This document shows positions 1 to 47,581 of a DNA stretch of 47,581 nt, piece after piece (the first letter of the stretch is position 1; each line of letters starts with the position of its first letter). The position numbers were made by a program, and so were the translations under genes. The notes below the pieces were generated by a model, which saw only the letters and a program-made list of their open reading frames with translations, made no database searches and was not told the origin of the DNA. Origin of the DNA: Candidatus Poribacteria bacterium (lineage in GTDB: Bacteria; Poribacteria; WGA-4E; WGA-3G); NCBI GenBank assembly GCA_022826805.1, contig JAJDUH010000020.1:1-47581 (forward strand). The letters run 5' to 3'.

Positions 1-105
1 ATCGCGTTGACAGGCATCGAGTCGCACGTGGTGACATTTCGCTGGCATACAATCCTCACAAGGTGAGTATTCGGATATGGACCCACAAGCATAACAACCT
101 TCAAC

Positions 106-435
106 TTAAACGTCAAGATAATCTTGACAAAGCACTAGTGATTTCGCGCGAGGTAGCACATCTTTCTCCGGAATAGATCTTAAACCCATACATGCATACA
201 TCTGAACGGTGGGCACCTTGTAGCGCATAGAATGCGGGACAAGTAAAGCCACTGCCCTGGATCCTGTATCATCTACGGGCAACTGCTCAAAATCGATATA
301 TCCGCGATAGCCAAGACTGACGCATTCTACTAATATTGGCATAGAATCCTTAGAGAGTAAGGCACCAGCTCCTCTGTGCCACGGTGTTTCAACAGTAGAT
401 TTGAGACTGAGCGGATATTTACTTTCAATAACCAT
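106..435 (-). CDS. Hypothetical protein, probably 5'-truncated
   Basis: I do not recognise this 109-residue frame. Its composition is protein-like (for example GALLSKDSMPILVECVSLGY) but it has no known motif. The first ATG, at 435, has no ribosome binding site. The same frame stays open for 53 more codons upstream, to about 594, without any ATG, GTG or TTG, so the ATG is probably internal to a gene that has lost its 5' end. The 3' end overlaps a small perfect palindrome, GTCAAGAT-A-ATCTTGAC (112-128). It neighbours an HNH gene and a recombinase stub, which fits a decayed island. The 436-704 stretch holds only this open extension and A/T-rich sequence. A competing plus-strand frame covers 3-176, so coding status is uncertain. 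Confidence 0.35.
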   Translation of the reverse strand: MVIESKYPLSLKSTVETPWHRGAGALLSKDSMPILVECVSLGYRGYIDFEQLPVDDTGSRAVALLVPHSMRYKVPTVQMYACMGLRSIPEKDVLPRAKSLVLCQDYLDV

Positions 436-704
436 CTTGATGATACAGAGTTGTCGGTATGTGGGTGATTCAAATTCTTTGCATAGGAAGTGTACTAAAC
501 CGGGATGAATTTGTGAATCAAAAGAGGTACTTTCAATAAGTTTAGCTAAGTAGGGAATTTTGGACTTTGTGTAGCAATAGAACAGAAAATCCAGTTAAGG
601 ATTTTCAATTAACTTTCTAGTTCGGACGAAATGATGAAGTGTTGCCGCGTCTCTCCGTTATCTGTGCTTTCTCGCGTTCACCTGCCTGTGTGGGATGATC
701 CTTG

Positions 705-1286
705 TCAGTGGTCTGGACGTCTGATATGCCTGTCTACGTTGTATTTTTCGTAAACGTCGAACACAGACTTACAAAATGCTATCATTTCCGTGTCGTCAAT
801 TTCCACTGCTGCCTTATAGATATTCATGAAAAACCGCTTGCCAGCTTCTGTCTGTGAATAGTCTTTCTTACGCGTGTTATGTTTTCTGCACAAGGTTTGC
901 CCGTTTTCAAGTGTGTTGCTACCACCTTTAGACCTCGGCTTTATATGGTCAGCATCAATTTTAACACCCTGTTGCTCTCCAAGTCCGCAGAGCACACACT
1001 TATAACCGTCCCTACGAAAAATGGCTTGCCTGTCGGCTTCAGAGAAATCATTGAATTCGCCTTCGCGCTCAAAATCAGGGTCATATTTGTAGTAGCCGTT
1101 GTTGTTCGAAATTAATTTTCCCTTGTGATGAAGCATGTTGACATTTACACCCACATTTGCCGGATGCTTGCCATGTGTGTTGAAATATTGCTCGCGTACC
1201 CAATCTCCCACAGTGGCGGCTTTCACCCACTGATTCGGGTGATTCCTGAAGAATTTCATGATAAGTCCGTGAATAGTCATCTCCAT
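705..1286 (-). CDS. HNH endonuclease domain protein
   Basis: A 193-residue protein with a clear C-terminal HNH nuclease domain. CVLCG (about residues 98-102) is followed by DADHIKPRSKGG with the catalytic-type Asp-His pair, then an N-containing helix and the final LCRKHN. This family makes metal-dependent DNA cuts and occurs in restriction systems, homing elements, phages and stand-alone defence proteins. The N-terminal 75 residues could be a small winged-helix-like DNA-binding region (inference). The start is ATG 1286; a second ATG lies two codons in. A recombinase stub just upstream suggests it arrived on a mobile element. No methylase or specificity partner is visible, so I do not call it a restriction enzyme. 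Confidence 0.75.
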   Translation of the reverse strand: MEMTIHGLIMKFFRNHPNQWVKAATVGDWVREQYFNTHGKHPANVGVNVNMLHHKGKLISNNNGYYKYDPDFEREGEFNDFSEADRQAIFRRDGYKCVLCGLGEQQGVKIDADHIKPRSKGGSNTLENGQTLCRKHNTRKKDYSQTEAGKRFFMNIYKAAVEIDDTEMIAFCKSVFDVYEKYNVDRHIRRPDH

Positions 1287-1345
1287 AGGATGTATCCCTT
1301 TCTACGTTTTCAAGTCATTGATTAGTTCTAACAGGTGTCCAGTTA

Positions 1346-1600
1346 TTATCCAACCTTGACGATCTCTCCGATGCTTTCGTTTTCGTCGCGGAGCCTGGAG
1401 AGATTGTACCCGCGTTTTTGGAGTTCAGTGATGAGTATTTCCGAATTGATCTCCCCCAGCGCGTCATACAAAACGTCATTTTTGCCAGACTCAGTGATTA
1501 ACGCAATCGATTCGACCACCGCTCTAGCATCTGCGTAGTTGACTCCCAAATAATTTTGCGTTGTCGAGATGTTTTGATAACCAAGTAGCCCCTGCACCAA
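1346..1600 (-). pseudogene. Tyrosine recombinase (integrase), C-terminal fragment
   Basis: The first 20-odd residues carry the end of a phage-type integrase catalytic domain: GLLGYQNISTTQNYLGV matches the family box LLGHxxxxTTxxYxx, and the Tyr in TTQNY would be the nucleophile. The usual His of LLGH is Tyr here. A stop codon (TAG) sits a few codons upstream in the same frame, and the Arg-His-x-x-Arg part of the active site is absent, so only the C-terminus survives. The 60-residue tail (GEINSEILITELQKRGYNL...) is not recognised. The apparent start is a TTG with no ribosome binding site. Most likely a non-functional remnant marking an old integration event beside the HNH gene. Confidence 0.65.
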
Positions 1601-2225
1601 ATAGTGTTCACTTTCTCGCTAAACCGCCAACCCAAACGATAGGGATAATCGGTGTTCTAAGAGTTTTAGGTTCACACCATCGCATACAACATCTTCGATT
1701 GATTTATTTTTTTCGAGGCGATGATCTTGACTTCTGTGTGAACTTCAGGCGACGCCCATGTGTAGGATGGCAGATCGGAGTGAAGTCCGATTCGTAGTTA
1801 TACCACCCAACCAGTTTAAACAGTATATCACAAACGTAGATTTTTGAGGTGGATTTCCAGTTCTCTGTAACATTTAGCCGTCAGTCACTCCGTGTTTTCT
1901 GGAATAACTCCTAAAAATTCGCATAATGTTAATTAGGAACGTTGGAAAAGTCCATTTTTGAGACAAAAACGGGATATGAATGTAACATTTGTCGAATTTT
2001 ACCCAATAGCCAAAACATTATTTTCAACTCTTTACACGCATTTACATATTTATACAGCCTTGACGACTTGCAAGAGCCCAGAGAGTTGGAGGGTACGCCT
2101 CGGTTTCGCCGACAGCGAAGCAGGACTTTCCTAACGGGTGGGATACAGGTTTCTAACCGCACCGGTATAGTAGGTTGGGTTAATATCTTATTTTGCTGGC
2201 GAGGTTGGGAAACCTCGCCTAACTT
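1601..2225. other. Intergenic region, 625 bp, no gene recognised
   Basis: No convincing gene. Short frames exist on both strands but none has a start with a ribosome binding site or a recognisable motif. The right-hand part holds repeat material: a half-element reading GGTGCGGTTAGAAACC on the minus strand (about 2148-2164) and a complete hairpin at 2198-2219. The left part may contain degraded integrase sequence beyond the stub, but I could not align it. Confidence 0.5.
2198..2219. repeat. Palindromic repeat GGCGAGGTT-ggga-AACCTCGCC
   Basis: Perfect 9-bp inverted repeat with a 4-nt loop, seven bases past the stop codon of the PhyH gene. The same arms recur at 8925-9032, 45394-45434 and 47065-47081. 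It could also act as an mRNA 3' end for the PhyH operon, though no T-run follows. Confidence 0.7.
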
Positions 2226-3125
2226 TTATTCCATGCCGAGTCGCTTTTTCTGCTCTTCGAGCATCTTCTGTTGACGTTTGACGCGCTCTGGTACTAAACG
2301 TTCCCGCGGTGCTGTCGGCTTGAAGTCCACGCGGTCTTTCCCCAACCCATGCAGGACACCTAATTCCACGGGTGAGAAATTGTCTGGATTCTCACGATTG
2401 AAATTCATCGGTTCCCTGAGACCAATTGGTGGGTTCGTGATGAAACGGGCGCGACCTGATGGATTCTGCGAAGCGGCGTGTAAGATGAAGGGATGCAGGA
2501 GCACAACATCACCTGCTTCTCCGGTAATTTCTACAAAATCTTCGCATTTGTCAATGAGTTGCCCGAAACCGCCCGGTAACAACCCTTCTGGATGTTCATA
2601 CAGCCGCTGCGCAACATGCTGAACTGAATCACATGCTACAAATGTCCCACCGCTCTTTGGATAAATATCCGACCAGACGACGATAGTGAGCAATCCCTGT
2701 TCGGGGCTATCCAGAAAGTGCCGGAAGAAATCACCGTCTTTATGCCAACCGCCAACATCCGGGGAAGGCGGTTGCCAAGGTATATCCGCCCCTAATCCAA
2801 AGTTAATAATAAAGCCGTCGCTCCATCCCGGCTTCCCATCGCCCCAAAGATTGACAATCCTATCCTCGCCGCCGAGCAGATCACAAATGGCATCCCATGC
2901 TCTCGGTGCGACATCCTCAATCAGTACCCGGTTCATGGAAGGTAGGTGAACGCGGGGTTGCTCCCAAGTCGTCGGATTGTCTGGATCATAACCGAGCCGC
3001 TTAAAACCGAATGCTCGCCACTCTTCTGCCAACTCGCGTGAAAAGCAGCCTTTGAGGATAACATGCCCCTTCTCAATGAAGTGGTTAACATCTGACTCTG
3101 TCAGTGTTTTGTAAGTTTTTCCCAT
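2226..3125 (-). CDS. Phytanoyl-CoA dioxygenase (PhyH) family protein
   Basis: A 299-residue Fe(II)/2-oxoglutarate-dependent oxygenase. The metal triad is visible as His128-x-Asp130 in GGWHKDGDF and a distal His, most likely His216 in HPFILHAAS. Arg225 or Arg227 (SGRARF) is the expected 2-oxoglutarate carboxylate contact. Length is normal for the family. PhyH relatives hydroxylate many small substrates, so the substrate cannot be read from sequence. ATG 3125 is preceded by AGAGGAAAT. The gene starts 11 bp after the Tm-1-like gene ends, so the two are almost certainly one operon. A second, quite different PhyH protein with HEAT repeats is encoded at 43475-45370. Confidence 0.88.
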   Translation of the reverse strand: MGKTYKTLTESDVNHFIEKGHVILKGCFSRELAEEWRAFGFKRLGYDPDNPTTWEQPRVHLPSMNRVLIEDVAPRAWDAICDLLGGEDRIVNLWGDGKPGWSDGFIINFGLGADIPWQPPSPDVGGWHKDGDFFRHFLDSPEQGLLTIVVWSDIYPKSGGTFVACDSVQHVAQRLYEHPEGLLPGGFGQLIDKCEDFVEITGEAGDVVLLHPFILHAASQNPSGRARFITNPPIGLREPMNFNRENPDNFSPVELGVLHGLGKDRVDFKPTAPRERLVPERVKRQQKMLEEQKKRLGME

Positions 3126-3136
3126 CTATTTCCTCT

Positions 3137-4345
3137 TTATTGTATACTCGCCAATAACGTTTCTGCGAGTTTCGTTGCGAACTCGTCGTCATTGATGTGA
3201 GCGTCCATCTCAATAACTGTGACATTGTCCCCGATGTGTGCCTTCAGGTTCTCGACCCAAGCAGTTCGCGCTTCGGGGGAGTCAAAGGGCTGTTCAGTTG
3301 TGTCAATAGCCGAGATCCCTTGTGTCGGAATAATAACCGTTGTGGGACCTTGTGCCTCGCTGAGTTTACGCGCCATGATACGTCCAAGTTCAGCAGTCTC
3401 TTCAGGCGTTGTCCGCATTAGTGTCACTGTTGGATTGTGTTGATAGAATAACCGATCACTGAATTGTTCTGGGACGGTGTCAGGTGGACCGAAATTCACC
3501 ATATCCAATGCCCCAGGTGCGACAACTTGCGGCAAGCCGGCTTCTCCTGCGGCTTCCAATCGGTCAGGACCAGCACTGAGAACGCCACCTACCAATTCGT
3601 CAGCGAGTTCTGTCGTGGTCACATCTAACACACCAGCAAGGAATCCGCCTCTCACGAGATCTTCCATCGCTTGCCCACCAGTGCCGGTTGCGTGAAAGAC
3701 CAAGACTTCGTAGCCAGCGGCTTCAAGGACTTGGCGTGCTTTCGTAACACACGGGGTTGTCACACCGAACATCGTCGCTGCGATGAGTGGTTTGTCCGCT
3801 GCCGCTGTCGGTACCTCTGCATTCACCATTCCAACGATCGCCCCAGCAGCGTTGGCGAGAATCTGGCGTGACAAGCGATTGATGCCAGCAATGTCCACAA
3901 CGGAGTACATCATACAGATATCTTTCGACTGCACATACGGGCTTGTATCACCTGATGCGAGGGTTGATACCATAATTTTTGGTACGCCCACTGGAACTGC
4001 CTGCATTGCCGTGGTACCGATGGTTGTTCCTGCAGAGCCACCGAGTGAGATTATTCCATCAATTTCACCTGCAGCTTGTTTTTCAGCAATGAGTGTGGCG
4101 GCACCTTGCGCCATCACGGCAACGCTGTTACCACGATCGCCTTCGTTTCGCAATGCCTGTAAAGATGAACCTCCAGCCTGTGCGACTTCATCTGCCGAAA
4201 CATCCGGCGTTAGTTGTGGTTCTCCCAATATACCTGTATTGATAACACACGTTGAAACTCCGGTCGATTCTATCTGCGATTTGATGAACGAGAATTCCAC
4301 GTCTTTCGTATCCATTGTTCCAACGATGCAAACTGTTTTCGCCAT
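3137..4345 (-). CDS. Tm-1-like (UPF0261 family) protein
   Basis: A 402-residue protein of the Tm-1-like ATP-binding / UPF0261 family. The N-terminus (VCIVGTMDTKDVEFSFIKSQ) is the family signature, followed by glycine-rich stretches (GIISLGGSAGTTIGTTAMQ) and VFHATGTGGQAMEDL of the second domain. In plants a relative (Tm-1) inhibits a viral replicase; the bacterial biochemical role is not established. Start ATG 4345 is supported by GGAGGAATTCGGGG just upstream. It is the first gene of a two-gene operon with the PhyH oxygenase. A plausible promoter lies about 200 bp upstream, leaving a long leader that contains a hairpin repeat (4431-4489). Confidence 0.85.
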   Translation of the reverse strand: MAKTVCIVGTMDTKDVEFSFIKSQIESTGVSTCVINTGILGEPQLTPDVSADEVAQAGGSSLQALRNEGDRGNSVAVMAQGAATLIAEKQAAGEIDGIISLGGSAGTTIGTTAMQAVPVGVPKIMVSTLASGDTSPYVQSKDICMMYSVVDIAGINRLSRQILANAAGAIVGMVNAEVPTAAADKPLIAATMFGVTTPCVTKARQVLEAAGYEVLVFHATGTGGQAMEDLVRGGFLAGVLDVTTTELADELVGGVLSAGPDRLEAAGEAGLPQVVAPGALDMVNFGPPDTVPEQFSDRLFYQHNPTVTLMRTTPEETAELGRIMARKLSEAQGPTTVIIPTQGISAIDTTEQPFDSPEARTAWVENLKAHIGDNVTVIEMDAHINDDEFATKLAETLLASIQ

Positions 4346-4430
4346 CCCCGAATTCCTCCATTGTCTTATATGGTAGATTTTAGAATTACCTATACACTCT
4401 CAAAAAGGACCCAACCCCCCTAACAAATCA

Positions 4431-4489
4431 GAATCAACGGTATGAAACCCGTATGGGCTTCACCGGGTATGAATGCCTTAATGGCATTC
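4431..4489. repeat. Dispersed hairpin repeat shared with 8962-9000
   Basis: The first 40 bases match 8962-9000 with only a few substitutions (GAATCAACGGTATGAA then CCCGTATGGGCTTC). Within it GAAACCC-gtat-GGGCTTC forms a hairpin that is perfect in the other copy (GAAGCCC/GGGCTTC). A second hairpin, GAATGCC-ttaat-GGCATTC, follows at 4471-4489. It would lie in the 5' leader of the Tm-1-like mRNA if the promoter at 4547-4575 is used. Confidence 0.65.
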
Positions 4490-4546
4490 CCCGCCCTTAT
4501 CAGGGGGGAATTTTAAACCCTGAGCAGCGGCACATCTATTTGTATA

Positions 4547-4575
4547 GGTATACGTCATTTTTAGAAGAAAGTCAA
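4547..4575 (-). promoter_or_regulatory. Candidate promoter for the Tm-1-like/PhyH operon
   Basis: On the minus strand TTGACT is followed by a 17-bp spacer and TATACC. It would give a leader of about 200 nt for the Tm-1-like gene. Read by eye only. Confidence 0.4.
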
Positions 4576-4746
4576 GTTTATTTTTTCTAATTGATTAGGC
4601 ATCGTAGTCATGATTATCCTCACTTATCACATTGTGGGATGGGTTTGTCTTCAACGAGCGTTTATCGAATTCTGTAGCCACTGTTGTTGTAAATATAGTA
4701 GATTACTATAGGGACCGCGGTAAGAGGTGTCAAGGATTTTTTAAAA

Positions 4747-4775
4747 TTGACACAATTCAAGAGATGTGATACACT
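4747..4775 (+). promoter_or_regulatory. Candidate promoter for the GspG-like gene
   Basis: TTGACA, a 17-bp spacer, then TACACT, about 150 bp upstream of the GTG start at 4923. A second TTGACA lies at about 4808 but has a poorer -10 partner. Confidence 0.45.
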
Positions 4776-4922
4776 TAAAAAAATGGTTGTCGCGTTAGTT
4801 TTCAGCTATTGACAACTACAAAGCCTTTGACTTTATCACGAACTTTTTTAACTGACCACTGATAATTATTTTCTCTTTGCTATGTTAGTTAGGCGTGCAT
4901 GCACAGATTGTGGAGGAGATGT

Positions 4923-5375
4923 GTGAAATCAATTGATTCTAAACAGGCAGGATTAACGTCTGTACAAATTCTGGTCGTCGTCGTTATCCTCGGCATTGTT
5001 GCCGCAGTGCTTCTGGCACCTCGGCTACTCGGACAAGCGGGTCGTGCTTTACAGGCACAAGCCGCTGAGGAAATTGAAATACTTGGTATCGCGCTTGATA
5101 GATATGCCAAAGATAATGGCGATTATCCATCAACCGAACAAGGTTTGAAAGCACTTTGGGAGAAACCCGAAGCACCACCGATCCCCATAATGTGGGAGGA
5201 ACCTTACATCCAAATTCCGATTACCGAGGATCCGTGGGGAAATCCTTATATCTATATTCGTCCTGGCAACCACGACCGATATGGATACGATCTCATCTCT
5301 TTCGGCAGCGATGGCGTTGAAGGTGGAACGGGTGAAGCGGAAGATGTCGTCAGTTGGATCCGGCGTGATGAATAA
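4923..5375 (+). CDS. Type II secretion pseudopilin, GspG-like
   Basis: A 150-residue protein with a short prepilin leader (MKSIDSKQAG), cleavage after Gly, a hydrophobic helix (LVVVVILGIVAAVLL) and the GspG C-terminal block: DNGDYPSTEQGLKAL, DPWGNPY, then GSDGVEGGTGE, the calcium-site loop of the major pseudopilin. The GTG start at 4923 is preferred over ATG 4899 because GGAGG sits six bases before it and it gives a normal leader. The mature N-terminus is LTSVQ rather than FTLIE, so the almost invariant Glu at +5 is Gln. No other type II secretion gene is in the window, so this is an orphan. It may be a specialised pseudopilin rather than the main GspG. Confidence 0.82.
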   Translation: MKSIDSKQAGLTSVQILVVVVILGIVAAVLLAPRLLGQAGRALQAQAAEEIEILGIALDRYAKDNGDYPSTEQGLKALWEKPEAPPIPIMWEEPYIQIPITEDPWGNPYIYIRPGNHDRYGYDLISFGSDGVEGGTGEAEDVVSWIRRDE

Positions 5376-5440
5376 TTCCTAAAGTAACACTCGTGCTTAA
5401 AGGGATTGAAGAAACCATACGAAAAGACGGGGAATCACTT

Positions 5441-6445
5441 ATGAAGATCACCGATATTGATGTTATCAAGGTGAAAGTGCCGTATCATGAAGGCATTAAC
5501 GAACTGATGACGCGTCGCAATCTTTATCAGATTGATTATGTCTACAAAGTGCACACCGATGCTGGACTCATTGGGATCGGCGATGGCGCGCTTCAATCAG
5601 AAGATGTTGTTCAGCGATATATCGGTAGGAATCCGTTTGCGTTCATGGCTGGTTGGGCACCAACGCCTCTCCAACAAGCGTTTTACGATATTATGGGTAA
5701 GGCACTCGGCGTACCGGTGCATCAACTTTTAGGCGAGAAAGTTCATGACAAAACATCATTCGGTTACTGGTCGATTGACATGACGCCAGAGGAGTGGGCA
5801 GCAGAAGCACAACACGCTTATGCCCTCGGCTACCGGCTCCATAAAATTAAAGCGCGTCCTTGGTTTGAAGTGCTTGAGCAGGTGTCAGCAATCAGTGCAG
5901 TGGTCCCAGATGATTACCGACTCCGCGTTGACGCAAACGACTCGTTTGAGACGCCAGAACATACCCTTGAGGTTGCACGCCAACTCCAAGATTACAATAT
6001 AGAGTCGCTTGAGACCCCGATTCCGCAGGCAGATATTGCCGGATACCAAGAAATCAAACGCAATACTGATATACCGATAACAATTCACTTTGGTAATCCG
6101 GATCCAATTGAAGCCATTCGGGCAAAAATGAACGACTCATTTATTATCGCTTATCCTGACTCTCGCGCCGCCAACGCCAAACGTGAGGCGATTATTTCAG
6201 ACGCTGCACACCTCCCCGTCTGGATACAGATCGTCGGGCTTGGTATCACGACCTGTTATGTCATGCATCTTGCCGCAGTAATGCCGAACGCGACCATGTC
6301 AGCGATTACACTAAATGCCTTGCGGGCTTATGATCTCGTCATGCCTTCGACGATTCCACTTGTTGATGGATACGCAACTGTTCCAGATAAACCTGGATTA
6401 GGGGTCGAATTAGATGAGGACGCGCTTGATAATTGTCGCGTCTAA
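5441..6445 (+). CDS. Mandelate racemase / muconate lactonizing-type enolase superfamily protein
   Basis: A 334-residue enolase-superfamily protein with the N-terminal capping domain and the TIM-barrel. Key residues: Lys135-x-Lys137 in LHKIKARP (the proton-abstracting KxK), Asp164 and Asn166 in RVDANDSF, and Glu191 in SLETPIP, the first two metal ligands. At the third barrel position, where Asp or Glu is usual, the sequence is TIHFGNP, so the third carboxylate ligand appears to be missing or replaced. Members of this group dehydrate or racemise sugar acids and similar carboxylates; the substrate is unknown. ATG 5441 is chosen over GTG 5393 because the typical family N-terminus MKITDIDVIKVKVP begins there. 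It sits between the GspG-like gene and an aldehyde dehydrogenase, likely co-transcribed with the latter. Confidence 0.85.
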   Translation: MKITDIDVIKVKVPYHEGINELMTRRNLYQIDYVYKVHTDAGLIGIGDGALQSEDVVQRYIGRNPFAFMAGWAPTPLQQAFYDIMGKALGVPVHQLLGEKVHDKTSFGYWSIDMTPEEWAAEAQHAYALGYRLHKIKARPWFEVLEQVSAISAVVPDDYRLRVDANDSFETPEHTLEVARQLQDYNIESLETPIPQADIAGYQEIKRNTDIPITIHFGNPDPIEAIRAKMNDSFIIAYPDSRAANAKREAIISDAAHLPVWIQIVGLGITTCYVMHLAAVMPNATMSAITLNALRAYDLVMPSTIPLVDGYATVPDKPGLGVELDEDALDNCRV

Positions 6446-6613
6446 GGAGAAACAGGACGAGTATATTTAGTAGATGAAGTAGGCTTCTTCACGGAAGTAC
6501 TCTCTGAAAACGAACTTAACGATTTTACAGATGGCGGATTGGCAGGCTATGCCGTTGGCGATCCGGCTGGCAAAGTGACAACAACTTGGGCTTTGCTGAA
6601 AATGAAAAACTAA
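6446..6613 (+). pseudogene. Remnant of a LamG-type secreted protein (C-terminus only)
   Basis: Directly after the TAA of the enolase-like gene the same frame runs on for 55 codons to a second TAA. The translation resembles the end of a LamG domain (YLVDEVGFFTEVLSENEL, compare IDEFKIWSVALTEDEV in the gene at 13606) followed by AGKVTTTWALLKMKN. The last part matches the tail shared by the three secreted proteins at 11882-14370. There is no start codon with a ribosome binding site and no signal peptide. Either this is debris of a deleted gene, or occasional stop-codon readthrough would add this tail to the enzyme. Debris is more likely. Confidence 0.65.
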
Positions 6614-6661
6614 AAAAGCAGGCACACGGTGTGTGTCGCAGCAGAAACGGAGAAACGCATT

Positions 6662-8080
6662 ATGCAAATGCACGTAGGTGGAGAATGGATTGATAAATCC
6701 AACAAAATTGACGTAATTAGTCCCTTCGACGGTTCGGTCGTTGACACCGTTCCCAGAGGAGATGCGAACGACGTTGAAACCGCCATTCAGACGGCAGAGC
6801 GCGGCGCAAAAATCATGGCAGGCTTGACCGGCTATGAACGTTACGAAATTCTGCGCAAAGTTGCGGACCTGATGGTGGAGAAGGCGGGTGAACTCGCCGA
6901 GGTTATCACCCGCGAAGAAGGGAAAATCTTAGCGGAAGCGACGATTGAAGCGACCCGGGCGTCTGAAATTATCGCGCTTTCCGCAGAAGAAGCGAAACGA
7001 TTAACCGGTGAAACAATCCCTCTTGAAGGCGCACCCGGTGTTAAAGATAAACTCGGGTTTACAGTGCGTGTCCCGTGCGGTATCGTCGCGGGCATTAGCC
7101 CATTTAACTTCCCGTTGCACCTTGTCTGTCACAAAGCCGGTCCCGCGATTGCTGGTGGAAACGCTATTATTATCAAACCGGCGACAGATACACCACTTTC
7201 GGCATTGAAACTTGTCGAACTCTTTTTAGAAGCGGGTACACCGCCTGAGGCGATCCAGTGTGTGACAGGCCCCGGTGGCGAAATCGGTGATACGCTCTGT
7301 GCAGACGGACGCGTCCGGAAGATTACCTTTACCGGTAGCCGTGATGTCGGCGAGCATATCTGTAAGGTCGCGGGGTTGAAGCGTGTCACAATGGAACTCG
7401 GCTCGAATTCACCACTTATCGTTATGCCTGATGCGGATCCTGAAAAGGTTGCGCGTGCTGCTGCAGCATCCGGTTACTCTAATGCAGGGCAGGTCTGTAT
7501 CTCAACACAACGCGTTATCGCACATGAGAAAATTTACGGAGACTTCTTAGATGCGTTCCAATCAGAGGTCGCCCAAATTAGTACTGGTGATCCGCTGACA
7601 GAAGGAACGCGCATGGGTCCGATGATTCGAGAAGGGGATGCTACGCGTGTTGCTGAATGGATTCAGGAAGCGGTTTCGGACGGTGCGGAACTCCTTACGG
7701 GTGGAGAGAAGCAAGATCAGTTTGTTACGCCCGCGATTCTCGCTAACGTCAAACCAGAGATGAAAATCTCCTGTGATGAAGTGTTCGGACCAGCTGTCGG
7801 TGTGACGCGAGTCAACGACATCGACGAGGCTATCGCCCTGGCTAATGATACGAATTATGGTCTGAGTGCTGCGATTTTCACGCAGAATGTCGATTGGGCG
7901 ATGCGGTTCGTCCGTGAAGTTGAATCTGGCAATTTGATGGTGAACTGGGGTACGCAGTGGCGTGCGGATCTGATGCCGTATGGTGGTGTCAAAGAGAGCG
8001 GTATGGGCAAGGAAGGACCGAAGTACGCTATAGAAGAGATGACCGAATTGAAGATGGCAATCTTCCATTTGGACAGTTAG
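6662..8080 (+). CDS. NAD(P)-dependent aldehyde dehydrogenase
   Basis: A 472-residue member of the aldehyde dehydrogenase superfamily. Seen: the cofactor-side box GISPFNFPLHL with Asn149, Lys172 in IIIKPATDTPLSA, the Rossmann GS turn FTGSRDVG, general base Glu245 in MELGSNSP, and catalytic Cys279 in GQVCISTQRV. It oxidises an aldehyde to the acid; the closest styles are lactaldehyde/succinate-semialdehyde-type enzymes, but the substrate cannot be assigned. ATG 6662 is preferred over GTG 6629 because of GGAGAAACGC upstream and the family N-terminus (HVGGEWIDKSNK). It follows the enolase-like gene on the same strand and ends at a strong terminator, which suggests a small catabolic unit. Confidence 0.9.
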   Translation: MQMHVGGEWIDKSNKIDVISPFDGSVVDTVPRGDANDVETAIQTAERGAKIMAGLTGYERYEILRKVADLMVEKAGELAEVITREEGKILAEATIEATRASEIIALSAEEAKRLTGETIPLEGAPGVKDKLGFTVRVPCGIVAGISPFNFPLHLVCHKAGPAIAGGNAIIIKPATDTPLSALKLVELFLEAGTPPEAIQCVTGPGGEIGDTLCADGRVRKITFTGSRDVGEHICKVAGLKRVTMELGSNSPLIVMPDADPEKVARAAAASGYSNAGQVCISTQRVIAHEKIYGDFLDAFQSEVAQISTGDPLTEGTRMGPMIREGDATRVAEWIQEAVSDGAELLTGGEKQDQFVTPAILANVKPEMKISCDEVFGPAVGVTRVNDIDEAIALANDTNYGLSAAIFTQNVDWAMRFVREVESGNLMVNWGTQWRADLMPYGGVKESGMGKEGPKYAIEEMTELKMAIFHLDS

Positions 8081-8091
8081 AGGTGCTCGAC

Positions 8092-8123
8092 AACGGGCAG
8101 ATAACGACATCTGCCCGTTTTTT
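8092..8123 (+). terminator. Rho-independent terminator
   Basis: Perfect 11-bp stem AACGGGCAGAT / ATCTGCCCGTT with a 6-nt loop and a run of six T, 11 bases after the aldehyde dehydrogenase stop. It lies between convergent genes and may work in both directions. Confidence 0.9.
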
Positions 8124-8728
8124 CACGCCTTTTGCGCTACCATGCTGGTAAGGATCCCGAGAATTTTGTCACACCGTTCAATTGTGTAAGCTGCCATGTC
8201 AAGTTGAAGTCTTTTTTCTTCCAACTTAAGGAATACCCAATCTATGCCTGACGTGGTCGCACCATAGATCCGAGGGATGTCATTCCCTCTTTCGACATTA
8301 AAGCGTTGGGCAGCAACCATTTCTGCAACACACTGCCCGAGTCCTACCGTCAAATTATCCCTTTTCGCTTCAACAAGCACAATGATTGGAGATTCCAGAT
8401 GAAATTGGGATGGTGACAGGCTTACCACAAAATCACAAACTCCGGTCAAGCCACTTTCGGCATCAACATTAAAGTCAATCCCAGAAAAGAAACTGATGTT
8501 ACGGTTAAAGTACTCCCAGAGTTCAACCAGAATTGCAGAGACAATCAGTTCTGATTTTGCCTTCTCAGTGCCCATAGCAAAGGCTAATGGTACATTCCGT
8601 TCCAATGTTGTGGTAAGATGTGCACTCGGAGCCACCGGTTCCGCGTCAGAGAAGACCCCCGCGGTATTGACTTCTTCTATGTCAAACGCTTTCTTAACTG
8701 TTCCCAAGGTCCAATCGCTATACGCCAT
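8123..8728 (-). CDS. PD-(D/E)XK nuclease-fold protein
   Basis: A 201-residue protein with the core of the restriction-endonuclease-like fold: an acidic helix residue (Glu60, KSELIVS), then GVCDFVVS with Asp99, a hydrophobic strand and VEAKRDN with Glu120-x-Lys122, and a following Gln-containing helix (GLGQCVAEM). Catalytic spacing is normal. No DNA-binding domain, methylase or toxin/antitoxin partner is visible. It starts at ATG 8728 and converges on the aldehyde dehydrogenase across a shared terminator. The function is unknown; such solo proteins occur in defence islands and as uncharacterised housekeeping nucleases. Confidence 0.6.
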   Translation of the reverse strand: MAYSDWTLGTVKKAFDIEEVNTAGVFSDAEPVAPSAHLTTTLERNVPLAFAMGTEKAKSELIVSAILVELWEYFNRNISFFSGIDFNVDAESGLTGVCDFVVSLSPSQFHLESPIIVLVEAKRDNLTVGLGQCVAEMVAAQRFNVERGNDIPRIYGATTSGIDWVFLKLEEKRLQLDMAAYTIERCDKILGILTSMVAQKA

Positions 8729-8886
8729 GTGAGAAGCCCCCGTTCGTTAATTTGATATAATTTTGCCGCAGCCCTTTAAGATTTTCATATCTTCTCCGTC
8801 TTATCGTGTAGTCTTATTGACGTTTTGCTATCAAAAGATATGTATATTCTACCAAACGATCTTGGAGCTTCTCAAGTTAAAGCAAG

Positions 8887-8909
8887 AGGTGTGGTTGGAA
8901 ACCGCACCT
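8887..8909. repeat. Hairpin repeat AGGTGTGGTT...AACCGCACCT
   Basis: Stem of about ten pairs with one G-T pair around a short purine loop. Its core (GGTTgGAAACC) is the same as in the 2198-2219 hairpin, but the arms read GGTG/CACC instead of GGCGA/TCGCC. A half copy lies at about 2148-2164. Confidence 0.55.
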
Positions 8910-8924
8910 ACAAGGGGAGGGAAG

Positions 8925-9032
8925 GGCGAGGTGTTTTTGCGAATCAACACGGAATGCGCGTGAATCAACGGTATGAAGCCCGTATGGGCTTCCCCGGGCA
9001 TTCCGTGGGGTGTTTCCGCAAGAAACCTCGCC
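8925..9032. repeat. Three-layer nested palindrome
   Basis: Outer arms GGCGAGGTGTTTTTGC (8925-8940) and the near-complement GCAAGAAACCTCGCC (9018-9032). Middle arms CACGGAATGC (8948-8957) and GCATTCCGTG (8998-9007), perfect. Inner hairpin GAAGCCC-gtat-GGGCTTC. The outer part matches the 41-bp element at 45394-45434 and the inner unit matches 4431-4467, so the element looks like one repeat inserted in another. It lies 22 bases past the EF-G-like stop. Confidence 0.75.
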
Positions 9033-9053
9033 TTCAATGGATTTTACGCTAAT

Positions 9054-11126
9054 CTACTCTTCTACTTCCGCTTTTGTCTCAGCAATCACTTTCTGTGCGA
9101 CATCGTCGGGCGCGACCTCGTAGTGTGAGAATTCCATCGTGAAATTGCCCCGTGCGCTTGTCATCGACTTGAGATCAATCGAATACCGTAGCATCTCGGA
9201 GAGTGGAACGTTTGCCTGAATTACCTGCTTCCTCCCAATCTGTTCGACCCCCATCACCTGTCCACGCCGTCCATTCAAATCACCAATAATACTTCCCATA
9301 AACTGTTCAGGCACGGTGATTGAGACATTCATAATAGGTTCGAGCAAGCCTGGATTGGCTTGTTCAGCAGCGGCAGCAAAAGCAATGGAACCAGCAATCT
9401 GAAACGCCATATCCGAAGAGTCAACAGGATGGTATTTACCGTCATACAAGTCGATTTGGATGTCAACGACTGGGAAGCCAGCCAGTAAGCCTCTATCCAT
9501 TCTCTCACGGATACCCTTTTCTACAGCAGGTATATAGTTGCGTGGAATTGAGCCACCGACGATGTTGTTGATAAATTCAAAGCCCTCACCGCGTTGAAGG
9601 GGACCGATATTGATCCAGACATCACCAAACTGTCCTCTGCCACCGGATTGGCGCTTGTGTCGCCCATTGATGCTCTGAACGTTCCGACGAATGGTTTCCC
9701 GATACGGCACTTTTGGCGGTGAGACTTCTGTCTCTACACCGAATTTATCTGCCATCCGTTCGCGATTGATGTTAATGTGCAAGTCCCCGAGTCCGGAGAC
9801 GAGAAGCTGCTTGGTGACATCGTTACGCTCAATCCTGAATACTGGATCTTCTTCGGACATACGCGTAAGTGATGTCATTAGTTTTTCATCATCGCCTTCG
9901 CGTGTCGGATGGATAGCATAAGAGATAACAGAATTAGGAAATTCGATGCCAGGGAGTTGAATCTGTGCGTCTCTATCGCAGAGCGTGTCCCCGGTTTGGG
10001 TTGCAGCAAGTTTGGTAATGGCACCAATATCGCCTGCTTCTACCTGTGGCGTACTCATCGGGTCCTTACCGTTCATAAACGCTGTTTTTCCGAGCCGTTC
10101 AGTCTCTCCGCGCGTCGAATTGCTGACCTGGGTATCACCTTGCAAGACGCCGGAATAAACCCGGAAAAAACTGAGTTGTCCGGCAAAGGGATCAGCAATA
10201 GATTTGAAAACGACAGCAGACATCGGTGCATCTGTTGAGGGTTCACGCGTCTCTTCTTCATTCTCAACGTCTTTTACGGGACCAGCGTCAACGGGTGATG
10301 GACAACCAGTCACCAACATATCCATCAATTGTTGCACGCCGACGTTATTCAATGCAGCCCCGGAGAGTACAGGCGTAAACTGATTCTGGAGAATGCCGAG
10401 TTGTACGCCGTTTTGAATTTCTTCATCGGATAATTCACCTTCAAAAAACTTCTCAATGAGTTCATCATCACTCTCAGCAGCGACTTCAACGAGTGTTTCA
10501 CGTGTCTCTTCGGCTTGCATCTCCAATTCCGCTGGAATTTCGGCTTTTGTGGCACGTCTGTTGCCATCGGGTTCCAGATAGGCAGCCATCTGTATCACAT
10601 CAACGACACCGGCAAACTGGTCTTCTTTACCAATAGGGAGTTGAATTGGAACCGCTCGGGTCTCTAAGATCTCTTCAACACTTGCGAGTGCGTTTTCAAA
10701 ACTGGCGTTCTCTTTATCCATTTTATTGATAAAGAGGAGGCGTGGCAGTTCATATTTGTCTGCGACTTCCCACACCTTTTCGGTTCCACCTTCGACGCCG
10801 GTTGTTGCATCAACAACGACGATAACAGCGTCAACAACGCGGAGTACACTATGGAGGTCCCCATAAAAGTCTTCTGCGCCCGGCGTATCAATCAGATTTA
10901 GTTTATGTCCTTCCCATTCTGCGATACAGACTGAACAGTTAAGGGTAGTTCTGCGTTCTATCTCGTCAGCGGCATAGTCAGCTACAGAATTTCCGCTATC
11001 GACAGCCCCCATGCGCTCAATGGCACCGCCGTTGTAAAGCATCGCTTCCACGAGTGAGGTTTTGCCTGCTCCTGAATGCGCAATAATTGCAATGTTCCGG
11101 ATCTGGTCTGTCCTGTATTGTTTCAT
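9054..11126 (-). CDS. Elongation factor G-like GTPase
   Basis: A 690-residue translational GTPase with the full EF-G domain order. G1 reads AHSGAGKT (residues 16-23) instead of the AHVDHGKT typical of canonical EF-G, G3 is DTPGAEDF and G4 is NKMD. The switch region reads ERRTTLN rather than RGITI. The domain III-V core follows (PPKVPYRETIRR, then GGRGQFGDV and YDGKYHPVDSSDMAFQ). These features place it with the EF-G paralogues often called FusA2 or EF-G-like, whose role in translation is less clear than that of FusA. ATG 11126 is chosen over 11204 because a strong promoter (11195-11223) overlaps the longer frame and AAAGGAG precedes the shorter one. It is monocistronic, with no ribosomal protein or tuf genes nearby. 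Confidence 0.85.
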   Translation of the reverse strand: MKQYRTDQIRNIAIIAHSGAGKTSLVEAMLYNGGAIERMGAVDSGNSVADYAADEIERRTTLNCSVCIAEWEGHKLNLIDTPGAEDFYGDLHSVLRVVDAVIVVVDATTGVEGGTEKVWEVADKYELPRLLFINKMDKENASFENALASVEEILETRAVPIQLPIGKEDQFAGVVDVIQMAAYLEPDGNRRATKAEIPAELEMQAEETRETLVEVAAESDDELIEKFFEGELSDEEIQNGVQLGILQNQFTPVLSGAALNNVGVQQLMDMLVTGCPSPVDAGPVKDVENEEETREPSTDAPMSAVVFKSIADPFAGQLSFFRVYSGVLQGDTQVSNSTRGETERLGKTAFMNGKDPMSTPQVEAGDIGAITKLAATQTGDTLCDRDAQIQLPGIEFPNSVISYAIHPTREGDDEKLMTSLTRMSEEDPVFRIERNDVTKQLLVSGLGDLHININRERMADKFGVETEVSPPKVPYRETIRRNVQSINGRHKRQSGGRGQFGDVWINIGPLQRGEGFEFINNIVGGSIPRNYIPAVEKGIRERMDRGLLAGFPVVDIQIDLYDGKYHPVDSSDMAFQIAGSIAFAAAAEQANPGLLEPIMNVSITVPEQFMGSIIGDLNGRRGQVMGVEQIGRKQVIQANVPLSEMLRYSIDLKSMTSARGNFTMEFSHYEVAPDDVAQKVIAETKAEVEE

Positions 11127-11194
11127 ACGTCCTAAAGTTTCTCCTTTTACTATTAACCACACGGAATAGAGCGAGCTATGCCGTTTAACATTAC

Positions 11195-11223
11195 ATCTTA
11201 GCATAGCGTGTCAAAAATGTCAA
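11195..11223 (-). promoter_or_regulatory. Promoter of the EF-G-like gene
   Basis: Minus strand: TTGACA, exact 17-bp spacer, TAAGAT. The transcript would start near 11188, about 60 nt before ATG 11126, which rules out the upstream start at 11204. Confidence 0.6.
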
Positions 11224-11263
11224 GAAAATATTTCTGTGAATATCACGGCAATGCCAAAAACAC

Positions 11264-11294
11264 CTGACATAATCAGTTTGATTTAAGTTATAAT
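11264..11294 (+). promoter_or_regulatory. Candidate promoter of the DUF423 gene
   Basis: Perfect -10 TATAAT at 11289-11294 with CTGACA 19 bp upstream, a slightly long spacer. It lies 35 bp before ATG 11330. Confidence 0.4.
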
Positions 11295-11329
11295 TGGGTA
11301 CAGTTGTAAATTTCCGAAAGGAGACCTAC

Positions 11330-11701
11330 ATGCCAAAACTTTTCTTTGCACTCGGTTCAGGTTTGAGTTTACTTGGTGTCGTTTTTGGTGCATTTGGCGC
11401 ACATGCCCTCCGGTCGAAGCTCACTCCGGAGATGCTTGAGACGTTTGAAATAGGGGTTCGGTATCAGATGTACCACAGCCTGGGGATGATTGCTGCGGCG
11501 TGGGCAGCATCACAGTGGCAGAACCAGCTCACAGCGGCGTCTGGATGGTGCTTTTTTGCTGGTATTCTGATTTTCTCTGGGAGTCTTTACATACTTAGTC
11601 TCACAGGTATTCGATGGCTCGGAGCGATTACACCAATTGGTGGATTGGCATTTATCGCTGGGTGGGGTTGTCTAACTATTGCCGCTATCCGAGGAACCTG
11701 A
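11330..11701 (+). CDS. DUF423 family membrane protein
   Basis: A 123-residue integral membrane protein of the DUF423 family. The N-terminus MPKLFFALGSGLSLLGVVFGAFGAHAL contains the family hallmark GAFGAHAL, followed by the helix-forming YQMYHSLGMIAAAWA and two further membrane segments (FAGILIFSGSLYIL; TPIGGLAFIAGWGCL). Four transmembrane helices fit the family. Its function is not known. ATG 11330 is preferred over an upstream in-frame start at 11294 because AAAGGAGACC lies just before it and the family starts there. Confidence 0.85.
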   Translation: MPKLFFALGSGLSLLGVVFGAFGAHALRSKLTPEMLETFEIGVRYQMYHSLGMIAAAWAASQWQNQLTAASGWCFFAGILIFSGSLYILSLTGIRWLGAITPIGGLAFIAGWGCLTIAAIRGT

Positions 11702-11712
11702 TACACAGAAGG

Positions 11713-11741
11713 TTGACAGATTATACGTTTTCGCATAAACT
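11713..11741 (+). promoter_or_regulatory. Candidate promoter for the secreted-protein cluster
   Basis: TTGACA, 17-bp spacer, TAAACT, about 140 bp before the first secreted-protein gene (ATG 11882). Confidence 0.45.
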
Positions 11742-11881
11742 AATTTCACTTTATAGTCCGACTTGAAGGTTTCTCAAATTTGCTGTGAGAAGTCTAACGA
11801 AGTAGCGTAGGAAAGCCGTGGCAGAAGGCGCCTCAGTTCACCCTACAATTCCGAATTAATTTCGCATAAGGAGAAAATTCC

Positions 11882-12556
11882 ATGAAAGCGTTAAACATGT
11901 GGCAGGTTTGGGCGTGTGTCTGTTTCGTTTTCTTACTGACGATACACCCAGCATCGGCGATTCGTTACGAATTCGATAGTGACAAGGAAATTGCAGATTG
12001 GGAATTGGGACCGCAGGCAACAGCGAAAGTGAAAGACGGCATGCTTGAACTTACAGTTGCCGGTGGACAGAATTCTGGTATTTACTTTGGTGAAGAGAAC
12101 TGGACGGATTACCACATGGAAGTCAGGGCGCGAAAGATTGTGGGACCTTATTTCCATCTCTTCGTTCGGACGCAAGAACCGGCAGTGGATTTCTATTTTA
12201 TGGAGATCAGTTACAACTCGCATACCACTTCGCTTTTCATGTTTCAAGGTGGCGGTGCGAATGAGATTACGGGTGGTGATCGCCCGAAACGTCCGGATTC
12301 AAAGGACACGAAAGGTGGCGATGCGTATACCATAGCCTTTGAAGCGGAAGGGGAAACCCTCAGGACCTACATTGATGGGAAACTGATGGTTGAAAATCAG
12401 GATAAGACCTACGATAAGGGACGTCCTGGTTTAGGTGGAAGGGACTCAACTGTTGCCTATGAATACGTTGAAATTAATGGACCCGGTATCCCCCCAACAG
12501 CAGTTGAACCCGCTGATAAATTGGCTATTACATGGGGTGCGTTGAAAAGTAGATAG
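11882..12556 (+). CDS. Secreted concanavalin-like (DUF1080/LamG-type) protein with TTWG tail
   Basis: A 224-residue protein with a signal peptide (hydrophobic VCFVFLLTI, cleavage after HPASA at about residue 26). The rest looks like a single jelly-roll domain of the DUF1080/3-keto-disaccharide hydrolase type: an opening FDSDKEIADWELG, DGMLELTV, YHMEVRARK and TLRTYIDGKLMVENQD. Such domains bind or act on carbohydrates outside the cytoplasm. It ends with AVEPADKLAITWGALKSR, the tail shared with the next two genes. AAGGAGAAAATTCC precedes ATG 11882. It is first of three adjacent genes on one strand. Confidence 0.78.
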   Translation: MKALNMWQVWACVCFVFLLTIHPASAIRYEFDSDKEIADWELGPQATAKVKDGMLELTVAGGQNSGIYFGEENWTDYHMEVRARKIVGPYFHLFVRTQEPAVDFYFMEISYNSHTTSLFMFQGGGANEITGGDRPKRPDSKDTKGGDAYTIAFEAEGETLRTYIDGKLMVENQDKTYDKGRPGLGGRDSTVAYEYVEINGPGIPPTAVEPADKLAITWGALKSR

Positions 12557-12604
12557 ACCCGGGACGGGTTTCAGTGCCCGCCTACAATATATAGGAGGAA
12601 AACA

Positions 12605-13456
12605 GTGTTAAGGAAACTGAGTATTCTTTTTTTCATAGTTCTGGTTGTCAGCCAAGCAGAAGCGAATTACAATTTTGCGGTCCACACAGACTCACATCCC
12701 TGGGCACGTGAGGACGCAAAAGGTGCGCAAGAGGAAATTGATACCCTAATTAAGAATATTGAAAACAAGGTAAACCTGGAGGCTTTTGAGCCCAAGGATA
12801 TTAAAGGATTAGCAGATTGGGTTGCAGCACATACGGAGGGTGGTGGAAATACGCTGATTCTGACAGGTATCACCCCATCAACGATTTATCCGACCGGCAA
12901 CGCAAAGCGAGATGGCTCGCTTCTCGAAGAGTTCCTTGACGCCGGCAACACGATTTTCAATACCGGTGAATACACCTTCTACACATCGGAAGGACCCGCA
13001 GAAACGAACGGACAAGAAGCATTACCTGCTATCATCGACGTTCCAGAAGCTCACGTGTGGATGGGCAGAGGTCCGGACGCTTGGCAAGCCGCGCCAGTGG
13101 AAATGACTCCGACACCGGAAGGCAAAGACCTTATACCGAGTCTGAAAAAGTATAACACGTCTTATCCGTTCCACGTGGAAGATTATGAGAAATCGCCATG
13201 GGAAGTAGAGATCGCGCTGGCTGAAAATAAGAAGGACGACTTACGGATTGACCCAGCAGTGATATTCAACGAAGAGACTGGTGGTCGTCTGGGTATTTTC
13301 GTGCAGACCTATGTTGGTGATGTCCCGCATCCGGGTGTTTCCTGGGGGGCAATTATGGGTGAATTCATCGTTAACTACTATCTACCAGAGGTTTTATCGG
13401 TCGAACCGACTGATAAATTAACAACAACTTGGGGAAAATTGAAATCTCCGTACTAA
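12605..13456 (+). CDS. Secreted protein of unknown function with TTWG tail
   Basis: A 283-residue protein with a signal peptide (SILFFIVLVVSQAEA, cleavage at about residue 20). The mature part is not a jelly roll. Segments such as LADWVAAHTEGGGNTLILTG and GSLLEEFLDAGNTIFNTGEY look like alternating strands and helices of a class I glutamine amidotransferase-like or ThuA-like fold, but no catalytic Cys is evident; this is a guess. It ends SVEPTDKLTTTWGKLKSPY, nearly identical to the tail of the LamG protein that follows. The GTG start has a perfect AGGAGG at 12593-12598, seven bases upstream. The gap to the previous gene is 48 bp, so co-transcription is likely. Confidence 0.72.
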   Translation: MLRKLSILFFIVLVVSQAEANYNFAVHTDSHPWAREDAKGAQEEIDTLIKNIENKVNLEAFEPKDIKGLADWVAAHTEGGGNTLILTGITPSTIYPTGNAKRDGSLLEEFLDAGNTIFNTGEYTFYTSEGPAETNGQEALPAIIDVPEAHVWMGRGPDAWQAAPVEMTPTPEGKDLIPSLKKYNTSYPFHVEDYEKSPWEVEIALAENKKDDLRIDPAVIFNEETGGRLGIFVQTYVGDVPHPGVSWGAIMGEFIVNYYLPEVLSVEPTDKLTTTWGKLKSPY

Positions 13457-13503
13457 GGCGTACAAGGCTCAAACATAGCGTCTTGTATATGTAAAGCGTA
13501 AAG

Positions 13504-13533
13504 GAATTCTAATCTAATTTCAGATTAGAATTC
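13504..13533. terminator. Perfect intergenic hairpin
   Basis: GAATTCTAATCT (13504-13515), a 6-nt loop and AGATTAGAATTC (13522-13533): a perfect 12-bp inverted repeat between the second and third secreted-protein genes. No T-run follows, so it may be an attenuator, an mRNA-stabilising 3' end or a protein site rather than a classic terminator. Confidence 0.5.
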
Positions 13534-13605
13534 TGCTACGACTATACCAGTAAAAAATTGGAGGAAACAGAGGGTCATGCGTACATGATACCCTGAAAAA
13601 GAAAG

Positions 13606-14370
13606 ATGAAACAATTAGGATACTTTTTGACAGCTGCCGTGTTCTTGCTGAGTTGCATGCTTGGACACGCAGCCGATCCGGCGACAGATTTACTTATGTA
13701 TCTACCCTTTGACGAAGGACAAGGTAATAAAGCGGAAGATACCTCTCCTAATGGATTCAGTGGCGATATAAAAAAGGCGAAATGGGTAGAAGGCGTTGTT
13801 GGGCAAGCACTTCATTTCAACAACGGGACTGTTAACTTTGATCCACTGAAAATTGATCAGCCGAAGGAGATGACAATTGAATTTTGGTTCAAACCTGACG
13901 ATGAGATTGAGGGTGGTTCCCGCATCGATCTACTGTATCGTCTCATCGGTGGTGGACGCCCACATATCACTTTCAACCGCGGTGGTGTGTTATTCGGGTT
14001 CTACTTTGCGACGCAAGGCGTAGAATTAGAGGCACTCACGACTTATGATAAGTTTGAACCGGAATGGTACTACTTTGTCGGGTCGCAGAGCAAAAAGACT
14101 GCGTGGATGTATATTAACGGAGAACTCGATTCCGAAGCAGAAGCCGGTGGTGACGCCCGTATGGATTTCGGTACCCAAGGTATGTCTATCGCATCGAATC
14201 AAGGCAACGGGAATTTCTTCAACGGTATGATCGATGAATTTAAGATTTGGAGCGTAGCACTTACGGAAGACGAGGTCAAAGCCAGCATGGCGACAGCCCT
14301 CGACGTGAAGCCGGGTGGTAAACTGACGACGACGTGGGGTAAACTTAAGTCCAAGTCCGTTAGACCTTAA
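13606..14370 (+). CDS. Secreted LamG-domain protein with TTWG tail
   Basis: A 254-residue protein with a signal peptide (FLTAAVFLLSCMLGHA, cleavage before ADPATD; the internal LLSC could also be read as a weak lipobox). It holds one LamG/concanavalin-type domain: YLPFDEGQGNKAEDTSPNG, VEGVVGQALHFNNG, TIEFWFKPDD, then MYINGELDSEAEAGGDARM and FNGMIDEFKIWSVALTEDEV, the typical closing strand. It ends KPGGKLTTTWGKLKSKSVRP. ATG 13606 has only a weak GAAAAAGAAAG upstream, while a good GGAGG at 13560-13564 sits before a three-codon frame (ATG 13577), so translation may be low or coupled. LamG proteins bind glycans or other proteins outside the cell. Confidence 0.8.
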   Translation: MKQLGYFLTAAVFLLSCMLGHAADPATDLLMYLPFDEGQGNKAEDTSPNGFSGDIKKAKWVEGVVGQALHFNNGTVNFDPLKIDQPKEMTIEFWFKPDDEIEGGSRIDLLYRLIGGGRPHITFNRGGVLFGFYFATQGVELEALTTYDKFEPEWYYFVGSQSKKTAWMYINGELDSEAEAGGDARMDFGTQGMSIASNQGNGNFFNGMIDEFKIWSVALTEDEVKASMATALDVKPGGKLTTTWGKLKSKSVRP

Positions 14371-14401
14371 GCGTTTTGCTCGGCGAGCTTGCAGAGCACG
14401 C

Positions 14402-16987
14402 CTACGGTATCATCGAAATGCGGAGAGGGAGGCTTGCTGAGCGTCCCTCCGCATCCACACAGGTCAGCAGATGTTTTCCTTTGATGGGCGTAAGCCAGTA
14501 TTGTTGTCTCGCATTGCCTTTGAAAATTAACTCGCCATCCAGAAACCAGAACAGTTCCTGTGTCCGGTTAGAAGCAGAGGCAGAGAGCCGAATTTTTTGG
14601 TTTTCCAGTGGCACACCAGCCCGAATATAATAGACGGTGTCTTTTGTAGGAGACAAGATGATTGGTGCGGTTCCTGCGATCGCGCCGTTGCACAAAGGAT
14701 TATGTTCTGGTAGGACAGGCACAGCGAATCCATTTTTCGCCAACCACGTTGCTGCTTCGGCGGGCCACTCCTCAAAGATAATAGTTTTATCTCTCTCTTG
14801 CGACGCTGTCTTATGAAGGTTCCGACAGTGGGAACAGAGACTGTAACCCGTTGCTTCATCAATATAAACACGTTTGTGCATTGTACAGGTCGCGACAGGC
14901 GAGATACCCGGGATATATACGTCGCTCTTACGAGTAGGGCAGTGCGGTGACACAGGTGCACCACTGAGCGTACATACCTGTCGTGTTTTCAGTTGTTCAG
15001 GTTTCGTGAACCAACGATGTATATCTTGCCCTGTCAGTGCGGTAAAGAGCGCAAATAAAATAGGGGTTGCTGCATCTGTACCGCTCATCATCGCCAAACC
15101 CTTCCCATCAAAGTTTCCCAACCACACACCAATTGTTAATTTCGGTGAGTATCCGATACACCATGCGTCTCTGTGTCCATAGGAGGTCCCGGTTTTCCAC
15201 GCAATTTTCGGCAGATTCATCGTGCTTTCAAAGGCTTCAGGATTTTTAACGGTGTTCGCGGGGAGTTGCGAAGTTGTGAGCATCTCAGTTATGATGAAAC
15301 TCGTACCCGGGGAGAATAAACGTTTCGGAACTCGCTTCCTCTCTGTAAAACCTGAAGGCACAGCACCCTGAAGATTTTGTTTATTGATAAGTTGGGGAAG
15401 CGTTAATTGATAAGGCGCGAATTCTCCCATATTCGCCAACCCAGCGTAAAGTGTTGTTAGTTCAAGCAAGTTCACTTCGCATCCACCCAGCACCATAGAA
15501 AGCCCATACTTTTTCGCAGGTGCCAGTGTCGAAATTCCCGCCTGTTTGAGAAAAGCATGCAGTGTATAGTTTTCCAGACGCGCATTAAGATTGACAGCTG
15601 GTACATTGAGAGAGCGTGCGAGTGCCTGAAGCGTGGTAACGTAACCACTATATTTGCCGTCGTAGTTTACTGGTTCATACCCGGCATAGGTAACAGGGAC
15701 ATCAAATAAGAGTGTCTCTGGTGTAACCAATCCTTGTTCTATCGCGAGCGCGTAGACGAAAGGCTTTAGTGCGGAGCCGGGAGAGCGCGGCGCGAGTGTG
15801 CCGTTTATCTGTCCTGATGCCTCACGGTCAAAAAAGTCGTGGGAACCCACCATTGCTAAAACATGTCGGCTTTGGGTGTCCATAACGACGACAGCCCCTG
15901 TACTTGGCAAACGGTGACGGACAACGTCTGCAAGTGAAGTATCGAGATATTCTCGAAGGATACGCAGTGCTGTCTCTTGGACTTTTGCGTCTATCGTCGT
16001 GTATATTCTGCTATCCGTTGTTGGTTCAGGAGATTGTCTTTCTCCTCTGACCAGCATGCGTGCAAGGTGCGGGGACTTGAAGGGGAGAGGGTAGCGTTTT
16101 GTCGGAATTGGTTCTTGCAATGCTTCCCGCCACTGTTGTTCGGAAATCTGCTGACGCATGAGGAGTTGGTTCAGTACCTTTTCTCGCGCCTTTCTTGCAT
16201 TTTCTGGGAACCTATCTGGACGTAGGCGTTCCGGAGAGTTTGGAATCGCGGCGAGGAGTGCAGCTTCACCGAGGCTAATCAGATGCTGGGGTTTGTTGAA
16301 GTAAAACTGTGATGCCGCTGCTGTACCGACGATGTTGCCGCCGTAGGGGAGCATATTGAAGTAAAAAGTTAAAATCTCGGACTTGGAATAAGCAAGTTCA
16401 AGTTGGAGGGCGCGAAACATCTCACAAAGTTTGTTTGGAACGTTCCGATCTTTGGGCTCCATCAGTCGTGCAAGCTGCATGGTAATTGTTGAGCCGCCGC
16501 GCACGACCTTGCCCGCTGTGAGGTTGTCATAAAGGGCAGTTGCAATGGATACTGGGTTAATGCCCCAGTGGTAGTAAAACCACCTGTCCTCAGAGGTTAG
16601 CATCGCCTGATGTAACAACGGCGAGACACCCCCTTTGATATTCTCGCGTTTCACATTTGCATAGGGAGCACTTTCAGAACTGTCCGTCACAACTTCGGGC
16701 ATACGCCACATGCCGTCAGCAGCTAAAAATGCGCGGAGCCATTCACCGTTTCTATCTAAGACGATAGGGGATGCTGGCGGATGGAGACGTGATTTGGGGA
16801 GCGGAAAACACCAGTTCGCAGCAACAAAGAGCACAACAACAGAAACCGGTAGTAGCAGCCATTTTATAGTTGTCAGTTTTTGGTTGTCAGTTTTCGGTAA
16901 CGCGTTGTGGCAGTCAGGTTTTGCTCTCCTGCTACAAACTGCTCTTAACTGATAACTCATAACTGATAACCTAAAACCATTTTTCAT
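14402..16987 (-). CDS. pbpC: Penicillin-binding protein 1C
   Basis: An 861-residue bifunctional peptidoglycan synthase. After a membrane helix (about residues 43-60) comes the GT51 transglycosylase with catalytic Glu133 in TSEDRWFYYHWG and RGGSTITMQLARL. The transpeptidase has Ser405-x-x-Lys408 (PGSALKPF), Ser459-Leu-Asn461 and the KTG box at 598-600. The C-terminus is the BiPBP_C domain typical of PbpC. The ATG overlaps the stop of the alpha-2-macroglobulin gene as ATGA, so the two are translationally coupled, the partnership known from E. coli pbpC/yfhM. The cytoplasmic N-terminus is odd: residues 4-41 are encoded by repeat-like DNA rich in AACTGATAAC and AAAACTGACAACC. Confidence 0.92.
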   Translation of the reverse strand: MKNGFRLSVMSYQLRAVCSRRAKPDCHNALPKTDNQKLTTIKWLLLPVSVVVLFVAANWCFPLPKSRLHPPASPIVLDRNGEWLRAFLAADGMWRMPEVVTDSSESAPYANVKRENIKGGVSPLLHQAMLTSEDRWFYYHWGINPVSIATALYDNLTAGKVVRGGSTITMQLARLMEPKDRNVPNKLCEMFRALQLELAYSKSEILTFYFNMLPYGGNIVGTAAASQFYFNKPQHLISLGEAALLAAIPNSPERLRPDRFPENARKAREKVLNQLLMRQQISEQQWREALQEPIPTKRYPLPFKSPHLARMLVRGERQSPEPTTDSRIYTTIDAKVQETALRILREYLDTSLADVVRHRLPSTGAVVVMDTQSRHVLAMVGSHDFFDREASGQINGTLAPRSPGSALKPFVYALAIEQGLVTPETLLFDVPVTYAGYEPVNYDGKYSGYVTTLQALARSLNVPAVNLNARLENYTLHAFLKQAGISTLAPAKKYGLSMVLGGCEVNLLELTTLYAGLANMGEFAPYQLTLPQLINKQNLQGAVPSGFTERKRVPKRLFSPGTSFIITEMLTTSQLPANTVKNPEAFESTMNLPKIAWKTGTSYGHRDAWCIGYSPKLTIGVWLGNFDGKGLAMMSGTDAATPILFALFTALTGQDIHRWFTKPEQLKTRQVCTLSGAPVSPHCPTRKSDVYIPGISPVATCTMHKRVYIDEATGYSLCSHCRNLHKTASQERDKTIIFEEWPAEAATWLAKNGFAVPVLPEHNPLCNGAIAGTAPIILSPTKDTVYYIRAGVPLENQKIRLSASASNRTQELFWFLDGELIFKGNARQQYWLTPIKGKHLLTCVDAEGRSASLPLRISMIP
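16868..16972. repeat. Repeat-like DNA inside the pbpC 5' coding region
   Basis: On the minus strand GTTATCAGTTATGAGTTATCAGTT (16946-16970, two near-copies of GAGTTATCAGTT) is followed by AAAACTGACAACC twice in tandem near 16870-16895. Such ACTGATAAC/ACTGACAAC strings normally sit between genes; here they are translated as the cytoplasmic tail of PbpC. Traces of a related string (GTGGCAGTCAG) recur at 43372-43382. Confidence 0.5.
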
Positions 16988-19900
16988 TGCTCTGCGACCA
17001 CTTCAATGCGCGTGCTACCCGTTACAGTAGATTTTGTTGCATCGTACATTGCTTCGGCGGCGATGGGTGGTAAGATAAACTCGCCTTGCGTGACTGCCCG
17101 TAGTGCGTAATAGAATTTACGTTCGCGCTGCCGCGGGAACGTGCCGAAGAAAATGAGTCGATCATCTCGAATGTCAAGATAGTCAGGCTTGAAGTCCTGT
17201 GCTTTCAACCACGGAATGCCTGCGCGAGACTCCAGTCGCGGGTTCTCAATCTCAAAACCGGTTGGCAACATATCGACAACAACAACGTTTTCCAGATTAG
17301 CAGTAAGTGCTTTGACGGTTATCTCTGCGACGATTAAGTCTCCATGTACAAACTGCCGAGTGAGTTCTTCGCCATCTTTGTTGAAGTATCGACGGCGTAT
17401 TTGCAGCTCGCGCTCGTATTCCTCAACAAAGGAGCCGCGTTGAATGCCGAATGCACTCCAGTAATAGTAGCAGCTTCCTTCCCCTTTGATAGAGAGCTGC
17501 ATACGCTCACCGTCCCACGCGTCATCGGTGTATCGTATTTGCGTTGCATCAAAGTCAGCGAAGTGCTCACCATTGCGCTTGAGGATGCCAGTGTAGTTTC
17601 TATCCATCTGCTTTTTCATAATCTTGCCGAGAGCGAGGAAAGCAAAAGCGTTATCCTGGGTTGTCCTCCACCGGTTTCCATCGGACGCTGCCTCTCTCAG
17701 ATTCTTAACAAGCATAGGAATTGATGGATGATTTTCGTTGACTTCGGCAAGCATATCCAGCATGATGGCTTGTGCTCGAATTGGAGAATTAAGGGTGCCA
17801 CCTGTCTCCCAATGCACATTATTCTTACCATTACCATTAACACTCACTGAGACTGACACAGGTAGCATCGAGAGTGCGGTCTCTAATTCACCACTAAGGG
17901 CAAACGCACCAGCGAGTTGGAAGTGGCTATAATCGCTGAGTCCACTCAAACCTCTATTCTTGAGATAGTTCATCGTTCCGCGATCCGGTTGTCCAGCAGC
18001 AGCTAAGACATAAGATGCATAGGTCGCAAGTGCGATATTTGCCTTTATCTCTTTAGTGCTATCTTGGCTTTCCCTACCTGGTGAGAACTTCGCCTGTTCC
18101 CTCAAACCGTCCAACATCGCATCGTAAACCCGGTCTGCAACCTCATAGCCTGCTTTTCTCGCTTCAACGAGGAAATGGGAGGCATAGATACTGCTCCACG
18201 GATTGGTGTAAGTCCCGCCGGGCCAGTAGGCAAACTGATTTCTTGATGTTAGCATGCTTTCCAACTTAGTGATACCTGATGTAATATAATGATCCACTAA
18301 ATCATCATCTGCAAGTATAGGTTCAACACTTTGCGCCAGATCACTGAAATAAAGCAGCGGAAAGATTTTGCTTACCGTTTGCTCCAAACATCCGTGAGGA
18401 TAACGGATAAGATAACGGAGGCTATCGGCGAAGGCAATATTTGGAAACGGCGATAGCGTGAGACTGAATTCGGACGAATCTGGTATCAAATCCGCGGGGA
18501 AAATGAAATCAACTGGTTTGCCGGCGCGCACCACGCCATGTCCTGTTTTTGTGATAGGTGGGGCAGTAGAGCGCAGCGGAAGTTGGACGTCCATCTGTGT
18601 TGTCTCGGTATTACCGTGCGCAGACAGATTGAAACTGACCTTTCCTATCGTATCCTGAACGCGGATGTCAAAAAAGACTTGTGCTTCTGTCCCTGCTCCA
18701 ACAGAAATCAGTCGGGGTTGGGAAATCCCTCCTACAGGGGGAGATGGCATTTCAGACGCATTAGTGGGACTTGCGGAAAGCAGCTGCAGATCACCTACCG
18801 CTTGCAATTTGACGGTAAATTCTCCATCCTCGCCTGTACCGTTAAAAAGCGTGACAGGTACACGGAGTTTATCTCCGCCTGCCAGAAATCGGGGGAATGT
18901 CGGTGTTAAGACAATAGGTTCACGGACAGTTAAGTATGCTTCGGCAGCACCGTAATCTGCTCCGGCGAAGGCAACAGCCATCAACCGCAGTTTCCCATTG
19001 AATTGCGGCATCCTGAATTGAATAGCACCACGCCCTCTTCCATCGGTTTTCACGAATCCAGACCAAAGCGAGACAGGTTTCACCCGTGTGATGCTGGCGG
19101 TATTAATCCGTTTCCTTCGTGCTGCTTGCAGTACGCCATCGCCACCCGTACTGGAATTATCAGTAACGTTAGCGATTTCAGGCAGAATCCCACTATACAG
19201 ATCAAAAGTTCGTGTTTTTAATCCGCGTTGCCGATAGAAATAATCGTGTGGATTAGGGGTTTGAAAGTCGGTTAGCGCGAGAATGCCTTCGTCTACAGCT
19301 GTAATACAGACCTCATATTTTTGCCACGAGCGTGCACCTTTTACTTGAAATGCAATGTTCACATCGCTGTTTGGACGGACTGTATTTTCAGCGTTTTCTT
19401 CGCCGGAAAGCGGAATCTTTGAAGATACACCAGCTTCATCCGTTTGTGAGAGAAACATATTTACGGAAAGTTTTCTCTGAGTTGCATCAAGTTTCAAGGG
19501 AATTACACCAAACGCCCGCGCTGGCAGCGGTTGACGATCATCCACTGATATAGTCTCCATAGGAACAGTGCGAATCAGGGTTGCAGAGAGGTAGACGTTC
19601 GGTCTATAGCTGGGCCGTATTGGAATCGACAAAGTTGCGGTATTCTCTTTCATCACGATCGTGCGGTATCTCAGCAATTTTTCTCGCTCAACAGCGAGTA
19701 GAAGCGTACCGGAGAACGGTGCCTTAATAGACAGTTTTGCCGTTTCGCCCGGACGGTAGGCGGACTTATTGAGCGTCAAATCTAAGCGGGTAGGATGCTC
19801 CATAGACACCGGGGTGCTTCCCCAACCGTTAACATAGAATCCAATTTCTGCCGTTGCAGTTGATTCGAGATCCTCAAGTCGGACGCGATACTCACCGTAG

Positions 19901-22596
19901 TCCGAAGGGGTTAGCGTCAAGGTTTGCACCATCTCTGCTGAAGTTAACGTTTGCGTTTCAACCTCAGTCATCTGGGGTTCGGAAAGGTATTCGTAACGCC
20001 CGGTTGTATTCTGCCGCAGGATTGTATTCCAATGGACTTTGTGAAGGCTTAGTCGTAAAGCTCGTCCGGGGGCAACGACCATAGTATCATCAACAGCTAC
20101 ATAGTCGATGCGAACGGGTTGGTTAATTTTCGCCTCCGCTGTATTCGTGCGCCGAAGTCCGACGTAATGTGAATAGGGATGGATAACGACTCGATGTGAA
20201 GCCGTAACGGCTCTGCCTCCAATTTCACTGACGGTAGCTGTGAGAATACCGTTTAACAGTGATGGGGCTTTCAGGGTTGCTGGCAGCGTGAATTGATAGT
20301 GTGCCTTACCGGCTGAATTGGTTTTGGCTTCTCCCAATTCAATGCGTTGGCTTTCAAACTGTTTAGCAAAGTTTGATTCAGTGTTTCCGAAGACGAAGGA
20401 ATGCCACGCTGTCGCCTCGGTATCCGCTGGTGAAGCATTAGCACTGTCGGAGTCTACGAGGGAAACTGCTTTCAATTCGCATGAAACCAGAACCTTCCGC
20501 CCCACAGCCGGCGGGCCGAACAGATTAACAGCATTCACTTGAATATCGAGTTCGTCTCCGAGCCCGTAGATGGATTTATCCGTAGTGATGGCGACCTTCA
20601 TCCGGTCCGGCATGAACTCCTCAATTTGAAACTGGGTTCTTCCAACTACTTTATCAGCAATCAGCATCTTGGCAATATAGTTGCCTGTTTGGGCGTAATC
20701 AGGGATCGAAATGCTCACCTCACAGCCCCCAGTTTTTGTCGTTTGTTGCCTTAGTTCCCGTAGAATTCTGCCATCCGGCGCGAGTACCTCAACACGGGTA
20801 GGCAGTGGCTGTGGCGTTACTTGTTTCGGTGCGCGGACGATACCAGCAAGTTGAACAGTCTCACCCGGTCGGTAGACCCCCCTATCTGTGTAGAGAAAAG
20901 CTTCATAGCCTTTTTGCAAATAGGCAGGTCCTGCGATGTTGAAGTCGGCGGTTGCGATTTCGTGCCGATCCAATTGAATGAAAGCAAGGTCGTCATGTTT
21001 CGCGACGGTAATCATAAACGGCGTGAAGCCTCCGGTTTTCTCGGTGACATCCTTAAACTCGATAAATCCCGCCCAGTTGGTTGTGCCACTGAGGAGTGTT
21101 TGGTTATTGTCGCTGATGAGTTTAACGCGCGCCGTTGGCACTGCTGCACCAGTAGCGAGAGATTTTACCCAAACATAGAGTCTATCGCCAGCGCGTTTGG
21201 CACTGATCCCCAAATCCGTTATAAGTACCCATTGGTGTGCACTATCCCATTCCCGCTGTGCGTTTCGCGCCACAACCTTGAAGATACCGACATGTTCGTC
21301 TGAGAGATAATCCGCCAAAGAGATCGGCACTGTCACCTCTTGGTTCAATTGCGCTGGCACATCAAGCATGTCTGTATGGATAGGCTTACCTAAGTTCTGG
21401 CTCCAGCGGCTCCATCTTTCCAATTTTGAGACATAGATAAGGTTGTTAGCAAAAATCTTTTCGATATCAAGTTTCACGCGTTCAATGTTAATCGTTGCGA
21501 GCCCGAGGTTCAACTGTCCTTTTCTGGCGAGAAAGAAACCGTCTCCGAGAAATCGGAGTTGGGGTCGGATATCTGGAATCGTGAGCCTTGTCATATAGTC
21601 TTGTTTCAAAACGGCATCGTTTCGTGCTGTCAACCCGCGTCGAATTTTTAGTGTATAGGTAGTGCGCCGTTTAAAATTACCGTGGATCTCTATGTTCCGA
21701 TAGTCGGCTATAACTTGATATTCTACTGCTGGTGTGAGTTCCAGGTAGGTTTCAATGGCATCGCCGAGTACAGGTGCGCTAAAACTGACTGAAATATAGG
21801 GTGTGCCATCGCTTTCCCAAACATCTGAGTACGTTACCCCGAGTGTCCCTCTGCCACGGAGTATGACGGGTGTAATATTTGCTTTTTCGAGACCGATTTG
21901 TCCACCTATGCATTTGAATCCCTTTTCAATTTTAACTTTTATTTGTCGGTTTGCGTTCCCACGCTTTATTCGGTTAGTTTCAAACCTCACTGTTCGTGCT
22001 GTGGCGGCACCTGTTTCAATCTGATAGGGGATTTCTGTTCCATCATCCAATTCAATAGAGAGATGCGCCTTTAAATCAGCGGTAGTTACAGGATAGTTGA
22101 AAGCAATCGTTCCGAAACCTGTCGCGTCTTCACGTGCATCATTGGTCGTAAACTCCATGCGCGTTTGCTCGATTGTGAAAGGTTCGGTAGCGAATTTGAA
22201 TTCTTTTTGTCCGGTGAGCAAAAATGTTTCAGATGGGTTGAAGTCGGGCGTGAGTTGAACAGTATACTGTGCAGCGGGTGCTAAAGGAGCATCTAAGAAA
22301 AATCCGATTCTGTCGCGTGCGATCCAGCGTGCAGTTCCTTGAACAGCTGGCGTAAACCGAAATGCTTCAGCTGGAACTTCGGTCCCGACGCGCGACTTAT
22401 CGACGACCGCCTCTGAAAACGTAATCGAAAAATCGACCCATTGTGGTACTTCTCCCTGCGGCGTGAAGGTCTTGACGCTGTACCGTGCTTGCGCACCGAT
22501 GTTATCCTGTATAATATAGAAGATACAGGCAACAAGGATTAGTGCCATTAGCCCGATCACACCGATCAAAAAGTTTTTGGAAAGTTTAACTACCAT
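16984..22596 (-). CDS. Bacterial alpha-2-macroglobulin lipoprotein
   Basis: An 1870-residue member of the bacterial alpha-2-macroglobulin family (YfhM/YfaS type). The N-terminus has a hydrophobic stretch with a lipobox, LVAC at about residue 24, so it is probably membrane-anchored. Macroglobulin domains follow, including DRGVYRPGETVQLAGIVR and SAYRPGETAKL. The thioester motif YPHGCLEQ is intact with Cys at residue 1403, followed by the alpha-helical thioester domain (WPGG, then a stretch listing ANIALATYASYVLA) and the receptor-like C-terminus. These proteins trap proteases that breach the outer membrane, while the partner PbpC repairs the wall. Length is close to the larger bacterial members. 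The pbpC start overlaps its stop codon. Confidence 0.92.
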   Translation of the reverse strand: MVVKLSKNFLIGVIGLMALILVACIFYIIQDNIGAQARYSVKTFTPQGEVPQWVDFSITFSEAVVDKSRVGTEVPAEAFRFTPAVQGTARWIARDRIGFFLDAPLAPAAQYTVQLTPDFNPSETFLLTGQKEFKFATEPFTIEQTRMEFTTNDAREDATGFGTIAFNYPVTTADLKAHLSIELDDGTEIPYQIETGAATARTVRFETNRIKRGNANRQIKVKIEKGFKCIGGQIGLEKANITPVILRGRGTLGVTYSDVWESDGTPYISVSFSAPVLGDAIETYLELTPAVEYQVIADYRNIEIHGNFKRRTTYTLKIRRGLTARNDAVLKQDYMTRLTIPDIRPQLRFLGDGFFLARKGQLNLGLATINIERVKLDIEKIFANNLIYVSKLERWSRWSQNLGKPIHTDMLDVPAQLNQEVTVPISLADYLSDEHVGIFKVVARNAQREWDSAHQWVLITDLGISAKRAGDRLYVWVKSLATGAAVPTARVKLISDNNQTLLSGTTNWAGFIEFKDVTEKTGGFTPFMITVAKHDDLAFIQLDRHEIATADFNIAGPAYLQKGYEAFLYTDRGVYRPGETVQLAGIVRAPKQVTPQPLPTRVEVLAPDGRILRELRQQTTKTGGCEVSISIPDYAQTGNYIAKMLIADKVVGRTQFQIEEFMPDRMKVAITTDKSIYGLGDELDIQVNAVNLFGPPAVGRKVLVSCELKAVSLVDSDSANASPADTEATAWHSFVFGNTESNFAKQFESQRIELGEAKTNSAGKAHYQFTLPATLKAPSLLNGILTATVSEIGGRAVTASHRVVIHPYSHYVGLRRTNTAEAKINQPVRIDYVAVDDTMVVAPGRALRLSLHKVHWNTILRQNTTGRYEYLSEPQMTEVETQTLTSAEMVQTLTLTPSDYGEYRVRLEDLESTATAEIGFYVNGWGSTPVSMEHPTRLDLTLNKSAYRPGETAKLSIKAPFSGTLLLAVEREKLLRYRTIVMKENTATLSIPIRPSYRPNVYLSATLIRTVPMETISVDDRQPLPARAFGVIPLKLDATQRKLSVNMFLSQTDEAGVSSKIPLSGEENAENTVRPNSDVNIAFQVKGARSWQKYEVCITAVDEGILALTDFQTPNPHDYFYRQRGLKTRTFDLYSGILPEIANVTDNSSTGGDGVLQAARRKRINTASITRVKPVSLWSGFVKTDGRGRGAIQFRMPQFNGKLRLMAVAFAGADYGAAEAYLTVREPIVLTPTFPRFLAGGDKLRVPVTLFNGTGEDGEFTVKLQAVGDLQLLSASPTNASEMPSPPVGGISQPRLISVGAGTEAQVFFDIRVQDTIGKVSFNLSAHGNTETTQMDVQLPLRSTAPPITKTGHGVVRAGKPVDFIFPADLIPDSSEFSLTLSPFPNIAFADSLRYLIRYPHGCLEQTVSKIFPLLYFSDLAQSVEPILADDDLVDHYITSGITKLESMLTSRNQFAYWPGGTYTNPWSSIYASHFLVEARKAGYEVADRVYDAMLDGLREQAKFSPGRESQDSTKEIKANIALATYASYVLAAAGQPDRGTMNYLKNRGLSGLSDYSHFQLAGAFALSGELETALSMLPVSVSVSVNGNGKNNVHWETGGTLNSPIRAQAIMLDMLAEVNENHPSIPMLVKNLREAASDGNRWRTTQDNAFAFLALGKIMKKQMDRNYTGILKRNGEHFADFDATQIRYTDDAWDGERMQLSIKGEGSCYYYWSAFGIQRGSFVEEYERELQIRRRYFNKDGEELTRQFVHGDLIVAEITVKALTANLENVVVVDMLPTGFEIENPRLESRAGIPWLKAQDFKPDYLDIRDDRLIFFGTFPRQRERKFYYALRAVTQGEFILPPIAAEAMYDATKSTVTGSTRIEVVAEQ

Positions 22597-22988
22597 AACA
22601 AAGTACCCCTCGCTCCAAAGGATCTGTTTTTATAGGTCCCTAATCACTACAAAACTTAACGACTATAGAGAGGCAGAAAATACAAGATAATGCGCAATTT
22701 TCAAGTACGCAATTTTTATGCCAATTGTGTTGTGTTTTCCCATTAGATATTTAAGGCAGAATAATCAAGCCCAGATGGGGTTCCAAATCTTGCCAGAGTT
22801 AGTTGAGAATGAACAAGGTGTCTTTGCGTGACATTATGTGTAAATATAAACACATAAGGACGGATGCAGCGATCCGTCCTTAACAAAACTGGACTCATAT
22901 AGGGTAGAGCCGCTATTCAAGAAGTAAGAACAGTAGACCGGAAAACAGAATGACCCTACCCTTTACCAATTGCGGATTCACACGCTTT
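22597..22988. other. Intergenic region, 392 bp
   Basis: Lies between the end of the cytochrome/barrel gene and the start of the alpha-2-macroglobulin gene, both on the minus strand. It has a likely terminator at 22856-22881 and a neighbouring small hairpin TTATGTGT...ACACATAA. The 22600-22760 part is AT-rich and probably carries the macroglobulin promoter, but no consensus pair stands out. No gene seen. Confidence 0.5.
22856..22881 (-). terminator. Terminator-like hairpin after the cytochrome/barrel gene
   Basis: AAGGACGGAT, 6-nt loop, ATCCGTCCTT: a perfect 10-bp stem about 110 bp past the stop codon. On the minus strand it is followed by TATGTGTTTATATTT. Confidence 0.55.
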
Positions 22989-24209
22989 TCAAAACCAGAA
23001 GTGTGACATTAAAATAATCTGATCGGTGCCTTGTAGTTGCCTTAGTGTGCCTTTGTCACCGATGGCATCATCGTCAGCGCGGTCTGCGTTTGCAAGGTTT
23101 CCCCAGTAAAATAGGGAAATCGCCCCATTTTCCATAAAATTGTATTTGGCACTGAGTACCACCCGCTGGCTTGTATCACCCTTAACCGTTCTATCTGGAT
23201 CAAACAAACCATATCGACCGGCGATCGTGAGTTGAGGGAGGAATCGGTATTTTGCGCCGATATAGTAACCTTTCGAATCAACGGTATCGGGTGCGAAAGA
23301 GGCGACCTCTCCAAAATTTCCAAAATTGAATTCCCCTTCGAGACTCAGTCCAGCGTAGGAGGCAGTGAGAAATGCTCCGATGAGTCGTTCCCAGTCTTCG
23401 CCCGGCTTTTCAAATATACTGGACACACCTGCTCTAATCGGTCCGAGTTGGGCACCGATTGTACCAAGCCCACCTTTCGCTGCTGCGTTGTCGGCGTTAA
23501 AGAAAGCTGCATTGTAAAAAAGTTTTCCTGCATTACCACCGAGTTCAACGCCAACATCTCGCTTGTTAGAACCGAGCCCATAGCCTTGTCGGACTAAAAT
23601 ATTGTGGTCTTTCTGTTTGATACCGAACGGTAGTTGGAATTGCCCGATTTTGACATAAAGATGTTTTGGAATAGCATCTACTGTTGCAAATGCATTCATC
23701 GTTGTCCCAACGTTGTTGGAAAGCGTCAGCCGCACATGTTCAGAGGCTTGCGCGTTGAAGGTTACTTCCGCTTGCATGAGAAGAAATCTGTCAACCGAAG
23801 AATGGCATGAATTACATCCAGCTATGGCGTTCTCTTCGGCGTCCACATGTGTTGTTTTGATAAATGCAGTCTGAAAATCAAGCGAAGTTGTGAGCTGTTT
23901 GACGACCTCTTTTGCTTCTTCGGTTACAGCCTCCATGTCGAAATCTTCAGGAAACTCAAAATAGTTCTCTTCAAAGATTTCACCGATGCGATTTCGGGGA
24001 CCGCCTCCAGCTGGGTCAATGTGGCAGAAACTACACTCCTTGTCAAGTTCAGTGGCAAATTCAGGACGCGCCTCCACCGCTTTTGGCAAAAAGAGACACA
24101 TTGTAACACCGGTTACGAATGCGAGTAGTAGAAATGCGCTTCTGATCGTGCCTGTTTTCATAAGAGTGTCGTCAAAATACCTCACAACGTCATCGTAATG
24201 TGGCTTCAA
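22989..24209 (-). CDS. Dihaem cytochrome c fused to an outer-membrane beta-barrel
   Basis: From TTG 24209 the product has 406 residues: a signal segment (SAFLLLAFVTGVTMCLFLP, end near VEARPEF), then two haem c sites, CSFCH (about 59-63) and CNSCH (about 132-136). The second half has features of a porin-like barrel: alternating residues, many glycines and aromatics, repeated strands such as LYVKIGQFQLPFGIK and GAKYRFLPQLTIAGRYGLFD, and a C-terminal Trp-Phe (MSHFWF), the usual barrel-assembly signal. The TTG start is chosen because AAGGAGGTAACT precedes it; an ATG at 24161 is the alternative. A haem domain joined to a barrel suggests electron transfer across the outer membrane. The upstream gene encodes another cytochrome 16 bp away. 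Confidence 0.75.
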   Translation of the reverse strand: MKPHYDDVVRYFDDTLMKTGTIRSAFLLLAFVTGVTMCLFLPKAVEARPEFATELDKECSFCHIDPAGGGPRNRIGEIFEENYFEFPEDFDMEAVTEEAKEVVKQLTTSLDFQTAFIKTTHVDAEENAIAGCNSCHSSVDRFLLMQAEVTFNAQASEHVRLTLSNNVGTTMNAFATVDAIPKHLYVKIGQFQLPFGIKQKDHNILVRQGYGLGSNKRDVGVELGGNAGKLFYNAAFFNADNAAAKGGLGTIGAQLGPIRAGVSSIFEKPGEDWERLIGAFLTASYAGLSLEGEFNFGNFGEVASFAPDTVDSKGYYIGAKYRFLPQLTIAGRYGLFDPDRTVKGDTSQRVVLSAKYNFMENGAISLFYWGNLANADRADDDAIGDKGTLRQLQGTDQIILMSHFWF

Positions 24210-24225
24210 AGTTACCTCCTTATCT

Positions 24226-24798
24226 TTACTCAAGTTCCGTAAAAACATAATCAATATCTTCGGCTTGGGTGTGACATCCCCAACAGACCCCATCTCTGGC
24301 TATTTCCCTGAAGTCGGCATCGGATGCGTTTCGGACGTATTCGATGAACTCCCAATCGTTGTGATCAGGGTCCACGCCTGCTTTTTTTCGCATAATTGCG
24401 ACGAGTCCAACAAAGTCCTTACCAGGACGCGTTGCGTCTTTTACAACAATGCTGCCGTCGGGATATGGAAACTCCTGCTTACCATTAGGTGCGATGACCT
24501 CTCGCGTTTTGTTGACATAGACGTTTTTTGTGCCGTTGTGCGGGTCCCCACCAGGGACAGGCGGTATAGGTTCAGCATTCAATTTCAACCACTGTGTGTA
24601 TCCCGCCACATCTTTAGGGAGGCCTGGAAGGAGGGCTGCCGGTTCTTCAGATTGGACAGGTTCCTCCATTGTTGTCTCTTCTCCTGGTGTTTGAACGAGT
24701 TCTTCCAATTGCTTTTCACTAGTGCAGGCAATAGAAAACAGACACGACGCCATTATTATCACCAGGTTTCGTAAGAGATGCTGTGTTTGGGTTTTCAT
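24226..24798 (-). CDS. Cytochrome P460-like lipoprotein
   Basis: A 190-residue exported protein. The N-terminus (LVIIMASCLFSIACTSEKQ) is a signal peptide with a probable lipobox at IAC. An acidic linker leads to a domain matching the cytochrome P460 pattern: FPYPDGSIVVKDATRPG, GLVAIMRKKAG, DWEFIEYVRN and a single haem c site CWGCH (172-176) near the end, then DIDYVFT. Family members oxidise hydroxylamine or bind NO, but many relatives have no known activity. Catalytic cross-link Lys cannot be confirmed by eye. It is first of a two-gene operon with the cytochrome/barrel protein and would sit on a membrane facing the periplasm, a plausible electron donor or acceptor for it. Confidence 0.7.
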   Translation of the reverse strand: MKTQTQHLLRNLVIIMASCLFSIACTSEKQLEELVQTPGEETTMEEPVQSEEPAALLPGLPKDVAGYTQWLKLNAEPIPPVPGGDPHNGTKNVYVNKTREVIAPNGKQEFPYPDGSIVVKDATRPGKDFVGLVAIMRKKAGVDPDHNDWEFIEYVRNASDADFREIARDGVCWGCHTQAEDIDYVFTELE

Positions 24799-25126
24799 GA
24801 TTGACTCCTCAATTTGTGTGTAAAACCAATGAACTTTGTAAAATTCCTAAAACAATATATTTTGTAATATTCTTTAGTATACGGGAAAATAGCGAGCATC
24901 GCAAGGAAATTTTTATAGTATATCAACGCACTACGAAATAAATAGTTTACCTGTCAACAACGCACTACGAAATAAATAGTTTACCTGTCAACCTTGATAT
25001 TCCCGCGAAGAAAAGTGCAATTTTCATTTGCCTTTTCGCCTGTTGTTACTGTATCATAATGAAAAAAGCAGACTCGATTCTTGCTGGAAATTACAGATAC
25101 GAAAGGATACCGAAAAAAGGAAGCTA
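24799..25126. other. Divergent control region with tandem repeat
   Basis: A 328-bp gap between the divergent cytochrome operon and ftsY. Very AT-rich, with a perfect two-copy 34-bp tandem repeat at 24924-24991. No clear promoter pair found. A plus-strand frame extends ftsY upstream to 25028 but lacks a ribosome binding site and family similarity. Confidence 0.5.
24924..24991. repeat. Perfect 34-bp tandem duplication
   Basis: Two identical 34-bp units, 24924-24957 and 24958-24991, each beginning CAACGCACTACGAAATAAAT and ending TTTACCTGTCAA. Position between divergent genes suggests a recent slippage duplication or a duplicated regulatory site. Confidence 0.9.
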
Positions 25127-26122
25127 ATGTTAAGAAATTTATTTAAAGGTCCCGACAATAAAAGCGATGTTGAATCCGATACTGAAGGTCAACAGGGAAA
25201 TTGGTTTAATCGGCTCAAATCCGGGCTGACGAAAACTCGGGACCAGTTCCTGTCTCAGATGTCAGGACTCCTGCGGGTTGGAAGAAAAATTGACGAAGAC
25301 TTAATGGAAGAAATCGAGGAGATTTTAATCCAGTCGGATGTGGGCGTCGATACGACCCTGACGTTAATGGATAACGTCAGAGAGCGGGTGAGGGCAGAAG
25401 GGTTAAGCGATTCTTCGGAGTTAGAATCGGTACTGAAATCAGAGATTATGAATCTGCTCGGTGAAGATGTGCCGTTGGAGATAAAAGATGAGAAACCGTA
25501 TACGATTTTGGTGCTCGGTGTAAATGGTGCTGGCAAAACGACAACCATTGGAAAACTCGCGAGTCATTTTATCACGGATGGGCATCGAGTGGTTGTCGCT
25601 GCGGGAGATACATTCCGCGCTGCAGCGGAGGACCAACTCGCGATTTGGTGTGAACGTGCGGGGGCAGAGCTCATCCGGGGCGGAGAACGTGCCGAACCTG
25701 CTGCAGTCGTGTTTGATGCAATTCACGCTGCGAAACATCGTAACGCCGACGTGTTAATAGTAGATACTGCTGGAAGACTGCACACCAAAAAACCGCTTAT
25801 GGATGAGTTGTCGAAAATCGGTCGCGTTATGACGAAAGCACACACTGGCGCCCCGCACGAAGTGCTACTTGTCATTGACGGCACAGTGGGTCAAAATGCG
25901 CTGATGCAGGCGAAGATTTTCAACGATGCGGTCCGGATTACAGGTGTTGCTGTTACAAAACTGGATGGAACCGCCAAAGGCGGGATAGTCATTGCGGTGA
26001 ACGCGGAAATAGGTGCCCCAGTTAAACTCATCGGGATCGGTGAGAAGATTGATGATTTGCGAGATTTCGCGGGATCGGATTTCGTGGAGGCACTTTTTGC
26101 CACCGAAACTGAGGATGCATAG
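25127..26122 (+). CDS. ftsY: Signal recognition particle receptor FtsY
   Basis: A 331-residue SRP GTPase. A short acidic A region ([12 protein letters not shown]) precedes the N domain ([16 protein letters not shown], then [19 protein letters not shown]) and the G domain: [15 protein letters not shown] (P-loop), [40 protein letters not shown] and [12 protein letters not shown], all characteristic. It docks ribosome-SRP complexes at the membrane for co-translational insertion. ATG 25127 is chosen because the family N-terminus starts near there and AAAGGAAG lies upstream. The A region is short compared with E. coli, as in many phyla. Single gene, convergent with the sigma factor. Confidence 0.95.
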
Positions 26123-26241
26123 TCCTTTTCCCGCGGTTCTCATGGGTACTTACGACGCGCTTCACTGAATTAGCGAATATGTCTTTAAAAGACCTGTTAC
26201 GAAACATACCCGGTCTTTACGTTCAGTGTATAGGCACGATC

Positions 26242-26856
26242 TTAGTACTCCGCTTCTCGTACATAAGAGCGAAGATGTTTGCGGAGATTGCGGTGGGCGT
26301 GAAGCAGATGTGCTTTGACTGTTCCATCGGATCTTCCAACAACAGCGGCTATATCTTTAAGCGATAACCCGTTCCAGTGTCGCAAAATGAAGATTTGTCG
26401 CTGTTTGGGGGGGAGCCGTCGGACGGCCCTCCGGATGTGTGCCCTCAGTTCTTTATTTTCCACCGCTTGTGCTGGAGATTCAGAGCGAGGGTCGGCAACA
26501 TTTGCCAGTGGCAATTCGCCAGATTCATCGGAATCATACAGAAGCACTTCTGATCTTGATTTTTTTCTAAGGAAATCGATACAGAGATTCACCGTAATGC
26601 GGTAAAGCCAACTATAAAACTGGCACTGGCTTTTGAAATCTCCTAAACCTTGGTAGGCACGAATGAAGGCATCTTGGGTCAGATCCGAGGCATCTTCGGG
26701 GTTGGAAACGAAACGTTGTACGAGTCGATAGGTGCGTTTTTGGTAACGTGTAAAGAGCGTATCAAAGGCAGCGGTATCACCATTTTGAAATTGCTCAATC
26801 AGTTCAGCATCATCGTAACAGTCTAGTGGAACACTTTCAAGGCTTTGGGACTGCAT
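26242..26856 (-). CDS. ECF-type RNA polymerase sigma factor
   Basis: A 204-residue sigma-70 family protein of the extracytoplasmic-function group. Region 2 is clear (FDTLFTRYQKRTYRLVQRFV, then DASDLTQDAFIRAYQGL and FYSWLYRITVNLCIDFLRKK). Region 4 follows a variable linker (LPPKQRQIFILRHWNGLSLKDIAAVVGRSDGTVKAHLLHAHRNLRK). AGAGGAGA precedes ATG 26856. No anti-sigma gene is adjacent. It lies 106 bp downstream of the MarR/ferritin-like gene on the same strand, so the two may share a transcript. Regulon unknown. Confidence 0.9.
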   Translation of the reverse strand: MQSQSLESVPLDCYDDAELIEQFQNGDTAAFDTLFTRYQKRTYRLVQRFVSNPEDASDLTQDAFIRAYQGLGDFKSQCQFYSWLYRITVNLCIDFLRKKSRSEVLLYDSDESGELPLANVADPRSESPAQAVENKELRAHIRRAVRRLPPKQRQIFILRHWNGLSLKDIAAVVGRSDGTVKAHLLHAHRNLRKHLRSYVREAEY

Positions 26857-26962
26857 GTTCTCCTCTTAAGGGTCATCAACCGGGAAAAGAATTCCGATTT
26901 TTTTGTAGCCCGATGTTAGGCAAAAAACCAGATACTCCGAGTGGCCGATGACAAAATAGAAG

Positions 26963-27841
26963 TCATTGATTCGTTTGTTTGTGGACACTGCGAAACCAAC
27001 GTCTATATCTTTGGTTATCTTGAACCATCTGTTGTAGGAGCGTTAATTCTTCATCTTCTTCGGCGTAGGGTGCGGTTTCAAGTAAGGCTAACAGTTCCTC
27101 ATAGACGACGTTGTCTTCATGTGCGAGGGTTGAGAGTAGTACCTTGAAATTTTCACCATGGCCGAGTAGAGCTAACAATTGATTGGTATGACGTATTTCT
27201 TCGGAAGCAGCTTGGTTTAGGTATGCCGCGAGTTCATGTTCATCGCGCTTTTCGGCGATTTGTGCGAGAATCAACCGCATCCCGACGAGCTTGAGCTTTG
27301 CCTGTGCGAGTTCGTCCAAATCGGCTTCAAACCGTTCTTGAAGGTGATCTGCGTCCCGTGGGTGCAGTTGCGCATAACTGGGCCACACCGGTTTCGCCAT
27401 CACCTGTTTCAACCGTTTTAGACCTTTAATCAGGCTTTTCTGCTCTTGCGTGGATAGCTGCCCAAAAGTGCTCCGCCAAAAGTTCGTAGCGTGTTTTACG
27501 CCTTCACGGAAAAGTTCTTCGGACTGGGGCGTGAGTTTAATCCGAGCGCGTCTTCGATCTTCGTCGCATTTACGACGGATAACCCAACCGTGTCGCTCAA
27601 GACGACTCACCAAGCCAGAGGTCGTGTTATGGGCAAGCCCTAAATGCTCACCCAACTCACTGACTGACATCCCATTCTCATACCCATACCAATGAAGGTG
27701 TTGTAAGGCGTTAAATTGGACAATCGTCAGACGATTAGGAACGATCTCCTGAAGAAACTTGGATTTGACAGCTGCTTGTGCATGGCGCATCACGCGCATT
27801 ACAATGTCAATCTCGTTATGGAATTCCTGATCTTTAGACAT
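26963..27841 (-). CDS. MarR-family regulator fused to a ferritin-like helical domain
   Basis: A 292-residue protein, twice the length of a usual MarR. Residues 30-110 form the winged helix: FNALQHLHWYGYENGMSVSELGEHLGLAHNTTSGLVSRLERHGW and the wing RRKCDEDRRRARIKLT. Residues 180-285 form a predicted helical bundle resembling rubrerythrin-type domains, with Glu214-Glu215 and His218 in ASEEIRHTN, His241-Glu242, and Glu248. This pattern hints at metal or oxidant sensing, though the full ExxH pairs are not complete, so metal binding is only inferred. The gene has an ideal promoter with repeated ATCCTAT boxes (27934-27991), as expected for self-regulation. A sigma factor gene follows. Confidence 0.75.
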   Translation of the reverse strand: MSKDQEFHNEIDIVMRVMRHAQAAVKSKFLQEIVPNRLTIVQFNALQHLHWYGYENGMSVSELGEHLGLAHNTTSGLVSRLERHGWVIRRKCDEDRRRARIKLTPQSEELFREGVKHATNFWRSTFGQLSTQEQKSLIKGLKRLKQVMAKPVWPSYAQLHPRDADHLQERFEADLDELAQAKLKLVGMRLILAQIAEKRDEHELAAYLNQAASEEIRHTNQLLALLGHGENFKVLLSTLAHEDNVVYEELLALLETAPYAEEDEELTLLQQMVQDNQRYRRWFRSVHKQTNQ

Positions 27842-27933
27842 TTATGGCGGCACTCGCAAGCCGAAACTTGCTGTTAGTAGTCTGTGTTATAGGGCATAGT
27901 TTTCATACTCCCTATGTTTTTAATGTGTAAGTT

Positions 27934-27991
27934 GATCCTATCATGGAAATAATATATCCTATATGCGATATTATTTCCGTCGTATAGGATA
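27934..27991. promoter_or_regulatory. Operator-like cluster: inverted repeats with ATCCTAT boxes
   Basis: GGAAATAATAT (27945-27955) and its exact complement ATATTATTTCC (27968-27978) form an 11-bp inverted repeat. ATCCTAT occurs at 27935-27941 and 27956-27962, and ATAGGAT at 27984-27990; TATCCTATA / TATAGGATA make a second 9-bp inverted repeat. The last box covers the expected transcription start of the MarR-type gene, a position suited to repression. Confidence 0.65.
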
Positions 27992-27996
27992 GAATA

Positions 27997-28025
27997 ATTA
28001 TACACCAATTTGACCGGAATGTCAA
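27997..28025 (-). promoter_or_regulatory. Consensus promoter of the MarR-type gene
   Basis: Minus strand: TTGACA, exactly 17 bp, TATAAT. The best promoter match in the window. Start point predicted near 27990, inside the operator cluster. Confidence 0.75.
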
Positions 28026-28087
28026 ATTAAAGTACGAAAAATGTTGATTTTGACGCACTTTGTAAGGCAAAAAATGTAAAGCAAAGA

Positions 28088-28139
28088 CAGATTTTGCCGC
28101 GTGTAAGCAAAATCTGGATAAAATTACCGACATTTTTCG
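28088..28139 (-). terminator. Two hairpins after the ABC-F gene
   Basis: On the minus strand CCGA-aaaatg-TCGG lies 3 bases past the stop and is followed by TAATTTT; then CAGATTTTGC and GCAAAATCTG form a perfect 10-bp stem at 28088-28116. Together they probably end the lipoprotein/phosphotransferase/ABC-F transcript and insulate the MarR promoter. Confidence 0.6.
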
Positions 28140-28142
28140 GTT

Positions 28143-29879
28143 TTAGTTGCTTCCAACCAGACGTTGTGCCTTTATCTTCCGCTTGCGCTTGGATTTTGAC
28201 TTACCTTTGGATTGAGAAGATTGCACAGGTTTTGATTCTTGAACGCTTTCAGATGGCGGCTGATTCTCCTGAAGTGCTTGTTGTTGCCGTGCAATGTACT
28301 CAGCATAATTGCCTTCAAAGAGATCTGCGGTACCTCCAGGTTTACCATCAAAAACCAGTAATTTAGTTGCAAGATTGCTTAAGAGGTACCGATCGTGAGA
28401 AATAATGAAAAGGGTTGCGGGATATTCTGCTAACGCCGCTTCCAGCGCTTCACGCGCTGGAATATCAAGATGGTTTGTCGGTTCATCAAGTAGCAAGACG
28501 TTCGCGTTTGCTAACAGTAACTTTGCGAGTAGCACACGACTCTGCTCGCCCCCGCTTAGACTACCAATCCGTTTGAACACATCATCACCAGAGAATAAGA
28601 ACCTGCCAAGGAAGCTGCGGATTTCACCTGGTGTCTGCTGTGGACGGAGTTCCCAGATTTCATCAATGACTTCATTATCTGGGTTGAGCCCTTCTAATTC
28701 TTGTGCGTAGTATCCAAATTTGAGTGTCGGTCCTACCCATATTTCGCCGTGTGTAGGTGGCTCTTCGCCCAAAATCATGCGGAACAGCGTTGTCTTGCCG
28801 GTCCCGTTTGCACCGATAATCCCGATAATATCGCGACGGTAGACCGCAAAATTCAGGTCTGTGAAAACGACTTTGTCGCCGAAAGACTTGCCAACGTTCT
28901 GGCATCGAAGAATGTCATTTCCCCCACGAGTTTCAGGTGTGAAAGCGAGTTTGAAGGTAGGCACATCGCGCTTGGGTTTTTCGACCTTCTCCAATCGTTC
29001 CAGTTTTTTTCGTCTGCCTTGTGCTTCCCGTGTGCGCTGTCCTGCAATGTTACGGCGAATAAAATCTTCTTCGTGTGCGATAAATGCCTGTTGCTTTTTG
29101 AATGCGCGTTCCCCGACTAATTGTTCAATCCTTTTGGTTTCAATGTACTTGGAGTAATTCCCGCGATAAATTTTTATCTGATGCTCTTCGAGTTCCCAAA
29201 CTTTTCGGACAACCTTGTCTAAAAAATACCGATCGTGAGACACGACGAGTACTGCGCCGTTATATTCATTATTGAGATAATTTTCGAGCCATTCAATACC
29301 GTTGATGTCGAGGTGATTTGTCGGTTCATCGAAAAGGAGGAGATCAGGTTTTTCAAGGAGTAGCTTGGCGAGGGTGGCTCGGCTTTTCTGACCTCCGCTT
29401 AGGACGTCAATTGGGAGATTGAAGTCTAATTCATTGAAACCCAAACCTCCAAGGATACGGTTAACCTCATGCTCATAATCGTAACCGCCGAGTCGTTCAT
29501 GCTGCTCCTGAATTCGGGCGTAGCGTGCGAGGAGATCTGGTGATTCGTGTGTCTCCATCTCCTCTGCCAGCAGGAGCATTTCATCTTCAAGTGCACGCCG
29601 TTCTTCAAAAACTTTGAGCATCTCCTGCCTTAAGGTACAGTCACGTGCAAGATCGGGTTCTTGGCTAAGATATCCGATACGCAATCCCCTTGCCGAAACA
29701 ACTTTACCCTTAAAGTTGGCAAGCATACCGTTAATAATTTTAATTAACGTTGTTTTTCCAGTTCCGTTACGACCAATTAATCCAATTCTGTCTCCATGCT
29801 CAATTGAGACCGATATATCGTCGAGAATTAGGTCTGGATCATATAATTTGGTAACGTGTTCTAATCGTACTAAAGACAT
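28143..29879 (-). CDS. ABC-F family ATPase
   Basis: A 578-residue protein with two ABC domains and no membrane segment. Each half has Walker A (GLIGRNGTGKTT; GIIGANGTGKTT), signature (LSGGQKSRATLAKLLL; LSGGEQSRVLLAKLLL) and Walker B (LLLFDEPTNHLDI; VLLLDEPTNHLDI). The linker has the basic coiled region KKQQAFIAHEEDFIRRNIAGQRTREAQGR typical of ABC-F. The C-terminus is a Lys/Arg-rich tail. ABC-F proteins act on the ribosome (Uup, EttA or antibiotic-resistance types); the exact subtype cannot be fixed here, with Uup-like most likely. Its start overlaps the end of the phosphotransferase gene by 10 bp, so the genes are co-transcribed. Confidence 0.92.
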   Translation of the reverse strand: MSLVRLEHVTKLYDPDLILDDISVSIEHGDRIGLIGRNGTGKTTLIKIINGMLANFKGKVVSARGLRIGYLSQEPDLARDCTLRQEMLKVFEERRALEDEMLLLAEEMETHESPDLLARYARIQEQHERLGGYDYEHEVNRILGGLGFNELDFNLPIDVLSGGQKSRATLAKLLLEKPDLLLFDEPTNHLDINGIEWLENYLNNEYNGAVLVVSHDRYFLDKVVRKVWELEEHQIKIYRGNYSKYIETKRIEQLVGERAFKKQQAFIAHEEDFIRRNIAGQRTREAQGRRKKLERLEKVEKPKRDVPTFKLAFTPETRGGNDILRCQNVGKSFGDKVVFTDLNFAVYRRDIIGIIGANGTGKTTLFRMILGEEPPTHGEIWVGPTLKFGYYAQELEGLNPDNEVIDEIWELRPQQTPGEIRSFLGRFLFSGDDVFKRIGSLSGGEQSRVLLAKLLLANANVLLLDEPTNHLDIPAREALEAALAEYPATLFIISHDRYLLSNLATKLLVFDGKPGGTADLFEGNYAEYIARQQQALQENQPPSESVQESKPVQSSQSKGKSKSKRKRKIKAQRLVGSN

Positions 29880-30826
29880 ATTTCCGCTTTGATAGGTTTG
29901 TCTCTGTTAGTGATTGTCCATTGCTCGCTACGAGTTATCATCTCCTGATACGTATCGGAGCGTCGTGCATCCGGTCGGCGGATGTTAAACTGCCTGAACC
30001 GCCAGAACGCTATAGAGAGAGCAGCATAATGAACAAAGCAATCCAGATGTTCCCATTCGTTTTCTGTCAAGGGACGCACTGCATTGTAAGCGTCTAAAAA
30101 TCGACGCGCAGCCTTAGAATTTAGCTTGTGCTGCGGTGTGTAACAACACCCAATAAGTGTCATACCGACATCAATTAGTAGTGTATCATAACACCCTTCC
30201 TCAAAATCAAGAATCGCCACCAACTGATCTCCATCAAAAAGTGTGTTGTCCAAAAAAAGGTCACCATGTAGAAGTCCGACTGGAAGGGATGCGTTGAGTT
30301 GTGATTCCATCGATTCCAAGTGCCATTTCAGCGATTCAACAAACGGATGTCCCGCAAATCGTGTGTTTTGAACCTCTTTGAAAAAGGGGAGCATCTGTGA
30401 GATGCCCATGGCGAAGGGGGGGAGTTCGGTGATTGGTGGAATGCAGTGCAGTTTTGCCAACGCTTCACCGAGCTGTGCCAAGGTACTTGGTGAAGACTGT
30501 GGTTGCTTCCCTTGCAGAAAGGGATAAAGCATTACACTGCCAATCGGCTCATGTGTGAGAGGTTTCCCATCTTTCGTTCGCACTGGATACACTGTTGGAT
30601 ACCGGTATTTATAGAGATGCTGCAACAGTGAAATTTGCATTTCGAGTTCTGTGAGGTCTTTCTCATCGCAAATTTTCAGTAGGAACTCACCATCCGTAGT
30701 TATCAATTTGAAGTTGCTATTGCCAAATCCGCCGAGAATCTCTTCAAGTTTCAGTGGCGTCCCGATGGGGTACTGCGCCACAATGTGTGCGAGTTCTGAA
30801 GATGAAAGGGTTGTGTAGCGTGCCAT
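29870..30826 (-). CDS. Aminoglycoside phosphotransferase/homoserine kinase II-type kinase
   Basis: A 318-residue small-molecule kinase of the APH/choline-kinase fold. Seen: a glycine-rich start (EILGGFGNSNFKL), Lys51 in FLLKICDEK, the catalytic loop LLHGDLFLDN with Asp189 and Asn194, and the metal-binding ILDFEEG with Asp207. The GDLFLDNTLF form is close to the ThrB2 homoserine kinases, but the region after it (CYDTLLIDVGMTL) is not diagnostic. Substrate unknown. It sits 18 bp after the TPR lipoprotein gene and overlaps the ABC-F gene. No resistance role can be claimed from sequence alone. Confidence 0.8.
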   Translation of the reverse strand: MARYTTLSSSELAHIVAQYPIGTPLKLEEILGGFGNSNFKLITTDGEFLLKICDEKDLTELEMQISLLQHLYKYRYPTVYPVRTKDGKPLTHEPIGSVMLYPFLQGKQPQSSPSTLAQLGEALAKLHCIPPITELPPFAMGISQMLPFFKEVQNTRFAGHPFVESLKWHLESMESQLNASLPVGLLHGDLFLDNTLFDGDQLVAILDFEEGCYDTLLIDVGMTLIGCCYTPQHKLNSKAARRFLDAYNAVRPLTENEWEHLDCFVHYAALSIAFWRFRQFNIRRPDARRSDTYQEMITRSEQWTITNRDKPIKAEICL

Positions 30827-30844
30827 ATTTTCTCAGATGCTGTA

Positions 30845-31393
30845 TCACTCTTGCGGAGGCTTCTCTTCAGTCGATTGCTCTAATTCCTGGAATTCTGCTG
30901 TGTTACGGATGAGGTCAAATGCGGGTTCTGTTTTTGCAGCGGCAAGCGCTGCGTCGTCCACCCGAATTGCTTCACGTAACGAGGCAATTGAGAGTGTTTT
31001 CTCCGCCTTATGTGAATAGGCGACAGCGAGATTGTAATGTGCCTTTGCGAAGTCAGCATCTAACTGGGTGGCGCGTTCCCACGCTTGAATAGCCATGTCA
31101 AGATCACCTTGGTTTCCATAGATAACACCCAATGTGAAAAACGGCATTACCCATCCGGGTTCGTTCTCAATCGCCAAAGTGAGTTCCGTGATAGCTTGTC
31201 CGAAGTTGCCTTGATCGGCGTATGCCATACCCCAGTTGTAGTGTGCGACAGCGACTTCGTTGGGTTCAGGAGCTTCCGCACTTTGTGAATAGGGGATGGG
31301 CTTCGGACCACACGCGGTCAGGTAGAACATCAACCCTACGATCGACAGTAGCATACCGGAGCGTAGCGTGGTCAGTCCATATAGGAAAGTCAT
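30845..31393 (-). CDS. TPR-repeat lipoprotein
   Basis: A 182-residue exported protein. The signal peptide (MLLSIVGLMFYLTAC) ends in lipobox LTAC. Three tetratricopeptide repeats follow: AHYNWGMAYADQGNFGQAITELTLAIENEPG, FFTLGVIYGNQGDLDMAIQAWERATQLD and AHYNLAVAYSHKAEKTLSIASLREAIRVD (each given in part of its 34-residue unit). TPRs bind partner proteins, so this is probably an envelope assembly factor. ATG 31393 is preferred over 31408 since GGAGGAAAAAATT sits right before it. First gene of the run with the kinase and ABC-F. Confidence 0.82.
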   Translation of the reverse strand: MTFLYGLTTLRSGMLLSIVGLMFYLTACGPKPIPYSQSAEAPEPNEVAVAHYNWGMAYADQGNFGQAITELTLAIENEPGWVMPFFTLGVIYGNQGDLDMAIQAWERATQLDADFAKAHYNLAVAYSHKAEKTLSIASLREAIRVDDAALAAAKTEPAFDLIRNTAEFQELEQSTEEKPPQE

Positions 31394-31444
31394 AATTTTT
31401 TCCTCCATCTCTCCGTTATATTTTAGCAGAAATTGCGCTTGGAA

Positions 31445-32902
31445 TCAAGGGATCCCTGCTTTTTCGACGTAAATGGCGTAGAGCTTCGGATCTTCAGGAC
31501 GAATTCCAGTGTAATTGAGCCGGATGCGGATTGGACCGGCTTGATGTTTGACATGCTCTCCCTGTTTCCATTTTATCGTCTGGTGAAATCCTGACCTAAG
31601 CGGAAGGCAATCTTCCCTCGAATACCCTTCGAGCGGTTCAAAATGCTCGTTTAGGATGTCAACGGTAATTTGGCTGTATTCAGATAGTCCATCAACATTC
31701 AGGGACATCGTGCAAGACTGTCCTTCAAGATCAATAGGTGCTGAAATAACATGTCGAGGTTGCGCTGATTTCCGAGCCACATCCGCTGCTTGAAGGTAGC
31801 CGAATCGATCACGCTGCCAAGTTGCGATTCGAACGCCGTTGCTGAGCTGCTCTGGCCAAGGGGCATACCAAAAAAGTGTTTCATCACCGATGTTTTCAAA
31901 GCCTTGCCCTTGCATAAGTCCTGCGTGTTTGAAATTCATAGGTGTCGGTAGATGTTCAAAGTCGTCCTCCGCGGCTTCTACTATTTGGAAATCGGGAATC
32001 GGTTCTCGATAGTGGAGTGCGTCGTTGCTAACGACTAAACCGAGATCCATTGTCACGTGACGTCGGTCATTGTTTTCCGGTCCGTGCCACTGTCCGTAGA
32101 AGCCGAGAATTACATTCCCGCGATTCCAGAGTGCAGCGCCGAGATGGACTTGTTCTCCTTGATGAGCACCGTATACCACAGGTCTTGGCGGAATATTACC
32201 ACGTCTGAAGCCTAAACACGAGGCTTCGATCCAGTGCTCAAAATCGTAAGAAGCATACATTACCATCTGCCGTGTTGGACCTGTATGACTGCCGCCGTGC
32301 CCACTTAGATAGTAACAACCGTTGAATTTCGTAACACCTGACATCTCGCAGGATGGCGGGTCGGGATGCCGCTCGGCTTCGTGCCATCGGAGCCCATCTC
32401 CACTAAACATGACTGCGAATTTCCGGGAATATTTGGAGGTCTCAATGATGGCTTTAAATCGGCGTGCAGGATCGGGATCATTGGGTTCGTAATGGACGAC
32501 ACACGCCTGAATATGATATTGTCCGCCTTGGATATCGACGAGATTGTTTCGGGTGGAACCGTTATATTCTACCAACCCGACCTCCGGTTTCTCCCAGTTG
32601 TATCCATCTCGGCTTTTTGCGAAACAGACCCGTTGGTGCCAATGGTCATCCTCTCCCTGTCCGAGATACCACATCCAGAGCTCATTGCCGACGCGATGGA
32701 CAGATCCGTAATAGATGACGCGAGAACAGTCTGGTGTACCGGGGGGACCGGGATGTATCACAATTTGGGTACGATCAACACCGGCTCTATAAGGTACAAG
32801 TTGTAAACGAACGCCGTGTTGGAATGGAATACTGTAATCATCAAAAGGGAACAGGACGACCTGATCAGTGCTTATATGTTCTGGAGTGTTTTTGATAATC
32901 AT
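31445..32902 (-). CDS. Five-bladed beta-propeller glycoside hydrolase-like protein
   Basis: A 485-residue protein resembling the GH43/GH32/DUF377 propeller clan: VHRVGNELWMWYLGQG, FAKSRDGYNWEKPEVGL, RFKAIIETSKYSRKFAVMFSGDGLRWHEAE, MVMYASYDFEHW and NDALHYREPIPDF are repeated blade motifs. No signal peptide is visible, so it may be cytoplasmic. The clan cleaves or phosphorolyses plant-like or marine glycans, but here the three acidic catalytic residues cannot be assigned with confidence. ATG 32902 has only weak upstream signals. It lies between the serine hydrolase and the TPR lipoprotein on the same strand. Confidence 0.7.
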   Translation of the reverse strand: MIIKNTPEHISTDQVVLFPFDDYSIPFQHGVRLQLVPYRAGVDRTQIVIHPGPPGTPDCSRVIYYGSVHRVGNELWMWYLGQGEDDHWHQRVCFAKSRDGYNWEKPEVGLVEYNGSTRNNLVDIQGGQYHIQACVVHYEPNDPDPARRFKAIIETSKYSRKFAVMFSGDGLRWHEAERHPDPPSCEMSGVTKFNGCYYLSGHGGSHTGPTRQMVMYASYDFEHWIEASCLGFRRGNIPPRPVVYGAHQGEQVHLGAALWNRGNVILGFYGQWHGPENNDRRHVTMDLGLVVSNDALHYREPIPDFQIVEAAEDDFEHLPTPMNFKHAGLMQGQGFENIGDETLFWYAPWPEQLSNGVRIATWQRDRFGYLQAADVARKSAQPRHVISAPIDLEGQSCTMSLNVDGLSEYSQITVDILNEHFEPLEGYSREDCLPLRSGFHQTIKWKQGEHVKHQAGPIRIRLNYTGIRPEDPKLYAIYVEKAGIP

Positions 32903-32943
32903 TTGAGTGGTTATAAGTTGTCAGTTAAAGAGGTTAATGAGAA

Positions 32944-34188
32944 CTATTCTTTCAAGATTGCGGCGTAGACGAGCGGTTTGGTTTTATCGCTGAGTTCCGA
33001 AAAAGGGATATGCTGCGCGAGTGTGATCGCGACTAATTCATCTCTGGGTGAAATCCAGAATTCGGTGCTTGTGCCACCGATCCATCCATATTCACCGACT
33101 TGGGAGTCGGGTATCCAGTCTGTTTGCTGGACTCGAACCGAGACCCCCAATCCAAAACCGAGCCCGGCATAACGTGTTTCTGGTTTTTTGTCCAATGGTA
33201 TTAAGTGCTCTGGCAAATGGTTGCGCGTCATTAATTCGACAGATTCGGCTTTCATCAATCGTTTTCCTGCGAGTGTACCTTTGTCGGCAAGCATCAGACA
33301 AAATCGGGCAAAATCGGCAGCAGTAGAAACCAAACCTCCACCAGCAGATAGAAATTTCGGCTTCTGTTTAAAACTGGTTTTGGATACATTACCCGTTCCG
33401 CCCTCCGGTGCCTCGATAGCCTGTAAACCTCCACTCGGTTTTGGACCGTACATGCCCGCGAATCGGTCTATTTTCTCTTCCGGCACATAAAACCCGGTGT
33501 CATGCATGCCTAACGGTTGAAAGATTTGCTCGGCTAAAAATACATCAAAGGACTGACCAGATGCCACTTCAATTAGTCTGCCTAAAACATCTGCAGCGAT
33601 GCTGTAGTGCCACTTCGATCCGGGTTGGTACAATAGCGGAATCTTGCCAAGTATCTTAATTATTTCTTGAAGGTTACACGCATGTAGACGGTGTAGCCCC
33701 ACCTTGCGGTAATATTTATCAACGGCGGTTTGCCCTGCCATGTATCGGGCAGCACCCGGCAGTCCGGCTGTATGCTGCATTAAGTCTTGAACGGTCATCT
33801 CTCGATCTGATTCAACCACCACAAGTGTTTCGGCATCTGGGTCCTTGGCAACTTTCAACCCGCCTAATTCGGGTAGGTAGATCGAAACCGGGGTATCAAG
33901 TTGTAGTTTGCCTTTCTCACAGAGTATCATTACTGCAGCGGCGGCGATTGGCTTGGTCATTGAGTAGATACGGAAGATGGTATCTTTTTGCATCGGCTTG
34001 TTCGTCTCAACGTCCATCATACCGAACGCCTCAAAGTGTGCTACTTTACCACGCCGTGCCACAAGCGTGACCGCACCAGCGAGTCGCTCTTCGTCAACAA
34101 ATTTCTGGGCGGTAGCGGAGATGCATCCAAGCTGCTTTTCGGATAGTCCTATCTTGTGAGGTGCTGCGGTTAGATTAGAATTTAACAT
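32944..34188 (-). CDS. Serine hydrolase, class C beta-lactamase/EstB family
   Basis: A 414-residue penicillin-binding-fold hydrolase. Ser76-Met-Thr-Lys79 in FRIYSMTKPIAAAAVM gives nucleophile and base. Tyr195 in KWHYSIAADVLGRLIE is the second motif (Tyr-x-Ile/Asn). GWIGGTSTEFWISPRDEL is the third box near the C-terminus. Members are esterases, D-aminopeptidases or beta-lactamases; the EstB-like layout with no signal peptide favours an esterase. ATG 34188 is preferred over GTG 34203, though neither has a good ribosome binding site. A 41-bp gap separates it from the propeller protein. Confidence 0.85.
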   Translation of the reverse strand: MLNSNLTAAPHKIGLSEKQLGCISATAQKFVDEERLAGAVTLVARRGKVAHFEAFGMMDVETNKPMQKDTIFRIYSMTKPIAAAAVMILCEKGKLQLDTPVSIYLPELGGLKVAKDPDAETLVVVESDREMTVQDLMQHTAGLPGAARYMAGQTAVDKYYRKVGLHRLHACNLQEIIKILGKIPLLYQPGSKWHYSIAADVLGRLIEVASGQSFDVFLAEQIFQPLGMHDTGFYVPEEKIDRFAGMYGPKPSGGLQAIEAPEGGTGNVSKTSFKQKPKFLSAGGGLVSTAADFARFCLMLADKGTLAGKRLMKAESVELMTRNHLPEHLIPLDKKPETRYAGLGFGLGVSVRVQQTDWIPDSQVGEYGWIGGTSTEFWISPRDELVAITLAQHIPFSELSDKTKPLVYAAILKE

Positions 34189-34280
34189 TTTTTCAGGTTC
34201 CACAAGTGTGCAGACTTTATCCTAAGGATACCACAAAAGCGATAGAATGTCACACTTTTTGAGTGATGCAAATTGTTAGA

Positions 34281-35519
34281 CTACACAAGCGAATTCAGGA
34301 TTGGGAGTAAGGCACGCATAGTCGGGACATCTCGAAATGTGAAACCGAACTCCGAGAAATATGCGGATGCGGCGAGGGCATCTGCTATCTGGGGCTTTTT
34401 TTCCAATTCCCTTGAGACCCCGAGGATGAGAGAGGCATCTGTCTGTTCAGCAAGCGTGTTGAGTCTGGCAATGAGATGTCCCTGATGCCAAGGATGAAAT
34501 AGTTCAATAGCGGTCTCAACCCCACTTTTGTGAATGAGCTGGTAGTCTGGAAAACAATAGAAATCGCCTGCCAAAGGGAGGAATTGGCTCCCAGGACGGA
34601 TCTGCCAGTCGTCGGTTTTGTTGCGGAGCATTGTCTGAAAAAGCTGAATGTCTTCAGGAATGTAGGCGAGAAATTGTTGGGAAATCGGCTGGATACCACA
34701 CGATTCATCAAGCGACAATTGAGACGGTTGCCTGTTCCGAAACCGGACCTCCGCCGTCAATTTCCACTTGGGTTGATGCAAGACGGCCATAAAGAAATTA
34801 GCTAAATTCATGCCATACCGTTTCGTTTTGTAAAAGAGATTGAGCGGGCCGTCTACTGTAATTCGATATAGTTCCTCTTCTTTGCGAATTGTAGATAGAA
34901 GTTGGTTGAATCTGAGGTATTTGAAGAGTTGACGAAGCTCGGCTGTCATGGCGTCGGCGAGTCTTAGTGTGAGAGTATTACAGTGGAGGAGCAGCCCTTG
35001 CACTTGTGCGGCATTGTAGCGGTGAAGCAAGTGTTCGCCGGAAAGGGTTCTGAAGGTCAGAACTGGTTGGCAGCTTGGTAGATCGGCGTAGAGTTTAGAT
35101 GCTAATTCCCCTTCCCCTGTGGCGGCAATCTCTGGTTGTGATTCGTCTGGTGTTATCTGTGATACCCTGTGCCGATAGTCTGTATAATCTTGAAACTGCT
35201 CCTCTGAAAGCAGACGACTCGTCTCCATGAAAAGCCTCTGCCGGAACGCAATCAGCGTCTCATTAGGAGCCGTATCAAATTCGGTCCGATCCAACAAAAG
35301 TTTTTCGAGTCCACGTTTGACTACAGGTATCCCCGGCGTGCTATCAATGATTTGTTTACTGGCTTCCAAGAGCGTGGCGCGTGGTGTGTTCGGCGATTTT
35401 TCAAAAATGGCGATCAATTGCTCAGCAATTGTCAATAACTGGCGGTCGGTAGGTTCTATAAATTGTGGATAGATTTGTCTGTTCCGAATTTTGTACCGGA
35501 GCAGATCCTTGGTAAGCAT
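34281..35519 (-). CDS. Bax1-type nuclease (DUF790)
   Basis: A 412-residue protein of the DUF790/Bax1 family. The start MLTKDLLRYKIRNRQIYPQFIE is the family N-terminus, so ATG 35519 is chosen over 35603, which overlaps the helicase. The C-terminal part has a nuclease-like core: FYCFPDYQLIHKSGVETAIELFHPWHQGHL, with the Asp of PDYQL and Glu of IELF in PD-(D/E)XK-like spacing. In archaea Bax1 is the XPB-dependent nuclease that cuts DNA bubbles, a role like eukaryotic XPG in nucleotide excision repair. Directly upstream, 31 bp away, is the XPB-type helicase, the known genetic partner. Confidence 0.8.
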   Translation of the reverse strand: MLTKDLLRYKIRNRQIYPQFIEPTDRQLLTIAEQLIAIFEKSPNTPRATLLEASKQIIDSTPGIPVVKRGLEKLLLDRTEFDTAPNETLIAFRQRLFMETSRLLSEEQFQDYTDYRHRVSQITPDESQPEIAATGEGELASKLYADLPSCQPVLTFRTLSGEHLLHRYNAAQVQGLLLHCNTLTLRLADAMTAELRQLFKYLRFNQLLSTIRKEEELYRITVDGPLNLFYKTKRYGMNLANFFMAVLHQPKWKLTAEVRFRNRQPSQLSLDESCGIQPISQQFLAYIPEDIQLFQTMLRNKTDDWQIRPGSQFLPLAGDFYCFPDYQLIHKSGVETAIELFHPWHQGHLIARLNTLAEQTDASLILGVSRELEKKPQIADALAASAYFSEFGFTFRDVPTMRALLPILNSLV

Positions 35520-35550
35520 GGTATTGCGGTTTACGGTCCCCGGCGTGTGC

Positions 35551-36936
35551 CTAATACTTCGATTCTCGATAAGCGTCGTGTTGTCTGCGCCGCTTGTTGA
35601 CAAAATGCTCGCCGGTCTGTTTGGAGATCAGTTCGTAAAGCACAGCCTGCTTGCCCTTGCGTTTGCGGAGGATGCGTCCTAACCGCTGCACATGCTCTCG
35701 GACGCTCCCACTTCCTGAGACGATAATAGCGACATTCGCTTCTGGGACATCCACTCCCTCGTTTAGTACTTTCGAGGTGACCAAGATAGAATAGGTGCCG
35801 TCCCGAAATCCGTTCAAAAAGGCGTTTCGCTCCTTGACCTTGGTTTGGTGCGTTAGTACCGGTAGAAAGAATTGCTCGCCGAGTCGGTAGGCTGTATCGT
35901 TATCCTGTGTAAAGATGAGGATCCGGTCACCTCGGTGTCTCTGAATCAGTTTCCACACCCAATCCTGCTTTGTAGTCGAGGCAAAACTGAGTTGCTTTTG
36001 GGTGAGATATGCCTGGAACGCTTCGCGTCCTTCATCGGTTTGAGAGGTTTTCCAGAGGAATAGATGCCACCCGCGGGGGGTACCCATATTGATTTTTGCC
36101 GTCTTGAGAAAGTCCAAGTAGGTGTGGCGGGCTTCCTCGTATCGGACCCGCTCGGTGTCTTCCATTTCAACTGCTATCGTCACAACACGATACTTGGAAA
36201 GCATTTTTCCGGAGAGATCTTGCACCTTCGCCTCATAACAACATTCCCCAACGAGTTCGTAGAGCCGGCTCTCTTTTCCATCAACGCGCTCAGGCGTTGC
36301 TGTTAACCCCAATCGGAAGGGAGCGATGCTGCTGATTGCAGCATATTGATATTGTTCTCCCGGCAGGTGATGGCATTCATCGAAAATAGCGAAGCCGAAC
36401 TGATTACCATAGTGGGGGGCATGCAAGACAGCGGACTGATAGGTTGTTACAGTGAGATCTCGCAATTCGTGATAGCCACCGCCGTAAAGCCCTACCTCTC
36501 GCCCGAAGTGCTCCTTTAACACGTCATACCACTGGTGCATTAAGTCGATTGTCGGAACATGCACGAGTGTAGGGCGTTGCGTATCTGCGATAAGAAGAAT
36601 TGCAATGAAAGTTTTTCCTGCCCCTGTAGGGAGGCACACAACACCGCGTTTACCATTGGCGTTCCATGCGTCAATTGCCTCGGTCTGATAGGAGTAAGGC
36701 AACATATCTTTCTGGAGCGGGAAGGTTTCAGTTGTGAATTGCCGCGCTGTATCCTGATAAGAGATGCCATGTGCGCGTAGATGCGAGATGATGTCCCGAT
36801 AGCAATGGGCAGGTGCTCGGAAGGCGAGCGTGCGTGCATCCCAACGCAGATCTGGCAACTGGGCTTGAAGGACATCTGGGACGTCCTGCAGGATGAGGGT
36901 GCCTTTGTCGAAGTTGATTTTTAGTGGCAAGGACAT
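35551..36936 (-). CDS. XPB-type DNA helicase
   Basis: A 461-residue superfamily 2 helicase of the XPB/Ssl2 (Rad25) type. An N-terminal damage-recognition-like domain (residues 1-70) precedes motif I PTGAGKT (103-109), motif II DECHH (186-190), LGLTATPERVDGKE and, in the second RecA fold, RILIFTQDND, VTSKVLNEGVDVPEANVAI and QRLGRILRKRKGKQA. Length matches short archaeal and bacterial XPB. It opens DNA around lesions and works with Bax1, encoded next. A promoter is visible at 36991-37018. A broken duplicate of this gene lies just upstream (37209-37570). Confidence 0.88.
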   Translation of the reverse strand: MSLPLKINFDKGTLILQDVPDVLQAQLPDLRWDARTLAFRAPAHCYRDIISHLRAHGISYQDTARQFTTETFPLQKDMLPYSYQTEAIDAWNANGKRGVVCLPTGAGKTFIAILLIADTQRPTLVHVPTIDLMHQWYDVLKEHFGREVGLYGGGYHELRDLTVTTYQSAVLHAPHYGNQFGFAIFDECHHLPGEQYQYAAISSIAPFRLGLTATPERVDGKESRLYELVGECCYEAKVQDLSGKMLSKYRVVTIAVEMEDTERVRYEEARHTYLDFLKTAKINMGTPRGWHLFLWKTSQTDEGREAFQAYLTQKQLSFASTTKQDWVWKLIQRHRGDRILIFTQDNDTAYRLGEQFFLPVLTHQTKVKERNAFLNGFRDGTYSILVTSKVLNEGVDVPEANVAIIVSGSGSVREHVQRLGRILRKRKGKQAVLYELISKQTGEHFVNKRRRQHDAYRESKY

Positions 36937-36990
36937 AGTATTTTCTCAACGTTTTGAGGTGAAACCTTTTCGAGACCTGCTAATGTCTCT

Positions 36991-37018
36991 ATTATACCAA
37001 AATCCAGCGAAAAATCAA
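36991..37018 (-). promoter_or_regulatory. Promoter of the XPB-Bax1 operon
   Basis: Minus strand: TTGATT, 16-bp spacer, TATAAT; about 55 bp before ATG 36936. The 36937-37208 stretch otherwise holds nothing recognisable. Confidence 0.55.
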
Positions 37019-37208
37019 GTTGTTAGGGGGATTTATTTTATAGATGGGCTTTATGTGTATGTCTACTTTTTACGAGATACAGCGTGAAAAGTTACGGGGT
37101 ATTCTCATAAAAACTTACCACTTGCCAATCGAGATCATAATCGAAAACATAAATTACTGCCAAAACTTATAATCACGCTGTCACAGAACGCGGAATCACA
37201 CGAATAGG

Positions 37209-37570
37209 CTAACCGCCTACAAAGCGAATTGCCTGCATACACTGTTGTCTTGTCGGAGACAGATGAAAGGGTAACGGAACATTTCTTTTCGATCTGTCCT
37301 GTATCTTCCATTTTAACTGCTTAGGAGTAGGGTAACGTCTCTTTGTAATAAAGTGCGACGGTTTTAACTGAATCGCTGTGCCGTATTCTGATAAGAGATA
37401 TTGCGACCACGTAGATGTGAGACGATGTCCAGATAGGGGGAGGAGGTGAGCATTCCAAAAGTGAGCATGCCTCATTCCAACGGAAGTCTAGGAGTTGCGA
37501 TTAGAAATCTCTGAAATATTCTATAAGACGAGGGTCCCTTCACCGAAGTTGATTTTTAGCGGCACCATGA
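37209..37570 (-). pseudogene. Degenerate partial copy of the XPB helicase gene
   Basis: DNA homology to the intact helicase is plain in at least three blocks. 37530-37565 matches 36890-36930 (both contain GAAGTTGATTTTTAG, encoding the N-terminal KINF). 37385-37450 matches 36750-36815 (CTGATAAGAGAT and GATGTCC...GATAG). 37295-37330 joins sequence like 36150-36170 (CTTCCATTT-AACTGCT) to sequence like 36690. A fourth block near 37215-37265 resembles the DECHH region (translation HLSPTRQQCMQAI against HHLPGEQYQYAAI). Order is kept but there are large internal deletions and frame breaks. It is on the same strand, about 270 bp upstream of the intact gene, so a tandem duplication decayed here. Confidence 0.78.
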
Positions 37571-37604
37571 TATTCTCTTTCGGTTGTAATGTCCTTGGTA
37601 AACA

Positions 37605-38504
37605 CTATTGAACTGAGAGGAATTCTGTAATTCTCTCCATAACGACTTGCGGGTCATCCTGTGTAGGCAAGAATTGAGAATCTGCAATTCCCATTGATTT
37701 CAGCCAGACTCGCCAATATTCTTTAACAATTTCCAAATCAAGCATATGCCGATGTGTAATTTCAACCATCAAGAACTTCACGTTGTAATCGCTGAAATCT
37801 TTTTCAATTTCTAACAAACCATGTTTTTCAGTGTGAAATTTCTGTTTCCAGTTTGGGGTTTCGCGCAGCTTGGCGACTGCACGATAGGAAATATAGGTTC
37901 TTTTGGGTCGTTCAACCTGAATACTATGGTTGAAATCAAGGTAACCATCCGAAAGACAAATAATGTAGTTACGAGCATCCGGCTTTAGATAGACTTCGGT
38001 ACTGTCCCGAAACCATTTCCAGATATCCGATCCAGTGAATTGCTCCAGTTCATTGACGGATTGGTACAATTCACGGATTGCCCCGAGCAGCCTTGTTTTC
38101 ATTTTTCTAAATTCCGGGGCCCCACCTGCTCTTTGCTTACGCGTCCGCCATATTTTGAGGTTCGCCAATGTTGTCTGTGAGATTGAAGGAACCCCTGGCT
38201 GTTCAGGGACTACAAAAGCGAGTGTATCCTTGGAACCAATATACAGGCTTGGACGGACAAATTTCTCCTCAAAAATATCTACAATATTTTCCGTAATCTC
38301 AATGTCTTTTTCAATTTGGTGAGGATTTTTTTCTTTAGAAACCCGGTCGGAGGTATCAACGATAACAATGATATTTGCCGGTTTTGTAAGCGATTGTTGT
38401 GACGACCGATCCTTAGCATCTGATTTGTCATTCGTGCACCCTACGGTTAGTGCCAAAGCAGTAACAACAAATAAGTACGCAAAAACGCTAATTTTTTCTT
38501 CCAC
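37605..38504 (-). CDS. Lipoprotein with a von Willebrand factor A-like domain
   Basis: A 299-residue exported protein. The signal (FAYLFVVTALALTVGC) ends with lipobox TVGC. ANIIVIVDTSDRVSKEKN resembles the first strand and MIDAS loop of a VWA domain (DxSxx pattern, here DTSDR), and NYIICLSDGYLDF the later D-containing strand, so a metal-dependent adhesion fold is plausible. The family is not recognised beyond that. The start is GTG 38504, only eight bases from the end of an IS3 element, so its natural promoter and ribosome binding site have been replaced and it may be silent or 5'-truncated. Confidence 0.6.
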   Translation of the reverse strand: MEEKISVFAYLFVVTALALTVGCTNDKSDAKDRSSQQSLTKPANIIVIVDTSDRVSKEKNPHQIEKDIEITENIVDIFEEKFVRPSLYIGSKDTLAFVVPEQPGVPSISQTTLANLKIWRTRKQRAGGAPEFRKMKTRLLGAIRELYQSVNELEQFTGSDIWKWFRDSTEVYLKPDARNYIICLSDGYLDFNHSIQVERPKRTYISYRAVAKLRETPNWKQKFHTEKHGLLEIEKDFSDYNVKFLMVEITHRHMLDLEIVKEYWRVWLKSMGIADSQFLPTQDDPQVVMERITEFLSVQ

Positions 38505-38592
38505 ACACGGCTTGTACTGCCACCGGAAATTTAGACCACTCTCTAATATAAGATTGTGCTACAATGACAATCTATTTGAAAGGAGTTATCCG

Positions 38593-38877
38593 ATGGCGAA
38601 ACGCAGAAGATTCACTACTAAGTTTAAAGCAGAAGTTGTGCTTGAGGCACTCCGCGGTGAAACTTCACAAGCGGAACTGTGTCGGCGCTATAATCTCAGT
38701 GAAAACCAAGTCTCAACGTGGAAACGGCAGTTTCTTGAAAATGCCGAAACCTTTTTTCAATCTCCAGAGAAGCACGCCGATGCCTCTGTGGAACGCATCG
38801 CTCAACTCGAGCAATTCGTTGGGAGGTTGACGCTGGCGTTGGAAGTTGAAAAAAAAGCATCGACGTTGTTGGATTGA
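38593..38877 (+). CDS. IS3-family transposase OrfA
   Basis: A 94-residue helix-turn-helix protein (FTTKFKAEVVLEALRGETSQAELCRRYNLSENQVSTWKRQF) that binds the IS ends, with a C-terminal leucine-rich coiled part (IAQLEQFVGRLTLALEVEKK). Near its end an A8 run (38849-38856) is a typical -1 slippage site. The -1 frame is open from there into orfB, so the OrfAB fusion, which is the active transposase in this family, can be made. AAAGGAG precedes ATG 38593. Confidence 0.9.
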   Translation: MAKRRRFTTKFKAEVVLEALRGETSQAELCRRYNLSENQVSTWKRQFLENAETFFQSPEKHADASVERIAQLEQFVGRLTLALEVEKKASTLLD

Positions 38878-39716
38878 GTCCATCTCAACAGCGACATATC
38901 GTTGAGAAGTTGCCACCCGATTACTCGATGCGAGAGATTTGTGAGGTGCTGGGTTTCAACAAGAGCAGTTTCTATTATCAACCCAAAAGCGACACCTCTG
39001 AAGACGTCTTGCGAGCTGAAATACAGCAGTTAGCGGCGCAGTATCCGACGTATGGGTATCGGCGCATCAGAGCGTTGCTGCTGCGTCAAGGATACACCGT
39101 CGGGTATAAACGTGTTGCCCGATTGATGAAAGAAGAGAATCTCTCGGTATCGGTGAAACGTGTCTGTCAAACCACGAAATCCTTTCAGGGTCGAGAGTCT
39201 TGGGTCAATAGAGTTCAGACCCTTGAGATCTCTCGAGAGGATCAAGTCTGGGTCGGCGATATTACCTACGTCCGTCTCAAGAGACGTTTCGTCTATGTCG
39301 CTGTGCTTATGGACATCTTCACTCGAATGATCAGAGGATGGCAGGTTGGTCCGCATTTGAATACATCTCTGACATTGAAACCGCTCCAAGAGGCACTCTT
39401 GGAAAGCGGGTCCCCGGAGATCCATCATTCCGATCAAGGTGCGCAATATCTTTCAAATGCTTATCTCTCGACCCTCAAAGCACACGGTATTGAGATTTCA
39501 TTAGCACGTCGTGGGCGTCCTTGGGAGAACGGATATGCCGAAAGGTTGATCCGAACGCTGAAGGAGGAAGAAGTTCACCTCAATGACTACGAGGATATTA
39601 CCGAGACTCGAGAACGCATCGGGCATTTTATCACACAGGTGTATCACCACAAACGTCCACATTCGGCGTTAGGGTATCTGACACCTATCGAATTTCAACA
39701 GCAAACCTTCTCTTAA
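38874..39716 (+). CDS. IS3-family transposase OrfB (DDE catalytic part)
   Basis: A 280-residue rve-type integrase domain with the DDE triad: Asp in VGDITYVR, Asp in HHSDQGAQYLS and Glu in NGYAERLIRTLKEEEV. The HTH_21 segment (YPTYGYRRIRALLLRQGYTVGYKRVARLM) is intact. It starts nominally at TTG 38874, overlapping the orfA stop as TTGA, but is most likely made as a -1 frameshift fusion with OrfA. No stop codons or damage, so the copy looks active. Confidence 0.92.
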   Translation: MSPSQQRHIVEKLPPDYSMREICEVLGFNKSSFYYQPKSDTSEDVLRAEIQQLAAQYPTYGYRRIRALLLRQGYTVGYKRVARLMKEENLSVSVKRVCQTTKSFQGRESWVNRVQTLEISREDQVWVGDITYVRLKRRFVYVAVLMDIFTRMIRGWQVGPHLNTSLTLKPLQEALLESGSPEIHHSDQGAQYLSNAYLSTLKAHGIEISLARRGRPWENGYAERLIRTLKEEEVHLNDYEDITETRERIGHFITQVYHHKRPHSALGYLTPIEFQQQTFS

Positions 39717-39752
39717 CTTTGCTAAATTTTGGTCCAAATAAAGGGTGGCACT

Positions 39753-40574
39753 TCACATTGTTTCAGTAGATGAAGGTTTAGTTTCGGTTATCGTCAATGC
39801 TTTCAAGTGGACCTCAAGTCCAGCTACTTCTTCTTTCTTCTCAGCGAGTTCTTGGGAATGTACTCTGATCTCCTGTTCACACTCGCGTTTGTGTTCTGCT
39901 AATTCGACCATCTCCTCACGTAAATAGTTGATTTCTTGTTCAAGTTCGTCGCGAGTAGAGGCAATTTCTAATTCCTCGTTATGGATAATTCGCTTAATGT
40001 GTTGTGGCACACACTCAGCAATGCCTTGGTGGTTTGCTGCCCAATAGAAGCCATTTTGCTCGCTATAGTAAGGTTCGCTACCATTCAAATTAACATCAAC
40101 CGTATTGTCTCTGTATTCGTTTTGCAAAGGCCTGTCCTCGATTATATAGTCAACGCTCGACTTTCGGGGTATTACTGGCGGGGTTGGTTTAACAGATTTC
40201 TCGATAGTTTCTACTGCGGTAGGCTCCTCATCATCAAGCTCGGTTCTGTTAAGTTCTTCAGGTTCAGGTCGAAAAAAACGTCCGAAAAAATCTGATACGC
40301 GATTTATAAGGTTCTTTTTACCCTTAATAATCTCAGGTCTAATTCCGCCCTGCTTTTCAGTATTAAGTTTTTTAAGCAAACCGATTGCCTTATTTACCGG
40401 ATATTTAAAGAACTCACGATTGGAAGTAACACGGTAACCACCAAGCCTTTGGAAAATTAATGGTATTGATTCCATGCCAAATCTCTTCAGAACCATATTG
40501 TCTTGCGCCATTCTAAATCGAGCAAAGTGCCGAAAATTTGACTCTCCAATGGTGCTGCAGTCAAGTGGCAGCAT
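39753..40574 (-). CDS. Coiled-coil protein, 3' end cut by the IS element
   Basis: A 273-residue hypothetical protein. The N-terminal 75 residues (IPLIFQRLGGYRVTSNREFFKYPVNKAIGLLKKL) may be a small globular domain, the middle is polar, and the C-terminus is a strong coiled coil (TRDELEQEINYLREEMVELAEHKRECEQEIRVHSQELAEKKEE). The stop codon TGA (39753-39755) is the first three bases of the IS terminal repeat, so the natural C-terminus has been lost. It begins 21 bp after the AAA ATPase gene and is probably in its operon. Function unknown; it may be a partner of the ATPase. Confidence 0.6.
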   Translation of the reverse strand: MLPLDCSTIGESNFRHFARFRMAQDNMVLKRFGMESIPLIFQRLGGYRVTSNREFFKYPVNKAIGLLKKLNTEKQGGIRPEIIKGKKNLINRVSDFFGRFFRPEPEELNRTELDDEEPTAVETIEKSVKPTPPVIPRKSSVDYIIEDRPLQNEYRDNTVDVNLNGSEPYYSEQNGFYWAANHQGIAECVPQHIKRIIHNEELEIASTRDELEQEINYLREEMVELAEHKRECEQEIRVHSQELAEKKEEVAGLEVHLKALTITETKPSSTETM

Positions 40575-40595
40575 CTTTGCAAAACGTCCTCAGCA

Positions 40596-42194
40596 TTAAA
40601 TAACAACAGAAGGACGCTCTTGTATAACAGGAATGACGTAACTCCGAAGCGTCACATCGTCCACTGTTTCTGTCTCCACGAGGGGTTCTGGATTTTTGCG
40701 GTGGTCAAACACGATATAGTACCCCTCTACTGCTGCTTCCAACTTGAGGTACGCTGCAAGCTGCTTTTTCCCTGCCTGATAATATTTGTTTCCCTCCCAT
40801 ATCTTTGTTTCAATGACGTATTTTTGGTGGTTATGGATAAGGAGGAGATCGATACGGCCCCGACCAGTTTGAACTTCAAGAAACATATTCGCGCCAACGA
40901 CACGCACAAAGTGGTCCAGATACGCGTAAAGCAAGTGTTGACCGACATATTCTTGGGGTATATCTGGCATCTGTAGGATGCGGAAACCGGCGCGAGCAAT
41001 AAACGCCTGAAAGTTATCAAGGAGCGGTTCCAGATCAATTCGTCCCTCAGAGGTGAGGTAATCCGTGAAGTCTACGCCGGTATCTTCCTCAAAGTATTCC
41101 TGCTCGAGCCCGTTCACCAGAGGTTTGAATGCTTGCATGATGCGATGCTGATAAATCGGGTTGACTATTTCACACATTCTGTCAGCACTTTTCGTAATGA
41201 CCCCATAAGTAGCAAGTTCACTAATGATGTCATTGTCTGGGTTGAAGGGCAAACCTCTGTCGTAAGAGGTGATTTTCATCAGGAGGCTTTCAAAGCGTCG
41301 ATCTCTGCGGATATTGGTAAGCAGATGATCTATGTTGGTATTCCCTTCTTCAAGGAGCTGCGTATGCGCCTTTGCAAAGTGTGTCATCGTTATCGTTTTG
41401 GTTTTTGGAATATCCATCTGCTCTGTAAGTATCTGGCCGAATCGATTGACGAGGAACGGTTGTCCTCCTGTCTGTTTATGAATAGATGTGATAACCTCTG
41501 GGACGAAGGTTTGTCCCACCTCTTCTGTATACTGCGTAAGCAGTTCATGGACCTGCCCAAACGTGAAGTTGGGTAAGGCGAACTCATCTTGAATATTGAA
41601 TGGGGAGATAGAACGATCGTAACCAAGTTGCGTGATATTCTTGACACCGATGATGCTGAGACTATAGGGGGACCGAGGCATCATGCGGGAGACATAGATA
41701 CGGCGAAGTGAATACAGAAAATCACTCACAACAGTCTGAGGAATGCCATCAAACTCGTCTATAATGAGGACAACTCGTTGATTTTTTAGCAAGTTCGCGA
41801 GGTTTCTAAAGAACCTTCTCATCAAAACGTGATTGCTTATCTGTGTGCTCTCCAGAAAGTGGGTTAACGCTTCAGAAGGCATGACGCCACGTCTTTGAAA
41901 AACGTTTTCAATTTCCTCGCGAATATCTTCATAAAAGTAGTCATAAAAATCAGCAAGTGAGCGGTTTTTATACTCCTCAAAATCAAGTTGAATCGGGAAA
42001 TAGCCTTCCTCTTGATCTGCGAGTGTATCAAGCACGCGATAGAAAAAGGTTGTTTTGCCAGTTTGCCGTGGTGCAAAAATAACTATGTAACGTCCGTCCT
42101 TGACACGGTTGATGAAATCCGCGATCTCGTCAGTGCGTTGAACGACATAGTTTTTTGCGGGGTCCACGGGACCTCGGGTGCCAAAAGTCCTCAT
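40596..42194 (-). CDS. AAA ATPase with C-terminal PD-(D/E)XK nuclease-like domain
   Basis: A 532-residue protein. The N-terminal AAA-like domain has Walker A APRQTGKTTF (41-50) and Walker B VVLIIDEFD (141-149), and later GGQPFLVNRF, a pattern of the AAA_35 / STAND-like ATPases. The C-terminus holds TGRGRIDLLLI with Asp449 and YVIETKIW with Glu462-x-Lys464, the core of a PD-(D/E)XK fold as in DUF1703-like proteins. Such proteins are widespread and mostly uncharacterised; some sit in defence or mobile contexts. It is the first gene of an operon with the coiled-coil protein, driven by a good promoter (42282-42310). Confidence 0.82.
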   Translation of the reverse strand: MRTFGTRGPVDPAKNYVVQRTDEIADFINRVKDGRYIVIFAPRQTGKTTFFYRVLDTLADQEEGYFPIQLDFEEYKNRSLADFYDYFYEDIREEIENVFQRRGVMPSEALTHFLESTQISNHVLMRRFFRNLANLLKNQRVVLIIDEFDGIPQTVVSDFLYSLRRIYVSRMMPRSPYSLSIIGVKNITQLGYDRSISPFNIQDEFALPNFTFGQVHELLTQYTEEVGQTFVPEVITSIHKQTGGQPFLVNRFGQILTEQMDIPKTKTITMTHFAKAHTQLLEEGNTNIDHLLTNIRRDRRFESLLMKITSYDRGLPFNPDNDIISELATYGVITKSADRMCEIVNPIYQHRIMQAFKPLVNGLEQEYFEEDTGVDFTDYLTSEGRIDLEPLLDNFQAFIARAGFRILQMPDIPQEYVGQHLLYAYLDHFVRVVGANMFLEVQTGRGRIDLLLIHNHQKYVIETKIWEGNKYYQAGKKQLAAYLKLEAAVEGYYIVFDHRKNPEPLVETETVDDVTLRSYVIPVIQERPSVVI

Positions 42195-42281
42195 TTGCTT
42201 TCGCCTCTGCCGTTGTTAGTAGACATTAGATTGCCAATTCTTTTTTTAGCAAAAAATTAAGATAGTCTCATTATATACCTT

Positions 42282-42310
42282 ATTATATCAGATGCGTGTC
42301 TGAAAATCAA
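42282..42310 (-). promoter_or_regulatory. Promoter of the AAA ATPase operon
   Basis: Minus strand: TTGATT, 17-bp spacer, TATAAT, about 90 bp before ATG 42194. Confidence 0.6.
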
Positions 42311-42333
42311 AGGCTTTGTCTTGATTCTTTCGC

Positions 42334-42362
42334 TTGATTTTTTGATAACTGTGTGCTAAAAT
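42334..42362 (+). promoter_or_regulatory. Promoter of the 2-hydroxyacid dehydrogenase gene
   Basis: TTGATT, 17-bp spacer, TAAAAT, about 45 bp before ATG 42406; back to back with the divergent ATPase promoter. Confidence 0.6.
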
Positions 42363-42405
42363 AGACGCATTTTAGACATGAAGACGGTAGAGAGGAGTAG
42401 AACCC

Positions 42406-43371
42406 ATGACCAAATTTATAATGATGCCGCCCCAAGATGCCCATAAGCGAGAGTGGGCAAAACGTCTTGAAACAGAACTATCAGAATATCAAGTAATTCT
42501 ACCGGAGACGGATGAGGAAGTTCTATCGGCTATCGTTGATGCAGATGCTGTATACGGTTGGGTCTCCCCAGAAGCCCTCCAGCGGGCCAAGAAACTGCAA
42601 TGGATCCAAAACCCAGATGCTGGTCCCTTCCCTGGTTACTATTACCAAGCATTGATAGAACATCCGGTTACGATATGCAATCCGCGCGGTATTTACTTTG
42701 ACCATATCAGTCAGCATATTATGATGTTTGTGTTAGGGCTGTCTCGTGGATTGCCCTACTATATGGATGCACAACGCCAACGGAGATGGGATAAAGACGC
42801 TCGGAAAAGCGGATATATTGATCTCGCGCAGGCAACTGCCCTAATCGTAGGTGTTGGCGGTATCGGACACGAAACGGCGCGGCTTTGTGCTGAGTTTGGC
42901 ATGAAGGTGATTGGTGTAGACCCTCGTCCAGAATATGAATTGTCTTTTGTTGAGATGCATGCCCCCACCGAACTGGATATAGTGCTGCCGCGCGCCGATT
43001 TTGTGATAGCCACCACCCCGCATACACCGGAAACCGAAGGGATGTGGCATAAAAAGCGTTTTGACTTGATGAAACAGTCTGCTTACTTCATCAACATCGG
43101 GCGCGGCAAGACCATGAAACTTGCCGATCTTATTGCCGCACTGGAAAATGGGGATATTGCGGGATGTGGATTAGATGTGTTTGAAGTTGAACCGTTGCCT
43201 GCCAAGAGCCCGCTTTGGACACTCTCCAACGTTATGCTTACTCCGCACATTGCTGTCAAGGACGCGGAGAACATTCCAGAGCGGCGATTTGAGATTATCT
43301 TAGAAAACGCCCGCCGTTTCGCTTCAGGCACTCCCTTACGCAATGTGGTAAACAAAGCAGCGTGGTATTAA
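42406..43371 (+). CDS. D-2-hydroxyacid dehydrogenase
   Basis: A 321-residue NAD(P)H-dependent oxidoreductase. The Rossmann glycine loop is GVGGIG (149-154), with acidic Asp172 after the second strand (GVDPRPE). Catalytic Arg233 (INIGRGK), Glu262 (VFEVEPLP) and His281 (LTPHIA) are all present. The family interconverts 2-oxo and D-2-hydroxy acids; subgroup resembles glyoxylate/hydroxypyruvate reductase-like enzymes, substrate not assigned. GAGGAG precedes ATG 42406. It is followed 103 bp later by the PhyH-HEAT gene on the same strand. Confidence 0.9.
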   Translation: MTKFIMMPPQDAHKREWAKRLETELSEYQVILPETDEEVLSAIVDADAVYGWVSPEALQRAKKLQWIQNPDAGPFPGYYYQALIEHPVTICNPRGIYFDHISQHIMMFVLGLSRGLPYYMDAQRQRRWDKDARKSGYIDLAQATALIVGVGGIGHETARLCAEFGMKVIGVDPRPEYELSFVEMHAPTELDIVLPRADFVIATTPHTPETEGMWHKKRFDLMKQSAYFINIGRGKTMKLADLIAALENGDIAGCGLDVFEVEPLPAKSPLWTLSNVMLTPHIAVKDAENIPERRFEIILENARRFASGTPLRNVVNKAAWY

Positions 43372-43474
43372 GTGGCAGTCAGCAGTTAGGGCATTCGCTA
43401 TGCTCACTTTTAGCAGATAGTAGATAGCCAATAACTATTGAAGGTATAAAAAGGAGGTTAAAAAAAGAGAAAGC

Positions 43475-45370
43475 ATGACAACAGTTAAACAGCATCTTCT
43501 AAATGATGAACAGATTCGCCATTTTATTGTGAACGGGTATGCCAACGTCACTGCAAACGTGCCGACGCACATCCACGAGACCATCTATGATAAAACGGAT
43601 GAGCTTTTCGCTGGTGCGGCGGATTTCCGAGGTGATAGGCAACATAACCCGCTCAATAATATTTTACCGTTGGTGCCAGAACTTCAGATAGTGTTGGAAT
43701 CTCCGGAGGTGCGCGGGGCACTCACCAGTATTCTGGGAAACGGATACGTCATGCATCCGCATCGGCATTGCCATCCTAACTTTGCGGAAAGCACACCGAC
43801 TGGAAAAGAAAACGGCGAGGAGCGGTTGATGATGCCGCTTCACAAAGATGGACACGCCGGTGGAAAACGACCTCGGCACCGAACGCCCCGCTGGGCGATT
43901 CTCTTCTATTATCCGCAGCCCTGTCTCGAAGAGCAGGGACCGACGTGTATCATTCCGGGGACGCAATACATCCGGGAATTTATGCTGGACGGTGAACGTC
44001 GGCGGCACGAAAGGCATGTCGAAGGTAGAAATGGGACGCGACTCCTCTCTGAGGGTTTCCTGAACCGAAATCTGGTTCCAATGTCCGGTGAACTCGGCAC
44101 AGTGTGGATTATGCACTTCGACATGGTGCATTCGTTTCTTCAGAACTACATCCCACTGAATCGCTACGGTATGAAATTCGTCTTTATGCGTACAGATCAA
44201 CCGACGGCACCTTCATGGAACAATGAAACTTCTATGTGGCAGCCGCCTGAAGTCAACCACGTCCCTTACGATGCAGAGATTCTTTGGACCTACATGTGGA
44301 ATTGGATGTACGGAAAGACGGATTTGTACGAGACCGGCCGTCGGAATACTACAACGGATGTAGCATCTGAAGTTGAAACACTGAAAACAGACGATCTAAA
44401 TGCGAGGATGAAAGCTGCTAACGAATTGGGCTTTATGCGAACAGATGCCGCTGAGGCAGTCCCCGCACTCATCGATGCACTTCAGGACGACTATGAACCG
44501 GTACGTCGAAATGCCATCTATGCTCTCGGAGCGATTGGAAAACCTGCCGTTGAATCTCTCATTAGTGCACTCGATTCAGAAAAAGAGGCGTTTGATATGG
44601 AGCCGATTCTCCATATTTGTGACGCGGCGCATGGACTGGCGGCAACTGGTGCATCGACTGTGCCTGCGCTTATAAGTGCATTGAAAGACGAACGCGAGAA
44701 CATCCGCGCTTCAGCAGCGTATGCGTTAGGTGAGATAGGTCCAGTCGCAGCGGCGTCGGTTGATGGACTTATTGCGTTGTTAACCGATGCATCGGAAGAG
44801 GTGCGTCGCCATGCGACCTCGGCATTGGGTATGATTAAGGTGCCAGTATCGAAAACTGTCCCTGCCTTGATACGAGTTCTGGAAGATCGCGAAGATACAG
44901 ATTTAGCGTTTTTTGCGGCGCAAGCACTGACCCGTATTGGACGGGACGCAACGGAAGCTGTTCCGGCACTGCGTGAGGCACTGATGAGTGAGTCAGCATA
45001 CGTGCGCGGATTCTCCTCGGAGGCGTTGAGTCGGATTGGAACTGCCGATGCGTTGCAAGCACTCGTGCCATTCCTGAGGACGGCACGTTGGTTTAACTAT
45101 GTCAAGAAGAGCATGCCCGCTTTCAGCATTGCCTTGAAAGAGACAACACATGCCCCAAGGGACACAGATTCACTCATGAAACTGATTACAGAGTGGGCAA
45201 AACAGAAGGACATTCCGTTGCCGAAGACGGAGGAGGTTTCGCAGGATTCCGATACGCAATTCCAAGTAACCTTCAGCGATGGCAAACGGGTAACTGCGAG
45301 GGTTGAGGGTGATACGCTCAACCTCTATCATAGAACGCGTGTGGAGGCTGGGTTTAAGACGTATCGGTAA
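43475..45370 (+). CDS. PhyH-type oxygenase fused to HEAT repeats
   Basis: A 631-residue two-part protein. Residues 1-290 form a PhyH/2-oxoglutarate oxygenase: His123-x-Asp125 in PLHKDGHAG, a strand pair around GPTCIIPGTQYI, and a distal His, probably His219 in MVHSFLQN, followed by RYGMKFVFMRTDQP. Residues 310-540 contain HEAT/PBS-lyase repeats (AVPALIDALQDDYEPVRRNAIYALGAIG, then TVPALISALKDERENIRASAAYALGEIG and two or three more). The last 90 residues are unassigned. HEAT repeats bind proteins, so the enzyme may modify or dock to a partner. A strong AAAGGAGG lies 17 bases upstream of ATG 43475, rather far. Confidence 0.85.
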   Translation: MTTVKQHLLNDEQIRHFIVNGYANVTANVPTHIHETIYDKTDELFAGAADFRGDRQHNPLNNILPLVPELQIVLESPEVRGALTSILGNGYVMHPHRHCHPNFAESTPTGKENGEERLMMPLHKDGHAGGKRPRHRTPRWAILFYYPQPCLEEQGPTCIIPGTQYIREFMLDGERRRHERHVEGRNGTRLLSEGFLNRNLVPMSGELGTVWIMHFDMVHSFLQNYIPLNRYGMKFVFMRTDQPTAPSWNNETSMWQPPEVNHVPYDAEILWTYMWNWMYGKTDLYETGRRNTTTDVASEVETLKTDDLNARMKAANELGFMRTDAAEAVPALIDALQDDYEPVRRNAIYALGAIGKPAVESLISALDSEKEAFDMEPILHICDAAHGLAATGASTVPALISALKDERENIRASAAYALGEIGPVAAASVDGLIALLTDASEEVRRHATSALGMIKVPVSKTVPALIRVLEDREDTDLAFFAAQALTRIGRDATEAVPALREALMSESAYVRGFSSEALSRIGTADALQALVPFLRTARWFNYVKKSMPAFSIALKETTHAPRDTDSLMKLITEWAKQKDIPLPKTEEVSQDSDTQFQVTFSDGKRVTARVEGDTLNLYHRTRVEAGFKTYR

Positions 45371-45393
45371 GACCCTGAACGTAAGCGAAAACC

Positions 45394-45434
45394 GGCGAGG
45401 TTAGGGGGAAACACCCCAGCAAAAACACCTCGCC
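45394..45434. repeat. 41-bp palindromic element between convergent genes
   Basis: Arms GGCGAGGTT and ACCTCGCC enclose TTTTTGC and GGGGTGTTTCCCC (minus-strand reading). The minus-strand sequence matches the outer part of 8925-9032. It lies between the PhyH-HEAT and sulfatase stop codons. Confidence 0.7.
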
Positions 45435-45457
45435 TACCAAGGGACAACATGAGAAAT

Positions 45458-46876
45458 TCATAGCGTCGCGGTGCGGAGGATGATTCGGTCCTCGGTCCAA
45501 TTGTCTCGGTACCACGTGCACGCTTCAAAGGTATCGTTAAGCGCATCCATGCGTTGTTTTAACATCGCCCGGAACTGTTCTCGGATTTCAACTAATACTG
45601 GATTATAAACCAGATTACGGGTTTGGAACGGGTCATCGACATTATCAAAGAGTTTCTCACTTCCGTCTGGACGGTGAACAGCATAGGTATGCTGCTTTGT
45701 GCGGAGGGCGCGCCACTCATAACCGTCCTCCCATTTCGCCGTACACCCCATGCCCTGCATAAACGCTGCATCCGGCTCATTAGTGGGTTGATTAAAGGCA
45801 GCTCCACTTAAATCTGTACCCTCAACATCCGCTGGAATCGGTAGATTCATCATTGAGAGCAGCGTCGGCATAATGTCGGGTGTATTCAGACATGCGTCTG
45901 AAACATGCCCCTCCGGAATATGTCTCTGCCACCGCGCAAGAAATGGTACGCGGACGGCTTCCTCATAAAAAATGTTTTTCGCGCGGCGCCCTTGTGCGCC
46001 GAACATCTCACCGTGATCAGAGGTAAAAACAAAGATTGTGTCGTCGCGCAACCCCAAGTCGTCAACAGCACGCAGTAATCGTCCGATATTCCGATCCAGA
46101 TTGGCGGTCATTGCATAATAGACGCGCATCCACTCAGGGAGTTTGGCACGTTCTGCAGGTGACATAATCGCCCATGTATCGCCATAAGGATCGTTTTCGT
46201 CTCGGTAGTTTGGCGGTAAAGGAAAATCTACCTCCCGAAACATCTCATAATCTTCGGCTGGCACATTGTCTTGTGTCCACGGATCGTGTGGTGTTCCGAT
46301 TGAGAGGAAAAGTGCAAAGGGATCGTCTGCTATTGATGCCCGCTGCAAGTAATCAATCGCTAAATCAGTTTGTCCATCTGGCTCATATCCGGGTATCACA
46401 ATTTTCTCAGGCGAGTCCTTGTGATAATACGTATCAACATACAAGTGATGAAAATTGTAAGCTGACCACTCTCCGTCGAAACCGAGTCGATACCTTCCCG
46501 GTGGGATGTAAGAATTCCTCGGATCGTCATGCCTCCCCAATTGATTTGCCCACAGATGCCATTTTCCGATGTAGCTTGTCTGGTAACCGTTACGATGTAG
46601 AACATGCCCGAAACAGTCATGATTAGGGTTCATCCGGAGTTCATTAATTGCCATACCGGTGCTACTGGCGTATTTTCCGGTAAAGAGAGAGGCGCGGTAG
46701 GGGGCACACATCGGACTACCAGAGACAGCATTGCAGAAATTCGCACTTTCTGTCGCAAACCGGTCAATATTGGGTGTATGCGCGCGGGTATCCCCGGCAT
46801 AACCACACGACTGGTAGCGGAGCTGATCGGCGAAAACATAGACGAGATTCGGTCGCTTTTCGGTTGAGCGAGACAT
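45458..46876 (-). CDS. Formylglycine-dependent sulfatase
   Basis: A 472-residue type I sulfatase. The activation motif is C-A-P-Y-R (Cys57 to Arg61) in GSPMCAPYRASLFTGKY, where Cys is turned into formylglycine. FADQLRYQSCG near the start gives the first metal ligands (with Gln in place of the second Asp, as in other ADQ-type sulfatases). YIGKWHLW, SIGTPHDPW and FTSDHGEMFGAQGRRAKN complete the active site. No signal peptide is visible, so it may act in the cytoplasm. Substrate, sulfated glycan or small ester, unknown. ATG 46876 is preferred over 46894 since GGAG lies just before it. No anaerobic maturase or FGE gene is in the window. Confidence 0.9.
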   Translation of the reverse strand: MSRSTEKRPNLVYVFADQLRYQSCGYAGDTRAHTPNIDRFATESANFCNAVSGSPMCAPYRASLFTGKYASSTGMAINELRMNPNHDCFGHVLHRNGYQTSYIGKWHLWANQLGRHDDPRNSYIPPGRYRLGFDGEWSAYNFHHLYVDTYYHKDSPEKIVIPGYEPDGQTDLAIDYLQRASIADDPFALFLSIGTPHDPWTQDNVPAEDYEMFREVDFPLPPNYRDENDPYGDTWAIMSPAERAKLPEWMRVYYAMTANLDRNIGRLLRAVDDLGLRDDTIFVFTSDHGEMFGAQGRRAKNIFYEEAVRVPFLARWQRHIPEGHVSDACLNTPDIMPTLLSMMNLPIPADVEGTDLSGAAFNQPTNEPDAAFMQGMGCTAKWEDGYEWRALRTKQHTYAVHRPDGSEKLFDNVDDPFQTRNLVYNPVLVEIREQFRAMLKQRMDALNDTFEACTWYRDNWTEDRIILRTATL

Positions 46877-46921
46877 CAAAATACTCCAACTCAAGAATTA
46901 TTTCTGATTCACAACGGTTGT

Positions 46922-46950
46922 AGCATAACACATTCCAATAGATTCCTCAA
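46922..46950 (-). promoter_or_regulatory. Candidate sulfatase promoter
   Basis: Minus strand: TTGAGG, 17-bp spacer, TATGCT, about 45 bp before ATG 46876. Confidence 0.45.
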
Positions 46951-47442
46951 GGCAAAACGAAGAGCACGTTAAACCACCTATTTACACAAAAGTCAAAAGT
47001 GCACTTTTCCCGATCTTCTACTAAGCTTTGGACAATTTTCAGTTCGGGACATCACGGACGTAGGGGCGAGGTTTCCTCGCCTTGTAGGTTGGAGAACCAA
47101 GGGGAAATACCCAAGCAAAAACACCCTACAACAAATATTTATGCACCACCCTCACGTAATTGTCGGTTTAGTCTGCCTCCGAGACACGATCTCATAGAAT
47201 AATTTGAAAAAAAATTCAGACTCCTTTCATTTTTTTTCAAATTATGCAGTTTTTTTCCCCAAAAATTCGTCTTTAATATATAGAAGGACGAACTGCGCAA
47301 ACCTCAATATTAACATTCAGGTTTTGAATTATAATAAGCAAGTTTCAATATTAAATACGCCCTTTGGACATCAATGACGGGCGGGGAAACTGGGGAAACA
47401 CTTGGGTTTTTATAATTATATTTAGACTTTTTATAATTTTAA
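46951..47442. other. Gene-free AT-rich region
   Basis: About 490 bp without a credible gene. It holds the hairpin at 47065-47081, followed by a stretch (47100-47130) like the 45394-45434 element (CAAGCAAAAACACC). From 47210 it is very AT-rich, ending with two imperfect tandem copies of TTTTTATAATT... just before an IS end. Confidence 0.5.
47065..47081. repeat. Hairpin repeat GGCGAGG-ttt-CCTCGCC
   Basis: Perfect 7-bp stem; shortest member of the palindrome family also found at 2198, 8925 and 45394. Confidence 0.65.
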
Positions 47443-47581
47443 TAGGACTTACGCAACCCTGGTTGACATAGTCCCTCCAAACCCGTAATATAGTGTGTGA
47501 GGAGGTGTCTAAAAATGGTTAGACCGACGCGTCTGGATTATTGTCAATATCTACTTAGCACGCCTATCAACTATACGCTGA
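47443..47581 (+). mobile_element. Left end of a second insertion sequence (cut by the window)
   Basis: TAGGACTTACGCAACCC at 47443 looks like the terminal inverted repeat seen on many IS elements, and a transposase-like frame starts 72 bp inside it. The right end is outside the window. Confidence 0.55.
47515..47581 (+). CDS. Transposase, N-terminal fragment (continues past the window)
   Basis: Only 22 codons are visible, MVRPTRLDYCQYLLSTPINY then TL, with GGAGGT eight bases before ATG 47515. The pattern YCQYLL...INYTL resembles the N-terminus of IS4/IS701-type DDE transposases as I remember them. Too short for a firm family call. Confidence 0.5.
   Translation, partial: MVRPTRLDYCQYLLSTPINYTL

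Follow-up and report, generated by a model that had tools for sequence, protein, structure and literature searches.

Proteins that end in a linear tail of approximately 16 residues were found in all 84 genomes of Poribacteria that were searched, a sponge-associated phylum for which sponges and assembled genomes are the main sources of knowledge. Judging by its sequence and position, this C-terminal tail is very probably a sorting or surface tag, and the chance that the proteins bearing it are sorted by a type IX route is put at about even. The fuller reading, in which the tail routes proteins through a divergent type IX system and onto the cell surface in all 84 genomes, would fall just short of an even chance. 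No description of the tail was found among the papers listed in searches of one open library.

The window, by which is meant the whole stretch of 47,581 nucleotides of poribacterial DNA that was analysed, carries three tail genes in a row and the remnant of a fourth (Table 1). A first-pass annotation had proposed that three consecutive open reading frames (ORFs) with signal-peptide-like starts share one motif at their ends, and both the ORFs and a hydropathy rule confirmed this; the N-terminal hydropathies of proteins 1, 2 and 3 are 3.04, 3.40 and 2.56, all above the signal-peptide-like threshold of 1.8, and their common ending is V-x-P-x-x-K-L-x-T-T-W-G-x-[LI]-K, with the LamG remnant ending likewise. 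At the level of DNA, the window contains four matches to a degenerate pattern of the tail core (two mismatches at most) vs 0.07 expected from shuffles. The bodies assigned to protein 1 (DUF1080) and protein 3 (LamG) stood in searches of Pfam (PF06439, E 8.4e-10; PF13385, E 4.1e-20). The unknown fold ascribed to protein 2 did not: a Pfam search of this protein gave no match, and its structure model (mean pLDDT of 87.5, 192 residues at pLDDT of at least 90) found its best solved match in the ThuA-like 4jqs (E 5.5e-5, TM 0.46/0.51), such that a ThuA-like fold is likely on the strength of the model. The tail of the same protein (residues 269-283) is disordered on this otherwise confident model, with pLDDT values below 50; the disorder is read from this single usable model, that of HmuY having a pLDDT of 37. 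The decayed fourth copy reported earlier proved real. Its frame lies straight after, and in frame with, the stop codon of the upstream gene, has no signal peptide and receives no call from Pfam, and it aligns with the C-terminal end of protein 3 (E 3e-6, single comparison); what remains is the terminal part of a LamG gene whose front has been lost.

Table 1. Tail proteins, their tails and the gene remnant in the window.
Feature	Position	Strand	Remarks
Tail protein 1	11882..12556	+	224 aa; PF06439 (DUF1080) body
Protein 1 signal-peptide-like N-terminus	~11882-11959	+	delimited by eye
Tail of protein 1, VEPADKLAITWGALKS	12503..12550	+	tail profile match; is a profile seed
Tail protein 2	12605..13456	+	283 aa; GTG start; ThuA-like fold (predicted)
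Tail of protein 2, VEPTDKLTTTWGKLKS	13400..13447	+	tail profile match; is a profile seed
Tail protein 3	13606..14370	+	254 aa; LamG body (PF13385)
Tail of protein 3, VKPGGKLTTTWGKLKS	14305..14352	+	tail profile match; is a profile seed
LamG tail-protein remnant	6446..6613	+	C-terminal end only; tail ~6554-6610

Beyond the window, its own genome (5.09 Mb in 80 contigs) yielded 140 matches to the core pattern with one mismatch at most, vs 21 when the pattern was read backwards. A longer, exact DNA pattern was present in 82 of the 84 Poribacteria genomes, with zero control matches in each. The search of Poribacteria with a profile that had been proposed at the outset then covered the phylum: a profile of 16 columns built from 54 seed tails matched all 84 genomes at E of 0.001 or below, including the two missed by the exact pattern (10 and 31 matches). 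The number of matches ranged from 10 to at least 111 per genome, where the top values are lower bounds and matches were counted regardless of their place in the frame. A scan of one genome per species matched at least 111 stretches, and 77 of the 80 loci among those listed were titled Poribacteria. The three genomes from outside the phylum held just 1, 2 and 1 matches, possibly on mis-binned contigs or through rare transfer.

The position of the tail is strict. It was assessed on 212 records (1.20 Mb; 10,065 stop-to-stop frames of at least 50 residues) chosen for holding a related motif irrespective of its place in the frame. All 269 occurrences of a relaxed motif fell within 12 residues of the stop codon, at distances of 1 to 12 residues from the C-terminus with a mode of 3; this motif misses variants, window protein 1 included, and hence the counts are of motif matches and not of all tails. 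The reversed motif occurred once in the same records, in mid-frame, and an earlier, narrower motif gave a single non-C-terminal exception in 76, a short protein at locus L058. With the tail profile applied to 9,140 closed frames, 319 of 320 matches with scores of at least 10, and 329 of 334 with scores of at least 5, were within 12 residues of the stop.

The tail proteins also have the features of exported proteins. A signal-peptide-like N-terminus was present on 238 of 249 complete tail ORFs vs 241 of 565 other ORFs of at least 150 residues, all judged by the same hydropathy rule and not by SignalP. Several of the 11 tail ORFs that failed this rule appear truncated. An A-x-A-type cleavage site was present in 200/238 tail proteins (126/241 controls), and the proteins are small, with length deciles of 226 to 285 residues. 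A second membrane segment was found in none of the 238, vs 34 of 241 controls. A loose lipobox was seen in 13/238 tail proteins vs 26/241 controls.

One body family, HmuY, is informative as to how such proteins might be held at the surface. In Bacteroidota, a lipid anchor holds HmuY on the cell surface, and two of five solved HmuY relatives are named lipoproteins. The family as found here, identified by PF14064 (E 1.3e-20 for the member at locus L109), carries the tail in 119 of 120 homologues among the matches listed (192 in total), the remaining one being cut within the tail, and a lipobox in none of these 120. The tail may replace a lipid anchor. In searches with protein 1, protein 2 and HmuY, the family matches with a named phylum were all Poribacteria and most rows were unnamed; for this reason, a swap of tags relative to homologues of other phyla was arguable only through the solved HmuY relatives.

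Relatives of the type IX machinery are nearly phylum-wide. Among the 84 genomes, matches to SprA_N were found in 78 at E of 0.001 or below (30 over the curated cut-off) and to the PorU-type Peptidase C25 in 83, with neither in any of 14 controls, while the PorV/PorQ family was matched 8 to 24 times in every genome (1/14 controls), its cut-off being passed in all 84. The window's own genome encodes 14 PorV-family proteins, six of them over the family cut-off, together with a SprA-type protein (E 7.2e-42; 142.9 bits, below the curated equivalog cut-off of 200) and three PorU-type proteins (E ~1e-110; 367.7 to 382.5 bits, below the equivalog cut-off of 420), the gene for one of which lies directly upstream of a PorV-family gene. 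With near-universal occurrence and scores below the equivalog cut-offs, the type IX system of the phylum looks real but divergent. The classic type A domain (TIGR04183) is matched 50 times in the window's genome as well, with 45 of the matches on frames of at least 574 residues. Sortase (PF04203), by comparison, was found in 0/84 Poribacteria genomes vs 3/14 controls, and exosortase (PF09721) in 3/84. In the available portions of a 2014 single-cell study, poribacterial type IX sorting domains were noted and the structural genes were reported as not found (PMC3909097). Apart from PMC7440613, the papers found to pair Poribacteria with type IX terms did not have the poribacterial machinery as their subject. 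The puzzle of 2014, of domains without machinery, is reopened by the presence of machinery relatives in nearly all of the genomes.

A short type IX signal is our best guess for the tail given the many PorV-family barrels, the three PorU-type enzymes, the lack of any sortase found and a complement of at least 111 tail matches in the same genome. As proposed, Sec would export the protein from the cytoplasm, the signal peptide would be removed, and the body would fold with the tail remaining free. Next, the fixed Trp of the tail, together with its flanking Lys and Leu/Ile residues, would mediate docking on an outer-membrane barrel of the PorV/PorQ family, for which the 14 genes of the window's genome are candidates, and this barrel would sit at a SprA-type translocon; a PorU-type (C25) enzyme may subsequently cut or attach the protein. 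Surface display, recognition by the type IX system and any cleavage or attachment are steps that we infer. Less likely than not is the more specific notion that a linear C-terminal tag, 16 residues long and in place of a folded domain, takes up to 100 or more small proteins per genome to the surface by way of dedicated members of an expanded PorV family, replacing lipid anchors. To our knowledge, no type IX signal as small is on record and none that is unfolded; failing that, the tail would open a new sorting system as its first member. If the proposal is true, a main code by which a whole phylum sorts its surface proteins would be revealed, the unnamed poribacterial proteins that face the host could be predicted, and a short, portable address tag would be in hand.

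The alternative that survives best, which we nevertheless regard as unlikely, places the tail at the surface without any involvement of type IX secretion: after passage of the proteins across the outer membrane by one route or another, the tail would hold on to a receptor, an S-layer or a polysaccharide as the retention tag of an undescribed system. A linear 16-mer would suit docking to a fixed receptor, the tail bears no visible resemblance to the ends of type A proteins, and a distribution nearly confined to a single phylum (77 of the 80 loci listed) is in keeping with such a system. Gene neighbourhoods speak on both sides. No general genetic link to PorV genes emerged. Adjacency of PorV and tail genes was suggested by three loci of the window's genome, which had been chosen because a tail gene stood nearby, and was dropped, being read as synteny confined to near relatives: when the surroundings of one PorV-type gene were inspected for 17 other genomes, a regular expression detected no tail genes and the profile detected two, with none in the other 15. 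Of the two cases, one is in a member of the window's own genus (G077, with a broken frame) and one in a member of its family (G046, near a second PorV-type gene). The single co-occurring transporter or peptidase that the first-pass annotation had hoped to find was accordingly not pinned down. Co-occurrence across genomes cannot discriminate in this respect, since nearly every genome of the phylum has the tail as well as the type IX machinery. Equally, however, no candidate receptor for an undescribed system emerged, for among the 92 scanned of 159 non-tail neighbours no recurrent partner exceeded 5/92, the commonest being FG-GAP/ASPIC and GFO/IDH proteins at 5/92 each, whereas type IX secretion, with its many barrels of the PorV family, is already available.

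It is improbable that the tail acts wholly within the periplasm, as a quality-control or processing tag whose reader would be a C-terminal protease or a chaperone and which has no part in surface sorting. Strict C-terminal placement would be expected of such a tag, as would a tail that is free in the model of protein 2. The distance from motif to end, however, varies from 1 to 12 residues, which argues against recognition of the terminal carboxylate. The bodies likewise suggest a surface or extracellular location: a Pfam search of 86 diverse tail proteins returned 33 families, some overlapping, and the 25 of these that are shown include the lectin-like, carbohydrate-binding, propeller and HmuY types (among them DUF1080, LamG, CBM9, PD40 propellers, HmuY, CBM4/9 and F5/8-C).

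The same diversity contradicts the reading of the tail as a domain edge or a trace of gene duplication, an ending without a job that was inherited along with LamG-type genes, which is now very improbable. In favour of inheritance, 141 of the 238 tail proteins have bodies that fall into one single-linkage cluster, and tandem tail genes are common, with 70 of 74 tail-tail neighbour counts on the same strand (pairs being counted from both sides), so that duplication also spreads them. Yet the bodies of the 238 form 27 such families, nine of them singletons, and the 26 beyond the largest show that the tail is not confined to LamG. Across the 86 diverse members, the tail Trp and last Lys alone are invariant; nearly all of these members were picked by motifs containing Trp and Lys, and the alignment thus shows only that no column of the bodies is shared. 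A disordered tail on a folded body, as modelled for protein 2, also fits poorly with a domain edge. Finally, identical tail peptides are not copies of one DNA. Among 255 pairs of tails with an identical ten-residue core, 248 differ in DNA and seven are identical, with a mean difference of 5.9 of 30 bases. The first-pass annotation had held that matches without signal peptides, in mid-protein or limited to one domain family would mark the tail as just such an edge or trace; each was looked for and none occurred, given export-type N-termini on 238 of 249 complete tail ORFs, C-terminal placement of all 269 relaxed-motif occurrences and 27 body families. Its reading of the tail as a sorting signal, while still inferential, is supported.

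That the tail is a translated element acting at the end of the gene in DNA or RNA, such as a terminator or recombination site, would account for its constant place immediately ahead of the stop codon and has practically no likelihood, being contradicted by the 234 distinct DNA strings among 238 cores and by third codon positions that are free, with all four ACN codons occurring at both Thr positions of the tail.

Instead, these data, together with the conservation of the peptide, indicate that the tail is selected as protein. In the 238 tails, Val occupies position -5 in 97% and Pro or Ala position -3 in 90%, neither of which was in the selecting motif, while K, W and K formed part of it. An unbiased view of conservation came from families gathered by their bodies. 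With cut-short members excluded, the tail Trp (W276) is invariant in 53 aligned members of the protein 2 family, as are Trp W211 and Lys K215 in 53 of the HmuY family. A tail matching a loose motif was present in 79 of 84 homologues of protein 2, the five misses comprising four fragments or shifted ends and one protein with NLAVTW (P0043). A loose W..[LI]K end was present in 112 of 120 homologues of protein 1 among the matches listed (133 in total), the eight misses being three substituted tails and five truncated or shifted ends; for the two families together, truncation or a shifted end accounts for 9 of 13 misses. The Pro-rich hinge reported ahead of the motif did not prove general, as at one position 65% of the 238 tails have P and 25% have A. 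An amphipathic helix was considered as the form of the tail and rejected, since it did not outperform shuffles of the columns (of 200 shuffles, 66 reached it at 100 degrees and 15 at 160).

Compared with known systems, the tail resembles the MYXO-CTERM, PEP-CTERM, GlyGly-CTERM and LPXTG signals in being a short C-terminal motif with many substrates per genome in one phylum or clade; MYXO-CTERM serves as a comparison case for a clade-limited motif of this kind in the portion of the source available (PMC11980579). These signals, however, consist of a motif, a membrane helix and a basic end, whereas the poribacterial tail is without the helix. For sortase (LPXTG), there is neither a second helix (0/238 tail proteins) nor the enzyme (PF04203, 0/84 genomes); for exosortase (PEP-CTERM), the second helix is again missing and PF09721 occurs in just 3/84 genomes; for rhombosortase and myxosortase, the tripartite end with its membrane helix is lacking in all 238. 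A lipoprotein anchor possibly does the same job as the tail, judging by HmuY, but the lipobox is at the opposite end of the protein, and the lipobox cysteine after the signal peptide is not a feature of tail proteins (strict pattern in 4/238).

The closest comparison is with type IX secretion. Known signals of this system are folded domains of 40 to 235 residues in the source portions available, those of Prevotella intermedia having 40-51 or 69-82 residues, and binding to PorV has been predicted for the short ones of 40-51 residues (PMC11969387, in part). As described in the accessible portions of two reports, cargo is exported by Sec and then taken up by PorV at SprA (PMC11969387, PMC12618676), and distinct types of signal are served by distinct shuttles (PMC12618676). 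In one study, GFP was reported to need the last 22 residues of a type IX domain in order to reach the surface (PMC3120885). None of the known signals was recognized on the tail proteins: models for known sorting signals in NCBIfam, including the TIGR04183/TIGR04131-type domains, gave no match on 86 of them (E of 0.1 or below), the NPFNPET motif of the classic domain was absent from all 238, and no resemblance between the tail and local type A ends was evident by eye. Bodies may be shared between the two classes, as a comparison of the bodies of 238 tail proteins with 35 type A proteins gave 23 weak BLAST matches, all to three of the type A proteins, a result that is suggestive only. The type A signal, which works with a PorV shuttle and the PorU sortase, is a folded domain, here of ~89 residues from its NYPNP motif, whereas the tail consists of some 16 residues in linear form, is disordered in the one good model and is borne by small proteins that lack the type A domain. 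Like the tail proteins, however, type A proteins combine a Sec signal peptide with a C-terminal signal on unrelated bodies, have no membrane helix, and belong to genomes that encode SprA-, PorV- and PorU-type proteins, which in Poribacteria are present in divergent versions.

Genes of SprA, PorU and PorV type, which constitute a divergent type IX secretion system, were found in nearly all of the Poribacteria genomes searched. In the window's own genome (G000), a PorU-type gene adjoins one of PorV type, and a single lipoprotein-like gene separates the SprA-type gene from one encoding a tail protein that ends in the variant GRLTTVWASVKSER. Matches to the PorV/PorQ family number 8 to 24 per genome across the 84 genomes, which suggests the existence of several shuttles or substrate classes.

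Features located in the window and elsewhere in its genome (C10 and C15, contigs; L306 and L309, fetched records)
Feature	Position	Remarks
SprA-, PorU-, PorV-type genes	G000:C10:21790-28536 (= L306:5791-12537); G000:C15:74380-81962 (L309)	
Tail protein, GRLTTVWASVKSER variant	L306:13975-14808	close to SprA-type gene, divergent orientation
GspG-type pseudopilin-like ORF	window 4899-5375	by eye
Penicillin-binding protein 1C-like and alpha-2-macroglobulin-like genes	window 14402-22596	- strand; by eye
Three ORFs, lipobox-like N-termini	window 24226-24798, 30845-31408, 37605-38504	by eye
IS3-type transposase pair	window 38368-39716	by eye

Each of the three lipobox-like ORFs of the window lacks the tail, fitting the idea that lipid anchor and tail are alternatives. 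The pseudopilin-like ORF is solitary, with metabolic genes alongside, and the very long alpha-2-macroglobulin-like gene adjoins that of the penicillin-binding protein. The transposase pair may have given rise to gene decay nearby.

Tail motifs were also present in metagenome-assembled genomes titled Pseudomonadota, Planctomycetota and Deltaproteobacteria (L130, L150 and L168), with only 1, 2 and 1 matches, respectively, possibly reflecting mis-binned contigs or rare transfer. The near phylum-wide occurrence of divergent type IX genes runs contrary to a statement within a 2014 single-cell study (PMC3909097) that it had not found the structural genes of this system.
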